Notes under the pieces: generated by a model | Told to the model about the DNA's origin: nothing | The model's database searches: none | Seen by the model: the letters and a program-made list of their open reading frames with translations, nothing else | Made by a program: the position numbers and the translations under genes | Shown: in pieces, positions 1 to 64,000 of the stretch | Layout of the letters: each line of letters opens with the position of its first letter | Numbering within the stretch: position 1 is the stretch's first letter | Source: Microbacterium sp. Clip185 | GTDB lineage: Bacteria; Actinomycetota; Actinomycetes; Actinomycetales; Microbacteriaceae | Assembly (NCBI RefSeq): GCF_028743715.1 | Contig: NZ_CP117996.1 | Coordinates: 2,108,001 to 2,172,000, forward strand | Reading direction: 5' to 3' | DNA length: 64,000 bases

Positions 1-695
1 ACATCCGGCACGAGCTGAAGACGCCCATCACGATCGTGCGCGGGCACCTCGAGATGATGAACGTCGACGATCGCGAGGATGTCATCGGCATCCGCGACAT
101 GGGGATCTCCGAGCTCGACCGGATGACACGTCTCGTCGACGACATCGACCTGCTGTCGTCGGCGCAGGGCGATCAGTTCGAGATGCGCCCCGTCGACCTC
201 GGAATGCTCACCGAGCGCGTCGGCGAGCTCGTCTGCGCCATCTCCGGCCATCCCTTCTCGCTCGCCCGCAGTGCGCGCGGTGTCGTGGTCGCAGATGCCG
301 ACCGGCTCACCCAGGCCTGGTTGCAGCTCGCCGACAACGCCGCGAAGTACACGCCCGCCGGAAGTCCCATCGAGGTCGGCAGCGACGTCGTGGACGGCGA
401 GGCGAGGCTGTGGGTGCGCGACCACGGTGCGGGCATTCCGCCTGCGGCCCGGCGCCGCATCTTCCAGCGGTTCGCCCGCGTCGACGCGAACCGCGCCGTC
501 GAGGGCTCTGGTCTGGGTCTCGCCATCGTCGAGGCGATCGCGCAGGCCCACGGCGGCTCCGTCGACGTGACCGACACGCCCGGCGGCGGCGCCACGTTCA
601 CGGTGCGTGTGCCGACCAGCGGCCATCCGTCCACTCTGGTCCCGACGCCCGTGCGCGCCGGCGACGTCGTTATGCAGCGAGAGGCAACCACATGA
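1..695 (+). CDS. Sensor histidine kinase, C-terminal part (5' truncated by window edge)
   Basis: The reading frame is open from base 3, so the gene begins upstream of the window. It opens inside the dimerisation/phosphoacceptor domain: the H-box HELKTP is encoded from base 9, with the phospho-accepting His at 9-11. The HATPase domain follows with an N-box (LADNAAKYTP), G1 box (DHGAGIP), F-box (IFQRFARVD) and G2 box (GSGLGLAIV). The sensor and membrane part is not visible, so the stimulus is unknown. The stop codon overlaps the start of the downstream response regulator (ATGA), so the two are translationally coupled partners. Confidence 0.93.
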   Translation, partial: IRHELKTPITIVRGHLEMMNVDDREDVIGIRDMGISELDRMTRLVDDIDLLSSAQGDQFEMRPVDLGMLTERVGELVCAISGHPFSLARSARGVVVADADRLTQAWLQLADNAAKYTPAGSPIEVGSDVVDGEARLWVRDHGAGIPPAARRRIFQRFARVDANRAVEGSGLGLAIVEAIAQAHGGSVDVTDTPGGGATFTVRVPTSGHPSTLVPTPVRAGDVVMQREATT

Positions 696-1348
696 CCTTG
701 ATCCTGATCGCGGAGGATGAACCCCGCATCTCTGCTTTCGTGAAGCGGGGACTGGAGTCCGCGGGATTCGCCACCGAGGTGGTCGAGGACGGGAACGACG
801 CTCTGGAGCGTGCGCTCTCGGGCGAGGTCGACCTTCTCCTGCTCGATGTCGGGCTGCCCGGCATGGACGGCTTCGAGGTGCTCCGGCACGTGCGCGGGCA
901 GGGTTCGCACCTGCCGGTCATCATGCTGACCGCCCGCAGCAGCACCCGCGACACGGTCGACGGCCTGAATGCCGGTGCGAACGACTATGTGCCGAAGCCG
1001 TTCAAGTTCGACGAGCTCCTGGCTCGCGTGCGCTCGCGCCTGCGCGAGAACGTCGCGACCGGCAGCATCGCGATCGTCCACGGCGATGTGATCCTCGACG
1101 TGCTCTCGCGGCGTGCGAGCGTCGAAGGACGCGAGATCGATCTGTCTGCGCGAGAGTTCGCCCTCGCGGAGCAGTTCCTGCGCCACCCCGGTCAGGTGCT
1201 CAGCCGCGAGCAGCTGCTGAGCCGCGTCTGGGGACTCGACTTCGACCCGGGCTCCAACGTGGTCGACGTCTATGTGCGCTACCTGCGCGCCAAGTTCGGT
1301 CACGAGCGCATCGTCACGGTGCGCGGCGCCGGCTACCGCTGGGAGTGA
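692..1348 (+). CDS. OmpR/PhoB-family response regulator
   Basis: 218 aa. The receiver domain spans about residues 1-120, with the acidic pair near residue 9 (AEDEP), phospho-acceptor Asp52 (LLLLDVGLPG) and the conserved Lys102 (VPKPF). A winged-helix trans_reg_C domain follows and ends in the typical TVRGAGYRWE. It overlaps the histidine kinase stop by four bases, so it is very likely its cognate transcription factor. The order kinase-then-regulator is the reverse of the second pair at 48-50 kb. Target genes cannot be read from the sequence. Confidence 0.94.
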   Translation: MTLILIAEDEPRISAFVKRGLESAGFATEVVEDGNDALERALSGEVDLLLLDVGLPGMDGFEVLRHVRGQGSHLPVIMLTARSSTRDTVDGLNAGANDYVPKPFKFDELLARVRSRLRENVATGSIAIVHGDVILDVLSRRASVEGREIDLSAREFALAEQFLRHPGQVLSREQLLSRVWGLDFDPGSNVVDVYVRYLRAKFGHERIVTVRGAGYRWE

Positions 1349-1407
1349 GCGCCCCGCATCCGCACCTGCCCGAGGGCGGGTGATCTCGCGCGCCCCGAAA
1401 CGGAGAA

Positions 1408-1437
1408 GGCCCCCGGCGCTGGGGGACGCCGGGGGCC
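1408..1437. terminator. Strong GC hairpin downstream of the response regulator
   Basis: A perfect 11-bp stem (1408-1418 with 1427-1437) and an 8-base loop sit 60 bp after the regulator's stop and between two convergent genes. On the minus strand the stem is followed by a T-rich TTCTCCGTTTC stretch, so it could stop phoH readthrough as well as forward transcription. Confidence 0.6.
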
Positions 1438-1445
1438 ACAGAGAG

Positions 1446-1501
1446 ATCACGGGACCCGAACCCGTGATGCCCGCCACCTCACCGGGGGGAATCGGTGGCG
1501 G
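1446..1501. other. Two further adjacent hairpins in the 1349-1648 convergent gap
   Basis: The 300-bp gap between the convergent regulator and phoH genes contains no credible gene. Beside the terminator at 1408-1437 lie two more inverted repeats: 1446-1453 with 1461-1468 (8 bp, 7-base loop) and 1471-1478 with 1494-1501 (8 bp). On the minus strand the latter's loop carries six consecutive Cs. Three hairpins in 95 bp is more than a simple terminator needs; a structured small RNA on the minus strand is possible but unproven. Confidence 0.4.
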
Positions 1502-1648
1502 ATTTCTTCTCCAGTTTTTCTTCGCCGTCAGAGTCTGGGGGAACTCGTTCCAGCGGTGAATGACAATGTCGCGTCATCCGTGTTCTCCATCATCCGCGGC
1601 CGCCGTGAGAGCACAAGGAGGATCGGGTGAGAAAGCTCTCATACGGCC

Positions 1649-3004
1649 TCATGAGAGCTCCCCTGCCTCCAGCAGGTCGGTCACGAGGGCCGCGATCGCG
1701 GAGCGCTCCGAGCGCGTCAGGGTGACGTGCCCGAACAGCGAGTGCCCCTTGAGGGTCTCGATGACCGAGGCGATGCCGTCGTGGCGTCCGACCCGCAGGT
1801 TGTCGCGCTGGGCGACGTCGTGGGTGAGCACCACACGCGAGTTCTGGCCGATGCGGCTGAGCACGGTCAGCAGCACGTTGCGCTCGAGCGACTGCGCCTC
1901 GTCCACGATCACGAACGCGTCGTGCAGCGAACGTCCCCGGATGTGGGTCAGCGGCAGCACCTCGAGGATGCCGCGCGCGACGACCTCTTCCAGCACGTTC
2001 GAGCTGACGACCGAGCCGAGCGTGTCGAACACCGCCTGACCCCAGGGGTTCATCTTCTCCTGGGCGTCACCGGGCAGGTAACCGAGCTCCTGGCCGCCGA
2101 CGGCGAACAGCGGGCGGAACACGATGATCTTCCGCTGCTGCTGGCGCTCCAGCACCGCTTCCAGCGCCGCGCACAGGGCGAGCGCCGATTTGCCGGTGCC
2201 GGCGCGGCCGCCGAGCGAGACGATTCCCACATCCGGGTCCGAGAGCAGGTCGATCGCGATGCGCTGCTCCGCCGAGCGGCCGTGCAGCCCGAACACATCG
2301 CGGTCGCCGCGCACGAGCCGGAACTCGCCGTCGCCGGTGACCCGGCCGAGAGCGGACCCGCGCTCGGAATGCACGATGAGCCCCGTGTTGACGGGCAGAC
2401 CCCGCACGTCGTCGCTCGAGGCGACATCGCTCTCGTACAGGTCGCTCATCTCGTCGCCCGAGACGTCGATGTCGGCGATGCCGGTCCAGCCAGAGTCCGC
2501 CGCCTGCTCGGCGAGGTACTCCTCCGCGAGGATGCCCAGAGAGGCAGCCTTGACGCGCATCGGGAGGTCCTTGGAGACCACCGTGACGTCGTGGCCCTCC
2601 TGCTGGAGGTGCATGGCGACGGCGAGGATGCGGGTGTCGTTGTCGCCGAGCCGCATCCCGCTCGGGAGCACCGAGGGGTCGGTGTTGGTCAGTTCGACGC
2701 GCAGCGACCCGCCGGCGCCGACGGGGACGGGGAAGTCGAGGCGACCGTGCTCGACACGAAGCTCGTCGAGGTGTCGCAGCGCCTGGCGCGCGAAGTAACC
2801 CAGCTCCGGATCATGTCTCTTGGCCTCCAGTTCGGTGATGACGACGACGGGGATCACGACCGAGTGCTCCGCGAAGCGGAAGAACGCTCGGGGATCGCTC
2901 AGAAGCACCGAGGTGTCCAAAACATAAGAGCGCAGGTCAGTTTCCTGATCTGCGCTCTGCTGGACGGTCGCCCGCTGCTGCTGGTGTGGTGCTCGTGTGG
3001 TCAC
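1649..3004 (-). CDS. PhoH family protein: PIN domain fused to PhoH ATPase (PhoH2 type)
   Basis: 451 aa. An N-terminal PIN nuclease domain begins at [12 protein letters not shown] (Asp30) and includes [12 protein letters not shown] PhoH-type P-loop ATPase follows, with Walker A GRAGTGKS near residue 270 and Walker [11 protein letters not shown] near residue 368. PIN-PhoH fusions of this kind are known in actinobacteria as PhoH2, described as sequence-specific RNA helicase/ribonuclease proteins. The start is a GTG preceded by a GGGGAG ribosome-binding site. It lies 186 bp downstream of the cis-prenyltransferase gene on the same strand. The phosphate link implied by the name is historical and is not supported here. 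Confidence 0.92.
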
Positions 3005-3086
3005 AACCCACTCCCCTTCCGGGCCCGTGGCCCGGGGTCTCTCGAGTCGACCGGTGGGTAGCGAGTCGCTTCCTGGGGCCGACTCG

Positions 3087-3105
3087 AACGGGCGCCGTGC
3101 CCGTT
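3087..3105 (-). terminator. Possible hairpin after the cis-prenyltransferase gene
   Basis: AACGGGC and GCCCGTT form a 7-bp stem with a 5-base loop in the 186-bp gap between the prenyltransferase stop and phoH. No T-run follows, so a termination role is only suggested by position. Confidence 0.3.
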
Positions 3106-3190
3106 GTGATGACCGTACGACCTCCGCGGGATCCGCGGGGCCGAAATCGGCGCGTGTCGCGTTAAGAGTTCGTGAACGGCGCCGCGGCGC

Positions 3191-3976
3191 TCACTTGCCG
3201 AAGCGACGGTCGCGGCGCGCGTAATCGCGGATGGCGCGCAGCAGGTCGACCTCGCGGAGGTCGGGGCCGAGGGCCTCCACGAAGTAGAACTCGCTGTGGG
3301 CGGACTGCCAGAGCAGGAAATCGCTGAGGCGCTGCTCGCCCGACGTGCGGATCACGAGGTCGGGGTCGGGCTGGCCGCCCGTGTAGAGGTGCTCGCCGAT
3401 CTGCTCGGGCGTGAGGCTCTCGGCGAGCTCTTCCAGCGAGCCGCCGGTGTGGTCGTACTGCGTGATGATGCTGCGCACCGCATCCACGATCTCGCCGCGA
3501 CCGCCGTAGCCGACGGCGAGGTTGACGTGCATGCCGGTGTTGCCCGCCGTACGTTCCTGCACGTCGGCCAGCACGTGGGCGAGCTCCTGGGGCAGCGGGG
3601 CCGCGCGGCCCACGTGCTGCACCCGCCAGTCGCGTTCGTGCGACAGCTCGTCGGCGAGCTCGGCGATGATCTCGATGAGATCGGCCAGCTCCTTCGAGTC
3701 GCGCTTGGTGAGGTTGTCGATCGAGAGGAGGTAGAGCGAGACGACCTTCACCCCGAGCTCGTCGCACCAGCGCAGGAACTCGCGCATCTTGGCCGCGCCC
3801 GCACGATGCCCGTGCGCCGCGGAGTCGTACCCCAGCTGACGCGCCCAGCGCCGGTTGCCGTCGATCATCATCGCGACGTGTCGAGGAACGGATGCGGGCG
3901 GGATCTGCCGGCGCAGACGATTGCTGTAGAGACGGTAGAGGGGCCCTCGCCCCTCACTCTCCCGACCGCTGGTCAC
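3191..3976 (-). CDS. uppS: Isoprenyl transferase (cis-prenyl diphosphate synthase)
   Basis: 261 aa. It carries the catalytic MMIDGNRRWAR motif (Asp39), which binds Mg-diphosphate in undecaprenyl/decaprenyl diphosphate synthases, and the later YLLSIDNL and GYGGRGEI motifs. The family condenses isopentenyl diphosphate onto an allylic primer to make the lipid carrier for cell-wall synthesis. Actinobacteria often have two paralogues; the length and N-terminus (LYRLYSNRLRRQ) resemble the shorter mycobacterial Z-farnesyl diphosphate synthase type, so the product chain length is uncertain. GTG start. A TAGCGT hexamer lies 6 nt upstream, but AGGGGA between them could also act as a ribosome-binding site. 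Confidence 0.92.
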   Translation of the reverse strand: MTSGRESEGRGPLYRLYSNRLRRQIPPASVPRHVAMMIDGNRRWARQLGYDSAAHGHRAGAAKMREFLRWCDELGVKVVSLYLLSIDNLTKRDSKELADLIEIIAELADELSHERDWRVQHVGRAAPLPQELAHVLADVQERTAGNTGMHVNLAVGYGGRGEIVDAVRSIITQYDHTGGSLEELAESLTPEQIGEHLYTGGQPDPDLVIRTSGEQRLSDFLLWQSAHSEFYFVEALGPDLREVDLLRAIRDYARRDRRFGK

Positions 3977-3982
3977 TCCCCT

Positions 3983-3988
3983 ACGCTA
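3983..3988 (-). promoter_or_regulatory. Probable -10 element of the cis-prenyltransferase gene
   Basis: TAGCGT on the minus strand, six bases before the GTG start, the same spacing as several other genes here; the intervening AGGGGA leaves a leadered reading possible. Confidence 0.45.
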
Positions 3989-4063
3989 CCGCCAGCACGG
4001 CTCAAGACACGCGCATTCGGCGAACGCTGAGGCTATGTGCGGCCTGCGGCATACCCCGCGGCA

Positions 4064-4069
4064 TACCCT
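4064..4069 (+). promoter_or_regulatory. -10 element, leaderless start of hemolysin III gene
   Basis: TACCCT ends six bases before the ATG at 4076. Transcription would begin at or next to the start codon. This also argues for the ATG at 4076 rather than an in-frame ATG at 4037, which would lie upstream of the promoter. Confidence 0.6.
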
Positions 4070-4075
4070 GGGCAC

Positions 4076-4789
4076 ATGACCCCCTCCGGCGTTCCCGACG
4101 TGCCCTCGCTGCCGCTGATCGACGCCGCTGAGAAGGATGCCAACACGGAGATCCGCCCCACCTGGCGCGGCTGGATCCACGCGGGCACCTTCCCGGTCGC
4201 GATCGCCGCCGGCATCGTTCTGATCGTTCTCGCGCACGGCACCGCGGCCAAGTGGTCTGCGGCCGTGTTCATGACCACCTCGCTGCTCTTGTTCGGCAAC
4301 TCCGCGTTGTATCACCGCTTCGATTGGAAGCCGCGCACGAAGGTCGTCCTCAAGCGGATCGACCACGCCAACATCCTGCTGCTGATCGCGGGAACCTACA
4401 CACCGCTGGCGGTGCTGGCGCTTCCTCCCGAGAAGTCGGTGCTGCTGCTGAGCCTCGTGTGGGGCGGGGCGATCCTCGGCATCCTCTTCCGGGTCTTCTG
4501 GATCCACGCGCCGCGCTGGCTGTACGTGGCGCTGTACATCCTGCTCGGCTGGGCGGCGGTCATGTACATCGTCGACCTGCTCAATGCGAACGTCGCGATG
4601 ATGGTGCTCGTCATCGTCGGCGGTCTGCTCTACACCGGCGGCGCCGTCGTCTACGCGCTCAAGCGGCCCAACCCGTGGCCCGGAAAGTTCGGGTTCCACG
4701 AGATCTTCCATGTCTGCACCGTGCTGGCGTTCCTCTGCCACTGGGCGGCGTGCCTGCTCATCTGCCTCGCCCCCGCCTACAACGGCTGA
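4076..4789 (+). CDS. Hemolysin III family membrane protein (PAQR/YqfA-like)
   Basis: 237 aa from the chosen ATG. Seven or so hydrophobic segments run through the protein. Family landmarks are NSALYHRFDW, RIDHANILLLIAGTYTP and the C-terminal FHEIFHVCTVLAFLCHW; the Ser, Asp and His residues in them match the metal site of PAQR-superfamily hydrolases. The family name comes from Bacillus cereus hemolysin III, but most members have no shown lytic role, so a housekeeping membrane-lipid or homeostasis function is more likely. It converges on the small membrane protein gene, with a 3-bp gap. Confidence 0.9.
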   Translation: MTPSGVPDVPSLPLIDAAEKDANTEIRPTWRGWIHAGTFPVAIAAGIVLIVLAHGTAAKWSAAVFMTTSLLLFGNSALYHRFDWKPRTKVVLKRIDHANILLLIAGTYTPLAVLALPPEKSVLLLSLVWGGAILGILFRVFWIHAPRWLYVALYILLGWAAVMYIVDLLNANVAMMVLVIVGGLLYTGGAVVYALKRPNPWPGKFGFHEIFHVCTVLAFLCHWAACLLICLAPAYNG

Positions 4790-4792
4790 GAC

Positions 4793-5077
4793 TCAGCGCT
4801 GCGCGGGGTCGATGTCCTCGTCGTCGGTCTCCGAGTCGCGCTCGGCGGCATCGCCCTGCTTCGCCGCCAGCTCTTCCGCATCCAGCTGCTCGCGGATCTC
4901 GGACCGATAGCGCCCACGACGGATGCGGCGCAGCATGTCCCACACCAGCACGATCACCGCGACACCCACGAGCGCGATGGCGGCGAAGCCCCAGGGGCCG
5001 GGGGTCACGAGCAGCGGGTCGACATCGGTCGGCGTCGGGGTCGGGGTCACCTCGGCGAGCCACACGGCCAGGTGCAT
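4793..5077 (-). CDS. Small single-pass membrane protein with acidic tail
   Basis: 94 aa, unrecognised family. A short Thr/Pro-rich N-terminus (TPTPTPTD) precedes one membrane helix at about residues 30-48 (FAAIALVGVAVIVLVWDML). Next comes a basic stretch (RRIRRGRYR), giving an N-out/C-in topology, then a strongly acidic tail (SETDDEDIDPA). The start is backed by GGAGAC six bases upstream of the ATG. It may share the control region with the divergent DUF4307 gene. No function can be inferred. Confidence 0.75.
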   Translation of the reverse strand: MHLAVWLAEVTPTPTPTDVDPLLVTPGPWGFAAIALVGVAVIVLVWDMLRRIRRGRYRSEIREQLDAEELAAKQGDAAERDSETDDEDIDPAQR

Positions 5078-5143
5078 GGATGTCTCCGTTCCGCGCGCGA
5101 GCGCTTAGCCTGGACTCAAGCCTAATTCCCGATCCGAGGGTCC

Positions 5144-5539
5144 ATGACGACGCAAGAACTGCTCGACGAGCGTTACGGCCGCACCCGCGGTGCCCGTTCC
5201 GGACGTTTCTGGGCCGTGTTCGCATCCGTCGGTATCGCGGCTGCTGTGATCATCGCCGGCTGGTACGCGTTCTCGGCCAGTTCCTCGTCGGTGGATGCGG
5301 TCACGACCGGCTACCAGCTGGTCGATGAGCACACCACGAGCGTCTCGTTCCAGGTGACCGTGCCGCCGAACACGGCGGTCGCGTGCGTGCTCGAGGCGCA
5401 GGATGAGGAGCACGGTGTCGTGGGCTGGCGAGTGGTCGAGTACCCGCCCTCCCCCGAGCACACGCGGGCTTTCGTGGAGCAGATTCCGATCACCGCTGAG
5501 GCGACCACGGGATTGGTCAACGGATGCTGGGTGCCGTAG
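5144..5539 (+). CDS. DUF4307 family membrane protein
   Basis: 131 aa. The N-terminus LDERYGRTR followed by one transmembrane helix (about residues 25-45) and an extracytoplasmic domain with two cysteines (AVACVLEAQD and NGCWVP) is typical of DUF4307, an actinobacterial family often found next to greA. The two cysteines could form a disulfide. Function unknown. A hairpin terminator separates it from greA. Confidence 0.83.
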   Translation: MTTQELLDERYGRTRGARSGRFWAVFASVGIAAAVIIAGWYAFSASSSSVDAVTTGYQLVDEHTTSVSFQVTVPPNTAVACVLEAQDEEHGVVGWRVVEYPPSPEHTRAFVEQIPITAEATTGLVNGCWVP

Positions 5540-5559
5540 GCTGACGGAAACTGATCGAC

Positions 5560-5585
5560 GACGCCCTGGCAACCGCCAGGGCGTC
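5560..5585 (+). terminator. Rho-independent-type hairpin after DUF4307 gene
   Basis: Perfect 11-bp stem, GACGCCCTGGC with GCCAGGGCGTC, 4-base loop, followed by only two Ts. It lies 20 bp after the stop and 50 bp before greA. Confidence 0.7.
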
Positions 5586-5635
5586 TTGGCATAGTTGCGG
5601 CGCCTTGCGCTGCGACTCACGACGAAGGAGAGACC

Positions 5636-6127
5636 GTGTCTTCTGACGCAACGGTGAGCTTCCTCACTCAGGACGCCTACGACCGGCTGGTTGCCGAGCT
5701 CGAGCACCTGTCCACGACCGGCCGCGAGGAGATCGCGAAGCGGATCGAGGCGGCTCGTGAAGAGGGCGATCTCAAGGAGAACGGCGGCTACCACGCCGCG
5801 AAGGACGAGCAGGGCAAGCAGGAGGCCCGCATCCGCACGCTGCAGGCGATGCTGAAGAACGCCAAGGTGGGCGAGGCTCCCGAGTCGACCGGTGTGGTCG
5901 AGTCCGGCACCGTGGTGACCGCGATCGTCGCCGGCGGCGAAGAGGTGTTCCTGCTGGGCAACCGCGAGATCGCGGCGGGCAGCGAGCTCGACGTCTACAG
6001 CGAGGCGTCGCCGCTGGGTGCCGCCATCCTGGGCCTGCGCGAGGGCGAGAAGACCTCGTACACCGCCCCCAACGGCCGCGAGATCGCGGTCGAGGTCGTG
6101 AAGGTCGAGACCTACACGGGCCAGTGA
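5636..6127 (+). CDS. greA: Transcription elongation factor GreA
   Basis: 163 aa, the usual length. The N-terminal coiled-coil carries the acidic tip EEGDLKENGGYHAAKDEQG, whose Asp and Glu stimulate RNA polymerase to cleave backtracked transcripts. The C-terminal FKBP-like domain ends with GLREGEKTSYTAPNGR. GTG start with AAGGAG five bases upstream. It converges on ilvA with a 15-bp gap. Confidence 0.96.
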   Translation: MSSDATVSFLTQDAYDRLVAELEHLSTTGREEIAKRIEAAREEGDLKENGGYHAAKDEQGKQEARIRTLQAMLKNAKVGEAPESTGVVESGTVVTAIVAGGEEVFLLGNREIAAGSELDVYSEASPLGAAILGLREGEKTSYTAPNGREIAVEVVKVETYTGQ

Positions 6128-6134
6128 GCGCGGA

Positions 6135-6167
6135 CGCGCCGGTCAGTCGGCGACGACGACCGGCGCG
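6135..6167. terminator. Bidirectional hairpin between convergent greA and ilvA
   Basis: CGCGCCGGTC at 6135-6144 pairs with GACCGGCGCG at 6158-6167. The stem spans the 15-bp gap and the last codons of ilvA, so it could serve both genes. Confidence 0.5.
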
Positions 6168-7369
6168 AACCCCGCAGCCTCCAGTGCTGCGATCACTTCC
6201 GCGCGGTGCTCCATGCCCCGCGTCTCGACGCTGACCTGCAGGATCACTTCGCTGATCTGCAGGCCCTGCCCGTGACGGGTGTGCTGCACCTCGGTGACGT
6301 TCGCCCCGACGCGCGCGATGACCTCGGAGACCTGCACGAGCTGACCCGGACGATCGGGCAGCGGGATGCGCATCGTCATGTAGCGGCCCGCGGCGCTGAG
6401 TCCGTTGGAGATCACGCGCTGCAGCAACAGCGGGTCGATGTTGCCGCCCGAGAGCACTGAGACGACCGGACCCGACGCCGAGATCTTGCCGGTCATGAGG
6501 GCTGCGACGCCAACCGCACCCGCAGGCTCCACGACGAGCTTCGCGCGCTCCAGCAGCATGAGGATGGCGCGCGCGATGTCGTTCTCGTCGACCGTCACGA
6601 CCTCGTCGACCAGCTGGCGGATGATCTCGAACGGCACATCGCCGGGGCGGGCCACGGCGATGCCGTCGGCGATCGTCGGCGTCGTGGCGACCTCCAGGGG
6701 CACGCCCGCCGCCAAGGATGCGGGGTAGGCGGCGGAGTTGGCCGCCTGTACGCCGATGATGCGCACGGTGCGACCCTCGGCCGCGGCGCGGGCCTTGATG
6801 GCGGCGGCGACGCCGGCGGTGAGCCCGCCTCCGCCGATGCCGAGCACGACGGTGTCGACGGCCGGCAGGTCGTCGTAGACCTCGAGGCCGAGCGTGCCCT
6901 GGCCGACGACGATGTCGCGGTGGTCGAAGGGGTGGATCAGCACGGCGCCGGTGCGCTCGGCGAACTCGGCCGCGAGCCGCAGCGGCGTCTCGACGGTGTC
7001 GCCTTCGAGCACGACCTCGGCGCCGTAGCCGCGGGTGGCGAGAAGCTTCGGCACGGGCACACCCAGCGGCATGAAGATCGTCGCGGCGATGCCGAGCCGC
7101 TGCGCCGCGAGGGCGACGCCCTGTGCGTGGTTGCCCGCGGATGCGGCGACCACGCCGCGGGCGCGCTCCTCCTCGGTGAGGCGGGAGAGCCGATAGATCG
7201 CGCCGCGGATCTTGAACGAGCCGGTGCGCTGGAGGTTCTCCATCTTGAGGATCACGGGGGCGCCCACAATCTCGCTGAGCACCTGCGACTCGTCCATGGG
7301 CGTGCGGGTGATCAGGCCGGTGAGGGTGCGGGCCGCATCCTCGAAATCGGCCAGTGTGGGAAGACTCAC
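6143..7369 (-). CDS. ilvA: Threonine ammonia-lyase (threonine deaminase) with C-terminal ACT domain
   Basis: 408 aa. Fold-type II PLP enzyme that turns threonine into 2-oxobutyrate and ammonia. The PLP lysine is Lys53 in RTGSFKIRGA; the Gly-rich phosphate loop is GIGGGGLTAG. Residues from about 330 form one ACT domain (MRIPLPDRPGQLVQVSEVI). This single-ACT short form is common in actinobacteria; whether it feeds isoleucine synthesis or catabolism is not decided by sequence. The GTG start has AGGAG nine bases upstream and overlaps the stop of the AI-2E-family gene (GTGA), so the two form an operon. Confidence 0.93.
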   Translation of the reverse strand: MSLPTLADFEDAARTLTGLITRTPMDESQVLSEIVGAPVILKMENLQRTGSFKIRGAIYRLSRLTEEERARGVVAASAGNHAQGVALAAQRLGIAATIFMPLGVPVPKLLATRGYGAEVVLEGDTVETPLRLAAEFAERTGAVLIHPFDHRDIVVGQGTLGLEVYDDLPAVDTVVLGIGGGGLTAGVAAAIKARAAAEGRTVRIIGVQAANSAAYPASLAAGVPLEVATTPTIADGIAVARPGDVPFEIIRQLVDEVVTVDENDIARAILMLLERAKLVVEPAGAVGVAALMTGKISASGPVVSVLSGGNIDPLLLQRVISNGLSAAGRYMTMRIPLPDRPGQLVQVSEVIARVGANVTEVQHTRHGQGLQISEVILQVSVETRGMEHRAEVIAALEAAGFAPVVVAD

Positions 7370-8556
7370 CGCGTGGTTCTCCTTCGTTCGCGGGGCACAG
7401 TGCTCCAGATGAGTTCGCCCGGTTCGGGTGGCCTACCGGTCTCCCACGCGCGGCGGGAGAGGTAGAGGGCGAAGACGTTGACGAAGGCGGCCAGCGGTAC
7501 GGCGAACAGGGCGCCCGGGATGCCGGCGATCATGGCGCCGCCGGCGACCACGAGCACCACCGCGAGCGGGTGCACCTTGACGGCGGTGCCCATGAGGATG
7601 GGCTGCAGGATGTGGCCTTCGATCTGCTGCACGCCGAGCACGACGACCAGCATCCACAGCGCGATCCAGGGCCCGTTGTAGACGAGGGCGAGGAAGACCG
7701 CGAGGGCGCCGGTGACGACGGCTCCGACGAACGGGATGAACGCGCCGAGGAAGACGAGCACGCCGACCGGGATCGCGAGGGGCACGCCCAGCAGGAACGC
7801 GCCGAGGCCGATGCCGATCGCGTCGATCGTGGCCACGAGCAGCTGGGTGCGGGCGTATGTGACGACCGTCAGCCAGCCGGACTTGCCGGCGCCGTCGACG
7901 GCGGGGCGGGCGGCCTTGGGGAACAGGCGGATGACCCACTTCCAGATGCCGCCGCCGTCGGCGAGCACGCAGAGCAGGATGAAGATGGTCAGCAGCAGGC
8001 CGGTGGCGACGTGGCCGACGGTGGAGCCGATCGCGAGCGCGCCCGACCAGAGGAGCGAGGCCTGCTGTTCCAGCATGCCGAGACCCTGGCGCAGCATCCC
8101 GTCGATCTGGTCGGCGGTGAGGTGCAGCGGGCCGTCGATGAGGTAGGTGCGGAGGTCTTCGATCGCGCCGACGGTGCGGTCGCGCACCGATCCCCACTCC
8201 CGGGTGATCTGCCAGATCGCGAGCCAGAACAGGCCCGAGACGATGGCGATGGTGCCGAGCACGGAGGCCACAATGGCGAGCCAGCGCGGCCACCGGTGGC
8301 GCAGCATCCACGTGAACGCGGGCCACACGAGGGCGGCGATGAGGATCGCGATGAGCAGTGGAATGACCAGCAGCTTGAGCTGGATGATGATCCAGATCGC
8401 CACGCCCAGGGCCGCGGCGATCAGCAGGAAACGCCACGAGTATGCGGCGGCGATGCGGACGCCGCGCGGCACGCTGTGCGTGGTGTCGGAGCTGACGGTG
8501 CGCTGACGCAGGGCGTCGAAGAACGATCCGCGAGGCTTCTCGTCGGGCTCGGTCAT
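7366..8556 (-). CDS. AI-2E family transporter (UPF0118 membrane protein)
   Basis: About 396 aa with paired N-terminal helices, a middle soluble region and C-terminal helices. Family landmarks are LGVPLAIPVGVLVFLGAFIPFVG and QQIEGHILQPILMGTAVKVHPLAV. The family includes TqsA, an autoinducer-2 exporter, and Na+/H+ antiporters, so the substrate here is unknown. I prefer the ATG at 8556 over the GTG at 8559 because a TAGACT hexamer then lies exactly six bases upstream. First gene of an operon with ilvA. Confidence 0.9.
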   Translation of the reverse strand: MTEPDEKPRGSFFDALRQRTVSSDTTHSVPRGVRIAAAYSWRFLLIAAALGVAIWIIIQLKLLVIPLLIAILIAALVWPAFTWMLRHRWPRWLAIVASVLGTIAIVSGLFWLAIWQITREWGSVRDRTVGAIEDLRTYLIDGPLHLTADQIDGMLRQGLGMLEQQASLLWSGALAIGSTVGHVATGLLLTIFILLCVLADGGGIWKWVIRLFPKAARPAVDGAGKSGWLTVVTYARTQLLVATIDAIGIGLGAFLLGVPLAIPVGVLVFLGAFIPFVGAVVTGALAVFLALVYNGPWIALWMLVVVLGVQQIEGHILQPILMGTAVKVHPLAVVLVVAGGAMIAGIPGALFAVPLAAFVNVFALYLSRRAWETGRPPEPGELIWSTVPRERRRTTR

Positions 8557-8562
8557 CACGTC

Positions 8563-8568
8563 AGTCTA
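8563..8568 (-). promoter_or_regulatory. -10 element of the AI-2E family gene
   Basis: Minus-strand TAGACT, six bases before the ATG at 8556. It lies 18 bp from the forward -10 at 8587, so two leaderless promoters share a 42-bp divergent gap. Confidence 0.6.
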
Positions 8569-8586
8569 GTTGTCGGAGCCTGACGC

Positions 8587-8592
8587 TACGCT
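8587..8592 (+). promoter_or_regulatory. -10 element of the YcaQ-like gene
   Basis: TACGCT, six bases before the GTG at 8599; this decides the GTG start and implies a leaderless mRNA. Confidence 0.6.
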
Positions 8593-8598
8593 GACGCG

Positions 8599-9861
8599 GT
8601 GCGTGACAGATTGAGCCGGTCCGAAGCCCGACGTATCGCGCTGCGCGCGCAGGGTCTGGGCGCTCCCCGACCCGCCGAGGTGACGGGTGTGCACCTGCGG
8701 CGCGAGATCCGGCGGATGTCGGTGCTGCAGATCGACTCGGTCAACGTGTTTGCCCGCTCGCACTACATGCCGCTGTTCTCGCGGCTCGGTCCCTACGACC
8801 CCGCGAAGCTCGACCGGCTGCTGTTCCAGCGCCGCGCGCCGTTCGTGGAGTACTGGGCGCACCAGGCATCCTTCATCGACGCGGCGGACTGGCCGCTGTT
8901 CGCGTTCCGGATGCAGCACTATCGCGCCCGGCATGAGGCCAAAGGCTGGCGCGGCATCGACGCCGCGACGCTCGACTGGGTGCGCGGTGAGCTGGCTGCG
9001 CGGGGGCCGCTGCGTCCGGCCCAGATCGAAGACGACGCGTCGCGCGCGCCGCGGGGGCCGTGGTGGGACTGGAGCGTCGTGAAGAGCGCGCTTGAGCTGC
9101 TGTGGTTCACCGGCGAGGTGGCGATCGCCGGGCGCCGCGGGTTCGAGCGCGTGTACGGGCTGGCGGAGCAGGTGCTGCCCGCATCCGTCGCCGGCGTGGA
9201 GGCGCCGAAAGACGACGCCGTGCGCGAGCTGGTGCGTCGTGCGGCGCGGGCATACGGGGTGGCGACCGCGCGCGACCTCGACGACTACTGGCGGCTGGGT
9301 GATCAGCGCGCGACGCTGCAGGCGATCGGCGAGCTGGTGGATGCGGGTGAGCTGCAGCCGGTGCAGGTGGAGGGGTGGACGCGGGCGGGGCGCCCGGCGC
9401 CGGCGTGGGTGCATCGCGAGGCGACGCTCCCCCGCACGATGGATGCGGCCGCGCTGCTCACGCCGTTCGATCCGGTCGTGTGGTTCCGGGATCGCGCGGA
9501 GCGGCTGTTCGACTTCTCGTACCGCATCGAGATCTACACGCCCGCGCCGCAGCGACGGTTCGGCTACTACTCGCTGCCGGTGGTGATCGGCGACCGGGTG
9601 GCGGCGCGGATCGACCTGAAGGCGGATCGCGCCGCATCCGTGCTGCGAGTGCAGTCGGCGTGGTGGGAGCCCTCGCGTCTGCCGGGCGATGTGGAGCGGG
9701 TCGCGGATCTGTTGCGGGACGCGGCCGCGTGGCAGCAGCTGGAGACCATCAGCGTGTCGCGGTGGGGCGATGCGACGGATGAGATCGCGGCGGCGCTGAG
9801 CGCCGAGCGCCACGAATCTCGACCCGAGCCCGTCGCCCTGGCGGGCGACGAACCAGGCTGA
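8599..9861 (+). CDS. YcaQ/AlkX-type winged-helix DNA glycosylase
   Basis: 420 aa. Multiple winged-helix segments typical of the YcaQ (AlkX, HTH_42) family. The early LQIDSVNV holds the QxD catalytic signature of this group, followed by ARSHYMPLFSRLGPYD and FEYW-like FVEYWAHQASF. Characterised members unhook DNA interstrand crosslinks and remove bulky alkyl adducts; some Streptomyces members protect producers from their own genotoxins. No toxin biosynthesis gene lies nearby, so general alkylation repair is the simplest reading. Leaderless promoter shared in a compact divergent region. Confidence 0.9.
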   Translation: MRDRLSRSEARRIALRAQGLGAPRPAEVTGVHLRREIRRMSVLQIDSVNVFARSHYMPLFSRLGPYDPAKLDRLLFQRRAPFVEYWAHQASFIDAADWPLFAFRMQHYRARHEAKGWRGIDAATLDWVRGELAARGPLRPAQIEDDASRAPRGPWWDWSVVKSALELLWFTGEVAIAGRRGFERVYGLAEQVLPASVAGVEAPKDDAVRELVRRAARAYGVATARDLDDYWRLGDQRATLQAIGELVDAGELQPVQVEGWTRAGRPAPAWVHREATLPRTMDAAALLTPFDPVVWFRDRAERLFDFSYRIEIYTPAPQRRFGYYSLPVVIGDRVAARIDLKADRAASVLRVQSAWWEPSRLPGDVERVADLLRDAAAWQQLETISVSRWGDATDEIAAALSAERHESRPEPVALAGDEPG

Positions 9862-9864
9862 GTC

Positions 9865-10434
9865 TCAGAACTGGATGCGGGGAGGTTCGGCGATGGCGGC
9901 GCCGTCGACGACCTCGAAGAACTCGCGCTCGTGGAAGCCGAGGTTGCGGGCGAAGAGGTTGTTGGGGAACACCTTGATCTTGGTGTTCAGCTCGCGCACT
10001 CCCCCGTTGTAGAACCGGCGCGAGGCCTGGATCTTGTCTTCGGTGTCGACGATCGACTGCTGCAGGTGCAGGAAGTTCTGGCTGGCCTGGAGCTGCGGGT
10101 AAGCCTCGGCGACGGCGAACAGCGACTTGAGCGCCTGCTGCAGGTGGCCTTCCGCAATGCCCGCTTCGGCAGGGCCCTGCGCGTTGATGGTCTCGGCGCG
10201 CGCCTGGGTGACGTTCTCGAAGACCGCCTTCTCGTGGGCGGCGTATCCCTTGACGGTCTCGATGAGGCTCGGGAGCAGATCGGCGCGGCGCTTGAGTTGC
10301 ACCGTGATGTCGCTCCAGGCCTCGTCGACGCGGACGTTGAGCTGGACGAGCGAGTTGTACGTCGCCCACAGATAGATTCCGACGACCAGTACGATCAGTA
10401 CGACGACCGCGACAGGGATCAGCCATTCCCACAT
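9865..10434 (-). CDS. LemA family membrane-anchored protein
   Basis: 189 aa from the chosen ATG. An N-terminal helix (WLIPVAVVVLIVLVVGIYLW) is followed by the LemA helical domain with YNSLVQLNVRVDEAWSDI, QLKRRADLLPSLIETV and the C-terminal RFYNGGVRELNTKIKVFPNN. I prefer the inner start because it places the membrane helix at the very N-terminus and has GGAG upstream; a start 30 bases earlier (10434 vs 10464) is possible. Family function is unclear; members are often near metalloprotease HtpX or stress genes, which are absent here. Converges on the YcaQ-like gene with a 3-bp gap. Confidence 0.92.
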   Translation of the reverse strand: MWEWLIPVAVVVLIVLVVGIYLWATYNSLVQLNVRVDEAWSDITVQLKRRADLLPSLIETVKGYAAHEKAVFENVTQARAETINAQGPAEAGIAEGHLQQALKSLFAVAEAYPQLQASQNFLHLQQSIVDTEDKIQASRRFYNGGVRELNTKIKVFPNNLFARNLGFHEREFFEVVDGAAIAEPPRIQF

Positions 10435-10530
10435 ATGACGAGCGCTCCGTTCTCTCCGGGTCATCCTACTGCCGCGGCCCGCGCTGATGACGGGCGGTTG
10501 CGGACTCTCAGCCCATGCCCACCCCCGGCA

Positions 10531-11706
10531 TCAGCTCGGCTGCGTGGAAGGCTTTCGCGAGGCGTCGATCTCGAGGAGGACGACGACGCCGATCATGACG
10601 GTCGCGGCGACGATGTACTCGCCGACCGGCAGCAGTCCGGATGCGGCGACGAGCGCGACGCCGCCGAGGATCACCCACCAGATCGTGCGCCGCACGGTTC
10701 CGCGCAGCAGCACGGCCCAGGTGGCGAGCAGGAAGAGCGCGAGCGGCAGGGTCAGGGCGAGGCCGGCAGCGGCGCCTGAGATCTCGGTGGCGCCGGTGAC
10801 GTGATCGATCTCGACCTCGACGCCGGACGAGACGGCGCCGACGGCGGCGAAGAGGAAGTAGTGGAGGTAGCCGAAGACGAAGCCGTCGGAGGTGCTGCGC
10901 AGGCGGGCGGCCTGTTCGCGGGCGAAGTAGATCCACCAGATGGATGCGGTGATGACGACGCCGGATGCGGCGAGGCCGATGAGCTGGCCGGTGTGCTCCC
11001 CCGTGCTGAGCGCGTCGATCATCGCGTTGGCGCTCGCGAGCAGACTCTCGCCGAGAAGGATGAGGGTGAACAGCCCGTAGCGTTCGGCGATGTGGTGCGG
11101 GTGCCACTGTGTGCGCCCGTGCCGCTCCGCCCAGACCGGCACGGCGATCTCGACGAGCATGAGCGCGAAGAACCCGACGAGCTGGGGCGCGCCCTCGGGC
11201 AGGGCGAGGCGGGCCACCCAGAGCACCTGGACGCCGGCGACCCCGATGGCGAAGCGGAGGGCAGTGGGGCGGGATGCCGCATCCGAGATCGCGGCGCGCA
11301 GCCACTGCGCGACCATCGACAGGCGCATGATGACGTAGCCGATGGTGACGATGAGGAAGTCGTCGTGGAGCATCGCCTGTTGCACGCCCGCGGCGAGCAC
11401 GAGCACGCCGCCCATCTGGGCGATGGTCATGACGCGGTAGAGCCAGTCGTCGGTGTCGAACGCGGAGGCGAACCAGGTGAAGTTCATCCACGCCCACCAC
11501 ACGGCGAAGAACACCATCGCGTAGGAGAGGAGCCCGTGGGCAGCCTGCCCCTCGCTGATCAGATGATGCAGCGTGCTGGACGCCTGCGACACCGCCACCA
11601 CGAACACGAGGTCGAACAGCAGCTCGAGCGGACTCGCCACACGGTGGGGCGAACGCGGATCGAGCGCCCGCATCCGGCGCAATCCCGCCCGGGTGGTTGC
11701 GATCAT
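10531..11706 (-). CDS. Low temperature requirement protein A (LtrA) family membrane protein
   Basis: 391 aa with about ten hydrophobic segments. The signature VASPLELLFDLVFVVAVSQ near the N-terminus and HPHHIAERYGLFTLILLGES in the middle are diagnostic of LtrA. The family is named after a Listeria locus needed for growth in the cold; the biochemical role is unknown. The start is placed at the ATG at 11706, after 24 further in-frame codons that lack family similarity; a CACAAT hexamer lies six bases upstream. It is the last core gene before the accessory block. Confidence 0.88.
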   Translation of the reverse strand: MIATTRAGLRRMRALDPRSPHRVASPLELLFDLVFVVAVSQASSTLHHLISEGQAAHGLLSYAMVFFAVWWAWMNFTWFASAFDTDDWLYRVMTIAQMGGVLVLAAGVQQAMLHDDFLIVTIGYVIMRLSMVAQWLRAAISDAASRPTALRFAIGVAGVQVLWVARLALPEGAPQLVGFFALMLVEIAVPVWAERHGRTQWHPHHIAERYGLFTLILLGESLLASANAMIDALSTGEHTGQLIGLAASGVVITASIWWIYFAREQAARLRSTSDGFVFGYLHYFLFAAVGAVSSGVEVEIDHVTGATEISGAAAGLALTLPLALFLLATWAVLLRGTVRRTIWWVILGGVALVAASGLLPVGEYIVAATVMIGVVVLLEIDASRKPSTQPS

Positions 11707-11860
11707 GAGTCGATTGTGGCTGATGTGCCAGGTTCGGTGGATCTCAGGCGTACCCGCTCGCCCGGTGCCTGATCGCATTCCACGGTCAGTGAGCCGGTGC
11801 GGCGATCGCGTGTGCCACTAGTGTCAACAGAAAGCGTGGGGACGCGTAAACAAACTGGGG

Positions 11861-12922
11861 GTGAGCGTGGGCTTCTACGTGCGCACGAGCGTCAAAGCCG
11901 GACCGTTCCGATTCAACATGAGTCGGAGCGGGGTGGGCGTTTCGGTCGGAGTTCCTGGATTCCGAGTAGGAACGGGCCCGCGAGGGAACTACATACGCAC
12001 CGGCCAGCACGGCGTTTTCTACGGGTCGACCCCAAGATCGTCGTCTGTTCACGCGACACCGACCTATCCCCTCGCACAACCGTCGAACGACGTGGTGATG
12101 GAGGACGTCACCGGTGCAACGGTGTCGGAGATCATTCCGTCGGGTCGCGACGATGTTGTCGAGCAACTCAACGCAGCGGGCAGTGCGTTCCGCTGGGGTT
12201 GGCTCACTTTGATTGTGGCCCTCATTCTGGGTGCGGCAACGCTTCCGTGGGGTCTGATCGTCTGGCTGGCGGCCGCGCCTCTTTGTATCTGGTTGTTCCT
12301 CCGTGACGCGGCCAAGCGCAAGGTTGTGTTGTTCTACGACCTGAACGACCTCTCCGCCGCCTGGTACAACAGCATCGTCGATCGTTGGTCGTGGTTCACC
12401 GAGTCTCAGAGGTTGTGGCGCACCGTGTCGTCGGGCGCTGTCACCACGTTGAATCAGCACAAGCGCAACGCTGGCGCAAGCGCACTCATAAGACGCATCC
12501 CAGCCCTTGCTGGGCTCAGCGGCCCGCCGCACCTTGCGTCGAACATCGCCGTTCCGGGCTTCACCGCAGGCAAAGACGGTATCTACTTCCTGCCTGACCG
12601 CATTCTCCTGCGCGACGGCAAGCGGTACACCGATATCTCCTATCGGCAGGCGCAGTTGATGGGGGTTCAGACCCGATTCATCGAAGACGAAGCGGTGCCC
12701 CGCGACTCGCTCGTTGTGGGGGAAACGTGGCGCTACGTGAATAAGAACGGCGGCCCGGATCGGCGGTTCTCGAACAACAGGAAGCTTCCTATCGTTCGTT
12801 ACAGCGAATTGAGGGTCACTAGCGTCCACGGGGTCGACTGGCGCTTGCAGTGTTCGCGGGCAGATGCAGCACCGGCGGTCACAGCGACGCTGGATTCTGC
12901 GCCTCTCGCTGAGCTCGCCTAA
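11861..12922 (+). CDS. DUF4236 domain protein with two membrane segments
   Basis: 353 aa. Residues 1-50 match DUF4236, a Gly/Ser-rich beta repeat (MSVGFYVRTSVKAGPFRFN, SRSGVGVSVGVPGFRVGTGP). After a linker come two hydrophobic stretches at about residues 105-145, then a soluble C-terminal half of unknown type (residues 145-353) with no motif I recognise. GTG start behind a GGGG-rich region. Members are scattered in accessory regions and sometimes lie beside nuclease or defence genes. First gene of the accessory block; base composition is less extreme than in the flanking core genes. Confidence 0.78.
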   Translation: MSVGFYVRTSVKAGPFRFNMSRSGVGVSVGVPGFRVGTGPRGNYIRTGQHGVFYGSTPRSSSVHATPTYPLAQPSNDVVMEDVTGATVSEIIPSGRDDVVEQLNAAGSAFRWGWLTLIVALILGAATLPWGLIVWLAAAPLCIWLFLRDAAKRKVVLFYDLNDLSAAWYNSIVDRWSWFTESQRLWRTVSSGAVTTLNQHKRNAGASALIRRIPALAGLSGPPHLASNIAVPGFTAGKDGIYFLPDRILLRDGKRYTDISYRQAQLMGVQTRFIEDEAVPRDSLVVGETWRYVNKNGGPDRRFSNNRKLPIVRYSELRVTSVHGVDWRLQCSRADAAPAVTATLDSAPLAELA

Positions 12923-13052
12923 CGTCAGGCACGGCTCCACGTACGTCGACAGCCTGGAACACTCCTCATCGCGTCATCGTGTCCTGAGGTCCGGCAGGAT
13001 GTGTATGCGCCCGGATTAGTTCCGGGATTCCGTTGGGGCGGAAGTTGCACGA

Positions 13053-14720
13053 GTGAATGGATCAAGCCACATGGGGATGTTCGACCGACTCTTCCGCAGA
13101 CGCACGCCAGCACCATCGGTGGCCACGTCTCCCCCGCCGCCACCCGCATCGGTGAGGGTCGCTCCTCACTTCGCGATTCTCGATGTAGAGACAACGGGGT
13201 TATCGCCGCACCAGAGTCGAATCGTCGAGATCGCTGTCGTGCGGATCGACGGCGCCGGACAGATCCTAGATGAGTGGTCGACTCGGCTTAACCCAGAGGG
13301 GCCTGTGGGGGCCACTCACATCCACGGCATCACTGAGGCTGACGTGGCAACAGCTCCGCTGTTCCGCGACATCGCAGCCTACTTGACTTCATACATCGCG
13401 GGTATGCCGATTGCGGCGCACAACGCTGCATTCGACCTTGGATTCCTCGGAGCGGAGTTCCAACGGGCAGGCTGGGACGTGCCGCGGCTTCCTTCCTTCT
13501 GCACTCTCAACGGCAGCCGCGAGTATCTGCCGCACCTGGATCGCCGTCGGCTGGCAGATTGCTGCTGGGCAGCAGGCGTTCAACTCGAGAACGCGCACTC
13601 AGCTCTCGGCGACGCGCGTGCCACGGCGCAGCTCCTTGGGTTCTACCTCAACCACGCGGGACGACGTCAGCACCAGACTCTGAGTGCGCTCCGTGACGAA
13701 GCCCAAGCGTTCAGGTGGCCGGCCGGGCCGTCGCGCGCACCTGAGACCTGGTCCGCGCCCGCATCTGTACGAACGCGGAGCGGGTCGCGGCGAGTGACAC
13801 CGCCTCGCCCGAAGCAGCCGCCGCTGCTCCGGCAACTCACCGATGTCAGCTTGCTCGAGGCGGTTGAGGAGGGTGCGCCGGACGGCACGCTCGCGTACCT
13901 CGAGATGCTTCTCGAAGCTCTCGAAGACGGCGCGATTGATGATCAAGAGGCCGCTGACCTCGGCGAGTTGATCCGCTTCTACGAACTCGACGACACCGAC
14001 CTCCACGCTGCCCATCGCGCGTTGGTTCTCGCTGTCGCGCACAAGGCCGTCGACGACGGCGTCGTCTCTCGAGACGAACGCGAAGAGTTGCACGTGCTTT
14101 GCGATGTGCTGGATGTGCCACGCAGCACGGTCGTCGAGCTGATCGCGCACGCCGAAGCAGCACGAGCCTCACGGATGAGCGCGGGTCTTCGGCCGCTTCC
14201 CTCAAATTGGAGCTACGGCGAGCCCCTCCGCGTCGGCGACAAGGTCGCGTTCACCGGTTGTGATGACCGCCAGCGCGAGCGCCTCGAACGGCGCGCGTCC
14301 GATCTTGGAGTGCGCGTCATGGGCAACGTGTCCCGGTTGACCGCGATGCTCGTTACGGACGGGACGATGGATGGCACGAAGCTCGCGAAGGCCAGCGAAG
14401 TCGGAACCCGCATCGTTCATCCCGATACCTTCGAGGTTCTGCTCACGCACCTCCAGCCAGCCGCTCTCCCGCAACAGACGGCGCCTGCGGTAGCGCCTCC
14501 GTCGCACACTGACGTCGCGACTGGCGACGCTGCTGCGACGACGGAAGACAGCGCACCCCTCGCGGTAGCCACGACGGGTGCGCAAGCGACAACCACAGCG
14601 TCACCGAGCGTTGTGCGCGCGTGGGCACTCACCAACGGGCACGCGGTGGGTGTGCGCGGACGTATCTCAGCTGAGGTTTGGAGCGCTTACGCTTCAGCTT
14701 CCGCTCTTCAGGAGCACTGA
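13053..14720 (+). CDS. DEDDh exonuclease fused to TerB-like, BRCT and Lsr2-C-like domains
   Basis: 555 aa. A Pro-rich N-terminus precedes a DnaQ-like 3'-5' exonuclease with all acidic motifs: ExoI FAILDVETTG (Asp44, Glu46), ExoII IAAHNAAFDLGFL and ExoIII with His and Asp in HSALGDARAT. Next is an acidic helical TerB-like region (about 265-345, LEALEDGAIDDQEAADLGEL). A BRCT domain (about 385-465, VGDKVAFTGC) follows. After an Ala/Thr linker the C-terminus VRAWALTNGHAVGVRGRIS matches the DNA-binding end of the nucleoid protein Lsr2. GTG start with GGAAG eight bases upstream; ATGs at 13071 and 13077 are alternatives. Its end overlaps the convergent DUF2075 gene by 27 bp. Confidence 0.85.
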   Translation: MNGSSHMGMFDRLFRRRTPAPSVATSPPPPPASVRVAPHFAILDVETTGLSPHQSRIVEIAVVRIDGAGQILDEWSTRLNPEGPVGATHIHGITEADVATAPLFRDIAAYLTSYIAGMPIAAHNAAFDLGFLGAEFQRAGWDVPRLPSFCTLNGSREYLPHLDRRRLADCCWAAGVQLENAHSALGDARATAQLLGFYLNHAGRRQHQTLSALRDEAQAFRWPAGPSRAPETWSAPASVRTRSGSRRVTPPRPKQPPLLRQLTDVSLLEAVEEGAPDGTLAYLEMLLEALEDGAIDDQEAADLGELIRFYELDDTDLHAAHRALVLAVAHKAVDDGVVSRDEREELHVLCDVLDVPRSTVVELIAHAEAARASRMSAGLRPLPSNWSYGEPLRVGDKVAFTGCDDRQRERLERRASDLGVRVMGNVSRLTAMLVTDGTMDGTKLAKASEVGTRIVHPDTFEVLLTHLQPAALPQQTAPAVAPPSHTDVATGDAAATTEDSAPLAVATTGAQATTTASPSVVRAWALTNGHAVGVRGRISAEVWSAYASASALQEH

Positions 14721-16469
14721 CGCCGAAGGGATGAGGGCGCGGAGATGCTCTCGAAGGGGCTCATCGCACACGTACACGTACGTACCGCGGATGCCGCGCG
14801 TCAGTAGCACGGCGTAGATGTTCTTGACGTACCGCTCGATCTCCGCATCGGTGTAGACGATCCCGCGTTTGTGGTTGTTCTGGAGACCTTTCTTGTCGCG
14901 GTACTCGGAACGGTCGAAGCGAATCCGGCCGGTCTCAGCATCGAAGCGCAGGTCGCGTCCGATGATGACTCCGGCGTAGTTCAGGTCGTAGCCCTGCACA
15001 GTGTGGATGGAGCCCACTTCGTCGAGCGCATCCGGTGACGTGATCCAGTCCTTATCCGCGGAGTTCCACCGCCACCTGTGACCGTCGATGCGAATGTCGA
15101 ACGGACGCTCGCGCAGCGGGATCTGCTTCATCCCCTTCTTCTTAGGATCCGACTCCCAATTCCAGGCATACCCCGCGACGAGCCGAGCCAAGCCCTGCTC
15201 CCGATCGCGCTGACGAACCAACCGCTCCATCGCCCCGATGTCGTCGAAGAGCAAGAACTCGTAGTCGCCCAGATCGGGGCGCTCCGGCACGCGGTCGCCG
15301 AGAACGTCACGGATGTACCGGACGTAGTCCGTCCCCGCTTTGACGCGCATTTGCGTCTTGAGCGGGAAGAAGTGGTGGCTCACTTTCGCTTCGCCGATCA
15401 CCTCGCCCACAACCTCAGGGGGAAGGTCCGCCGGGCGCACACTCTGAGCCGCATCCATGAGCAAGATCGTGTGCTTACTCTGCGCGCGAATCCAGTCGAG
15501 CTGCGTGTACTCGAGGGAGTCCTCGCTGAAGAGTCGTGTGTTGATGTCGGCGAACAACTTGTTCAGCACCCCGGACGATTGGCTGGCGCGTTGATTAAGG
15601 CGGTGCGCTTCGTCCACGACGAGCACGTCGAACTTCTGCGTTGCGTTGCCGACATCCCACGCTGTCAGAACCATCTCGGGCTTCAAGCCAGGCGCCCGCC
15701 CGAAGACCCTCGCAATGGAGGCTCGGAGCGATTGCTGCGGTACCACCATGCCGACTCTGAGATCGGCGAGAAGCTCCGGGTAGCCCTGCGCGAAGAAGTC
15801 GGAGATCGGTCCGCCCTGTTCTGCGTCGTCGACGCCGCGGGATGCCTGGATGTCGCGCAGAGTCTTGATGAGCGAGATCCCGACCACTGTCTTTCCCGTC
15901 CCGGGGTCGCCTGCGACGACAGATGTCGTTGACCGACCGTCCTCGATGTCTTCGAAGAGCGCCTGCAGGATGTCGACGATCGCGCGCTCTTGATCAGGAA
16001 CGAGCGCCTTGAACGGAGAGAGCTTGAAGAAGTCGCTGTTCTCGATGTCTCGGAGCGAGTGACGAAACAGACCCCGAGCCCGGAGTTCCTCGAAGATCTC
16101 ACGGAACCGCAGTTGAAACGAAGGACGGCCCGCATAGTCGGCGTTGCGGTGACCGTCGTTCGCGTTGATCACCGTGTACGCACCGTCGGAGTAGAACCAC
16201 TGGATCAAGAGCGATTCGAGGTCGTAGCAGGCTGATCGGTGGAACGAGTCGTCAAGCAGGATGCGCGCGACCTCAAGGTGTTGCTTCTTCGGATCCCGCT
16301 TGTGCTGGCTCATCCGGAGCAGCGCGTTGCCCGTCTCCCCGACGTAGACGTCGTTCTTGTCGTTGATCGCGTACACCGCGGGCCAGTTGCTCAGCTTGCC
16401 GCTCGGGTCCGGGTAGTCACGGAGAGCAAGCGAGTCGAACGGAAGCTCTTCGATCTCAAAGCTGGTCAT
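14694..16469 (-). CDS. GIY-YIG nuclease domain fused to DUF2075 P-loop ATPase/helicase-like protein
   Basis: 591 aa. The N-terminus has a GIY-YIG fold signature: AVYAINDKNDVYVGET (Tyr33, YVG 42-44), Arg52, a Glu near residue 85 (DLESLL) and Asn in VINANDG, so the nuclease site looks intact. Residues from about 180 form a DUF2075 P-loop ATPase with Walker A GDPGTGKT (187-194), Walker B VLVVDEAHRLN and a late HTVQGYDLNYAGVIIGRD motif as in superfamily I helicases. It overlaps the upstream MazG-like gene by 14 bp, so the two are coupled. This pairing recurs in bacterial accessory regions and suggests nucleic-acid surveillance or phage defence; the substrate is unknown. Confidence 0.87.
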   Translation of the reverse strand: MTSFEIEELPFDSLALRDYPDPSGKLSNWPAVYAINDKNDVYVGETGNALLRMSQHKRDPKKQHLEVARILLDDSFHRSACYDLESLLIQWFYSDGAYTVINANDGHRNADYAGRPSFQLRFREIFEELRARGLFRHSLRDIENSDFFKLSPFKALVPDQERAIVDILQALFEDIEDGRSTTSVVAGDPGTGKTVVGISLIKTLRDIQASRGVDDAEQGGPISDFFAQGYPELLADLRVGMVVPQQSLRASIARVFGRAPGLKPEMVLTAWDVGNATQKFDVLVVDEAHRLNQRASQSSGVLNKLFADINTRLFSEDSLEYTQLDWIRAQSKHTILLMDAAQSVRPADLPPEVVGEVIGEAKVSHHFFPLKTQMRVKAGTDYVRYIRDVLGDRVPERPDLGDYEFLLFDDIGAMERLVRQRDREQGLARLVAGYAWNWESDPKKKGMKQIPLRERPFDIRIDGHRWRWNSADKDWITSPDALDEVGSIHTVQGYDLNYAGVIIGRDLRFDAETGRIRFDRSEYRDKKGLQNNHKRGIVYTDAEIERYVKNIYAVLLTRGIRGTYVYVCDEPLREHLRALIPSASVLLKSGS

Positions 16470-16776
16470 ACTTGGCGCTTCTGCCTCGCGACGTCTCGAC
16501 CGGGTACTTTGCCCGAGTGATCTCGAGCTTCTCGAGGACGATCTCGTCGGGATCCGCCCCCAAGCGATCCGCGAGTTGGTAGCAGTAGGTCAGAACGTCG
16601 GCCAGCTCCATCCGGACGCGCTGCGGGTCGAACTCCGGCGACCATTGGAACTCTTCGAGGAGTTCGGCAGCTTCGATCACGATCGACTTCGCGAGGTTCT
16701 CCGGCGAGTGAAACTGTCCCCAGTCGCGCTCCTCAACGAACGCACGTAGCGCACCCTTGGCATCCTCATCCGTCAC
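16456..16776 (-). CDS. Small MazG-like nucleotide pyrophosphohydrolase
   Basis: 106 aa, a single all-alpha NTP-PPase domain. The metal site is visible as EAAELLEEFQW (ExxE) and ELADVLTYCYQLADRLG (ExxD), and the MazG-like VEERDWGQFHSPENLAKSI leads it. Such enzymes hydrolyse (d)NTPs to monophosphates. It is distinct from the housekeeping MazG at 31 kb. The GTG start has a TAGGCT hexamer six bases upstream. First gene of a two-gene unit with the GIY-YIG/DUF2075 protein. Confidence 0.88.
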   Translation of the reverse strand: MTDEDAKGALRAFVEERDWGQFHSPENLAKSIVIEAAELLEEFQWSPEFDPQRVRMELADVLTYCYQLADRLGADPDEIVLEKLEITRAKYPVETSRGRSAKYDQL

Positions 16777-16782
16777 GCGCTC

Positions 16783-16788
16783 AGCCTA
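16783..16788 (-). promoter_or_regulatory. -10 element of the MazG-like/DUF2075 unit
   Basis: Minus-strand TAGGCT, six bases before the GTG at 16776; leaderless arrangement. Confidence 0.55.
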
Positions 16789-17099
16789 GCGAGCACTCGC
16801 CGCGTCGATTTGAGACGCATCAAGGCCAGACACAACGTGTGCCTGAGAGGCTCATCTCGAAGAAACGACCGCGGCTTCACGAACGGCTCTCGGCTGCTCC
16901 TCGCTCAGCGCACGACCAGGGAACGCCACAGAGCGTTCCACGACTCCGCCGAGCGGACGAGAACAGCGAGGCGACGGTGCACTGGCCCACCGAGCATCAT
17001 AAGCCGCTCGCGCTGCGCAATGCCCGAGTACCTAGGGGCCCCGATCCGACATGGCCAGGACAGGGGGGATCGCTCTATGCGGAGCGGCCAAACTGTCGC

Positions 17100-17105
17100 C
17101 ACAAT
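17100..17105 (+). promoter_or_regulatory. Possible -10 element of the nuclease-helicase pair
   Basis: CACAAT, six bases before the ATG at 17112. Weaker than the TANNNT elements of other genes but with the same spacing; it helps choose the 17112 start. Confidence 0.4.
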
Positions 17106-17111
17106 GAAACA

Positions 17112-17903
17112 ATGGGTCGACTTTTACGCCATCGCAAGTTGAAGCCGCGTCATGGGGGCTATCGCGGACGCGCATGGGAGCCGCGCGACCTCGACGCGCT
17201 CGCTACGGCCGTCGCAGATCTTGCCCTTGGGCAATGGTTGCACGTTGAAGAGTTGCTTCGATCCGAGGAACCGTGGCGGGTTTCAGGCGCTGACTACGCG
17301 ATTGACGGAGCCATTAGCCTGCTGACTGTTCCCGCTGGCAAAGACCCGTGGCATCGCGATGGCTGGGTTTTCCAGTTGGTATCGTGGCTTGCCGCGGTCG
17401 AGGAGAACGACGGTCCCGCCCGAATCCCACAAATGGATCAGGCTTCGAAGGGATTCGACGGACTACAGATTGCAGTCAACAGTAGATCAGGGCAGCCCAA
17501 GCGGATCGTCGTGTTTGAGGATAAAGCGACAAATTCACCGCGAGACACCGTGCGTGATGACGTGTGGAAATCATTCGCTGAACTGGAAACCGGGTCCCGA
17601 AATCCCGCCCTCGCCGCGGAGGTTGGATACCTCCTGTCTCGGATTCCCTTAACCGATCCTCGAAAGACAATCGACCATTTGATGCGCAAGCAGTCTGGTC
17701 GCGCCTACCGAGTCTCGATAACCACGAAAGCGCACCACGCCCGCGCAGAGAGATTCAACGGCCTGTTCGATGGATTCGAGGAAACCGTCCCAGGCAAACG
17801 GAGGCGCCGTCGCGCAAACGTTCTCGAAATCGCAGACCTGAGGCCTTGGATGGACGACCTGTGCGATCGTGCGATCGCAGTCTTGGAGGGCCAACGTGTT
17901 TGA
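17112..17903 (+). CDS. PD-(D/E)XK nuclease, HamA/AbpA (DUF1837)-like
   Basis: 263 aa. The catalytic pattern is clear: Asp116 in KGFDGLQIAV, then RIVVFEDKAT with Glu136 and Lys138, a D-(19)-ExK spacing typical of PD-(D/E)XK nucleases. The hydrophobic WVFQLVSWLAAVEEN helix before it and the following helix resemble DUF1837 (HamA of Hachiman, AbpA of AbpAB). The start is uncertain because the frame is open further upstream; ATG 17112 is preferred because the upstream sequence does not look coding. It overlaps the helicase gene by 8 bp. Family assignment is by pattern only; another nuclease-helicase family remains possible. Confidence 0.75.
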   Translation: MGRLLRHRKLKPRHGGYRGRAWEPRDLDALATAVADLALGQWLHVEELLRSEEPWRVSGADYAIDGAISLLTVPAGKDPWHRDGWVFQLVSWLAAVEENDGPARIPQMDQASKGFDGLQIAVNSRSGQPKRIVVFEDKATNSPRDTVRDDVWKSFAELETGSRNPALAAEVGYLLSRIPLTDPRKTIDHLMRKQSGRAYRVSITTKAHHARAERFNGLFDGFEETVPGKRRRRRANVLEIADLRPWMDDLCDRAIAVLEGQRV

Positions 17904-20900
17904 TAGCGTGACTGCCGCGATCATTGCTGCGGCGCCGCGCTTATCAAACGTGGACGCTGAACGGCTGCCCACGGCGATCACCGACGCATATCTGAAGGTC
18001 ACCATGGCAAGATCACTCGTTCGGAATGATCTAGTCGCCAATGACGAGGTCTTTGGCGAGCTCCGCTCGATCGGCGCCGCCCAGGAAGCGATTGCGCTCA
18101 ATCAGGAGCCCGGAGATGTGCGCGCGTCCGCCGCGTATGTCGCCGCTTCCGCGTACAGAATCCTCGCCGACGCCGACGCGGGGCGACCTAACGACGATCG
18201 CCATCTGACACCGGGCACCGTCGGGCCACGCATCGCATCTATGATGCTCTACCTCGTGGCCGACGCGCCGGCCGACGCTTCCGAGGTTGCTGACGGGATC
18301 GACGGAGTCGAACAGGAGCAATTCTCTGACCTTGTGGCTTCACTGAAACGCCTGGGGAAGGGTGAGATCAATGGTGCGGAAAGCTCAGAAGAACCTTTCC
18401 AACTTGATCTGGACGCCGATCCGTTAACGATCGGCGCTGTCATCGGCTATCGCAAGTGCGCGCGCTCGCTCGCAGATCTGGTGCGGCTCCTCCGAACCCC
18501 AGACCCCGCGGCCGATCCGCTGGCCGGACAATTCGCCTCGATCGCAACAGCGATGTCAATGAGTGTGGACTTCAACATCGGAGACCGCGCCCATGTGTCA
18601 TCAAACCTGATCGCTGGCCCCTGGCATCTGGCGCGGCTTCTTGAGATGGCGAGCCCAGTATTGGTCGCTGCGTCCACCGCGTCACTGCCTGCACCGAGCG
18701 GCATCTCTGCAGAGGACTGGCAGCGCGTTACGGCTCGGACAGCGCGACTTAGACCGCTGCTCTGGCGTAATCATCGCCAGGCTCTAGACGCTGGACTTCT
18801 TGAGCCCGGAGTCTCAGCAGTCCTGGCGTTCCCCACAGGCGCCGGGAAGTCAACGATGTCGGAACTTAAGGTCGGAGCAACAATTCTCCGCGGGCTAAAC
18901 GTCATTTGCCTTGCGCCAACCCTCTCGTTGATTGACCAACTCGCACGATCATTCAAATTGGCGGTCCCGGGTGCACGAGTGCTAGCTCAACGCGACGCGG
19001 ACGAAGAGATCGAATCCGCATCAGATGGTGTCCCTGAGATATTCGTCATGACTCCCGAGAGCTGCCTAGCAGCCCTCGGAACAGATCAGACTCGGTTTGG
19101 GGAAGTCGGCCTCGTCCTGTTCGACGAGGCACACCTCATGCATGTCGAAGGCGATGCACCTAACCGGCGCGCACTAGATGCCTCGCTTTGTTTTCTCACG
19201 CTCGTCTCTCGCTTCGGTGACGCAGATCTGATGCTTGTCTCCGCGATGTTCGCAAACTCTCAGGAACTCGCAGACTGGCTCAAATTCGTTACGGGGCGTC
19301 CTGCTATAGCGTTGGATACCCCTTGGAAGCCAACGAGACAGGCGAGGGGTGCTCTCGTCTATCCGTTACATGAGGTTGAGCGGCTGCGGAAACTTCGAGA
19401 CGAAATGTACCGAACCTCGACGACCGACGGGCCCCCGGCCGCGCTCAAGCAGCAGTTGCTTGCACAGCCACACGGATTCTTCAGTCTTAAGTCGACCTGG
19501 GAGTCGACCCAGACCAGGGACTACCGACTAATGCCGCTGCTCGAGTCTCAAGTGACGCTCGGCGTCAGCGGATCGCGAACGCGGGATCGCGCCTGGCGAT
19601 TGACTGCTAACGCAAACCGCGTAGCTGCAAGGCTCGCTCAAGCCGCTGCTGATGGAGGTCTGAAGACTCTCGTCTTCACCCACCAAGTCGGCTGGACGAG
19701 TTCAATTGCTCGCCTCGTCACCACAGCACAGCCGAATACTACGCCGCTGCTGAGATCTGAGCAGCGACTGCTAGCACGAAGCGTGGAGCTACTTGGCGCG
19801 GAATCTGCACTCTACCTGAAACTCGAGGACGGGGCAGTTGTGGGCAGCGCGATCCCGCATCACGGCTTACTGCTGCCGGACGAGCGGCGTCTTCACGAGC
19901 TACTCTTCCGTCGCCCGGACGGGGTACCCGTTCTAGTGGCTACCTCCACCGTCACACAGGGCATGAACTTTCCGAGTGAGTTCGTAATCATCGCCGGGGA
20001 CCGCCGCTTCGACGCCAGCGCGAACGGGCGAATCCGCCTTGAAGCTCATGAGCTATTGAACGCTGCCGGTCGCGCGGGCCGAGCGGGCTCCCACGCCAAC
20101 GCACTAGTGCTCGCAATCCCCAGCGAGATAGTGGATTACGACGGCGCCACTCGGATCGGCTCCGGCTGGGCTGCGCTTAGAACTGCATTCTCACAAAGCG
20201 ATCAATGTGTAACCGTGCGTGACCCCATCGGCGCATTGCTCGATGCAATGGAGGAAGAGACTGAGCCGCCGTTGCTACGTTACCTTGGGCGGCGAGTCGA
20301 CAGCGTGACCGATCCAGTGATTGGTCCTGGAATGCTACGCCAGAGTTTCGCGGCGTTCTCGGCGAAGACCGCCGGTAAGCCCGATTGGATCGAGCGGCGC
20401 CTGGAGCAGCTGTCCGGCCTCTTTGCTGACGACAGTGTGGAGGACTGGCTTCGCCAGTGTGCCCTCGTTTCCGGGCTTCCGCTCGACGACGTTAGCTATC
20501 TAGCAGACCAGCTCAGCACACAAACCACGACCGAGTGGGATCACATTGGCTGGTCGGAATGGATGCTCGACCTCCTCCGTGATCGGCCATCGATGGTCGT
20601 TGAGGTACTCCGAGTCGGTAGCCGCGCCGCGATGTCAGGCGCACCGGACGATCTTGGAGAGTGGGACACCGACAACCTGATAGACCATGTTCGGGCCTGC
20701 CTTGCGCCATGGATGCGAGGGGCGAACCTCACTCAGATCCAGGAGGTCGGCATAAGCCGCGGATTGGCTCGGGGCGACCAGCATCTAGAGTTTGCAAGAA
20801 AGTTTGTCCTCCGGGTCGTCCCGGATCTCGCCTACCTGTTCACTCTGCCATCACTCGTTCGCTCCGAACAGGCGAAGCTTGGACTAGCCGAGCCACTGCC

Positions 20901-21021
20901 TGACGATCACCCATTGACGACGCTGTCAAGGTGCGTAGAGTTGGGCGTCGACTCCGCTGAGAAGGTACACGTCCTTGAGCTGGCGCCACGAACGACCCGG
21001 GCTCAAGTGCACGGATCCTGA
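17896..21021 (+). CDS. Large SF2 helicase, HamB/AbpB-like partner of the nuclease
   Basis: 1041 aa from the GTG at 17896, which overlaps the nuclease stop (coupled translation). About 300 N-terminal residues carry no motif I know. The helicase core follows: Walker A AFPTGAGKST near residue 315, motif Ia CLAPTLSLIDQ, DEAH box VLFDEAHLMH near 410, then motif V ATSTVTQGMNFPSEFVII and motif VI NAAGRAGRAG near 723, a Ski2-like layout. The C-terminal 300 residues are helical and without known motif. In Hachiman the helicase senses or loads on DNA and controls the HamA nuclease; the same partnership is inferred here. The pair is visibly less GC-rich than the core genes. Confidence 0.82.
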   Translation: MFDSVTAAIIAAAPRLSNVDAERLPTAITDAYLKVTMARSLVRNDLVANDEVFGELRSIGAAQEAIALNQEPGDVRASAAYVAASAYRILADADAGRPNDDRHLTPGTVGPRIASMMLYLVADAPADASEVADGIDGVEQEQFSDLVASLKRLGKGEINGAESSEEPFQLDLDADPLTIGAVIGYRKCARSLADLVRLLRTPDPAADPLAGQFASIATAMSMSVDFNIGDRAHVSSNLIAGPWHLARLLEMASPVLVAASTASLPAPSGISAEDWQRVTARTARLRPLLWRNHRQALDAGLLEPGVSAVLAFPTGAGKSTMSELKVGATILRGLNVICLAPTLSLIDQLARSFKLAVPGARVLAQRDADEEIESASDGVPEIFVMTPESCLAALGTDQTRFGEVGLVLFDEAHLMHVEGDAPNRRALDASLCFLTLVSRFGDADLMLVSAMFANSQELADWLKFVTGRPAIALDTPWKPTRQARGALVYPLHEVERLRKLRDEMYRTSTTDGPPAALKQQLLAQPHGFFSLKSTWESTQTRDYRLMPLLESQVTLGVSGSRTRDRAWRLTANANRVAARLAQAAADGGLKTLVFTHQVGWTSSIARLVTTAQPNTTPLLRSEQRLLARSVELLGAESALYLKLEDGAVVGSAIPHHGLLLPDERRLHELLFRRPDGVPVLVATSTVTQGMNFPSEFVIIAGDRRFDASANGRIRLEAHELLNAAGRAGRAGSHANALVLAIPSEIVDYDGATRIGSGWAALRTAFSQSDQCVTVRDPIGALLDAMEEETEPPLLRYLGRRVDSVTDPVIGPGMLRQSFAAFSAKTAGKPDWIERRLEQLSGLFADDSVEDWLRQCALVSGLPLDDVSYLADQLSTQTTTEWDHIGWSEWMLDLLRDRPSMVVEVLRVGSRAAMSGAPDDLGEWDTDNLIDHVRACLAPWMRGANLTQIQEVGISRGLARGDQHLEFARKFVLRVVPDLAYLFTLPSLVRSEQAKLGLAEPLPDDHPLTTLSRCVELGVDSAEKVHVLELAPRTTRAQVHGS

Positions 21022-21265
21022 GCTCAGGATTGCGTGAGGACCGAGCGATGATCTGCCCGGCAGGTGTGGAAGATACCCACACTGAACATTGGCGGCGCCT
21101 GCATGGACACAGAGCCCGGTCAGCGAAATGCCCAACGAGCAAGTCGCTATACCTCGGCTGGCAAGCGATCACCATCGTCGTGAGTTTTACCTGTCGAGCT
21201 TCCCTCAGGCCCTTCGTCTGGTGAAACTCAAGCGCCAACGAGGTCTGGTTCACCACGACCACTCG

Positions 21266-21338
21266 TGCCCCCACTGGGACTCGAACCCAGACTGAAGCGA
21301 TTTTAAGTCGCCTGCCTCTGCCATTGGGCTATGGGGGC
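21266..21338 (-). tRNA. tRNA with anticodon UAA (Leu codon UUA), short variable loop
   Basis: 73 nt and a complete cloverleaf: acceptor GCCCCCA/TGGGGGC, D-loop with GG, anticodon stem GGCGA/TCGCT, loop CTTAAAA giving anticodon TAA, T-arm CTGGG-TTCGAGT-CCCAG, discriminator A. CCA is not encoded. The variable loop is only five bases (TCAGT), whereas leucine tRNAs normally have a long variable arm. Discriminator A73 agrees with leucine. It lies on the minus strand downstream of ndh, and its 3' end faces the accessory block, a usual side for island integration. Confidence 0.9.
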
Positions 21339-21383
21339 CCGCCTCCACGCTAGCGCGCCGCCGGGCGCCGACCGCGCATGACA

Positions 21384-21413
21384 ATGCCCCCGTCACCGAA
21401 GCGACGGGGGCAT
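21384..21413 (-). terminator. Terminator of the eno-ndh transcription unit
   Basis: Perfect 11-bp stem, ATGCCCCCGTC with GACGGGGGCAT, 18 bp after the ndh stop, followed on the minus strand by TGTCATG. It separates ndh from the tRNA. Confidence 0.7.
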
Positions 21414-21431
21414 CATCCAAGCCGGAGAGGG

Positions 21432-22892
21432 TCAGCCCTTGGCGGCGACCTTCTTGTCCTTCTCGGCGGGAGCCACGGCGGCGGCGCCCTCATCCTTCGC
21501 GACGCTCTTCGGGTCGATCGCAGGGGTGGCGGGCTTCTCGGCCGGAGCCTCGGCAGCCGCCGGACGCGGACGGGCGGCGAACGCCTCGAACGTCTCGCGC
21601 GGGTTCTGAACCGTGATGAGCGTGACGTTGTCACGGCCCAGGAAGAAGTTGTGCAGCCAGTCACCGATCACACGCCACTTGCGCTCCCACGACGGCATCG
21701 CCAGGCCGTGGTAGCCACGGTGCGCGAGCCAGGCGAAGAAGCCCTTCATCGCGAACTTGCCCGACTGGAACACACCGTTGTACAGCCCCAGGCCCGCGAC
21801 GGCGCCGAGGTTCTTGTGCACGTACTCGCGCGGCAGCTCGCCACGGATCACGGCGGTGATGTTCTTGGCCATGAGCTTGGCCTGTCGCACGGCGTGCTGC
21901 GCGTTCGGCACGCAGTAGCCGCCCACGCCGCCACCCGACAGGTCGGGAACGGCCGCGACGTCACCGGCGGCCCAGGCGCCCTCGACGATCTCTTCCGGCG
22001 TACCCACGCGGAGGTCGGCGCGCGCACGGATGCGACCGCGCTCTTCGACGGGAAGGTCTCCCCCGCGCACGACGGTGGGGTTGGCCATGACACCGGCGGT
22101 CCACACGATCAGGTCGGTGGGGATGACCTCACCGGTCGAGAGCTCGACGTTGCCGTCGACGGCGCCCTTGACCTGCGTGTCGAGGTGCACGAACGCACCG
22201 CGCTCGGCGAGGCTCTTCAGCACCCACTCGCTCGTCTTCTGCGACACCTCGGGCATGATGCGCCCCATCGCCTCGATGAGGTGGAAGTGCGTGTCGTCGA
22301 ACGTCAGCGTCGGGTAGTCCTTGACGAGCGACGACGCCAGGGCACGCAGCTCGGCGAACACCTCGATCCCCGCGAAGCCACCACCGACGACGACGACGCT
22401 CAGCAGGCGGTCGCGCTCGGGGCCGGCCGGCAGGTTCGACGCCAGCTCAAAGTTCTTGATCAGGCGGTCGCGGATCGCGACGGCCTCCTCGATCGTCTTC
22501 AGACCGATCGCGTTCTCGGCGATGCCCGGAATCGGGAACGTGCGCGAGACGGCGCCGGCGGTCACGACGATCTGGTCGTACTCCTCCTGCCACGGCTCAC
22601 CCATCTCGGGCGTGATCGTGGCGACCTTGTTCGCGTGGTCGATGCCGGTCACCTTCGCGGCCACGACGCGCGTGGTCTTCAGGTGACGACGGTGACCCAC
22701 CACCGCGTGCCGCGGCTCGATCTCGCCGGCGGCGACCTCGGGCAGGAACGGCTGGTACGTCATGTAGGGAAGCGGGTCGACCATGGTGACCTCGGCTTCG
22801 CCCTTGCGCAGATGCTTCTCAAGCTTCCAGGCGGTGTAGAAGCCGGCGTAGCCGCCGCCGACAATGAGGATCCTGGGCACGGTGCTGGTCAC
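21432..22892 (-). CDS. ndh: Type II NADH dehydrogenase (NDH-2)
   Basis: About 486 aa from the GTG at 22892, preferred because AGGAG precedes it; a TTG at 22919 is in frame. An FAD-binding GxGxxG (ILIVGGGYAGFYTAW) opens the protein, a second Rossmann motif VVVVGGGFAGIEVFAEL binds NADH, and AAGDVAAVPD closes the FAD site. A C-terminal amphipathic region (WLAHRGYHGLAMPSWERKW) should attach it to the inner face of the membrane. It moves electrons from NADH to menaquinone without pumping protons. An Ala/Glu/Lys-rich tail of about 60 residues is extra. Last gene of the eno-ftsB-DUF501-protease run. Confidence 0.94.
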   Translation of the reverse strand: MTSTVPRILIVGGGYAGFYTAWKLEKHLRKGEAEVTMVDPLPYMTYQPFLPEVAAGEIEPRHAVVGHRRHLKTTRVVAAKVTGIDHANKVATITPEMGEPWQEEYDQIVVTAGAVSRTFPIPGIAENAIGLKTIEEAVAIRDRLIKNFELASNLPAGPERDRLLSVVVVGGGFAGIEVFAELRALASSLVKDYPTLTFDDTHFHLIEAMGRIMPEVSQKTSEWVLKSLAERGAFVHLDTQVKGAVDGNVELSTGEVIPTDLIVWTAGVMANPTVVRGGDLPVEERGRIRARADLRVGTPEEIVEGAWAAGDVAAVPDLSGGGVGGYCVPNAQHAVRQAKLMAKNITAVIRGELPREYVHKNLGAVAGLGLYNGVFQSGKFAMKGFFAWLAHRGYHGLAMPSWERKWRVIGDWLHNFFLGRDNVTLITVQNPRETFEAFAARPRPAAAEAPAEKPATPAIDPKSVAKDEGAAAVAPAEKDKKVAAKG

Positions 22893-22915
22893 GGTGGAAC
22901 GAACTCCTAGACGAT

Positions 22916-24220
22916 TCAACGGCTGCGCGCGCGTTCGGCACGCGCCAATCGGATGCGTCGGACAGCAGCACTGACGCCGAGCGCTATCAGTATAGCGGCC
23001 ACAGAGAACACCAGCAGCGGAATCGACCCGTACAGCAGCGTATCCATGCTAGGCAGCAGCGGAGACGTGGGCCGCGACGCCGCCTCGGCCGGCGGCAGCG
23101 GCGGCACCGACACCTCCCCCACCGTCGGCAACGGCGCCGGAGACTCCTGCGCGCGACGGTGCACGCGGATCCACTCCGACAGATCCCCCATCGGGTTCGC
23201 CGACACCTGCGGAACGGATGCGGACACCGCCGCCGCCGCATCCACCAGCCCGTATCCGTACTGGTCGTCCGGCAGCGAACCCACCCCGGCGGGCGCCTTC
23301 GCGGTCGCGATGAGCCGCTCGATCACGTTCGCCGCATCCAGTTCCGGATGCGCGGCCCGCACGAGCGCGGCAATGCCCGCCACGATCGGCGCCGCACCGC
23401 TCGTGCCCTTCCACACGACCACCTGACCGTCGGCCGAAACCCCGAGCAGCTGCTCGCTGGGAGCCGAGACACCGAGCGTGATGCCCTGCGTCGACGCCTC
23501 CACGCTCGCCTTGCCCTGCGGGTCCACACCCGCGACCGGCAGCACACCCGGAATCGTCGCCGGCGCGCCCACGCGCGCCGTGCCCGAACCGCGGTTGCCC
23601 GCCGCGACGATCACGACCACGTCGTGATCGAACGCGTACTGGAACGCGTCATCCCAGCTCGGATCCCAGTCGAGGGTGTTCGTCGTGAACGACAGGTTGA
23701 TGACCTTCGCGCCGTTGTCGACCGACCAGCGCATCGCGTTCGCGATCTGCTCCGAGAACGGCACCGGCGAACTCGTGCCGAACCCGACCGACACCGACAG
23801 CAGCGATGCCTCCGGCGCCACCCCGATCATGCCCGTCTCGTTCGGCAGTCCGCGGGATGCGGCGAGCGATGCCACCCAGCTGCCGTGGTTCGCGTCGACC
23901 GCGCCCACGGGCGTGCGACCGTCGGCTGTGCCGAGACCCGACACATCCGTGCCGCCGACGACCGCGCCGTCGAACTCGGGCGCCTTGCCGATGCCCGTGT
24001 CGATGATCGCGATCTTCACGCCCTTGCCGCGCGTGGTCTCCCACGCCTTGCGGATGCCGTACGCGTCGAGCCAGTACTCCTGCGCGCGCATCGGGTCGAC
24101 GCCCGGGCTTTCCTGCGGCACCGGCGCGGGCGTCGTCTGCGCGTAGGCAGCGGGCGCGACACCCGCCGTCAGCGCGACGAGAACCAGCGCGGCGGCGACC
24201 CGCAGGGCGAGCGCTCTCAC
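22916..24220 (-). CDS. Mycosin-like S8 (subtilisin) serine protease, membrane-anchored
   Basis: 434 aa from the GTG at 24220, which overlaps the DUF501 stop (GTGA). A signal peptide (LALRVAAALVLVALTAGVAPAAYA) leads. The catalytic triad is present: Asp in IAIIDTGIGK, His in DANHGSWVAS and Ser in GTSGAAPIVAG, plus the oxyanion Asn in VAAGNRGSG. A Pro-rich linker and a C-terminal helix (LLVFSVAAILIALGVSAAV) followed by Arg-rich residues anchor it, the mycosin layout. No ESX/type VII genes are visible, so a role in such a system cannot be claimed; the location in an eno-ftsB operon suggests a conserved housekeeping cell-envelope protease. Confidence 0.9.
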   Translation of the reverse strand: MRALALRVAAALVLVALTAGVAPAAYAQTTPAPVPQESPGVDPMRAQEYWLDAYGIRKAWETTRGKGVKIAIIDTGIGKAPEFDGAVVGGTDVSGLGTADGRTPVGAVDANHGSWVASLAASRGLPNETGMIGVAPEASLLSVSVGFGTSSPVPFSEQIANAMRWSVDNGAKVINLSFTTNTLDWDPSWDDAFQYAFDHDVVVIVAAGNRGSGTARVGAPATIPGVLPVAGVDPQGKASVEASTQGITLGVSAPSEQLLGVSADGQVVVWKGTSGAAPIVAGIAALVRAAHPELDAANVIERLIATAKAPAGVGSLPDDQYGYGLVDAAAAVSASVPQVSANPMGDLSEWIRVHRRAQESPAPLPTVGEVSVPPLPPAEAASRPTSPLLPSMDTLLYGSIPLLVFSVAAILIALGVSAAVRRIRLARAERARSR

Positions 24221-24750
24221 CCCGGGGTGCCCTCGGCGAGCGCCGCACCGGGGTCGGCGCACACGCAGCGAGTCGGCGACCAGGTGCTGCGCGCGAGCGC
24301 GGCGTCGCCGATCGGGTTGACTCCGGGGCCCGCGGCCAGGGCGTGACCGGCGAGGGCGTGCAGGCACTTCACGCGGGTGGGCATGCCGCCGGCGGAGATG
24401 CCCGCGATCTCGGGAACCTCGCCGAAGCTCTCGCGGTCGGCCAGGTACGCCTCGTGCGCCGCCTGATACGCGGCGGCCGTGTCTTCGTCCTCCAGCATGG
24501 CCGCGAACTCGGGCATCACGTGCTCGGCCTCGAGCGTCGACATCGCCGCGGTCGCGGCGGGATGCGTGAGGTAGTAGAAGGTGGGGAACGGCGTGCCGTC
24601 GGCCAGTCGCGGTGCGGTGGCGACCACGGTCGGATTGCCGCACACGCAGCGCGCGGCGATCCCGACGACATCACGCGCCGGGCGCCCCAGCTGGGAGCGG
24701 AGCACCGCGAGCTCGGCGTCGGTGACCGGGGGGAAAGGCGCGGAACTCAC
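24217..24750 (-). CDS. DUF501 domain-containing protein
   Basis: 177 aa. DUF501 landmarks: SQLGRPARDVVGIAARCVCG, PFPTFYYLTHP and the late GGMPTRVKCLHALAGHALA. Two Cys pairs (CVCGNP near the start and RCVCADPG near the end) could bind a metal. Function unknown; in actinobacteria the gene normally follows ftsB and eno, as here. It overlaps the protease gene by four bases. Confidence 0.9.
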   Translation of the reverse strand: MSSAPFPPVTDAELAVLRSQLGRPARDVVGIAARCVCGNPTVVATAPRLADGTPFPTFYYLTHPAATAAMSTLEAEHVMPEFAAMLEDEDTAAAYQAAHEAYLADRESFGEVPEIAGISAGGMPTRVKCLHALAGHALAAGPGVNPIGDAALARSTWSPTRCVCADPGAALAEGTPG

Positions 24751-24787
24751 CCTCCCAGGCTACCGTGAGCCGCCTGGGAGCCCGGGT

Positions 24788-25321
24788 TCAGGGCGCGGGG
24801 GTGGCGGGCGTCCCACCGTCCGCGGGAGCCGTGGGGTCGGCGACCGCGGTCTTCGCGGCACCGGCGGTTACCACCGAGCCCACCAGCTGCGCCATCCAGT
24901 CAGTGCGCGTCTGCTGCACCTGGTCGCTCACCGCATCCTGCTCACGCGGCTGCTGCGCCTCGGTCAGGTCGTTGTCGACGATGTAGGCGATCTCGCCCGG
25001 GTTCATGTAGTACAGCCGCTCACGGGCCTGCGTCGTGATGTACGCCGGGTCGTCCCAGCGCTCGCTCTGCGCCTGCAGGTCGGCGATCTGGGACTCCGTC
25101 AGCTGCACCGAGTTCTTGAGCGCGGCGATCCGCTGCTGCTGGTCGAGGTAGGTGCCCACGGTCGGCACCAGCACGAGCACGCCCAGCACGACCAGTCCCA
25201 GCATGATGATCATGAAGCCGGAGAGGCGGATGCCGCCGAGCCAGTCGCGCACGTCGACACGGCGGCGGGGCGCATCCGAGGAACGCCGGGAACGAGAAGG
25301 AGGAGCCGTTCGTGCTGCCAC
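24788..25321 (-). CDS. ftsB: Septum formation initiator FtsB/DivIC-like protein
   Basis: 177 aa. A basic cytoplasmic N-terminus, one membrane helix (residues about 36-56, FMIIMLGLVVLGVLVLVPTV), a short coiled coil (DQQQRIAALKNSVQLTESQIADLQ) and the conserved WDDPAYITTQARERLYYMNPGE segment identify it. In the divisome it bridges FtsL and FtsQ. A Pro/Thr/Ala-rich tail follows. The GTG start and its GAGGAG ribosome-binding site lie inside a long hairpin (25290-25338), which may limit translation. Confidence 0.92.
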   Translation of the reverse strand: MAARTAPPSRSRRSSDAPRRRVDVRDWLGGIRLSGFMIIMLGLVVLGVLVLVPTVGTYLDQQQRIAALKNSVQLTESQIADLQAQSERWDDPAYITTQARERLYYMNPGEIAYIVDNDLTEAQQPREQDAVSDQVQQTRTDWMAQLVGSVVTAGAAKTAVADPTAPADGGTPATPAP

Positions 25322-25338
25322 GGCTCCTCCTCTCGTTC
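25290..25338 (-). promoter_or_regulatory. Long hairpin that sequesters the ftsB ribosome-binding site and start codon
   Basis: 25290-25309 is complementary to 25320-25338 over 19 pairs with one bulged A; the loop is 10 bases. In the mRNA the 5' arm holds the GAGGAG ribosome-binding site and the first two bases of the GTG, and the 3' arm is codons 5-11 of ftsB. A second 8-bp hairpin (25339-25346 with 25351-25358) abuts it and covers the eno stop. Ribosome access would need the stem to be opened or the RNA to be processed. Confidence 0.65.
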
Positions 25339-25357
25339 AGTGACGATTAGTCGTCAC

Positions 25358-27414
<2,057 letters not shown>

Positions 27415-27446
27415 GCGGCCAGCGAATCGGCCGTTCGGATGCGGGG

Positions 27447-28295
27447 TCAACCCCTGCCGGCGAGCGCGTCCCGCGTGTCAGGAGCCTGGTGGCCGGTCGG
27501 CAACCGCACGTCCTCGCCCAGGGCCGCGAGCACCGACGGCAGCAGTGCGTCGGCGGTGCGGCGATAGCCGACGGCGCTCGGATGGAACCGATCGAGGCTG
27601 AACATCTCGTCGGGGTTCGAGATGAAGAACGGGCCCACGACGTGCCGCAATGACACAGCCCAAGCGCCCGCTGCTGTCGCGGCGCGCGCCTGGGCCTGGG
27701 CGAGCTGGCGCGACAGCCGCGAGCCGAGCGAGCGCAGCGGCTGCGGCACCGGTCGTAGTGCGCCGAGGTCCGGGCAGGTGCCGACGACGACCTCCGTGCC
27801 GAGCTGTCGCAGCCGCTCGATCGCCTCCTCCAGCGACGCCACGGAGCGGGAGATCGGGATGCGGTGCGTCACGTCATTGCCGCCGACCACGATCACGGCC
27901 ACGTCCGCGCGGTAGTCGTCGGGCAGGGCGTCGAGCTGGCCGGCGAGCGCGGCGGACTCGGAGCCGACCACGGCCGCGGTGCGCAGACGCACGGGACGCT
28001 GCGTGCGGCGGGCGAGCGCGCGGGACAGACGCGCGCCGAGAGTGTCCTTGCGCCGCTCGGCACCGAGTCCCGCGGCGATCGAGTCCCCCAGCACGAGCAG
28101 CTCGATCGGGGTGCCGTCGTAGCCGGGACGCCACACGCGGTCGGCCTCCGGCGCCTGCTCGCCAAGCGGCTTGCCGATCTGCCGGCGGGCGTGCGCGGCC
28201 TGGCGCCGCAGCACTTCTCGGGCGGCGGCGAGCGCGAACGCGATCACGCCGGCGAACGCTGCGACCGTGCGCGCGGGGAATCGGATGCGGGCCAC
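27447..28295 (-). CDS. SGNH/GDSL-type hydrolase with N-terminal membrane anchor
   Basis: 282 aa from the GTG at 28295. A hydrophobic N-terminus (TVAAFAGVIAFALAAA) anchors or exports it. SGNH blocks are complete: block I LVLGDSIAAGLG (Ser), block II Gly in VVGSESAAL, block III VVGGNDVTH (Asn), block V DRFHPSAVGY (Asp, His). The family covers lipases, esterases and acetyl hydrolases; the substrate is not evident. Operon with the O-methyltransferase; divergent from the permease. Confidence 0.9.
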   Translation of the reverse strand: MARIRFPARTVAAFAGVIAFALAAAREVLRRQAAHARRQIGKPLGEQAPEADRVWRPGYDGTPIELLVLGDSIAAGLGAERRKDTLGARLSRALARRTQRPVRLRTAAVVGSESAALAGQLDALPDDYRADVAVIVVGGNDVTHRIPISRSVASLEEAIERLRQLGTEVVVGTCPDLGALRPVPQPLRSLGSRLSRQLAQAQARAATAAGAWAVSLRHVVGPFFISNPDEMFSLDRFHPSAVGYRRTADALLPSVLAALGEDVRLPTGHQAPDTRDALAGRG

Positions 28296-28377
28296 GCACC
28301 CATCCGAACCCCTCGCGGTGAACGGGTCGTGACGGCTGGGTGACCGATCGGCGCCCCGGCGGTTCACACCGCTGCAG

Positions 28378-28383
28378 TAGGGT
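28378..28383 (+). promoter_or_regulatory. -10 element of the APC permease gene
   Basis: TAGGGT, seven bases before the GTG at 28391; it supports that start over the in-frame ATG at 28340. Confidence 0.5.
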
Positions 28384-28390
28384 GCCCGAC

Positions 28391-29641
28391 GTGACCGGCC
28401 CCACCCTCCAGCGACGCCTCGGACTCGGCGACGCCGTGGCGATCGGACTGGGCTCGATGATCGGCGCCGGAGTGTTCGCCGTCTTCGCCCCCGCCGCGCA
28501 GGCCGCCGGCGCGGGACTCCTCGTCGGGCTCGCGATCGCGGCCGTCGTGGCTTTCGCGAACGCGACCTCCACGGCGCAGCTCGCGGCCGCATATCCTGTC
28601 GCCGGCGGCGCGTGGGCCTACGGTCGCGCCGAGCTCGGCCCGTGGGCGGGGTTCGTGGCGGGCTGGGGGTTCGTGATCGGCAAGCTCGCGAGCTGCGCCG
28701 CCATGGCGATGACGTTCGCCGCCTACGCGGCCCCGGCTGGTTTCGAGCGGCCCGTGGCCGTCGCGGCAGTCGCGGCGCTCACGATCGTGAACCTGCTCGG
28801 CGTCACCCGCACGGCCCGGCTCACCCGCATCCTGGTCGCGATCGTGCTGCTGTGCCTCGCCGTCGTCGTGGCCGCCGGTGCCACGTCGCTGCCGACCGGC
28901 GCCGGCTGGACAGGCGGCGAGGTCAGCCCGTACGGAGTGCTGCAGTCGGCGGGGCTCATCTTCTTCGCCTTCGCCGGCTACGCCCGCATCGCGACGATGG
29001 GCGAGGAGGTGCGCGATCCCGCCCGCACGATCCCCCGCGCGATCCTCGGCACCTTCGCCGGCGCACTGTCGGTGTACGCGGTCCTCGCCGTGCTGTGCCT
29101 GCTCGCGCTCGGCCCCGAACGGCTGGCGGCCGCATCCGCACCCCTCGCGGAACTCGTCTCGGCCGCGGGCTGGGAATGGGCGCAGCCGGTCGTGCGCGTG
29201 GGTGCGGCCGCCGCATCCCTCGGCGCACTCCTCGCCCTCATCGCCGGCATCGGGCGCACCTCGTTCGCGATGTCGCGCGGCGGAGACCTGCCGGGCTTCT
29301 TCGCCGCCGTGCACCCGTCGCGGCACACGCCCTACCGCGCCGAGATCGCCGTCGGGGCGATCGTCATGATCGCCGTCGCCCTCGTCGATCTGCGCGGCGC
29401 GATCGGGTTCTCCTCACTCGGCGTGCTCGTCTACTACCTCGTCGCCAACCTCGCCGCGCTGCGACAGGATGCGGCCCACCGCCGCTTCCCGCGCGCGCTC
29501 GCCGCCCTCGGGGCCGCGGGCTGCGCGGTGCTCGCGGTGACGCTGCCGTGGCAGGCCGCGATCGCCGGAGCCGGCGTGCTCGCCGTCGGCGTGGTGCTGC
29601 GGCTCGTGTTCGGCCGCCGCAGCGCTACGCGAGCGGCTTGA
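28391..29641 (+). CDS. APC superfamily amino acid permease
   Basis: 416 aa, about twelve membrane helices. Helix 1 has the unwound substrate motif GLGSMIGAGVFAVF (GSxxGAG-like), and the helix 5-6 region shows FFAFAGYARIATMGEEVRDP, the usual APC pattern. It probably takes up an amino acid or polyamine; which one is not visible. Its 3' end overlaps the convergent hisS gene by 17 bp. Confidence 0.9.
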   Translation: MTGPTLQRRLGLGDAVAIGLGSMIGAGVFAVFAPAAQAAGAGLLVGLAIAAVVAFANATSTAQLAAAYPVAGGAWAYGRAELGPWAGFVAGWGFVIGKLASCAAMAMTFAAYAAPAGFERPVAVAAVAALTIVNLLGVTRTARLTRILVAIVLLCLAVVVAAGATSLPTGAGWTGGEVSPYGVLQSAGLIFFAFAGYARIATMGEEVRDPARTIPRAILGTFAGALSVYAVLAVLCLLALGPERLAAASAPLAELVSAAGWEWAQPVVRVGAAAASLGALLALIAGIGRTSFAMSRGGDLPGFFAAVHPSRHTPYRAEIAVGAIVMIAVALVDLRGAIGFSSLGVLVYYLVANLAALRQDAAHRRFPRALAALGAAGCAVLAVTLPWQAAIAGAGVLAVGVVLRLVFGRRSATRAA

Positions 29642-30905
29642 GCTCGAGCTCCGACGGGTCGTCGCCCGCGGCGACGGTCGCGAACGCCGTGTAGCCGTCG
29701 GCGGCCGCGCGCTCCAGCAGCGCCTTCAGGTTCTTCGTGCGCTGCTCGAGCCGCACGCGCGACCCCGCCGTCACGAGCGCGGACTTGACGCGCACGAGCT
29801 CGGCGACCGGCACGTCGCGGTCGTGCACGAGCACGACGGCGTCGAGTCCCGCATCCTCCCCCGCCGAGACGAGGTCGACGATGCGCTCGAAGCCGATCGA
29901 GAAGCCGACGGCCGGCACGTCCTGACCGAGGAACCGGCCGATCATGCCGTCGTAGCGTCCGCCGCCGCCCAGCGAGTAGGGCACGGACGGGTGAGCCAGC
30001 TCGAAGATCGTGCCCGTGTAGTAGCCCATGCCGCGCACGAGGAACGGGTCGAACACGAGCGGCACCTCGTCGAGCCCGACCGCGGCGCTCACGGCCTCGC
30101 CGATGCCGACCAGGTGCGCGACGACCTCGTCGGTGATGCCGTCGGGCAGCTGCGCACGGATGTGCGCTTCGCCGAAGGTCGTCTCCTCCGCCGTGGGGCG
30201 GGCGAGGTACGCCGCGAACGCGTCGACGGCGGATGCGGTCGCCCCGCGCTCGCGCAGCTCCGCCTCCACGCCGGCGGGTCCGATCTTGTCGAGCTTGTCG
30301 ATCGTGATGAGCACGCCCGCACGCTCGGACGCCTCGAAGCCGAAGACCTCCAGCATCCCGTCGAGGGCGCGGCGGTCGTTGATGCGCACGCTCGCGCCGA
30401 CGAGGCCGAGCGCGTCGAGGGTGTCGAGGGTCGCGACGATGAGCTCCGCCTCGGCGCGCGCTCCGGCGTCGCCGATGATGTCGATGTCGCACTGCACGAA
30501 CTGGCGGTAGCGCCCCTTCTGCGGGCGTTCCGCGCGCCACACCGGCGCGATCTGCACGGAGCGGAAGACGCCCGGAAGCTCGGCGCGGTGCGAGGCGTAG
30601 AACCGCGCCAGCGGCACGGTGAGATCGAACCGCAGACCCAGGTCGCTGAGCGCGGCCGGGTCCTCCGCCGCCGCGGCGATCGCCTCGGGAGAGAGCGCGC
30701 GCTTGAGCACATTGAACGCGAGCTTCTCGTTGTCACCGCCCATGCCGGCGTGCAGGCGGTCGTAGTCCTCCATGACCGGCGTCTCGATCTCGTCGAAGCC
30801 GTGCGCGCGGTAGCGGTCGCGGATGACGGCGAGCACGCGCTCGCGGCGGGCCTTGTCGGCGGGTAGGAAGTCGCGCATGCCGCGCGGGGGGTTCACTGCT
30901 GGCAC
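29625..30905 (-). CDS. hisS: Histidine-tRNA ligase
   Basis: 426 aa. Class II synthetase: PPRGMRDFLP start, motif 2 region PVWRAERPQKGRYRQFVQCD, histidine-specific loops VRGMGYYTGTIFEL and GGGGRYDGM, motif 3 GFSIGFERIV, and a C-terminal anticodon domain. The GTG at 30905 gives the normal MPAVNPPRGMRDF N-terminus; the open frame above it is the shadow of mazG. It follows mazG by 7 bp and ends the nhaA-mazG-hisS operon. Confidence 0.96.
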   Translation of the reverse strand: MPAVNPPRGMRDFLPADKARRERVLAVIRDRYRAHGFDEIETPVMEDYDRLHAGMGGDNEKLAFNVLKRALSPEAIAAAAEDPAALSDLGLRFDLTVPLARFYASHRAELPGVFRSVQIAPVWRAERPQKGRYRQFVQCDIDIIGDAGARAEAELIVATLDTLDALGLVGASVRINDRRALDGMLEVFGFEASERAGVLITIDKLDKIGPAGVEAELRERGATASAVDAFAAYLARPTAEETTFGEAHIRAQLPDGITDEVVAHLVGIGEAVSAAVGLDEVPLVFDPFLVRGMGYYTGTIFELAHPSVPYSLGGGGRYDGMIGRFLGQDVPAVGFSIGFERIVDLVSAGEDAGLDAVVLVHDRDVPVAELVRVKSALVTAGSRVRLEQRTKNLKALLERAAADGYTAFATVAAGDDPSELELKPLA

Positions 30906-30912
30906 CAGACCA

Positions 30913-31560
30913 TCATCCCAAACCGGCCTCGGCCCGACGCACACCCTCCTCCAACGCGCGCGTGCGCGTGCGCAGCGCCCGCTCCGCATCCCAGCCCTCG
31001 GCCCTCGCGCGCGCCACGAGCGCGAGCAGGGCGTCGCCCAGCTGCTCTTCCGAGGTGATCTCGAGCGGACGCGCCGGGATGGCGGCGCCGGGCGCGCGCC
31101 CGACGACCTTCTGCGCACGGGCGAGCGCCGGCATCGCCGCGGGGATCCCGTCGAGCACGCTCCGGCGCTCGCGCTTCTCCGCCGCCTTGGCCGCATTCCA
31201 GTGCACGAGCACCTCTTCGGGCGTCGTCGCCGTCTCGCCCGCGAACACGTGCGGATGCCGGCGCACCATCTTGTCGGCGAGATCGCCGGCGACATCGTCG
31301 ATGTCGAAGGGGTCGTGCGGATGCCGCGAGGCGATCTCGGCGTGGAACAGCACCTGCCACAAGAGGTCGCCGAGCTCTTCGCGCAGTTCCGCACGGTCGC
31401 CGTTCTCGACCGCGTCGATGACCTCGGCGCTCTCCTCCACGAGATAGGGCACGAGGGCGGCGTGGTCGATCTGCTGCGACCAGACGCATCTCTCGCGCAC
31501 CTCGTGCATCACCTCGGCAGCCCGCCGGAGTCCGTCGGAGGCCGCATCCGCGTCGTTCAT
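30913..31560 (-). CDS. mazG: Nucleoside triphosphate pyrophosphohydrolase MazG
   Basis: 215 aa with one clear N-terminal MazG domain: WSQQIDHAALVPYLVEESAEV, EELGDLLWQVLFHAEIA, then HPHVFAGETATTPEEVLVHW. The usual CPWD in front is CVWS here. The enzyme hydrolyses aberrant or all NTPs to NMP and pyrophosphate. The ATG overlaps the nhaA stop (ATGA) and hisS follows at 7 bp. Confidence 0.93.
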   Translation of the reverse strand: MNDADAASDGLRRAAEVMHEVRERCVWSQQIDHAALVPYLVEESAEVIDAVENGDRAELREELGDLLWQVLFHAEIASRHPHDPFDIDDVAGDLADKMVRRHPHVFAGETATTPEEVLVHWNAAKAAEKRERRSVLDGIPAAMPALARAQKVVGRAPGAAIPARPLEITSEEQLGDALLALVARARAEGWDAERALRTRTRALEEGVRRAEAGLG

Positions 31561-32699
31561 ACCCTGCGCTCCTCGCGTCGGTAGTGCCGTGCCCGCCATG
31601 CTACGAGCACCGCGGCGACCACGAGCGAGACCAACGACCCACCGAGCACGCCCAGGGTCGCCTCGTCGCGCAGCAGGCCGTCGCCCGCGAAGGCGAGCTC
31701 CGACAGCAGCAGCGAGACGGTGAACCCGATGCCGCCGAGCGCGCCCGCCGCGAGCAGGTCGGCGAGCCGCAGGCGGCCGTCGGGTTCTTCGAGACGCTGC
31801 GCGAGCCACCCGAAGACGGTGATGCCGAGGATCTTGCCCACCGGAAGCGCGATCAGCACGCTCCAGAACACCGGCTGCAGCTCGTCGAGTCCGACAGACG
31901 GGATCGCGACGGATGCGGCCGACAGCGCGAACAGCGGCAGCACCAGCCCGTTCACCCACGGGTCGAGCGCGTGACGCACACGTGCCGCGGGGCGCGGAGC
32001 CATCGCGAGTCCCAGGGCGACGCCCGCGATCGTGGCGTGGACGCCGGAGAGGTAGACGAGCACCCAGACGAGGATGCCGAGCAGCACCAGCAGGATGCCG
32101 AGCGGCACGCGATTGCGCTCGGTGAGCCGTCGACTCAGCAGCGCGAACAGCACGACGCCCACGAGGGCGGCGAGCAGGAGGAACACGTCGACGCCGTCGG
32201 TGAAGAGCACGGCGATGAACACGATGCCGACGATGTCGTCGAGGATCGCCAGCGCGAGCAGGAACGCCCGCACGCCGGTCGGCAGCCCGCGGCCGAAGAC
32301 GGCGAGCACGCCGAGGGCGAAGGCGATGTCGGTGGCGGTGGGGATCGGCCAGCCCGCAGCGGACGAGGTGCCCAGCGAGAACGCGAGGAAGATCGCGATC
32401 GGCACCAGCACACCGCCCGCCGCGGCGATCGCCGGCTGCACGGCACGGCGGGGCGAGCTCAGCTGCCCGGCCGTCAGCTCGTGCCACAGCTCGATGGCCG
32501 CGACGAAGAAGAAGATCGCGAGCAGGCCGTCCTGGATCCAGTGACCGACCGAGAGGGAGAACACCCCTGGAATGCCGACATAGGCATCCTTCACCGCGGC
32601 GACGCCGGGAGCTGCCGGCGAGTTCGCCAGCACGAGGCCGAGAGCGGCCGCGATCAGCAGCACGACGGCGGGAAAACGTTCGGAACGAAGCAGGCGCAT
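31557..32699 (-). CDS. nhaA: Na+/H+ antiporter NhaA
   Basis: 380 aa, 11-12 membrane helices. The ion-binding acidic residues are present: PTATDIAFALGVLA, and the paired Asp in FLLALAILDDIVGIVFIA; the conserved Lys of helix 10 is in ALPVGKILGITVFGWLA. Exchanges Na+ for protons to hold pH and sodium. ATG 32699 has GGAGGG four bases upstream. First gene of the nhaA-mazG-hisS operon. Confidence 0.95.
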   Translation of the reverse strand: MRLLRSERFPAVVLLIAAALGLVLANSPAAPGVAAVKDAYVGIPGVFSLSVGHWIQDGLLAIFFFVAAIELWHELTAGQLSSPRRAVQPAIAAAGGVLVPIAIFLAFSLGTSSAAGWPIPTATDIAFALGVLAVFGRGLPTGVRAFLLALAILDDIVGIVFIAVLFTDGVDVFLLLAALVGVVLFALLSRRLTERNRVPLGILLVLLGILVWVLVYLSGVHATIAGVALGLAMAPRPAARVRHALDPWVNGLVLPLFALSAASVAIPSVGLDELQPVFWSVLIALPVGKILGITVFGWLAQRLEEPDGRLRLADLLAAGALGGIGFTVSLLLSELAFAGDGLLRDEATLGVLGGSLVSLVVAAVLVAWRARHYRREERRV

Positions 32700-32822
32700 A
32701 CGCCCTCCAGGGTGGGGGAAACAGTGTCCGTCGCCAGGCGACGAGGCGACCAGACTTCCCGCCACTCCGGAGTCCATCGTAACCAGACGCCGCGCGTGTC
32801 ATTTGTGGTCTCCGGCTCCCAG

Positions 32823-32828
32823 TACCGT
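32823..32828 (+). promoter_or_regulatory. -10 element of ppc
   Basis: TACCGT, seven bases before the ATG at 32836; leaderless arrangement, with no ribosome-binding site visible. Confidence 0.5.
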
Positions 32829-32835
32829 TGTTCCC

Positions 32836-35505
32836 ATGCTCGAACCCACCCCCACCGAGGCCATTCGCGTCGTCGGACGCCACGAGGCAGGGCAGGAGAT
32901 CCCCGACCAGATGCGCGCGGATGTGCGCGTGCTGGGCTCGCTGCTGGGACAGGTGCTGCAGGAGAGCGGTTCGGCGGGTCTGTACGAAGACGTCGAGCGC
33001 CTCCGCGTGGCGACCATCCAGGCCTACACCGACCCGAGCGACGAGGCCTTCGAGCGCGCCGCCGAGATCGCCGACTCGTTCACGATCGAGCGCGCCGACG
33101 AGGTCGCCCGCGCCTTCACCGTCTACTTCCACCTCGTGAACCTCGCCGAGGAGCACCAGCGCGTGCGCGTGCTGCGCGAGCGCGACGGCCAGCCCGAGCC
33201 CGAGGGCCGCACCGACTCGATCCGCTCGGCCCTGCGCCAGCTGGCGTCCGAGGTCGGCGACGACGTGGCACTCGAGCGCCTGCAGTCGCTGCGGTTCCAC
33301 CCCGTCTTCACCGCCCACCCGACCGAGGCCCGCCGCCGCGCGATCTCGACCGGCATCCGGCGTCTGTCCGAACTGCTCGACGAGTACGACTCCCTCACCC
33401 CGGGCGGCGTCGACCAGCGCCGCGCCCGCCGGCGGATGCTGGAGGAGATCGACACGCTCTGGCGCACCGCCCCGCTGCGCGCGGAGAAGCCCTCGCCCAC
33501 CGACGAGGTGCGCGCCATCATGGCCGTCTTCGACGACACCCTCTTCACGACGGTTCCCCGCGTCTACCGCCGCGTCGACGACGCGCTCGGCGAGGGTGCC
33601 GGCAGCCGTCCCCCGCTCGTGCGGCCCTTCGTGCGGGTGGGCACCTGGGTCGGCGGCGACCGCGACGGCAACCCGTTCGTCACCGCGAAGGTCACGCGCA
33701 AGGCGGCCGGCATCGCGAGCGAGCACGTGCTGCTCGGGCTCGAGCGCACCGCGCTGCGGATCGGCCGCACGCTGACCCTCGACGCCGCATCCACCCCTCC
33801 GAGCGACGCACTGATCGCGCTCTGGAATCGCCTCCGCAGCGCCGACGAGGAGGCGGCGGCCGAGATCGCGAAGCGCTCCCCCAACGAGCCGCACCGCCGC
33901 ATCCTGCTCATGGTCGCGCGCCGCATCGCCGCGACCCGCACCCGCAATGCCGACCTCGCCTACCGCGACCCCGAGCACCTGCTCGCGGACCTGCGCACCG
34001 TGCAGCAGTCGCTCGCGGATGCGGGCGCCGCCCGCCAGGCCTACGGCGCGCTGCAGCAGCTGGTGTGGCAGGTCGAGACCTACGGCTTCCACCTCGCCGA
34101 GCTCGAGGTGCGCCAGCACTCCGCCGTGCACAAGAAGGTGCTCGCGGAGCTTGAGGCCGGCGGCGAGCGCAGCGAGCTGACCGAGGAGGTGCTCGAGGTC
34201 TTCCGCGCGATCGCGTACATCCAGGAACGCTTCGGTCCGCGCGCCGCGGGCCGCTATATCGTCTCGTTCACGCAGTCCGCCGAAGACCTCGCCAACGTGC
34301 ACCGCCTCGCGCGCTACGCCGTGGGTCCGGACGGCGCGGCGCCCGTGCTCGACGTGATCCCCCTGTTCGAGACGTTCGCCGACCTGCAGGCCGCTCCCGG
34401 CATCCTGGCCGAGATCGCCGAGCACCCCGAGTTCGCCGCGCGGCTGGAGGCCACCGGCCGCCGCCTGGAAGTCATGCTCGGCTACTCCGACTCCTCGAAG
34501 GATGTCGGACCGGTCGCGGCGAACCTCGCCCTCTACGAGGCGCAGGCCGAGATCGCGGCGTGGGCACAGGCGAACAACATCGAGCTCACGCTCTTCCACG
34601 GCCGCGGCGGCGCCCTCGGCCGCGGCGGCGGGCCCGCCAACAGCGCCATCCTCGCGCAGCCGCCGCACTCGGTCGACGGCCGCTTCAAGCTCACCGAGCA
34701 GGGCGAGGTCATCTTCGCCCGCTACGGCGACCCGCAGATCGCCATGCGCCACATCGACCAGGTGGCCGCAGCCATCCTCATGGCCTCGGCGCCGTCGAAC
34801 GAGGCACGCAACCGCCGCGGTGCCGAGATGTTCGCCGAGATCGCCCAGGTGCTCGAGGACTCCTCGCGCGAGCGGTTCTACTCCCTCGTGAAGGCTCCCG
34901 GCTTCGCGCCGTGGTTCGCGACCGTCACCCCCATGGAGGAGGTGGGACTCCTCGCCCTCGGCTCGCGTCCCGCCCGCCGCGGCCTGTCGGTCGAGTCGCT
35001 CGAAGACCTGCGCGCCATCCCGTGGGTGTTCGCGTGGTCGCAGGCGCGCATCAACCTCGCGGGCTGGTTCGGCCTCGGCACGGCGCTGGAGACCGTCGGC
35101 GATGAGCAGCTGCTGCGCACCGCCTACGCGGAATGGCCGCTGTTCCGCGCGATGATCGACAACGTCGCCATGAGCCTCGCGAAGGCCGACGACCGTATCG
35201 CCCGCGAGTACCTCAGCCTCGGCGACCGCGACGACCTCGCCCAGCTGGTCATGGAGGAGATGTCGCTCACCCGCGACTGGGTCGTGCGCATCGTCGGCGG
35301 CGACGCCCCGCTCGCCAACAAGGCCGTGCTGCAGCGCGCCGTGAAGCTGCGCAGCCCCTACGTCGACGCCCTGTCGCTCCTGCAGCTGCGCGCCCTTCGC
35401 GCCCTCCGCGACGCCCCGGCCGACGCTCCCGCCGACACCGCCAACCAGCGCCTGCTGCTGCTGTCGGTCTCCGGCGTCGCGGCCGGCCTGCAGAACACCG
35501 GCTGA
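32836..35505 (+). CDS. ppc: Phosphoenolpyruvate carboxylase
   Basis: 889 aa, slightly shorter than the E. coli enzyme. Active-site signatures: the catalytic His in FHPVFTAHPTEARRRAI, VGGDRDGNPFVT, LGYSDSSKDVG, LFHGRGGALGRGGGP and the late KLTEQGEVI. It carboxylates PEP to oxaloacetate, an anaplerotic supply for the TCA cycle and aspartate family. Standing next to gdhA, it sits in a small carbon/nitrogen junction cluster. Chosen ATG follows a leaderless promoter. Confidence 0.97.
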   Translation: MLEPTPTEAIRVVGRHEAGQEIPDQMRADVRVLGSLLGQVLQESGSAGLYEDVERLRVATIQAYTDPSDEAFERAAEIADSFTIERADEVARAFTVYFHLVNLAEEHQRVRVLRERDGQPEPEGRTDSIRSALRQLASEVGDDVALERLQSLRFHPVFTAHPTEARRRAISTGIRRLSELLDEYDSLTPGGVDQRRARRRMLEEIDTLWRTAPLRAEKPSPTDEVRAIMAVFDDTLFTTVPRVYRRVDDALGEGAGSRPPLVRPFVRVGTWVGGDRDGNPFVTAKVTRKAAGIASEHVLLGLERTALRIGRTLTLDAASTPPSDALIALWNRLRSADEEAAAEIAKRSPNEPHRRILLMVARRIAATRTRNADLAYRDPEHLLADLRTVQQSLADAGAARQAYGALQQLVWQVETYGFHLAELEVRQHSAVHKKVLAELEAGGERSELTEEVLEVFRAIAYIQERFGPRAAGRYIVSFTQSAEDLANVHRLARYAVGPDGAAPVLDVIPLFETFADLQAAPGILAEIAEHPEFAARLEATGRRLEVMLGYSDSSKDVGPVAANLALYEAQAEIAAWAQANNIELTLFHGRGGALGRGGGPANSAILAQPPHSVDGRFKLTEQGEVIFARYGDPQIAMRHIDQVAAAILMASAPSNEARNRRGAEMFAEIAQVLEDSSRERFYSLVKAPGFAPWFATVTPMEEVGLLALGSRPARRGLSVESLEDLRAIPWVFAWSQARINLAGWFGLGTALETVGDEQLLRTAYAEWPLFRAMIDNVAMSLAKADDRIAREYLSLGDRDDLAQLVMEEMSLTRDWVVRIVGGDAPLANKAVLQRAVKLRSPYVDALSLLQLRALRALRDAPADAPADTANQRLLLLSVSGVAAGLQNTG

Positions 35506-35539
35506 CCCGCATCCGGCGTCTTTCGGCCGTCGCCTCGAC

Positions 35540-36139
35540 TCAGTCGAGGAGGCGGTCGTCGTCGTGGCGCGCGAGGCTGCGGCCGTAGCGCTCCGTGAGC
35601 TGCACCATGAGGTCGGGGGTGTCGCGGTCGAGGCCGAACACGTACCCCGGGAAGTCCAGCTCCTGCTGGCGCGCCCAGATCTCGTCGTGCTTGTCGGGCG
35701 AGACGACGATCGCGGGATCCCCCACCGCGACCCAGCCGATCGGCACGACCGAGCCCTCGACGAGATGGGTGCGCAGGTGCACCGTGGCGCCGATGCGCAC
35801 CTCGGTGCGGCGATCGATGCGCGCCCCGTTGAACACCCGCGCGCCCGTCGCGATGAAGACCTCTTCGGCGATCGTCGCCCCGGCGATACTCGCGGTGGGA
35901 CCGATCAGGGTGTGGTCGCCGATGTGCACCGGGTTCGCGGCCGTCGCGCGCACGAGCGCGTTCTCCATGACGATGACGTGCTCGCCGAGCGTCACTGGAC
36001 CGCCCTCCGAGGTGAGGATCGCGCCGTGCAGGATGCGGCATCCCGCCCCGACGGTGACGTCGCCGCTGAGCACGGCCGTGGGTGCGACGCTGGCCGACGG
36101 ATGGACCGACGGCGCGGCGCCGAGGTGCTCGTAGCGCAT
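35540..36139 (-). CDS. Left-handed beta-helix hexapeptide protein (gamma-carbonic-anhydrase-like)
   Basis: 199 aa. Hexapeptide repeats such as VTVGAGCRILHGAI, VHIGDHTLIGPTASIAG and EVRIGATVHLRTHL form the left-handed beta helix. Gamma carbonic anhydrases normally show GHxAxxHG with zinc-binding His; here the corresponding stretch reads IGPTASIAG, so most zinc ligands appear missing and an acyltransferase or structural role is as likely. A minus-strand TAGGGT lies six bases before the ATG. Divergent from gdhA. Confidence 0.85.
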   Translation of the reverse strand: MRYEHLGAAPSVHPSASVAPTAVLSGDVTVGAGCRILHGAILTSEGGPVTLGEHVIVMENALVRATAANPVHIGDHTLIGPTASIAGATIAEEVFIATGARVFNGARIDRRTEVRIGATVHLRTHLVEGSVVPIGWVAVGDPAIVVSPDKHDEIWARQQELDFPGYVFGLDRDTPDLMVQLTERYGRSLARHDDDRLLD

Positions 36140-36145
36140 GCCGTC

Positions 36146-36151
36146 ACCCTA
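36146..36151 (-). promoter_or_regulatory. -10 element of the hexapeptide protein gene
   Basis: Minus-strand TAGGGT, six bases before the ATG at 36139; leaderless. Confidence 0.6.
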
Positions 36152-36190
36152 GGGCAGCGCGCGTCAGGGCGACAGGTCCGGCGCCGCTAG

Positions 36191-37615
<1,425 letters not shown>

Positions 37616-37628
37616 CGCGGGACGAGCC

Positions 37629-37997
37629 TCAGGCGTCGGGCGCGCGTGTGGCCGCCGCCGCGCGGCTGCCCACGACCGCGCCGTAGAGCACGAAGCCCAG
37701 CATCGCGGCGCATCCGGCCAGCACGATCGCCGCGAGTCCGGCGGAGGGCACCGGCAGCAGCGCGCCCAGGCCCGCGATGACTCCCGCGATCCCTCCCCAG
37801 ATCGTCGCCTGCTTCGCGCGGATGTGGGCGGCGAGCCAGGCCTCGTCGCTCGCCATGGTGACGGAGGTGCGGATACCCGCGATCGCATTGCGCTTCAGAC
37901 GACCGGATGCGGCGGCCCGCGCCATCCAGATCATGAGGCAGCCTGAGCCGACCATCACGACGGCGAGCAGGATGCGGATGAAAAGGTCGTTGTCCAT
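37629..37997 (-). CDS. SdpI-family small membrane protein
   Basis: 122 aa. Three or four hydrophobic segments; the segment NAIAGIRTSVTMASDEAWLAAH matches the SdpI/YhfL signature (GIRTP-type, SDEAWxxAH). SdpI of Bacillus is the immunity protein against the SdpC toxin, but most actinobacterial homologues stand alone, as here, with no toxin gene nearby. It follows mfd by 8 bp and probably shares its transcript. Confidence 0.82.
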   Translation of the reverse strand: MDNDLFIRILLAVVMVGSGCLMIWMARAAASGRLKRNAIAGIRTSVTMASDEAWLAAHIRAKQATIWGGIAGVIAGLGALLPVPSAGLAAIVLAGCAAMLGFVLYGAVVGSRAAAATRAPDA

Positions 37998-38005
37998 GGG
38001 GTACC

Positions 38006-41000
38006 TCAGGCAGCGGGGGCCGGCTCGGGAACGGGGAACAGCGCGTCCAGCAGCTGACTCGTCCAGGCGATGAGCTCGGCATCGCCCAGCGGCTCGCCAC
38101 CGGCGGTCGGCAGCGGCACGACGAGCGCCTCGCCCGAGGCGACGAGCTTCGCCTTGGGGTACAGCCGCTGCATCCGCACACGCAGCGAATCGGGCAGATG
38201 CGCGGGCGCGACGCGCAGGTTCGGTCCCATCGCGACGACGTCGGCGAGCGACGAACGCGCCGCACGACGGCGCAGGCGCGCGACGGCGACGAGACCCTCG
38301 ACCTCGGCGGGCGGCTGTCCGTACCGGTCGGTGAGCTCTTCGATCACGAGGTCGATCGCGTCGTCCTTCGCGGTCGCGGATGCCGCCGCCGACAGCTTCT
38401 GGTATGCCTCCAGGCGCAGGCGCTCGCTGTCGATGTAGTCCTCGGGGATGCGGGCCTGCACGGGCAGCTCGAGCCGGAGCTCGGTCTGCCCCTCGGTCTC
38501 CTCACCGCGGAAGGTGGCCACGGCCTCACCGATCATGCGCAGGTACAGGTCGAACCCGACGCCCGCGATGTGCCCCGCCTGCTCGGCGCCGAGCAGGTTG
38601 CCCGCGCCGCGCAGCTCGAGGTCTTTCAGCGCAACCTGCATACCCGAGCCGAGGTCGTTGTTGACCGAGATCGTCTCGAGACGGTCGGCCGCGGTCTCGC
38701 TCAGCGGCTTCGTCTCGTCGTACAGGAAGTACGCGTAGGCGCGCTCGCGCCCACGACCGACACGGCCGCGCAGCTGGTGCAGCTGGCTGAGGCCGTACTT
38801 GTCGGCACGGTCGATGATGATCGTGTTCGCGTTGGAGATGTCGAGGCCGGTCTCGACGATCGTGGTCGAGACGAGCACGTCGGCACGGCGCTCCCAGAAG
38901 TCGTCGACGACCTGCTCGAGCTGGTGCTCACCCATCTGCCCGTGCGCGACGGCGATGCGCGCCTCCGGCACGAGCTCGGCGAGATCCGCGGCGACACGCT
39001 GGATCGACGAGACCCGGTTGTGCACGAAGAACACCTGTCCCTCGCGCAGCAGCTCGCGTCGGATCGCCGCCGCGATCTGCTTGTCGTTGCGCGGCCCGAC
39101 GTAGGACAGGATCGGATGCCGGTCCTCGGGCGGGGTGGCAAGGGTCGACATCTCTCGGATGCCGGTGACCGCCATCTCGAGCGTGCGCGGGATGGGCGTG
39201 GCGCTCATCGCGAGGATGTCGACGTTCGTCTTGAGCTTCTTCAGGGCATCCTTGTGCTCGACGCCGAAACGCTGCTCCTCATCGATGATCATCAGGCCGA
39301 GATCTTTGAAGATCACCTTCTCGGTGAGGATACGGTGCGTGCCGATGACCATGTCGACGGTGCCGTCGGCGAGGCCGGCGACCACATCCTTCGCCTCCTT
39401 GTCGGTCTGGAAGCGCGAGAGCGCGCGCACCTTGACGGGGAAACCGGCGAAGCGCTCGGAGAACGTCTCGAGGTGCTGCTTGACGAGCAGGGTGGTCGGC
39501 ACGAGCATCGCGACCTGCTTGCCGTCCTGGATCGCCTTGAAGGCGGCACGGACCGCGACCTCCGTCTTACCGAAGCCCACATCGCCCGACAGCAACCGGT
39601 CCATCGGGATCGGCCGCTCCATGTCGGCCTTGATCTCATCGATCGTCTGCAGCTGGTCGGGGGTCTCGGCGAACGGGAACGCCTCCTCCAGCTCGCGCTG
39701 CCAGGGCGTGTCGGGCCCGAAGGCGTGACCCTTGGCCGCCATCCGCGCCGAGTAGAGCTTCACGAGCTCGACCGCGATGTCGCGCACGGCGCGGCGGGCC
39801 TTGCTCTTGGCGGCGGCCCAGTCGCTGCCGCCCATCTTCGACAGGGCGGGCGCCTCGCCGCCGACGTAGCGCGACAGCAGATCGAGCTGGTCGGTGGGCA
39901 CGTACAGCTTGTCGCCCGGGTGGCCGCGCTTGGAGGCGGCGTACTCGAGCACGAGGTATTCGCGCTTGCTCTTGACCGCGTTGCGGCCGCCGCTCGAGAC
40001 CTCGCGCTGCACGAGCTCGACGAACTTGCCGATGCCGTGCGTGGAGTGCACGACGAAGTCGCCGGGCTTGAGCTGCAGCGGGTCGACGACGTTACGTCGG
40101 CGCGAGGCGAGCTTCTTGACGGCGCGGGTGTCGCTGCCGATCGTGCGGCCGTAGAACTCCGACTCGGTCAGCACGGCGAGGCGCGCATCCGCGACCTGGA
40201 AGCCGCGCTCGAGCGTGCTCACGACGACCGTGGCGAGTCCCGGCTCGGGCGGCTCGCTCAGCGACTCCACGCGGCGTGCGGCGATCCCCCGCTCGGCGAG
40301 CACGTCACGGGCACGGTCGGCGAGCCCCGCGCCGGACGCGGTGACGACGACGGCCCACTGCTCGGTGAGCAGCTGGGCGACATGATCGATCGCGCCCTCG
40401 ACGCTGCCAGCGAACGACGGAACGGATGCGGCGGCGATCCGCGTGACGCCGGCGTCGTCCGAGAGACCCTCGGCGGCCGCATCCGCTGCTCCTGAGTCGA
40501 ACGAGGACAGCTCCCACCACACGTCGGTGCGCGCGCGGGCGGCCTCGTGCAGTTCTGGCAGCGACAGGAAGTCGCCGGAGCCGAGGTCGACCGGGGTGTC
40601 GGCGCCGGCGACAGCGGCGCTCCACGCCGCATCCAGGAACTCCTGGTTGGTCTCGGCGAGCGTCGTCGCGCGGGTGGCTGCGCGCACCGGGTCGACGATG
40701 GCGACGGCACTGGCGCGCGGCAGGTAGTCCACGATCGTGACGAGGCCGTCGACGAGCGCGGGGATCAGTGATTCCATGCCCTCGACGGGGATACCCTCGG
40801 CCATCTTCGTGAGCATGCCGGCGAGCGAGGGGAACGCATCGGCGAGGCCGAGCGCGCGGTCGCGCACCTCGTCGGTGAGCAGCAGCTCACGGCTCGGCAG
40901 CAGGTCGATCCGGTCGATGTCGCCGGGCAACGAACGCTGGTCGGCGACCGAGAACGCGCGGATCTGGTCGACCTCGTCACCGAAGAACTCCACGCGATAC

Positions 41001-41593
41001 GGGTGGTCGGCTGCGGGAGGGAAGACGTCGAGGATGCCGCCGCGCACCGCGAACTCGCCGCGCCGCGAGACCATGTCGACGCGGTGGTACGCGAACTCCA
41101 CGAGACGCACGACGATGGCTGCGAGGTCATGCCCGCGGCCGCCGACGCTCAGGCGGATCGTGCCCGCATCCCCGAGTCCGGGAACGATCGGCTGGATCGC
41201 GCCGCGCACGGATGCGGTGACGACCAGCGGCGCGGTGCCCTCCCACTCGGCGATGCGCTGCAGCACAGCGAGGCGCCGGCCGACGGTCTCGGCGCTCGGG
41301 CTGAGGCGCTCGTGGGGCAGAGTCTCCCACGCCGGGAAGTGGCGCACCTCGGCGCCCGGAAGCAGCGCCTCCAGCGCGGGACCCAGCGCCTCGGCGCGAC
41401 GGCCGGTGGGCGCGACGGCCAGCAGTACGGCGGGCTTGCCCGCCTCGCGGCGCCGCTCGAGCAGGGCCGCCAGCAGCGGGGCGTCGAGGCCGTCGACGAG
41501 GGAGAAGTCCCCGTCGACGGAGGCCGCGCCGGCTGCGTCTCGGAACGTTTCTGAGCGCGCGAGGGCGCGGACGATCCCGGGAACTGTCACCAC
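38006..41593 (-). CDS. mfd: Transcription-repair coupling factor Mfd
   Basis: 1195 aa, normal length. UvrB-homology N-terminus; CarD-like RNA polymerase interaction domain LKPGDFVVHSTHGIGKFVEL; helicase motifs LSGDVGFGKTEVAVRAAF (Walker A), MIIDEEQRFGVEHK (DExQ box), then the TRG-type QLRGRVGRGRERAYAYFLY; a C-terminal domain that masks UvrA binding. It removes stalled RNA polymerase and recruits UvrA. Two GTG codons in tandem are possible starts. 374 bp of repeat-bearing DNA separates it from pth upstream. Confidence 0.97.
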   Translation of the reverse strand: MVTVPGIVRALARSETFRDAAGAASVDGDFSLVDGLDAPLLAALLERRREAGKPAVLLAVAPTGRRAEALGPALEALLPGAEVRHFPAWETLPHERLSPSAETVGRRLAVLQRIAEWEGTAPLVVTASVRGAIQPIVPGLGDAGTIRLSVGGRGHDLAAIVVRLVEFAYHRVDMVSRRGEFAVRGGILDVFPPAADHPYRVEFFGDEVDQIRAFSVADQRSLPGDIDRIDLLPSRELLLTDEVRDRALGLADAFPSLAGMLTKMAEGIPVEGMESLIPALVDGLVTIVDYLPRASAVAIVDPVRAATRATTLAETNQEFLDAAWSAAVAGADTPVDLGSGDFLSLPELHEAARARTDVWWELSSFDSGAADAAAEGLSDDAGVTRIAAASVPSFAGSVEGAIDHVAQLLTEQWAVVVTASGAGLADRARDVLAERGIAARRVESLSEPPEPGLATVVVSTLERGFQVADARLAVLTESEFYGRTIGSDTRAVKKLASRRRNVVDPLQLKPGDFVVHSTHGIGKFVELVQREVSSGGRNAVKSKREYLVLEYAASKRGHPGDKLYVPTDQLDLLSRYVGGEAPALSKMGGSDWAAAKSKARRAVRDIAVELVKLYSARMAAKGHAFGPDTPWQRELEEAFPFAETPDQLQTIDEIKADMERPIPMDRLLSGDVGFGKTEVAVRAAFKAIQDGKQVAMLVPTTLLVKQHLETFSERFAGFPVKVRALSRFQTDKEAKDVVAGLADGTVDMVIGTHRILTEKVIFKDLGLMIIDEEQRFGVEHKDALKKLKTNVDILAMSATPIPRTLEMAVTGIREMSTLATPPEDRHPILSYVGPRNDKQIAAAIRRELLREGQVFFVHNRVSSIQRVAADLAELVPEARIAVAHGQMGEHQLEQVVDDFWERRADVLVSTTIVETGLDISNANTIIIDRADKYGLSQLHQLRGRVGRGRERAYAYFLYDETKPLSETAADRLETISVNNDLGSGMQVALKDLELRGAGNLLGAEQAGHIAGVGFDLYLRMIGEAVATFRGEETEGQTELRLELPVQARIPEDYIDSERLRLEAYQKLSAAASATAKDDAIDLVIEELTDRYGQPPAEVEGLVAVARLRRRAARSSLADVVAMGPNLRVAPAHLPDSLRVRMQRLYPKAKLVASGEALVVPLPTAGGEPLGDAELIAWTSQLLDALFPVPEPAPAA

Positions 41594-41967
41594 AAGAGTC
41601 TACGGCGCCCCACCGACACCCGCCCCGCGGCGGCTCTCCGCCGGGCCCGGCGCGGTGCTTCCGGGCGCGGCGTGGACCCACCCCACGTTCAAGGGACCCG
41701 AAACGCGACCGATCGGGCCCAAAGGGCGCAACACGCGTCCCTCGAACACGACGGGCCACGTTCAAGGGACCCGAAACGCGACCGATCCGGCCCAAAGGGC
41801 GCAGCACGCGTCCCTCGAACACGACGTGCCACGTTCAAGGGACCCGAAACGCGACCGATCGGCCCAAACGCCGCAACGCGCGTCCCTCGAACACGACGGG
41901 GCGCATCCGGATCCGGATCACCGAGAGTGCGAGGAGGCCGGGATGCGGGGAGGCCCCGCGCGGAGAG
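41594..41967. other. 374-bp gap between pth and mfd
   Basis: No credible gene. It holds three tandem 73-bp repeats (41684-41900) and must contain the mfd promoter, which I could not place with confidence. Confidence 0.6.
41684..41900. repeat. Three tandem copies of a 73-bp palindrome-ended unit
   Basis: Units 41684-41756, 41757-41829 and 41830-41900 (last 71 bp) differ at only a few positions. Each opens with CACGTTCAAGGGACCCGAAA and closes with GTCCCTCGAAC, so the ends GTTCAAGGGAC/GTCCCTCGAAC form an 11-bp stem with one mismatch around a loop of about 40 bases. The centre carries CGACCGATC. Function unknown; it resembles REP-type elements more than promoters. Confidence 0.85.
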
Positions 41968-42552
41968 TCAGGCGCGCGGGGCGTGCCAGCGCTGCTGGGC
42001 GGCGACGAGGCCCTCGTCGACGAGGAGCTCGACCGCATCCGCCGCATCCGAGACGAGGATGGGGAGGGTCTTGCGCTCGGCCTGACCGAAGGCGTCGAGC
42101 ACCCAGTCAGCCGGGTCCTGGCGACCGGGAGGGCGCCCGATGCCCACGCGCACGCGCGGGAACTCCGGTGTGCCGAGCGCCTTGGCGACGTCGCGGACGC
42201 CGTTGTGGCCGCCGTGGCCGCCGCCGGTCTTGAGTTTGAGCGTGTCGAAGGGGATGTCGAGCTCGTCGTGCACGACGACGACGCGGTCGGCGGGGATGTC
42301 GAAGAACTTCGCCAGGTTTGCGACCGGCCCGCCGGACACGTTCATGAACGTGTTGGGCTTCGCGAGCACGAGCTTCGGTCCGCCGGGACGCAGCCATCCC
42401 TCGGCGATGCGCGCACCCGCCTTGTGCACTTTGAAACCCTCGTTGCGGCGGCCGGCGAGTTCGTCGATGACCATCTGGCCCACGTTGTGGCGCGTCGCCT
42501 CATAGCGCAGTCCCGGATTCCCGAGTCCCACGATCAGCCAGGTGTCGGCCAT
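41968..42552 (-). CDS. pth: Peptidyl-tRNA hydrolase
   Basis: 194 aa. LIVGLGNPGLRYEATRHNVG with the catalytic His20-type residue, PNTFMNVSGGPV, HDELDIPFDTLKLKTGGGHGGHNGVRD and the late RVRVGIGRP are all diagnostic. It releases tRNA from prematurely terminated peptidyl-tRNA. It stands 129 bp downstream of rplY with a strong hairpin between; the rplY-pth order is typical of actinobacteria. Confidence 0.96.
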   Translation of the reverse strand: MADTWLIVGLGNPGLRYEATRHNVGQMVIDELAGRRNEGFKVHKAGARIAEGWLRPGGPKLVLAKPNTFMNVSGGPVANLAKFFDIPADRVVVVHDELDIPFDTLKLKTGGGHGGHNGVRDVAKALGTPEFPRVRVGIGRPPGRQDPADWVLDAFGQAERKTLPILVSDAADAVELLVDEGLVAAQQRWHAPRA

Positions 42553-42601
42553 GTCATCCCTTCCGGAGGCGGCGCGAATGCGACGTTGTGACGGACGTAA
42601 A

Positions 42602-42666
42602 ACAGGAGAAATCCCGAACGCAGGATGATTCTTGCGAATCGATCCTGTCGTCGGGATTTCTCCTGT
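42602..42666 (-). terminator. Nested 65-nt palindromic terminator after rplY
   Basis: Perfect 16-bp outer stem (42602-42617 with 42651-42666) enclosing two further nested stems, CAGGAT/ATCCTG and GATTC/GAATC, around a TTGC loop. On the minus strand it ends in a TTTTA tract. It lies 15 bp after the rplY stop. It would end or attenuate transcription between rplY and pth, so pth may have its own promoter or depend on readthrough. Confidence 0.75.
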
Positions 42667-42681
42667 GCGAGTGGGGCGGAA

Positions 42682-43308
42682 TTACTCCGCGGCCTCCGAG
42701 GACTCCTCGGACTGCTCTGCAGCGACCTCGGCGTCGGCCTCGGCGATCTCGTCCTCCGCGGCGAGGGTCGCAGCGGGCACCGAGATGGCGACGACGAGCG
42801 TCTCGGGCTCGGTCACCAGCGTCGCGCCCTTGGGGAGCTTCAGGTCGGCGGCCGTGATGTGCGTGCCGTCCTCGAGGCCCTCGACGTCGACCTCCACGTG
42901 CTGCGGGATGTTGGTGGCCAGCACCTCGAGCGACACGGTCGTCGCGTCCAGGTTCGCGATGGTGCCCGAGAAGGGCTCGCCCACGACGACGACGGGCACG
43001 TCGACGGCGACCTTCTCGCCCTTCTTCACGACCAGCAGGTCGATGTGCTCGATGATCTGGCGCACCGGGTCCTTCTGGACGTCCTTGACGAGGGCCAGGT
43101 GGTCCTTGCCGTCGGCGGTGAGCTCGAGCAGCGCATTCGCGCGACGGATCAGCAGGGCAACCTGGTGACCCGGCAGGGCGAGGTGCACGGGCTCGGTGCC
43201 GTGGCCGTAGAGGACGGCGGGGATCTGACCGGCGGCGCGCAGGCGACGGGCGAAGCCCTTGCCGAACTGCGTGCGCACCTCAGCGGTGACCTTGTTGTCT
43301 TCCGACAT
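42682..43308 (-). CDS. rplY: 50S ribosomal protein L25/general stress protein Ctc
   Basis: 208 aa, the long CTC form. The N-terminal 5S rRNA-binding L25 fold is visible (VTAEVRTQFGKGFARRLRAAGQIPAVLYG), then the TL5-like C-terminal beta domain, then an acidic Ala/Glu tail. ATG at 43308 with AAGGAG seven bases upstream. Confidence 0.95.
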   Translation of the reverse strand: MSEDNKVTAEVRTQFGKGFARRLRAAGQIPAVLYGHGTEPVHLALPGHQVALLIRRANALLELTADGKDHLALVKDVQKDPVRQIIEHIDLLVVKKGEKVAVDVPVVVVGEPFSGTIANLDATTVSLEVLATNIPQHVEVDVEGLEDGTHITAADLKLPKGATLVTEPETLVVAISVPAATLAAEDEIAEADAEVAAEQSEESSEAAE

Positions 43309-43524
43309 GATGATTCTCCTTGCGGGCCCACGGGCCCCGGGTTTGGGGATGGGTTCGACTCGAACGCGAGCGCGTGAGGAAGCCGTAGGCCTGCACACCC
43401 TCGTCGATTACGGATGCGGATGCCGCATCCCTCGCCGAAGTTCGCGTCAACTCTACCAGTGCCGCCCGGTACCATGGAAAAGATGCGCCCCGCCGGCGCG
43501 AGCCCCGACCGAAAGGACTCCCCC

Positions 43525-43647
43525 GTGGACGCTCAGCTCGCCTCCGACCTCCTGCTCGGTGTGATCGGTCTGCTCTCGCTCGGATCCCTCATCGGCGTCG
43601 TCGGCGCCTTCTGGTCCATGGGACGGGCGAACTACCGCAAGTCCTGA
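43525..43647 (+). CDS. Very small single-pass membrane protein
   Basis: 40 aa, below usual annotation limits. MDAQLASDLLLGVIGLLSL and the rest form one membrane helix with a short polar N-terminus and a basic C-terminus (GRANYRKS). Support: GTG start with AAAGGA seven bases upstream, a TACCAT -10-like hexamer at about 43471, and coherent codon use. It lies 95 bp ahead of gnd on the same strand. Function unknown. Confidence 0.6.
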   Translation: MDAQLASDLLLGVIGLLSLGSLIGVVGAFWSMGRANYRKS

Positions 43648-43742
43648 CGCCGTCGCGACGCACGGCGTCGCACGGAATCCTCACGGCGCGTGGGAACACT
43701 ACGATTGGCGTGTTCCCACCCTTCGTTCGAGGAGTATTTTTC

Positions 43743-45191
43743 GTGACCGAGGCATCAGCCAACATCGGAGTCGTCGGACTCGCCGTCATGGGGTCCAACC
43801 TGGCCCGCAACCTCGCCTCGCGCGAGGGCAACACGGTGGCCGTGTTCAACCGCAGCTATGACAAGACCGAGCACCTCGTCACGGAGCACCCCGAGGCGGG
43901 CTTCGTCCCCGCCTCGACGTACGCCGAGTTCGCCGCGTCGCTGCAGAAGCCGCGCACCGCGATCATCATGGTCAAGGCCGGCGGCCCCACGGATGCGGTC
44001 ATCAACGACCTGGTGCAGGTGTTCGAGCCGGGCGACATCATCGTCGACGGCGGCAACGCTCTGTTCACCGACACGATCCGCCGCGAGAAGGCCGTGCGTG
44101 AGACCGGCATCAACTTCGTCGGCGCCGGCATCTCCGGCGGCGAGGAGGGTGCGCTGAACGGCCCCTCGATCATGCCGGGCGGCTCGGACGAGTCCTGGGT
44201 GACTCTCGGCCCGATCCTCAAGAGCATCGCGGCCGTCGCCGAGGGCGAGCCCTGCGTCACGCACGTCGGTCACGACGGCGCGGGCCACTTCGTCAAGATG
44301 ATCCACAACGGCATCGAGTACGTCGACATGCAGCTCATCGGCGAGGCGTACGACCTCATCCGTCGCGGCACCGGCAAGACGCCCGCCGAGATCTCCGAGA
44401 TCTTCGCCGAGTGGAACCGGGGCGAGCTCGAGTCGTACCTCATCGAGATCACCGCCGAGGTGCTCAAGCAGGTCGACGCCGCCACCGGCAAGCCGCTGGT
44501 CGACGTCATCGTCGACCAGGCCGGCGCCAAGGGGACGGGCGCCTGGACCGTGCAGACCGCGCTGGATCTCGGCATCCCCGTCTCGGGTATCGCCGAGGCC
44601 GTCTTCGCGCGCTCCCTCTCCTCGAAGCCGGCCCAGCGCGCCGAGGCGACATCGCTGCCTGGCCCCTCCTCGACGGGCACGGTCGCCGACCCCGAGGCGT
44701 TCATCGAGGACGTCCGCCAGGCGCTGTACGCGTCGAAGATCATCGCCTACTCGCAGGGCTTCGACGCCATCGTCGCGGGTGCCGAGCAGTACGGCTGGGA
44801 CATCAAGAAGGGCGACATCGCCAAGATCTGGCGCGGCGGCTGCATCATCCGCGCCCAGTTCCTCAACCGCATCACCGAGGCCTACGCCGAGAACCCGTCG
44901 CTGCAGGCGCTCGTGCTCGCGCCATACTTCCGCGACGCCGTCGCGAAGGCTCAGGATGCGTGGCGCCGCGTCGTCATCGGCGCTGTCGAGACGGGCGTTC
45001 CGACTCCCGCGTTCTCGTCGTCGCTCGCCTATTACGACGGCCTGCGCGCCGACCGCCTGCCGGCCGCCCTCATCCAGGGCCAGCGCGACTTCTTCGGCGC
45101 GCACACCTACAAGCGCGTCGACAAGGAGGGCACCTTCCACACGCTGTGGTCGGGCGACCGCTCCGAGGTCGAAGCCGTCGACACGCACTGA
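43743..45191 (+). CDS. gnd: 6-phosphogluconate dehydrogenase, decarboxylating
   Basis: 482 aa, the long (about 470 aa) dimeric form. NADP motif IGVVGLAVMGSNLARNLA, FNRSYDKTE, substrate loop GISGGEEGALNGPSIMPGG, HFVKMIHNGIEYVDMQLI with catalytic Lys and the ISEIFAEWNRGEL segment. It makes ribulose 5-phosphate, CO2 and NADPH in the pentose phosphate pathway. The GTG at 43743 with GAGGAG eight bases upstream is preferred over an ATG at 43710. Confidence 0.97.
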   Translation: MTEASANIGVVGLAVMGSNLARNLASREGNTVAVFNRSYDKTEHLVTEHPEAGFVPASTYAEFAASLQKPRTAIIMVKAGGPTDAVINDLVQVFEPGDIIVDGGNALFTDTIRREKAVRETGINFVGAGISGGEEGALNGPSIMPGGSDESWVTLGPILKSIAAVAEGEPCVTHVGHDGAGHFVKMIHNGIEYVDMQLIGEAYDLIRRGTGKTPAEISEIFAEWNRGELESYLIEITAEVLKQVDAATGKPLVDVIVDQAGAKGTGAWTVQTALDLGIPVSGIAEAVFARSLSSKPAQRAEATSLPGPSSTGTVADPEAFIEDVRQALYASKIIAYSQGFDAIVAGAEQYGWDIKKGDIAKIWRGGCIIRAQFLNRITEAYAENPSLQALVLAPYFRDAVAKAQDAWRRVVIGAVETGVPTPAFSSSLAYYDGLRADRLPAALIQGQRDFFGAHTYKRVDKEGTFHTLWSGDRSEVEAVDTH

Positions 45192-45198
45192 TCCCGCA

Positions 45199-45630
45199 AT
45201 GACGGACGCCGCCGTGCGCGGCCGCCGGAGGACGCTCCTCCTGGCGGTCGCGACGGCGGCGTATCTCGTGGTGCTGGCACGCCTCACACTCGTGCCCGAC
45301 GACGCAGCCGGTACCGGCGGCATCCTGAGATCGTGGGCCGAGGCCTTCGCCGCGATGCCGCTCACACGGTGGATCACGTTCGATCTGCTGGAGTTCACCG
45401 CCAACGTCGCGCTGTTCGTGCCCGCCGGGCTCCTCGGCGGCCTGTGGCTCGGCCGCCGCTGGTGGCTCGCCATCCCGATCGGCCTCGCGATCAGCGCCGC
45501 GATCGAGACGACGCAGCATCTGGCCATCGCGGGCCGCGTCGCCGATGTGCGCGACCTCGTCTCGAACACCGCCGGCGCGGCGCTCGGCGCGCTGGCGATC
45601 GCGGCGATAGGCCGCATCCGTCGCCGCTGA
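45199..45630 (+). CDS. VanZ-family membrane protein
   Basis: 143 aa, four hydrophobic segments. VanZ signature: NVALFVPAGLLGGLWLG, then ISAAIETTQHLAIAGRVADV and DLVSNTAGAALGAL. The name comes from the teicoplanin-resistance gene vanZ, but solitary homologues like this are widespread and no glycopeptide-resistance genes are nearby. It starts 7 bp after gnd and may be co-transcribed. Confidence 0.88.
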   Translation: MTDAAVRGRRRTLLLAVATAAYLVVLARLTLVPDDAAGTGGILRSWAEAFAAMPLTRWITFDLLEFTANVALFVPAGLLGGLWLGRRWWLAIPIGLAISAAIETTQHLAIAGRVADVRDLVSNTAGAALGALAIAAIGRIRRR

Positions 45631-45653
45631 CGAACGGATGCGGCGCGCCGGGC

Positions 45654-46370
45654 TCACCGGGTGATGTCGCGCACCGTGCCCTTCTCGAGCCGCAGGCGCC
45701 GCGATGCGCGCCGGGCCACGGCCGAGTCGTGCGTCACCACGATAAGGGTCAGTCCCTCACGGTTGAGCTCCTCCAGCACGTCGAGGATCTCGTCGCGCAT
45801 GTGCTCGTCGAGATTTCCCGTCGGCTCGTCCGCCAGCAGCACGCGGGGCTTCTTCGCGATGGCTCTGGCGATCGCCACGCGCTGCTGCTGACCGCCCGAC
45901 AGCTCGCCGGGACGGTGGTCGGCCCGCTCGTCGAGGCCGACACGCTCAAGGGCCTCGCGGACCCGGTCGGCCCGCTCGGAATGCGGCAACCCCAGAGGCT
46001 CGAGCCCCACGTCGACGTTCTCGGCGGCCGTCAGGGTGGGGATGAGGTTGAACCCCTGGAACACGAAGCCGATCTCGTGCGCACGCACCTCGCTGAGCTT
46101 TCGGCTGGTCGCGCGGGCGATGTCGGTCTCGCCCAGCATCACCTGCCCGTGGGTGGGCTGATCCAGGGCCCCGAGCAGCTGCAGGAACGTGGACTTGCCG
46201 CCTCCCGTGGGTCCCTGGATCGTGACGAACTCCCCGGGGGCGATGTCGATGTCGACGCCGGAGAGCGCCGTCACGACTCTCCCCTTCTGCCGGTAGGTCT
46301 TGCCGACACCGCGCACACGGTAAGCGAACTCCGTCGCCGCGCCGGCGTCGACGCTGTCGTTGATGATCAT
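45654..46370 (-). CDS. MacB/LolD-type ABC transporter ATP-binding protein
   Basis: 238 aa. Walker A reads GPTGGGKST (usual GPSGSGKST), Q-loop FVFQGFNLIP, signature LSGGQQQRVAIARAI, Walker B VLLADEPTGNLD, H-loop VTHD. It pairs with the FtsX-like permease gene 31 bp upstream. ATG with GAGGAG eight bases before it. With the divergent two-component genes it looks like a regulated envelope-stress or drug/peptide exporter. Confidence 0.94.
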   Translation of the reverse strand: MIINDSVDAGAATEFAYRVRGVGKTYRQKGRVVTALSGVDIDIAPGEFVTIQGPTGGGKSTFLQLLGALDQPTHGQVMLGETDIARATSRKLSEVRAHEIGFVFQGFNLIPTLTAAENVDVGLEPLGLPHSERADRVREALERVGLDERADHRPGELSGGQQQRVAIARAIAKKPRVLLADEPTGNLDEHMRDEILDVLEELNREGLTLIVVTHDSAVARRASRRLRLEKGTVRDITR

Positions 46371-46401
46371 GTCTGTTCTCCTCGTTTCGTTCGGGTGCGG
46401 A

Positions 46402-47859
46402 TCAGGCGACGGCACGTAGGGCCTCTGCCGGGCTGAGTCGCGCTGCGCGCCATCCACCGAAGGCCCCCGCGACCAGCCCCGCCGCGACCGACAGGGCGAC
46501 GGCCACCAGCACGATGCCGATCGAGACGGGGGCGTTGAGCACCACATCGGATGCGGCGGCCGCCAACTGCGGCATCCCGACTGCTCCCCCCATCCCGCCC
46601 GGCCCCGTCATCCCACCCGGGCCCGTCGCCTGTTCGGTGCTCGCGGAGATCGTGGGAGAGATCAGGTTGATGATGCCGACCGCACCGAGCCCCAGAACCA
46701 CGCCCGCGACTCCGCCGATGAGCCCCTGGACGACGGATTCGCCAGCGACCTGACCGACGACCCGACGGTTGGACCATCCGATCGCCTTGAGCGTTCCGAA
46801 CTCGCGGGTGCGGCGGGAGACGCCGGAGATCGTGAAGAGCACGGCGAGTGCCACGGCGACGACCAGCAGCAGCACCGACAGCCAGGTGCCGAGACTCGTG
46901 ATCAGAGCCGCGGCGCTCGCGAGCGAGCCCGAGACGGTCGAGGCCAGATCCGACTGCGAGCTCACGGTCGCATCGGGGAAGGCCTCCGAGATCGCGGTCT
47001 GGACCGAGCCGATGGCGTCGGCGGAGCTCGCCTGCACGTACACGGTCGAGACGACATCGCCCACTCCCGCGAGCGTCTGGGCGACATCGAGCGGGATGTA
47101 CACGTTCGCAGCCGTGTCAGCATCGTTCGTCGCGGAGGCGACGATGCCCACGATCTGCATCTGGGTGCCGCCCACATCGATCGTGCCGCCGACGGCGAGC
47201 GACTTCGATGCCGCGTAGGTGGCGTCGAGCACGGCGACGTTCTGACCCGCATCCGCGCCGTCCAGCATCCGTCCCTCGGAGACCGTCACGGCGGAAAGCG
47301 GTCCGACGGATGCGTCGGCGCCGACGCCGAGCACGGAGAACGAGTCGAGGTCGAAGGATCCGCCGCCGAAGCCCCCACCCCCGCCCGGCGGGCCGGTCTG
47401 ACCCTCGGTCGCGGTGCCGTCGTCAGTGGACGGCCGCTCGGGGAGCTCCCCCGTGAAGGTCGAGTTGGTGAGCGCGAGCGCACCGGATGCGGCGGAGACG
47501 TTCTCCAGGTTCGCGATGGTGTCGACGGTCGACGCCGCCAGAGTGCCGCGCATCAGGTCGGTCGTCAGCCGGGACTGGCTGAGCGAGGTGGTGCCGTCGT
47601 CGTCGGTCGAGCCACCGTCCTGACCGAACTCGAAACGGGGTCTTTCTCCTTGGCCCGGCTCGGTCTCGGCTCCGGCCACGGTCAGGTCGGTGCCGACGCC
47701 GTAGACGGACTCGAGGGCCCGGGTCTGTGCATCGCGGACGCCGGATGACAGCGCCGTCACCACAATGACGAGAGCGATGGCGATGGCGAGCCCCGCCGCC
47801 ACGATGATGGTCTGCTTCTTGCGGCCGGACAGCTCCCGCCGCAGATATGTCGCGTACAT
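46402..47859 (-). CDS. FtsX/MacB-like ABC transporter permease
   Basis: 485 aa. Helix 1 at about residues 15-37, a large extracytoplasmic MacB-like domain (about 40-330) with a Gly-rich loop, then three C-terminal helices with the FtsX pattern (SRRTREFGTLKAIGWSNRRVVG). An unusual Gly/Met/Pro-rich insert (TGPGGMTGPGGMGG) lies between the last two helices. Start at the ATG at 47859, directly behind CAGGAGGAGAAC. MacB-like exporters act mechanically on substrates outside the membrane; the substrate is not known. Confidence 0.92.
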   Translation of the reverse strand: MYATYLRRELSGRKKQTIIVAAGLAIAIALVIVVTALSSGVRDAQTRALESVYGVGTDLTVAGAETEPGQGERPRFEFGQDGGSTDDDGTTSLSQSRLTTDLMRGTLAASTVDTIANLENVSAASGALALTNSTFTGELPERPSTDDGTATEGQTGPPGGGGGFGGGSFDLDSFSVLGVGADASVGPLSAVTVSEGRMLDGADAGQNVAVLDATYAASKSLAVGGTIDVGGTQMQIVGIVASATNDADTAANVYIPLDVAQTLAGVGDVVSTVYVQASSADAIGSVQTAISEAFPDATVSSQSDLASTVSGSLASAAALITSLGTWLSVLLLVVAVALAVLFTISGVSRRTREFGTLKAIGWSNRRVVGQVAGESVVQGLIGGVAGVVLGLGAVGIINLISPTISASTEQATGPGGMTGPGGMGGAVGMPQLAAAASDVVLNAPVSIGIVLVAVALSVAAGLVAGAFGGWRAARLSPAEALRAVA

Positions 47860-48054
47860 GTTCTCCTCCTGGCCCATCGGGTGTAAGGCCGTGCCGAGAC
47901 GCTAGAGACGCTCACGATGCGAGACGCATGGCGCGTTGATGAGGCGACTATGCGACCATGTCTGTCATCCGGTACCCGATCCGGCTGCGCGACTCACAGC
48001 GGGCTCATAACCCGCTCCATAGGAACGGCATAGAAACGACCTCAGAATCGAGGC

Positions 48055-48789
48055 ATGACTTCGATGGCACCCTCTCCCGCTCTGCAGCGCGCCGATGGCT
48101 CCGCTCCCCGCATCCTCGTCGTCGACGACGAGCAGATGCTCACCGATCTGCTGTCGATGGCGCTGCGCATGGAGGGCTGGGATGTGCGCGCCGCGGCCAG
48201 TGGATTCCAGGCGCTGCAGGCCGCGCGCGACTTCGAACCCGACGCCATGGTGCTCGACATCATGATGCCGGACCTCGACGGCATGGCAGTGCTCCAGCGC
48301 CTGCGCCAGTCGGGCAACGACGTGCCGGTGCTGTTCCTGACCGCGAAGGACGGCGTGGCCGACCGGGTCGCGGGGCTCACGGCCGGCGGCGACGACTACG
48401 TCACGAAGCCCTTCAGCCTCGAAGAGGTCGTCGCGCGGCTGCGCGGGCTCATGCGCCGCGCGGGTACCGCCCAGGCCGGCGACTCCGAGCCCATCCTGCG
48501 CGTCGGCGACCTCAGCCTCAACGAGGACAGCCACGAAGTCGAGCGTCAGGGTGTCGAGATCGAGCTGACGGCGACCGAGTTCGAGCTGCTGCGCTACCTC
48601 ATGCGCAACCAGCGCCGCGTGGTGTCGAAGGCGCAGATCCTGGACCGCGTCTGGAACTACGACTTCGGCGGACGCTCGAGCGTCGTCGAGCTGTACATCT
48701 CCTACCTGCGCAAGAAGATCGACGCCGGGCGGGAGCCGCTGATCCACACCGTGCGCGGTGTGGGCTACATGATCAAAGCCCCGCAGTGA
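48055..48789 (+). CDS. OmpR-family response regulator
   Basis: 244 aa. Receiver domain with acidic pair (ILVVDDEQM), phospho-Asp in MVLDIMMPDLDG and Lys in YVTKPF; winged-helix DNA-binding domain ending HTVRGVGYMIKAP. Its stop overlaps the kinase start (GTGA). It is transcribed divergently from the ABC exporter across a 195-bp gap containing the hairpin AGCGGG/CCCGCT, so it probably controls that exporter. Confidence 0.94.
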   Translation: MTSMAPSPALQRADGSAPRILVVDDEQMLTDLLSMALRMEGWDVRAAASGFQALQAARDFEPDAMVLDIMMPDLDGMAVLQRLRQSGNDVPVLFLTAKDGVADRVAGLTAGGDDYVTKPFSLEEVVARLRGLMRRAGTAQAGDSEPILRVGDLSLNEDSHEVERQGVEIELTATEFELLRYLMRNQRRVVSKAQILDRVWNYDFGGRSSVVELYISYLRKKIDAGREPLIHTVRGVGYMIKAPQ

Positions 48790-50261
48790 CACGCGTCCAC
48801 CGAAGGGTGGCGCGGCGACTCACGCTCCAGGCCCGGCTCATGGTCGCCGTCATCGGCATGGTCGCCATCATCCTGGGCGCCGTCGGATTGGCCACGGGCA
48901 CGATCCTCACCTCGATCATGCGGGAGAGCCTGGACACGCAGGTCACGGAGGCGTCGCAGCTGTACGGCAATCCGACCGACAGTGCTGCGGACATCCTCAA
49001 GAACGGCCGCCAGGAGGTCGGCACGCTCCTCGTGCTGCGCGGACAGTACGGTCCCACCACCGGCGCGTACGTCGCCGATGACAACAACATCGTCGAACTC
49101 TCGTCGTCGCAGATCGAGAGCATCACGGGCCGTCCCGACCACGACACCGGCCGCGTCGACGTCTCGATCGACGGCCTGGGCGACTATCGCGCCATCCTGA
49201 CCGGCAGCACCTCGGGCGCTTTCCTGCTGGTCGGGCTGCCCACCTCCGAGGTCACCGAGACGCTCGGCCAGATCGTCACCACCGTCGCGCTCGTGACCGT
49301 CGGCGGTCTGCTGCTGCTCGGTGTCGTGCTCGCCGTGATCATCCGCCGCAGCCTCCGGCCGCTCAGCGCCGTGGCGAGCACCGCCGAGCGGGTCGCCGCC
49401 CAGCCCCTGTCGGAGGGCGCCGTGCGCATCAGCGAGCGCGTTCCCGCATCCGAGGCCGACGACGCGACGGAGATCGGACGCGTCGGCGTCGCGCTGAACA
49501 CCCTCCTCGATCACGTCGAGACCTCGCTCGAGGCACGTCAGCGCAACGAGGAGCGGATGCGGCGCTTCGTCGCCGATGCGAGCCACGAGCTGCGCACCCC
49601 TCTCGCCTCCATCCGCGGCTACTCCGAGCTGTCGCTGCGCGATCGTACGCTGAGCGAGACCACGGAGTCCTCGCTGCAGCGCATCCAGGCCCAATCGCTG
49701 CGGATGACCGAGCTCGTCGAAGACCTCCTGCTGCTCGCCCGCCTCGAGGAAGGGCACGAGCTCGTCTACGGATCGGTCGATCTCTCGCGGCTTGCTGTCG
49801 AGTCCCTCGGCGACGCGCAGGCGGCGGGCCAGGATCACCATTGGGAACTCGAACTCGACGAGGAGCCGGTCATCGTTGCGGGCGACACGGGCCGACTCAC
49901 CCAGGTCGTGGCGAACCTGCTGGCGAACGCTCGCACGCACACCCCCGCCGGCACGACCGTGACGCTCAGCGTCACGCGCGAGGGTTCGGACGCGGTGCTC
50001 CGTGTGCACGACGACGGCCCGGGCATCGACCCGCAGGTGCGCGACGAGCTCTTCGAGCGCTTCGCACGCGGCGACAGCTCACGCGCTCGCAAGACCGGCG
50101 GCACCGGCCTCGGCCTGTCCATCGCACGGGCGATCACCAACGCTCACGGCGGCGAGCTGACGGTCGATTCCGTCCCCGGCGACACCACGTTCACCGTGCG
50201 TATGCCAGGCAAACCCATTGATCCGGGATCGACCGCATCCGAGGCCGATCCGAGCCGCTAG
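48786..50261 (+). CDS. Sensor histidine kinase
   Basis: 491 aa. TM1 at about 18-42, an extracytoplasmic sensor of about 120 residues, TM2 at about 172-195, HAMP, H-box FVADASHELRTPLASIRGY, N-box NLLANARTHTPAG, G1 DDGPGIDP, F-box LFERFARGD and G2 GGTGLGLSIA. GTG start overlapping the regulator stop. The pgi -10 element overlaps its stop codon. Confidence 0.94.
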   Translation: MTRVHRRVARRLTLQARLMVAVIGMVAIILGAVGLATGTILTSIMRESLDTQVTEASQLYGNPTDSAADILKNGRQEVGTLLVLRGQYGPTTGAYVADDNNIVELSSSQIESITGRPDHDTGRVDVSIDGLGDYRAILTGSTSGAFLLVGLPTSEVTETLGQIVTTVALVTVGGLLLLGVVLAVIIRRSLRPLSAVASTAERVAAQPLSEGAVRISERVPASEADDATEIGRVGVALNTLLDHVETSLEARQRNEERMRRFVADASHELRTPLASIRGYSELSLRDRTLSETTESSLQRIQAQSLRMTELVEDLLLLARLEEGHELVYGSVDLSRLAVESLGDAQAAGQDHHWELELDEEPVIVAGDTGRLTQVVANLLANARTHTPAGTTVTLSVTREGSDAVLRVHDDGPGIDPQVRDELFERFARGDSSRARKTGGTGLGLSIARAITNAHGGELTVDSVPGDTTFTVRMPGKPIDPGSTASEADPSR

Positions 50262-50264
50262 CGT
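50259..50264 (+). promoter_or_regulatory. -10 element of pgi, overlapping the kinase stop codon
   Basis: TAGCGT, six bases before the GTG at 50271; its TAG is the stop codon of the histidine kinase. pgi can therefore be transcribed independently and leaderless. Confidence 0.55.
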
Positions 50265-50270
50265 GGTGGG

Positions 50271-51953
50271 GTGACCACTCCGATCGATGCCACCACCACC
50301 TCCGCCTGGGCGGATCTCACCGCCCTTCGTGACGGGTTCTCCCCCGACCTGCGCGGCTGGTTCGCCGCTGAGGACGACCGCGCTCAGCGCCTGAGCCTGC
50401 CGCTGGCAGACCTGCACGTCGACCTGTCGAAGAACCTCGTCACCGACGAGATCCTCACCCGGCTCGTGGAGCTCGCGCGCCAGACCGGCGTCGAGGAGCG
50501 CTTCGCCGAGATGCTGGCCGGTGTGCACATCAACACGAGCGAAGACCGCGCCGTGCTGCACACCGCCCTCCGCCGCCCCGCGGGCGCCCAGCCCGCGCTC
50601 GTCGTCGACGGCCAGCACGTCGACGAGGACGTGCAGTCGGTGCTCGAGCTCGTCGCAGCCTTCGCCGACCGGGTGCGGTCGGGCGAGTGGCAGGGTGTCA
50701 CCGGCAAGAAGGTCACGCATGTCGTGAACATCGGTATCGGCGGCTCCGACCTCGGCCCGGTCATGGTCTACGAAGCTCTGAAGCCCTACGCGGACGCCGG
50801 CATCCAGGCGCGATTCGTGTCGAACATCGACCCGACCGACCTCGCCCAGAAGACGGCCGACCTCGACCCCGAGACGACCCTGTTCATCGTCGCGTCCAAG
50901 ACGTTCACCACGCTGGAGACGCTGACCAACGCCCGCCTCGCGCGCGACTGGCTGTGGGCGGGGCTCACCGCATCCGGCGCCATCGCCGACGAGGACGACG
51001 CCCGCACGGATGCGGTCGCGCACCACTTCGTCGCGGTGTCGACGGCGCTCGACAAGGTCGCCGCCTTCGGCATCGACCCGACGAACGCGTTCGGATTCTG
51101 GGACTGGGTGGGCGGGCGCTACTCCGTCGACTCGGCGATCGGCCTGTCGCTCGCGATCACCCTCGGCCCGGACGTGTTCCGTGAGCTGCTCGCCGGCTTC
51201 CACGCGGTCGACGAGCACGTGCGCACCACGCCGCTCGAGCGCAACGTGCCCGTCCTCATGGGCCTGCTGAACGTCTGGTACAACAACTTCCTCGGCGCGC
51301 AGTCGCACGCGGTCCTCCCCTACGCGCAGCAGCTGAGCCGCTTCCCGGCGTACCTGCAGCAGCTCACGATGGAGTCCAACGGCAAATCGGTGCGCTGGGA
51401 CGGCTCCCCCGTCACGACCGATACCGGCGAGATCTTCTGGGGCGAGCCGGGCACGAATGGACAGCACGCGTTCTACCAGCTGATCCACCAGGGCACGCGC
51501 CTGATCCCGGCCGACTTCATCGCATTCGTGAACCCCGCCTATCCGCTCCGCGACGGAGACCGCGACGTGCACGGACTGTTCCTGGCGAACTTCCTCGCCC
51601 AGACCAAGGCGCTCGCGTTCGGCAAGACCGCCGCGGAGGTCGAGGCCGAGGGCACCACCGGTGCGCTCGTGGCCGCACGCACGTTCGCGGGCAACCGCCC
51701 GACGACGTCGATCTTCGCCCCCGCCCTCACCCCGGCGGTGCTCGGCCAGCTCATCGCACTGTACGAGCACATCACCTTCACGCAGGGCGCGATCTGGGGC
51801 ATCAACTCGTTCGACCAGTGGGGTGTGGAACTCGGCAAGCAGCTCGCCCTGCAGATCGCACCCGCGATCGAGGGCGATGCGGATGCGACGGCGGCACAGG
51901 ATTCGTCGACGCGCGCGCTGCTCGACTACTACCGGACCCACCGCACGGTCTGA
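50271..51953 (+). CDS. pgi: Glucose-6-phosphate isomerase
   Basis: 560 aa. [50 protein letters not shown], the catalytic Glu region [12 protein letters not shown] and the late [17 protein letters not shown] are the family signatures. It interconverts glucose 6-phosphate and fructose 6-phosphate. Although only 9 bp after the kinase stop, its own leaderless promoter is probable. Confidence 0.97.
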
Positions 51954-51969
51954 CACCCTCGGGCCCTCC

Positions 51970-52000
51970 GGCGCCGCATCCGTCTTCCGGGTGCGGCGCC
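51970..52000 (+). terminator. Hairpin after pgi
   Basis: GGCGCCGCA at 51970-51978 pairs with TGCGGCGCC at 51992-52000, 17 bp after the pgi stop; no T-run. Confidence 0.45.
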
Positions 52001-52064
52001 GCGGCGTTGTGGGCGAGTGCGGCGCCGCGGCGTTGTGGGCGAGTGCGGCGCCGCGGCGTTGTGG
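51991..52064. repeat. 26-bp tandem repeat, nearly three copies
   Basis: Identical units at 51991-52016, 52017-52042 and 52043-52064 (last truncated to 22 bp); each contains the self-complementary GCGGCGCCGC. Possibly variable in copy number between strains. Confidence 0.9.
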
Positions 52065-52076
52065 CCCGGCTCCATC

Positions 52077-52359
52077 GCCCGAGTTGCGTCGCACTTGCGC
52101 AGATGCGCCACTTTTACGCAGATGCGCCTGCTGATCGCAGGCGCATCTGCGCAAAAGTGTGGCGGTTCCGCATCCGTTCGCGCTGGCGGCGAGTAGCCGC
52201 GAAGGAAACGGATGCGGCTTGCGCGCCCGCATCCGCCATCCGCCGCTCGCCGCTTGCCGCTTGCCGCTTGCCGCTACAGAAATGCGCACCTGCACCAAGT
52301 AATCACTGGCGCAGGTGCGCAGAACTGTGGCATTTGCGCAACTGCGACGCAACTCGGGC
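52077..52359. repeat. 283-bp MITE-like element with 25-bp terminal inverted repeats
   Basis: 52077-52101 and 52335-52359 are inverted repeats matching at 24 of 25 positions. Inside are a 22-bp hairpin (52109-52130 with 52138-52159, one mismatch), a CGCTTGC heptamer run (about 52242-52274) and an 11-bp hairpin (52283-52293 with 52311-52321). No coding potential and no clear target-site duplication. The architecture fits a miniature inverted-repeat element or a compound REP. Confidence 0.75.
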
Positions 52360-52384
52360 ACCCGGATGCCGGAACCGACCTTTA

Positions 52385-52510
52385 CGCCGGACCTGCCCCG
52401 AGACCCAGGACCCGTGCCCCCAGGACCCGCGCCCCCAGGCCCCCGAGCCCCGAATCCCCCGGGGCCGGCCCCGTGCCCCCAGGTCAAGGCCCCCGGGCCC
52501 AGACCCCACG
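52385..52510 (-). other. G-run tract on the minus strand (quadruplex-prone 3' region)
   Basis: The plus strand is dominated by CCC-CCCCC runs with a loose 15-bp period (CCCCCAGGACCCGCG-like). The minus strand, which is the mRNA sense just downstream of the electron-transfer gene's stop at 52525, therefore carries about a dozen G-runs of three or more within 126 bases. Stacked G-quadruplexes are plausible in RNA or DNA. Confidence 0.6.
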
Positions 52511-52524
52511 CGCGGGACGCGGGG

Positions 52525-54093
52525 TCAGTAGCCGCTGAAGGCGTCTGTCGTGATGCCGCGGGCCTTCTCGAGCGCCGGCGCGAGGTCGGCGATCAGCCGC
52601 GGCGGGCCCGACACGTACGCGTGACGCTGGCCGATGTCGGGAACGACACGGGCGAGGTGCCCGGCATCGATGCGATCCGGACCTGCCCACGTCCAGTTCG
52701 CGGGCAGAGTCCCCGGGTCGTCGGGAGTGAACACGACCACCGGAACCCCGGATGCGGCGAGGTCGTCGCGGAACACGAGCTGACCGGCATCCGACGCCAC
52801 GAACACGAGCACGATGTCGCGCCGGACCCCGCTGGCCGCGAGATGACGCAGTTGCGACACGAAGGGCGTCACGCCGATACCTGCGGCTACGAGCAGCACG
52901 GGCCGCGAGGTGTCCTTGGGTAGAACGAAGTCGCCCCAGATGCCCGTGACGGCCAGCTTCTTGCCCGGCTGCACCTCGCCGAGCGCCTTCTTGTACGAGC
53001 TCTGCGGCCCCACGCCGTCGCGATAGGCGACACGCACCGTCGGCAGGTCCTCCGGTGCGGAGACGATGCTGAACTCGCGTCGGGTTCCGCGCGCGTCGGC
53101 GCGACGGTGGGGCACATCGAGCTCGAGATACTGGCCCGCCCGGAAGGCGAGACCGCGCTCGGCGCGGAACACCAGCTCCCGAACCGTCGGGCTCGGCGAG
53201 TGCCGCTCCACGAGCGTCAGCCGCACGGCCTGACGCAGGCAGAGCAGGAACGCGATCAGGTTGCCGATGAGCAGCGCCCGCTCCTGGCCCAGCGTCATGT
53301 AACCGACCGGGATGGGCCAGCCCGCCAGCACCCCCACGACGGCAGCCACCGTGTACTGCTGCCAGCGCCGCGGCGGCAGCGTCAACGGCTCGGAGAGCAT
53401 GAAGGCGCCGAGGAACAGGAACGGGGATGCGGTCAGCACCTGCCCGATCACGGTGCCCGCATCGATCGCGAGACCGGACTGCTGATACTGGACGAAGACA
53501 CGGATCAGGTTGACGGCGACGGCGACCACGAAGAAGAGCCCGACGACGCGGATCTTCTCGGTGCGCCAGAGCACGATGAGCCCGAGCAGCAGCACCGGAC
53601 CGAACAGCACGGGGGTTCCCACCCACCAGGCCGAACCGCCGATGCCCGAATCCAGCGGCAGCAGCGCGGAGACGATCGTGACGACCGTCGCCCCCACGGC
53701 CGCCGGGTTGAAGATATGGCGGCCGCGCCACGCGAGCAGGTACTTGGATACGGATGCGGCCAGCGCCGCGATCGCGATGCCCACCAGTCCCATGGGCTCG
53801 ACGGTCGGGCGCAGCACGAACAGCAGGATCACGGAGGTGATGAGCGTGGACTCGGTGCGCAGGGGCAGCCGCAGCAGTCGCTGCGCCGTGGTGTCGGCGA
53901 GGACGCCGACCACGACCAGCACGAGGGCGGTGGCCAGCAGCTCCCACGGCGTGGGGACGACGAGGCCCGCGAACGAGAGGACGAAGGCGATGGCGGCGAG
54001 CACGCCCAGCGCGAGCTGAACGAGCCGGTACATCGACAGGCGCCCGAAGAGGGCGGTGACCCGATTCGCGCCGGCGGTGAAGGAGGCGATCAC
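52525..54093 (-). CDS. NqrB/RnfD-like membrane domain fused to ferredoxin-NADP reductase-type flavoprotein
   Basis: 522 aa. Residues 1-290 hold about eight to ten helices with RnfD/NqrB-like features (GRHIFNPAAVGATVVTIV, LLFVLRPTVEPMG). Residues from about 295 form an FNR module: FAD motif AGQYLELDVP, FSIVSAPED, and NAD(P) motif VLLVAAGIGVTPFVSQL, ending YVSGPPRLI. It should carry electrons from cytosolic NAD(P)H through the membrane. The GTG start overlaps the ApbE stop. With ApbE and the FMN lipoprotein it forms a flavinylation-based extracytoplasmic electron-transfer system. Confidence 0.9.
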   Translation of the reverse strand: MIASFTAGANRVTALFGRLSMYRLVQLALGVLAAIAFVLSFAGLVVPTPWELLATALVLVVVGVLADTTAQRLLRLPLRTESTLITSVILLFVLRPTVEPMGLVGIAIAALAASVSKYLLAWRGRHIFNPAAVGATVVTIVSALLPLDSGIGGSAWWVGTPVLFGPVLLLGLIVLWRTEKIRVVGLFFVVAVAVNLIRVFVQYQQSGLAIDAGTVIGQVLTASPFLFLGAFMLSEPLTLPPRRWQQYTVAAVVGVLAGWPIPVGYMTLGQERALLIGNLIAFLLCLRQAVRLTLVERHSPSPTVRELVFRAERGLAFRAGQYLELDVPHRRADARGTRREFSIVSAPEDLPTVRVAYRDGVGPQSSYKKALGEVQPGKKLAVTGIWGDFVLPKDTSRPVLLVAAGIGVTPFVSQLRHLAASGVRRDIVLVFVASDAGQLVFRDDLAASGVPVVVFTPDDPGTLPANWTWAGPDRIDAGHLARVVPDIGQRHAYVSGPPRLIADLAPALEKARGITTDAFSGY

Positions 54094-54944
54094 AGGAACA
54101 ACTCGGCTTTCTGGTCAACGGACCATTCGACGGTGCCGTCGGTGGTCATCCTCACCCACGACACGCCCCAGTCGGCGGCCAATTCGGGGCCGCCGTCGAA
54201 GAAGAGTGCGGTCGCCGCCGCGTCGGCGTGCATCGCATCGGATGCCAGCGCCCACGTGGCGGCGATCGTGCGCACCGGAACGCCGGTGCGGGCATCGAGC
54301 ACGTGGTGGAGGCCCTCGCCCCACGCGCGGCGGTTCGTCGCGGACGCGCACAGCGCCGCATCCTCGACCTCGAAGACACCGATCGCCCGGGAGGGGTCGA
54401 AAGGATGCTCGAGACCGACGCGCACGGGACCGCCGCGAACCGCCATGTCTCCGCTCGCGTCGACCACGAAGTCGCCGGCGACGGATCCCGCGAGGATCTT
54501 GGCGACGAGGTCGACGAGGCGGCCCTTGCCGAGGGCACCCACATCCAGCAGCGCCGGTCGGGCGAGCCGCAGCGTCTGGGCGTCCCACTCAAGCACCTGC
54601 TGCCACGACGGGGCAGGAGAAGGCCCGCGGTCGACGAACGAGTAGGCGGCGTCGTATCCGCGACGAGCGAGACTCTCGCCCACCAAGGGGTTCACCGCTC
54701 CCGCCGTCGCCGCATCGAGCTCGAGGTAGGCGTCGAGCATCGCGACCGCATCCGCCGGCGCGGCCGCCTCGCCGCCGTGGGCGGCGAGGCGGCTCACGAG
54801 GGAGTCCGGGCGGAACCGCGACCACTCCTCATCGAAGCCGTCGATCACGGCGCCGATGAGCGTGCGGGTCTGGTCGGTGATGGGCTCAGCGGTCTCGATC
54901 TCCCATCGGGTTCCGATCGCGTCGAACCGCCACAGCTCGGACAT
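54090..54944 (-). CDS. apbE: FAD:protein FMN transferase (ApbE)
   Basis: 284 aa. ApbE fold markers: an N-terminal DAIGTRWEIET, DVGALGKGRLVDLVA, ASGDMAVRGG and metal-site region HHVLDARTGVPV, then SDAMHADAAATALF. It attaches FMN covalently to Thr/Ser of target proteins. The obvious target is the FMN-binding lipoprotein immediately upstream, whose stop overlaps this start by one base. No signal peptide is seen here, unlike many ApbE proteins, so where it acts is unclear. Confidence 0.92.
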   Translation of the reverse strand: MSELWRFDAIGTRWEIETAEPITDQTRTLIGAVIDGFDEEWSRFRPDSLVSRLAAHGGEAAAPADAVAMLDAYLELDAATAGAVNPLVGESLARRGYDAAYSFVDRGPSPAPSWQQVLEWDAQTLRLARPALLDVGALGKGRLVDLVAKILAGSVAGDFVVDASGDMAVRGGPVRVGLEHPFDPSRAIGVFEVEDAALCASATNRRAWGEGLHHVLDARTGVPVRTIAATWALASDAMHADAAATALFFDGGPELAADWGVSWVRMTTDGTVEWSVDQKAELFL

Positions 54945-55441
54945 CAGCTCTTGGCTTCGGTCTTGATCTCCTCGATGGCCTGGTTGAAGCCGCCGCTCGT
55001 GAGCGACGACCCGGCCACCCGGCTGACCTTGATGTCGTCGATCTTCTTGCCGACGACCTCGTCCGAGATGCCGCCGATGAACTGGCCCTGGTACTGCTGC
55101 GACTCGCGCGCCTGCGGGTCGCCGGTCACGTCGACGGCGGTGATGGTGTCATCCGCGAGCGTCACCTTGACGGTGATCTTCTCGACCGTCTCGGGCGTCT
55201 GGTAGGAGCCCTCGGCGGTGTAGGTGCCGTCCTTGTACGTGCCCGAGCTGGAGCTGGAGCTGGAATCCGACCCCGACGAGCCCGTGCTCATCGGGGTGCT
55301 CGAGGTCGCGGGAGCATCGCTCGAGCCGGTGTCGGTGGTTGCGGCCTGCGAGGAGCAGCCCGCAAGGGCGAAGGCTCCGGCGACGCCGATGACGGCGGCG
55401 GCAGTGCGGACGGGGCGGGGTACGGCGTTCGTGCGGATCAT
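54944..55441 (-). CDS. FMN-binding domain lipoprotein
   Basis: 165 aa. A signal peptide with lipobox FALAGC (Cys29) and a Ser/Thr-rich linker (about 40-67) lead to an FMN_bind domain (about 70-160). The flavinylation site, usually SGATxTS, reads AGSSLTS, so Ser would replace Thr as FMN acceptor; ApbE enzymes are known to use either. It would sit outside the membrane as electron carrier for the NqrB/FNR protein. ATG with AGGAGG seven bases upstream. Head of the three-gene operon. Confidence 0.9.
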   Translation of the reverse strand: MIRTNAVPRPVRTAAAVIGVAGAFALAGCSSQAATTDTGSSDAPATSSTPMSTGSSGSDSSSSSSSGTYKDGTYTAEGSYQTPETVEKITVKVTLADDTITAVDVTGDPQARESQQYQGQFIGGISDEVVGKKIDDIKVSRVAGSSLTSGGFNQAIEEIKTEAKS

Positions 55442-55480
55442 TTTCGGTCCTCCTGGATGCGGTGCCTCGACAGACGAGCC

Positions 55481-55492
55481 CGGTGTACACCG
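55481..55492. promoter_or_regulatory. 12-bp palindrome upstream of the FMN lipoprotein gene
   Basis: CGGTGTACACCG is a perfect palindrome 40 bp upstream of the start in the only promoter region of the operon; a possible operator, regulator unknown. Confidence 0.35.
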
Positions 55493-55604
55493 TGCCCGTC
55501 CCTCGCGCTGTCGTAGCCGTCCGCTGTATGCGGCGGCATGGACCATCCTGCGCAGAGGACTTTTGTGACCGCTATGAATCCCGAGGAATGTGGATAAGAA
55601 TCTG

Positions 55605-56639
55605 TCAGGCAGCGCCGTCGAACATGCTCGTGACCGACCCGTCCTCGAAGACCTCGCGGATCGCGCGGCCCAGGAGCGGCGCGATCGGCAGCACGGTCAG
55701 CGCCGGGAAGCGCTTCTCTTCGGGAAGCGGGATCGTGTCGGTGACCACGACCTCGTCGATCGACGCATCCTGCAAGCGCTCGGTCGCCGGGTCGCTGAAG
55801 ACAGCGTGCGTGGCCGCCACGATGACGCGTTCGGCACCGCTCGCCTTGAGCGCCTGTGCGGCCTTGACGATCGTGCCGCCGGTGTCGATCATGTCGTCCA
55901 CCAGCAGGCACACGCGCCCGGCGACCGAACCGACGATCTCGTTGACCGTCACCTGGTTGGCGACGTTGGGGTCCCGACGCTTGTGGATGATCGCCAGCGG
56001 CGCGCCGAGGCTGTCCGACCATGTGTCGGCCACCCGCACCCGGCCGGTGTCCGGCGAGACGACCGTCAGCTTCGCGCGGTCCTCGGGGGTCAGGGTGCGC
56101 TCGAAGTACTCGAGCAGCACGGGCTTCGCGAACAGGTGGTCGACGGGGCCGTCGAAGAAGCCCTGGATCTGCGCAGCGTGCAGGTCGACGCTCATGACGC
56201 GGTCGGCGCCCGCGGTCTTCAGCAGGTCGGCGACCAGGCGCGCGCTGATCGGCTCGCGACCGCGGCCCTTCTTGTCCTGGCGGGAGTAGGGGAAGTACGG
56301 CGCGACGACGGTGATGCGCTTGGCGGATGCGCGCTTGGCAGCATCCAGCATGATGAGCGTCTCCATGAGCCACTCGTTCACCGGCGGGCCGAAGCTCTGC
56401 AGCAGGAAGAAGTCGCAGCCGCGGATCGAGACCTCGAAGCGGGTCAGGATCTCACCCGACGCGAACGTGCGGTACTCGGTGGGTACGAGCTGCGTGCCCA
56501 GCTGGGTGGCGACTTCCGTCGCCAGCTCGGGGTGCGAACGCCCCGAAGCCACGACGAGACGCTTCTTGGTCTTGGCGACCAGTCCCGGAGCGATTCCGCG
56601 CTCGCGATCCAGATCGACCGTCTTATCTTTGCGTGCCAT
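55605..56639 (-). CDS. prs: Ribose-phosphate pyrophosphokinase
   Basis: 344 aa, about 20 residues longer than typical because of its N-terminus. Motifs: LVVASGRSHPELATEVA, VVAPYFPYSRQDKKGRGREPISARLVA with the ATP loop, and PRPP loop LLVDDMIDTGGTIVKA. It makes PRPP from ribose 5-phosphate and ATP. Its ATG lies 17 bp inside the end of glmU, so the two are coupled as in many bacteria. Confidence 0.97.
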   Translation of the reverse strand: MARKDKTVDLDRERGIAPGLVAKTKKRLVVASGRSHPELATEVATQLGTQLVPTEYRTFASGEILTRFEVSIRGCDFFLLQSFGPPVNEWLMETLIMLDAAKRASAKRITVVAPYFPYSRQDKKGRGREPISARLVADLLKTAGADRVMSVDLHAAQIQGFFDGPVDHLFAKPVLLEYFERTLTPEDRAKLTVVSPDTGRVRVADTWSDSLGAPLAIIHKRRDPNVANQVTVNEIVGSVAGRVCLLVDDMIDTGGTIVKAAQALKASGAERVIVAATHAVFSDPATERLQDASIDEVVVTDTIPLPEEKRFPALTVLPIAPLLGRAIREVFEDGSVTSMFDGAA

Positions 56640-58083
56640 CGCCAGCTTCCTGTGCGGTCCGTGCGCGCTTCGCCGCATCAGCTGCGGCCGTGCCCGGCCT
56701 GTTGTTCTCGACCCATCCCTCGACGTTGCGCTGAGGGGCGACGCTGAGAGCCAGGGCACCGGCCGGAACATCCTTGCGGATGACAGCTCCGGCACCGGTT
56801 TTCGCGCCGTCTCCGATCTTAACCGGCGCCACGAACACATTGTGCGAGCCGCTGTGCACCTCGTCACCGATCTCGGTGCGGTGCTTGGCGATGTCGTCGT
56901 AGTTCGCGGTGATCGCGCCGGCGCCGAGGTTGACGCCGCGGCCGATCGTCGTGTCGCCGATGTAGGAGAGGTGGGGCACCTTGCTGCCCTCGCCGATCTG
57001 CGAGTTCTTCGTCTCGACGAAGGTGCCGATCTTGCCGTCGGCGGCGAGCGTCGTGCCGGGGCGGAGGTAGGCGAACGGTCCGACGCTCGCGCGCGGGCCG
57101 ATGACGGCGAGGGTCGCATCCGTGCGGCGGACGACCGCATCCTCCCCGACCTCGCAGTCGGTGAGGCTCGTGTCGGGACCGATCGTCGCGCCCGCGGCGA
57201 CCGACGTCGCCCCCAGCAGATACGTGCCCGGCAGCACCGTCACATCCTCGGCGAGGGTCGCGTCGACGTCGATCCACGTCGTCGCGGGATCCAGGATGCT
57301 GGCGCCCGCCATCTGCCAGCGGCGCACGGTGCGGGCGTTGAGGATGCGGGCGGCCTCGGCGAGCTGCACCCGGTCGTTGACGCCGAGGGCGGCGGCCGGG
57401 TCGGGCGACTGTCCGACGGCGATGCGCTCCCCGGCGCGGCGGGCCAGCGCCACCACGTCCGTGAGGTACTTCTCCCCCTGGGCGTTGGCCTGGCCGACCT
57501 CGGGGAGGTGCCGGCGCAGCGCCTCGGCGCGGAAGACGTACACGCCCGCGTTGATCTCGGCGACCTCGGCCTCGTGGTCGGTGGCGTCCTTCTGCTCGAC
57601 GATGCGCTCGACGTCGCCGGAGGCATCGCGCAGCACCCGGCCGTAGCCGGTGGGGTCGCTGAGGACCGCGCTGAGCAGTGTCACGGCCGCCTCGCGCGCC
57701 CGGTGGGTCTCGACCAGGGCCTGCAGCGTCTCGGCCTCGAGCAGCGGCACATCGCCGCTGAGCACGAGCACGTCTCCCTCGAAGGTGTCGAGGCCGGCGA
57801 GTCCGAGCTCCACGGCGCGGCCGGTGCCGGGGATCTCGTCCTGATCCACGACCACCGCGTCGGGAGCGAGGGCGGCGACAGCCTCGGCGACGAGCGCCCG
57901 CTCGTGGCGCACCACGACCGCCACACGAGCGGGCTCGAGCACGCGGGCCGTGCGCAGCACGTGACCCACGAGGGGTTGTCCGGCGAGCGGGTGCAGCACC
58001 TTGGGGAGGCGGGAGCGCATGCGCGTTCCCTGACCGGCGGCGAGGACGATGACGGCGAGCGGTGCCTTGAGCGATTCCGACAT
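56623..58083 (-). CDS. glmU: Bifunctional N-acetylglucosamine-1-phosphate uridyltransferase/glucosamine-1-phosphate acetyltransferase
   Basis: 486 aa. N-terminal pyrophosphorylase with VIVLAAGQGTRMRSRLPKVL and LSGDVPLLEAETL; C-terminal left-handed beta-helix acetyltransferase with YLRPGTTLAADGKIGTFVE, VKIGDGAKTGAGAVI. It makes UDP-GlcNAc for peptidoglycan. The ATG at 58083 is the only possible start before the conserved core, and it begins one base after the 3' end of tRNA-Gln, so no normal leader exists. Confidence 0.97.
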   Translation of the reverse strand: MSESLKAPLAVIVLAAGQGTRMRSRLPKVLHPLAGQPLVGHVLRTARVLEPARVAVVVRHERALVAEAVAALAPDAVVVDQDEIPGTGRAVELGLAGLDTFEGDVLVLSGDVPLLEAETLQALVETHRAREAAVTLLSAVLSDPTGYGRVLRDASGDVERIVEQKDATDHEAEVAEINAGVYVFRAEALRRHLPEVGQANAQGEKYLTDVVALARRAGERIAVGQSPDPAAALGVNDRVQLAEAARILNARTVRRWQMAGASILDPATTWIDVDATLAEDVTVLPGTYLLGATSVAAGATIGPDTSLTDCEVGEDAVVRRTDATLAVIGPRASVGPFAYLRPGTTLAADGKIGTFVETKNSQIGEGSKVPHLSYIGDTTIGRGVNLGAGAITANYDDIAKHRTEIGDEVHSGSHNVFVAPVKIGDGAKTGAGAVIRKDVPAGALALSVAPQRNVEGWVENNRPGTAAADAAKRARTAQEAGDGTQR

Positions 58084-58084
58084 G

Positions 58085-58156
58085 CTCCGCCGCCAGGACT
58101 CGAACCTAGACCTCACAGCTCCAAAGGCTGTCGTGCTGCCATTACACCACGGCGGA
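58085..58156 (-). tRNA. tRNA-Gln (anticodon UUG)
   Basis: 72 nt cloverleaf: acceptor TCCGCCG/CGGCGGA, D-arm with GG in TAATGGCAG, anticodon loop CTTTGGA giving TTG, T-arm CTAGG-TTCGAGT-CCTGG, discriminator G as expected for glutamine. CCA is not encoded. It is directly followed by glmU (one intervening base). Confidence 0.95.
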
Positions 58157-58279
58157 CCGCCCGCGCTCAGGCGGGCTCCCCCAGTCTGCCACCTGCGGCC
58201 ACACCCTCCCGCATCCGCTCTGTGCGTCGCCCCGCGCCCGGCCCGCCGCATCCGCTCGCGCTCGGGCAGCCCACTTCCC

Positions 58280-58348
58280 GCGAGACTGCACTTTCGCCAC
58301 GAGATCACGGGTAATGACAGTGATCTCGTGCTCGAAATGCAGTCTCGC
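58280..58348. repeat. Long inverted repeat between tRNA-Gln and marR
   Basis: Arms 58280-58308 and 58320-58348 (29 bp each) pair at about 24 of 29 positions, with perfect ends GCGAGACTGCA and ACGAGATCAC, around an 11-base loop. No T-run on either side. REP-like; it lies in the 228-bp divergent gap that must also hold the tRNA and marR promoters. Confidence 0.75.
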
Positions 58349-58372
58349 CGACGAGAGGGGAGCACGGATCGC

Positions 58373-58378
58373 CATAAT
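58373..58378 (+). promoter_or_regulatory. -10 element of the MarR gene
   Basis: CATAAT, six bases before the ATG at 58385; leaderless. Confidence 0.5.
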
Positions 58379-58384
58379 GGCCTC

Positions 58385-58882
58385 ATGGCGACAGAGAGCG
58401 ACGAGGTCGACCGCATCGTCGGGTCGTGGACGACCCAGCGGCCGGACCTCGACTTCTCGCCGCTCGAGGTGCTCTCGCGCGTCGACCGCCTGTCGCGCCA
58501 CCTCGACCGCGCCCGGCGCGAGGCGTTCCGCCGCAGCGACCTGGAACCGTGGGAGTGGGATGTGCTCTCCGCGCTGCGGCGCTCCGGTGAGCCGTACCAG
58601 CTCAGCCCCAAGCAGCTGCTGCAGCAGACGCTCGTCTCCAGCGGCACCATGACCAACCGCATCGACCGGCTCGTGGGGCGTCGACTCGTCCGCCGCGAGG
58701 CGGATCCCGCCGACGGACGCAGCGTGCACGTCATCCTCACCGACGAGGGCCGCACCCGCGTCGATGCCGCCATCACCCGCCTGGTCGATGCGGAGGCGCT
58801 GCTGCTGCAGCGACTGTCCCGCAGCGACCGGGACCGCCTCGCCGCCCTGCTGCGCAAACTCTCCCTGGGATTCGACACATGA
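58385..58882 (+). CDS. MarR family transcriptional regulator
   Basis: 165 aa. Winged helix with recognition segment QLSPKQLLQQTLVSSGTMTNRIDRLVGRRLVRR, then the wing EADPADGRSVHVILTDEGR, typical MarR. It overlaps the next gene by four bases (ATGA) and presumably regulates it in response to a small ligand. Leaderless start. Confidence 0.93.
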   Translation: MATESDEVDRIVGSWTTQRPDLDFSPLEVLSRVDRLSRHLDRARREAFRRSDLEPWEWDVLSALRRSGEPYQLSPKQLLQQTLVSSGTMTNRIDRLVGRRLVRREADPADGRSVHVILTDEGRTRVDAAITRLVDAEALLLQRLSRSDRDRLAALLRKLSLGFDT

Positions 58883-59397
58883 GCGACGACACCGCCACCG
58901 CCCCGGATGCGGCTCGGCACCGCAAGCTGCAGCGCTGGTTCGACAACCGCTTCCGCACCCCTGTCGCCGTCTACGGCCTGATCGTCTACACGACGGTCGT
59001 GCTGATCGCCGACGAGGAAGGCCCCGTCAGCGAGATGCTCACGGTGTCCATCAGCAGCCTCGTCGTCTTCTACCTCGCGCACGTGTTCGCCCACACGCTG
59101 TCGGACCACGGCCGCCACGGTCTCGGCACCGCGACACGGCTCGCCTTCATCCATTCGCTCGGCATGCTCTACGCGTGCGCACCGTCAACGATCGCCATGA
59201 TCATCACGGCGTTCTTCACCTCGGATGCGGGCGACGTGCAGGATGCCGGCATCTGGGCGGCTCTCGCGATGCTCGCCGTCCTCGGTTTCTCCGCCTACGC
59301 GCGCACCGGTGCGAAGCTCTGGGTGCGCCTGCTCGGCGCCGTCGGCACCGCGTTCCTGGGTCTGCTCGTGGTGATGCTGGAGTTCTGGCTGCACTGA
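58879..59397 (+). CDS. Four-helix integral membrane protein co-encoded with MarR regulator
   Basis: 172 aa. Four hydrophobic segments (about 30-45, 55-75, 92-112 and 125-165). No family is recognised with certainty. His-containing LAHVFAHTLSDHGRHGLG in the second loop is notable. Translational coupling to the MarR gene suggests it is the regulated product, perhaps a transport or stress-response membrane protein. Confidence 0.8.
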   Translation: MSDDTATAPDAARHRKLQRWFDNRFRTPVAVYGLIVYTTVVLIADEEGPVSEMLTVSISSLVVFYLAHVFAHTLSDHGRHGLGTATRLAFIHSLGMLYACAPSTIAMIITAFFTSDAGDVQDAGIWAALAMLAVLGFSAYARTGAKLWVRLLGAVGTAFLGLLVVMLEFWLH

Positions 59398-59406
59398 CCA
59401 CGATGC

Positions 59407-60276
59407 TCAGCCCAGCGAGAAGCCTCCGTCGCCGGTGAGCACCTGACCCACCACCCAGCTTCCGGCCGGGCTCGTGAGCCATCCGATGAGCTCGGCCGCA
59501 TCCTCGGGCCGACCGAAGCGTCCGAACGGGGTCGTGCGCAGATACTCCTCGATGCCGTCCAGGGGACGATCTGCGGTCTCGGCGTCCAAGTAGCCCGTGT
59601 TCACCGGACCGGGGTTCACGGTGTTGAGCACGATTCCCAACTCCAGCAGCTCGGCGGCGACGGACGGTGTGATCCCCGCGAGCGCGGCCTTGCTCGTGGC
59701 GTAGGCGATCTCTCCTCGCATCGGCCCGTGGATCTGACCGGAGGTCATCCAGATGACGTGCCCCTGCGGCTCCGCGAACGGCTTCGCGCCGCTCACGCGC
59801 TCTCCGGGCCGCCGCTGCTCGTGCTGGCCCGGAGCCTTGCGGCGGGCGAAGTCGGCGGTCAGCAGCAGCGTCGAGCGCGCGTTCACCTGCCAGAACGCGT
59901 CGAGACGCTCGGGCGTCATATCGAGGATGCTGCCGTCGTCGCCGCTCTTGGCGTGATTGCAGACGAGGATGTCGACGGCGCCGGTCGCAGCGGCGGCCGC
60001 ATCCATCACCCGGGCGATCGCGCCCTCGTCGGCGAGATCCGCGCCGATGTCGGTCAGCGTCGCTCCGGAGACGAGCTCGGCGCCGATGCCGGCGCGGACC
60101 GCGTCGAGATCGTCGGCTCCCCATGGCTGGTCGACGTCGTGCGGGCGGTGGTGCTGGATGACGAGGTGCGCGCCGCGGGCGGCGAGTGAGCGGGCGACGG
60201 CGTAGCCGATGCCGCGACGGCGGGAGACGCCGGTGACGAGAGCGGTGCGGCCACTCAGGGGAAGATCTGCATGCAT
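59407..60276 (-). CDS. Short-chain dehydrogenase/reductase
   Basis: 289 aa. Cofactor motif ALVTGVSRRRGIGYAVARSL (TGxxxGxG), VCNHAKSG in place of the common NNAG, catalytic Ser in VIWMTSGQIHGP and YATSK (Tyr, Lys). C-terminal PGPVNTGYLD. The subgroup carries a long HHRPHDVDQPWGADDLDAVR insert after the second strand. Substrate unknown. Convergent with the membrane protein gene. Confidence 0.9.
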   Translation of the reverse strand: MHADLPLSGRTALVTGVSRRRGIGYAVARSLAARGAHLVIQHHRPHDVDQPWGADDLDAVRAGIGAELVSGATLTDIGADLADEGAIARVMDAAAAATGAVDILVCNHAKSGDDGSILDMTPERLDAFWQVNARSTLLLTADFARRKAPGQHEQRRPGERVSGAKPFAEPQGHVIWMTSGQIHGPMRGEIAYATSKAALAGITPSVAAELLELGIVLNTVNPGPVNTGYLDAETADRPLDGIEEYLRTTPFGRFGRPEDAAELIGWLTSPAGSWVVGQVLTGDGGFSLG

Positions 60277-60403
60277 GGGTGGACCCTTTCCGAGGCGCGC
60301 GAGCGCGCGTGTGCGGGAGAAGAAGGCGGGTCACCGGCATTGCATGCTGCGAGCGTACCAACCGCACCGGGAGCGGGAGGCGGTCATCTAGCCTGGAGAC
60401 AAC

Positions 60404-62215
60404 ATGGCTCATCTACTCGGCGGCGAAGCCCTTCATCTCGAATACCCGACGAAGGTCGTCTTCGACTCCGTCTCGCTCGGTGTGAACGAGGGCGATCGCA
60501 TCGGCATCGTCGGCCGCAACGGCGACGGCAAGTCCACGCTGCTCGGCATGCTCGCCGGGCGCACCGCACCCGACAGCGGACGCGTCACCGTCCGCGGCGG
60601 CGTCAGCATCGGCGTTCTCGATCAGGCCGACACCCTCGTCGATGGGCGCACGATCGGCGAGAGCGTCGTCGGCGACCGCCCCGAGCACGAATGGGCCGGT
60701 GACGCCCGCGCGCGCGACGTCATCGCGGGGCTCCTCGGCGACCTCGACTGGGATGCGGATGTCGCGACCCTGTCCGGCGGACAGCGGCGACGCGTCGCGC
60801 TCGCGGCTCTGCTCGCCGGCGACTGGGACGTCATCGCCCTCGACGAGCCCACCAACCACCTCGATGTCGAGGCGATCAGCTGGCTCGCAGCGCACCTGAA
60901 GAAGCGGTGGCCGCAGAACGCCGGGGGCCTGCTCGTCGTGACGCACGACCGGTGGTTCCTCGATGAGGTGTGCACGATGACATGGGAGGTGCACGACCGC
61001 ATCGTCGAGCCCTTCGAGGGCGGCTACGCCGCCTACATCCTGCAACGAGTGGAGCGCGACCGGCAGGCCGCGACGATCGAGTCGAAGCGGCAGAACCTGG
61101 CCCGTAAGGAGCTGGCCTGGCTGCGGCGCGGCGCGCCCGCGCGCACGTCGAAGCCGAAGTTCCGCATCGACGCGGCGAACGAGCTCATCGCCGACGTGCC
61201 CGAGATCCGCGACAGCGTCTCCCTGCGCTCCCTCGCCGTCGCGCGGCTCGGCAAGGACGTCGTGGACCTGCTCGACGCCTCCGTCTCGTACGACGATCGC
61301 GAGGTGCTGCATGAAGTCGAGTGGCGCATCGCGCCGGGCGAGCGCACCGGCATCCTCGGGGTGAACGGCGCCGGCAAGTCCACCCTGCTGGGGCTCGTCT
61401 CGGGTGAGATCGCACCCACCGCGGGGCGCGTGAAGCGCGGCAAGACCGTGCAGGTCGCGACACTCTCGCAGCGCATGGACGAGCTCGACGAGCACCTCGA
61501 CTCCCCCGTGCGCGTCGTGCTCGCGGGCCTGCGGACGACGTACTCGTTCGGGGCAGGATCGAAGGCGCAAGAGCTTACCCCCGGTCAGCTGCTCGAGCGC
61601 CTGGGCTTCTCCAGCGCGCAGCTCTCAACGCCCGTGAAGGACCTCTCGGGCGGACAGAAGCGGCGCCTGCAGCTGCTGCTCGTGCTGCTCTCGCAGCCCA
61701 ACGTGCTGATCCTCGACGAGCCGACCAACGACCTCGACACCGACATGCTCGCGGCGATGGAGGACCTGCTCGACTCGTGGCCGGGCACCCTCGTCGTCGT
61801 CTCGCACGACCGGTACTTCCTCGAGCGTGTCACCGACCAGCAGTACGCGATCCTCGACGGCCGCTTCCGGCACCTGCCGGGCGGCGTCGACGAGTATCTG
61901 CGTCTGCGTGCCGCGCAGCCCGGCTCCCGGTCGTTGAGCGAGGAGCGCAGCAACGAGACGAAACGTGGCACGCCCGCCTCATCGCCCACCCTCGCGGGCG
62001 CAGAGCGTCGCGCCGCCGAGAAGGAGCTCTCGGCGATCGACCGACGCCTCGCGAAGCTGCAGAGCGAGATCACCGCGCTCGACGCCCGGTTCGCCGACGC
62101 CCACGACGACTACGACCGGCTGCTCGAACTGCAGCGCACGCGTGACGGGTACGTCGCCGAGGTCGCAACCCTCGAAGAGCGCTGGCTGGAACTCGGCGAG
62201 GCGCTCGACGACTGA
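60404..62215 (+). CDS. ABC-F family ATPase (Uup-like)
   Basis: 603 aa, two ATP-binding cassettes and no membrane segments. First cassette: GIVGRNGDGKSTL, LSGGQRRRVALAAL, ALDEPTNHLD. Second: GILGVNGAGKSTL, LSGGQKRRLQLL, ILDEPTNDLD. The interdomain linker and a C-terminal charged coiled coil (about 530-603, with SAIDRRLAKLQSEI) resemble Uup. ABC-F proteins act on the ribosome or, for Uup, also in DNA transactions; antibiotic protection is not implied. GGAG precedes the ATG. Confidence 0.93.
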   Translation: MAHLLGGEALHLEYPTKVVFDSVSLGVNEGDRIGIVGRNGDGKSTLLGMLAGRTAPDSGRVTVRGGVSIGVLDQADTLVDGRTIGESVVGDRPEHEWAGDARARDVIAGLLGDLDWDADVATLSGGQRRRVALAALLAGDWDVIALDEPTNHLDVEAISWLAAHLKKRWPQNAGGLLVVTHDRWFLDEVCTMTWEVHDRIVEPFEGGYAAYILQRVERDRQAATIESKRQNLARKELAWLRRGAPARTSKPKFRIDAANELIADVPEIRDSVSLRSLAVARLGKDVVDLLDASVSYDDREVLHEVEWRIAPGERTGILGVNGAGKSTLLGLVSGEIAPTAGRVKRGKTVQVATLSQRMDELDEHLDSPVRVVLAGLRTTYSFGAGSKAQELTPGQLLERLGFSSAQLSTPVKDLSGGQKRRLQLLLVLLSQPNVLILDEPTNDLDTDMLAAMEDLLDSWPGTLVVVSHDRYFLERVTDQQYAILDGRFRHLPGGVDEYLRLRAAQPGSRSLSEERSNETKRGTPASSPTLAGAERRAAEKELSAIDRRLAKLQSEITALDARFADAHDDYDRLLELQRTRDGYVAEVATLEERWLELGEALDD

Positions 62216-62234
62216 GCGCCCCACCGAAGGCTCG

Positions 62235-63227
62235 TCAGGCGGGCACGGCCTCGCGCGGGTGCTCGACGCACCAGGCGAGGCAGGCACGGATCTCGCCCAG
62301 CACATCGTCGGGTTCGACGTCGAGGGCGATCGTGTCGGCCACATCCCCCACCGCGCGCTTCTCCCCGAGCAGCGCCGTGTCGGCGGGATGCAGGCCGAAC
62401 TCGCGTCCGACCGCCTGCACCTCGGCCTCGCGCGCCTCGGAGGTGGGAAGCAGATCACCCAGCGGCACCACCGCGACATCGTGCGGGTCGCGACCGACCG
62501 CTTCGCAGCACAGTTCGAGGAACTGGGAGTGGCTCAGCTCGTAGGCACTCAGCGTGTACCTGCTGCCGTGCGTCCCGCGCTCCATCGCACCGACGGCGGC
62601 CTGCGCGACCTGGCGCACCGTGACGGCGGACGTGGACCCTCCCAGCACCGGGATCGGCCCGGCGCTGGCCGCGACCGCATCCAGCACGGCCTGCCAGCGG
62701 GGGCGCTGCCCCGCCACGATGCCGAAGATGTACGGCAGGCGCAGCACCATGACGTCCATCGCGCCGTCACCCTCGAGCACGGCGACCTCCTCCTGCGCGT
62801 AGCGGGAGCGCGGGTACGCGTTGCGGGTGCGGAACCCGAGTTCGGGCCAGCGCTCCCCCCACTCGGCGGTGTCGGAGCCGAAGACGATGAAGCGCTGCAC
62901 CCCGGCCGCGCGGGCGAGGCGCGCGAGGCGCTGCGTCGGGACGACATTGGCCTCGTAGTAGAAGCGGGATGCGGGTGCCGGCGGCAGGGTGCGCTCATCG
63001 GCACCCATCGCGAAGAACACCGCATCCGTGCCGGTGAGCAGATCGGTGAGCTCGCCGTCGGTCATCAGGTTCAGATCGCCCCAGTGGGCGTCGACCTCCA
63101 CCGGCAGCTCCGGCGCGTCGGTCGCGGGCAGCGCGAGCGTCGCGACCCGATAGCCGCGACGCAGGAGCTCCTGCGTGGTGTGGTAGCCGAGGAGGCCGGT
63201 GCCGCCGACGACGAGTGCGCGTTGCAT
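62235..63227 (-). CDS. NAD(P)-dependent epimerase/atypical SDR family protein
   Basis: 330 aa. N-terminal Rossmann motif ALVVGGTGLLGYHTTQELL; later YPRSRYAQEEVAVLEGDG in the extended-SDR active-site region (Tyr and Arg/Lys-like YxxxK position reads SRYAQEE, so the catalytic Lys is absent) and LRLPYIFGIVAGQRP. It may be an NmrA-like or non-catalytic family member. ATG at 63227 with GAAGGG upstream. Confidence 0.85.
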   Translation of the reverse strand: MQRALVVGGTGLLGYHTTQELLRRGYRVATLALPATDAPELPVEVDAHWGDLNLMTDGELTDLLTGTDAVFFAMGADERTLPPAPASRFYYEANVVPTQRLARLARAAGVQRFIVFGSDTAEWGERWPELGFRTRNAYPRSRYAQEEVAVLEGDGAMDVMVLRLPYIFGIVAGQRPRWQAVLDAVAASAGPIPVLGGSTSAVTVRQVAQAAVGAMERGTHGSRYTLSAYELSHSQFLELCCEAVGRDPHDVAVVPLGDLLPTSEAREAEVQAVGREFGLHPADTALLGEKRAVGDVADTIALDVEPDDVLGEIRACLAWCVEHPREAVPA

Positions 63228-63322
63228 GATGAGCCCTTCCGCGCCGATCCCCTCGGCGCCCTGTGTCTTCGAAGCTAGGCGCGCGCATCCGGACGCAGCA
63301 GGGGCGAAGGTCCCACGACCAC

Positions 63323-63359
63323 GAAGGGCCTCCGGCGCGGTGCACGCCGGAGGCCCTTC
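63323..63359 (-). terminator. Perfect 15-bp hairpin after the osmoprotectant-binding gene
   Basis: 63323-63337 pairs with 63345-63359 without mismatch, 7-base loop, 14 bp after the stop at 63374. No U-run, as often in actinobacteria. Confidence 0.7.
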
Positions 63360-63373
63360 GATGACGGATGCGG

Positions 63374-64000
63374 TCAGCTCAGTCCGTTGTCTGCCAGCCA
63401 CTTCTTAGCGATGTCAGCGGAGGAGGTCTTGTCGACCGTGCTCTCGACGTTCAGCGCGACGAGTCCCTCCGGCGTCAGCGCAGCGCTCACCTTGTTGATC
63501 ACGTCGGCGACGTCACCGGCGACGTCCTTGTTCACGAGCGGAACGACGTTCGACGCGAGGAACAGCGACTTCGGATCATCCAGGACCTTGAGCTTCTGGG
63601 TCTGGATCTGCGGGTCGGCGGTGAACACGTTGGCGACGTTCACCGTGCCGGCCACGAGGTCCTCGACCGTGGTCGCGCCGGTCGCCTGGAAGGTCACGTC
63701 GATGCCGTAGGTGCTCTTCAGCCCCGTGGGCCCGTAGGGGCGGTCGGCGAGCTCGGGCGGTCCGCCCAGCGTCAGCGGCTCGGTGACCTTCGAGAGGTCG
63801 GCGATGGTCTCGAGTCCCCACTGATCGGCGAACGCCTCGGTGACGGTGTAGGAGTCCTGGTCGCTCGCCGTCGACTGGTCGAGCACGGTGAGGTTCTCGG
63901 GCAGGGCCTCCTTGAGCGCCGCGTAGACGTCGTCGGAGGAGCGCGCCTCGGTGTCGGGCTCGAAGAACTGGAGCAGGTTGCCGGTGTACTCCGGGAACAG
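63374..64000 (-). CDS. Osmoprotectant (glycine betaine/choline) ABC transporter substrate-binding protein, partial
   Basis: 209 aa visible; the gene runs off the right edge and its N-terminus is missing. LFPEYTGNLLQFF, ending the first lobe, and GPTGLKSTYGI, NVANVFTADPQIQTQKLKVLDDPK, VPLVNKDVAGDVADVINKV are typical of OpuCC/ProX (QAT family) proteins. It would deliver betaine-type osmolytes to a membrane permease; the partner genes should lie just outside the window. Confidence 0.9.
   Translation of the reverse strand: MFPEYTGNLLQFFEPDTEARSSDDVYAALKEALPENLTVLDQSTASDQDSYTVTEAFADQWGLETIADLSKVTEPLTLGGPPELADRPYGPTGLKSTYGIDVTFQATGATTVEDLVAGTVNVANVFTADPQIQTQKLKVLDDPKSLFLASNVVPLVNKDVAGDVADVINKVSAALTPEGLVALNVESTVDKTSSADIAKKWLADNGLS

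Follow-up and report, generated by a model that had tools for sequence, protein, structure and literature searches.

Genes A to F, which occupy positions 11861-21264 of the window (the whole stretch of 64,000 nucleotides that was analysed), likely constitute a composite candidate anti-phage defence island on the 3' side of tRNA-Leu(TAA), built stepwise and comprising a predicted Hachiman-like pair (E-F), a C-D module and a B module. As a prediction from comparison, the defence-island reading is well supported; computed support came from gene content, composition, the variability of the site, an E-F swap, gene pairing, predicted folds and defence neighbourhoods. The features are as follows.

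11861-12922, plus strand: gene A, DUF4236 protein, 353 aa (PF14020, 1.1e-11; phrog_17982, 2.3e-37)
13053-14720, plus strand: gene B, DEDDh exonuclease, BRCT and C-terminal Lsr2 DNA-binding domain, 555 aa (PF00929, 1.4e-26; PF00533; PF23359)
14694-16469, minus strand: gene C, GIY-YIG nuclease and Schlafen-group-3 (DUF2075) helicase, 591 aa (PF09848, 228 bits)
16456-16776, minus strand: gene D, MazG-like NTP pyrophosphohydrolase, 106 aa (PF12643, 4.9e-18)
16795-21262, no strand: segment differing from the nearest relative, G135, with E-F here and an unrelated 494-aa ORF there (blastn blocks stop at 16794 and resume at 21263)
17112-17903, plus strand: gene E, predicted PD-(D/E)XK nuclease with HamA-like predicted fold, 263 aa (alignment and fold; named by no library)
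17896-21021, plus strand: gene F, Ski2-like SF2 helicase, HamB-like, 1041 aa (PADLOC HamB, 1.2e-26; PDB HamB, 4.7e-11; fold)
21265-21338, minus strand: tRNA-Leu (TAA) (ARAGORN)

Composition and boundaries

All parts listed in the preliminary description (DEDDh exonuclease, GIY-YIG/DUF2075, MazG-like, PD-(D/E)XK, SF2 helicase, tRNA) proved to be present in their places, and the DUF4236 gene A is a sixth member of the block. Over its ~9.5 kb, the block has a G+C content of 61.8%, compared with 68.9-72.7% in 358 stretches of the same length elsewhere in the window, and lies below every one of them (minimum 68.9%). The right edge of the island, the 3' end of tRNA-Leu(TAA) at 21265, coincides with one of the blastn breakpoints against G135. 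Neither an att repeat nor an integrase had been reported before. For the att repeat this held: no word of at least 10 nt from the tRNA stretch recurs within 6000-30000 on either strand, and its best ungapped matches there are at background level. Among the six genes, Pfam found no integrase.

The site in related genomes

By tblastn, A-F and LtrA are all absent at ndh-tRNA-Leu-lemA in 18 of 18 genus relatives, with 14-19 kb compared in each (18 of 22 relatives, leaving out G002, G005, G016 and G022). Near-empty sites, with a tRNA-lemA gap of just 78-133 bp, occur in four of these 18, and in G016 (locus L022, 4.4 kb) lemA lies ~85 bp away from the tRNA. A gene order fixed in all relatives, with core-like composition, had been named as the outcome that would speak against an island; it is contradicted by this absence and by the low G+C.

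G135 and the present genome have A-D in common, in the same order and at 93% DNA identity, so that A-D were probably already present in their common ancestor. In G135 the place of E-F is taken by an ORF (L100:2302-3786) that had no Pfam match at E≤0.01 and no PADLOC match at E≤1. With E-F exchanged between such close relatives, the modules were not acquired together. The multi-system defence island of the preliminary description stands, with this correction, in its predicted defence content and its variable site. The island would have been assembled in steps, with A-D probably ancestral and the tRNA-proximal slot filled differently. The G000/G135 pair offers a case of one tRNA cassette slot filled two ways in close relatives.

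Genes A to D

Gene A was found in 3 of 149 genus genomes (E≤1e-20), and its C-terminal part resembles the phage family phrog_17982. Gene B, found in five of the 149 (E≤1e-60), is matched nearly full-length by the PADLOC candidate PDC-S48 (5.3e-133, 442 bits; residues 38-467 on model positions 4-408 of 411), a name absent from the literature searched, whose coverage left out most subscription papers and bioRxiv. B may represent a third defence candidate, an exonuclease guided to DNA by its BRCT and Lsr2 domains.

The 3' ends of B and C overlap by 27 bp. In C, the DUF2075 domain (PF09848) now bears the Pfam name 'Schlafen group 3 helicase'. The GIY-YIG match of C itself is under the Pfam cut-off (17.5 vs 22.6 bits), and PF01541 is among the precomputed domains of 7 of 120 listed C relatives. 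The catalytic set of GIY-YIG enzymes consists of Y-YxG, R, H, E and N; the residues Y33, Y42, G44, R52, H56, E85 and N102 are kept in at least 97% of 121 sequences. Gene D overlaps the start of C. The MazG metal-binding motif, ExxE...ExxD, is represented in D by E35, E38, E57 and D60, kept in at least 95% of 21 rows (D itself being counted twice).

C-D is patchy: of 149 genus genomes, 35 have a full-length match to C, and D adjoined C in all 24 genomes checked (22 of these 35 and two others from the phylum sample). Neighbours of C-D matched 88 PADLOC families compared with one in the control set, at E≤1e-25 in both; as in the E-F scan, families, at most 25 of them itemised, rather than positive proteins were counted. 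The 102 control ORFs were taken from around ndh in 17 of the 18 relatives; they share their genus with the C-D set and come from other taxa than the E-F set. C itself matched PADLOC models only partially, the best two being PDC-S41 (1.6e-10) and PDC-S14 (4.2e-8), and its assignment to a known PADLOC system was rejected because of this. Against the PDB, the single sequence retrieved Orc1 at E 0.01, and a profile gave weak ATPase-type matches (best E 0.019); alignment A7 comprised C and 29 of 120 listed sequences (4335 found). In the same incompletely covered literature we found no described system joining GIY-YIG, DUF2075/Schlafen group 3 and MazG, nor DUF2075 together with phage defence. The papers found there on MazG, GIY-YIG and defense are phage or ICP1/PLE papers, and the titles combining at least three of Schlafen, bacteriophage, helicase and MazG are, among the matches listed, nearly all phage genomes.

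We propose C-D as a second, independent module, in which the Schlafen-type helicase of C would bind abnormal nucleic-acid structure, the GIY-YIG domain would cut, and the coupled MazG enzyme D would lower or sanitise nucleoside triphosphates. Schlafen helicases are antiviral in animals. Should C-D prove protective, a single small operon, easily cloned, would link a bacterial relative of these helicases with a nuclease and an enzyme that removes nucleotides.

The nuclease E

Gene E most likely starts at ATG 17112, within a longer ORF opening at 16839 that was the form used in the Pfam, PADLOC and phrog searches. There was no match in Pfam or PADLOC and, by sequence, no relevant one in the PDB, for which both the single sequence and a profile were tried. 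D116 and E136-x-K138 are invariant in 59 aligned E sequences (alignment A1: 56 of 120 listed relatives, 344 found, and three loci), and this D...ExK motif becomes visible only after alignment. None of the 59 matched PF08878 (DUF1837) at E≤1, the longer ORF did not match PADLOC HamA at E≤0.1, and the E relatives L052, L066, pBIND01 and P0014 matched no PADLOC model at E≤1. The PF08878/HamA sequence test is, however, insensitive: a profile built from 35 genuine DUF1837 proteins (alignment A3, 35 of 120 listed, 455 found) also misses HamA 8vx9_A (E 1.2). UniRef names P0014 'DUF1837 domain-containing'. Compared profile to profile, E and a single DUF1837 family matched weakly (probability 2.6%, p 0.018), with D and ExK in register. 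For the predicted fold, a second look with VIA-align placed HamA far above other nucleases; Foldseek alone returned nothing significant (best E 0.35), HamA being absent among the 50 of 290 matches listed. E is carried by one of 149 genus genomes and had no match at E≤1e-5 in 50,697 phage records.

The helicase F and the E-F loci

The start of F is most likely GTG 17896, in an ORF opening at 17869: GGAGG precedes it, and several relatives begin with 'MFD' there. With this start, the first 8 bp of F are also the last 8 bp of E. PADLOC HamB models match it in parts, mainly over the helicase core, and by sequence and fold it matches HamB, Brr2, Ski2 and Hel308. In the sequence profile, Slh1, Brr2 and Ski2 rank above HamB; by VIA-align Z, Hel308 (25.2) ties with HamB (24.7). 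On the predicted model HamB aligns 860-873 F residues, against 548-625 for the Hel308, Pol-theta and Brr2 rows. The alignment with HamB starts at residue 21, those with Hel308, Pol-theta and Brr2 at 264-277 and one Mtr4 row at 44. Since 860-873 residues are aligned from residue 21, at least 75 residues before 266 must be aligned to HamB, the ranges being defined by first and last aligned residue only and the region before 266 being, by the tool's own warning, barely tested. The model is middling (pLDDT 77, 16 sequences, namely F from 15 of 26 loci and the F of the window in alignment A4), weakest at the N-terminus and mostly helical over residues 13-294. This low-confidence N-terminal model leans towards the presence of the HamB N-terminal helical domain (NAH) in F.

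F adjoins E in 26 of 28 loci; in the other two, E is truncated and F absent. F matches in two pieces at L053, L062 and L079 and is cut by the contig end at L073. The distribution of E-F is rare and patchy, and its neighbours are often defence genes (101 of 115 listed ORFs scanned, at E≤1e-10 vs 1e-25 for C-D and control). Out of 16 neighbours scanned singly against PADLOC, six had no match at E≤1e-5 and three had only weak or partial ones. One pair is located on a conjugative plasmid. In Afipia (L066) a true HamAB adjoins E-F, so the two coexist. The defence-like content ascribed earlier to the block was upheld by the PDC-S48 match of B, the predicted HamA/HamB folds of E-F and the position of C-D amid PADLOC-positive genes in other genomes, which the control set did not share.

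In E. coli HamAB, according to PMC12278908, the helicase keeps the nuclease silent and moves on DNA; 3' ssDNA ends or damage, with ATP, lead the nuclease to degrade DNA. By analogy, E and F would most likely form a Hachiman-like complex in which the HamB-like F keeps the HamA-like E silent. F would travel on DNA, meet 3' single-stranded ends or other infection-made damage and, using ATP, release or activate E, which would then degrade cell and phage DNA. Still further goes a joint proposal to which we give an even chance: that in C-D Actinobacteria have a hitherto undescribed anti-phage system of two genes, its GIY-YIG/Schlafen-type helicase fusion both sensing and cutting phage nucleic acid and its translationally coupled MazG draining or cleaning the nucleotide pool, and that E-F is a separate, deep Hachiman branch across Actinobacteria and Proteobacteria, invisible to the tested HamA models.

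Alternative explanations

The least probable alternative, and a very improbable one, is that A-F are ordinary DNA-metabolism genes drifted in composition. Exonuclease, helicase and MazG domains all have housekeeping uses; C, B, A and E, however, occur in only 35, 5, 3 and 1 of 149 genus genomes, near-empty sites exist in relatives, and the 88 PADLOC families next to C-D contrast with one in the control. Absence from most relatives already contradicts this explanation. It is also unlikely that the block represents a decayed mobile element, left over from a prophage or an integrative island, with genes that work for the element itself, for instance in rival exclusion or replication. The sharp boundary at the tRNA 3' end, the low G+C and the part of A common to a phage family would fit, but no att repeat was found within 6000-30000, the matches of the six genes include no phage structural family, E is unmatched in the phage records and the modules recur separately in other genomes.

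A DNA-repair or plasmid-maintenance role for E-F, in which F would repair forks like Hel308 or Pol-theta and E would trim ends, is marginally less unlikely. Hel308 and Pol-theta match the core of F about as well as HamB, one pair sits on a conjugative plasmid, and DNA-damage sensing belongs to the Hachiman mechanism itself, as PMC12278908 describes it. Against this role stand the longer coverage of F by HamB, the predicted fold of E, for which HamA alone ranks far above other nucleases, and a rare, patchy distribution often next to defence genes, which is a misfit for housekeeping repair.

Comparison with known systems

B is nearly full-length like PDC-S48, with the Lsr2 domain as its own addition. 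C and D possess conserved residues of GIY-YIG nucleases, Schlafen group 3 helicases and MazG. F resembles PDC-M23B in part (5.3e-23); the two-gene PDC-M23 system was not recovered, because E matches no PADLOC model. AbpAB is a proposed Hachiman variant in which the HamA part of AbpA reportedly lacks D and E-x-K (PMC12278908); E, in contrast, keeps both and is without the extra N-terminal nuclease domain that this source gives for AbpA.

The preliminary description had missed the resemblance of the nuclease-helicase pair to Hachiman. We rejected an outright Hachiman label for E-F because the HamA sequence test failed, E being unmatched by PF08878/DUF1837 (0/59) and by PADLOC HamA. The term 'Hachiman-like' was not found in the literature searched, with its coverage short of most subscription papers and bioRxiv. 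A further difference concerns the residue preceding E136, which is F in at least 90% of the 59 E sequences and S in some, whereas it is G in D-GEXK, the HamA catalytic motif (PMC12799240). Should E-F turn out to be Hachiman with a different sequence, surveys that depend on models of DUF1837/HamA are counting too few Hachiman systems, and the nuclease of E-F would give a second, independent test of how a helicase holds and frees its effector. The likeness lies in two adjacent genes, here overlapping, nuclease then SF2 helicase; in a PD-(D/E)XK protein with a HamA-like predicted fold and the D and E-x-K residues; and in a Ski2-like helicase with an N-terminal region predicted to be helical, where HamB has the NAH that other Ski2 helicases lack, at loci in defence islands. 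All in all, E-F looks like a distant form of Hachiman.

Results

The host genome is a single 3.3-Mb contig (window at C1:2108001-2172000). Between ltrA and tRNA-Leu(TAA), searches with Pfam, PADLOC and phage-family models identified six genes, none of them an integrase:

A, 11861-12922: DUF4236 protein
B: DEDDh exonuclease-BRCT-Lsr2 protein
C: GIY-YIG and Schlafen-group-3 (DUF2075) helicase
D: MazG-like protein
E: PD-(D/E)XK protein, 263 aa
F: Ski2-like helicase; likely start GTG 17896, with GGAGG ahead

The 3' ends of genes B and C overlap. D also overlaps C, as the likely start of F does the stop of E, so that C-D and E-F resemble a pair of coupled operons. Among the matches listed, Microbacterium supplies the nearest named relatives of both C and E. 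The block had a G+C content of 61.8% versus 70.2% in the rest of the window. This composition is not core-like: outside the block, all 358 stretches of equal length in the window were higher (range 68.9-72.7%). At third codon positions, G+C reached 62-81% for A-F, compared with 88-93% for the five flanking genes that were examined. The adjoining ltrA (10531-11778) showed 68.8% G+C, near core level, and may be an older addition.

For 18 of 22 genus relatives, regions of 14-19 kb were taken that span ndh, tRNA-Leu and lemA. Neither A-F nor ltrA was present at the site in any of the 18 (tblastn, E ≤ 1e-6). The tRNA-lemA gap was 78-133 bp in four relatives, 1.0 kb in one and 2.7-5.8 kb, at 70-73% G+C, in the remaining 13 (for L092, ndh served as the starting point); these longer stretches often encode a racemase-like and FAD-oxidase-like pair, as judged by eye without family search. 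The absence of A-F and ltrA, together with the varied contents, shows that the site is variable and the island an addition. The preliminary description stated that a variable locus with empty sites in relatives would support its claim; the site varies, and four gaps are near-empty. In four relatives (L086, L091, L092, L093), the orientation of tRNA-Leu(TAA) with respect to ndh is inverted, hence the neighbourhood was rearranged more than once.

The close relative G135 (ndh 99% identical) was colinear at 93% identity from 6001, where the comparison started, to 16794, covering lemA, ltrA, A, B, C and D. Identity restarted at 21263, two bases ahead of the tRNA 3' end. Between these breakpoints the window carries E-F (4.5 kb) and G135 carries 1.7 kb with a 494-aa ORF (L100:2302-3786) in E-F's place; the tRNA-adjacent slot is therefore filled in two ways. 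This ORF, with several membrane segments by eye, matched no Pfam or PADLOC model and is possibly another defence gene. As stated earlier, no att repeat marks the slot: words of 10 nt from the tRNA stretch do not recur at 6000-30000; the earlier statement on integrases likewise holds for A-F.

B matched PDC-S48, a phage defence candidate, across nearly the whole model and occurred in 5 of 149 genus genomes (E ≤ 1e-60). A occurred in three of the 149 (E ≤ 1e-20), its C-terminal part matching phrog_17982, a phage family itself of unknown function. A, B and C were each found in sampled genus genomes without the others, which argues for separate modules.

Full-length C was present in 35 of the 149 genomes (in four of them a single stop codon interrupts the matched frame), five further ones had fragments or weak matches, and 3 of 296 genomes sampled across the phylum, own included, carried it (E ≤ 1e-60). 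D directly preceded C in 24 of 24 genomes checked, own included, even where C was only 34% identical (one genome). Their matched stretches overlapped in 14 of 20 loci, by 11 nt in 12; the other six, where tblastn may have truncated the match, showed no overlap. Conservation extends to the catalytic residues of both the GIY-YIG and the MazG part and to Walker A and B of the helicase. Most ORFs around C-D were found at a single locus, a few at up to 5 of 18. The 102 neighbouring ORFs from 18 genomes matched 88 PADLOC families (E ≤ 1e-25), against one for 102 control ORFs from ndh regions of 17 relatives; these counts are of families, not proteins, and related models match one protein. Type II methylases, type IV restriction, MzaC, PD-Lambda-1 and PDC-S37 were among the 25 families listed. 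Guilt by association is strong for this pair.

For E-F, 101 neighbouring ORFs at 23 loci matched 140 PADLOC models (E ≤ 1e-10). The 25 listed, one protein each, included type IIG, I and III restriction, HamA/HamB, GajB, OloA/OloB, SoFic, PDC-S02 and PDC-S71; the type IIG and type I models match the same L052 protein. Sixteen neighbours were scanned singly: six lacked any match at E ≤ 1e-5, and three gave weak or partial ones only. Single scans identified a type IIG enzyme (L052), PDC-S02 and a MzaB-like protein (L053), type III restriction (L060) and OloB (L072). In Afipia sp. 1NLS2 (L066:6088-14045) a complete canonical HamA-HamB pair directly precedes E-F: two Hachiman-type systems in tandem. 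On the conjugative plasmid pBIND01 (L128, NC_010580.1), E-F adjoins a match to the PADLOC Argonaute-associated REase (3.8e-173); within the next 4 kb come a gene annotated as NTP pyrophosphohydrolase and another with a TIR domain. In Devosia (L074:6401-9859) a 1152-aa NERD-domain protein without PADLOC match directly precedes E-F.

Discussion

The locus is a real, recently rearranged predicted defence island. Variable site, low G+C and PADLOC-rich neighbourhoods support, computationally, the multi-system island at a tRNA proposed initially. E-F would follow the Hachiman route, in which the helicase senses damage or 3' ends and the nuclease is released, as reported for E. coli HamAB in parts of PMC12278908; we transfer it because of fold and layout. 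C-D would act by cutting and nucleotide removal, and B as an exonuclease.

Defence islands at tRNA genes are already known. Less ordinary are the GIY-YIG/Schlafen helicase-MazG pair, for which our literature search found no described system joining GIY-YIG, Schlafen/DUF2075 helicase and MazG, and the E-F pair. By sequence, Slh1, Brr2 and Ski2 rank above HamB as PDB matches of F, and among PADLOC models the best match, HamB (1.2e-26), is partial, as is the next, PDC-M23B (5.3e-23). With the predicted model of F (pLDDT 77), Foldseek placed HamB on top (6.8e-21, 1.7e-20, 3.4e-18), and in VIA-align Hel308 (25.2) tied with HamB (24.7). HamB covered 860-873 residues of F, from residue 21, versus 548-625, from 264-277, for Hel308, Pol-theta and Brr2; one Mtr4 row also started early, at 44. 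The range 266-1050 holds 785 residues, so that no fewer than 75 of those aligned to HamB precede 266, a stretch rated barely tested by the alignment tool. This part may correspond to the HamB NAH, a helical domain described in parts of Tuck et al. (PMC12278908) as common to HamB, not in related Ski2 helicases, and binding HamA. With this correspondence taken as tentative, the odds for a Hachiman-like pair stay the same; they depend chiefly on how E folds and on the gene layout. Likened to HamB by fold and alignment length, F would, together with E, represent a Hachiman-like lineage, one that the HamA models tested do not detect.
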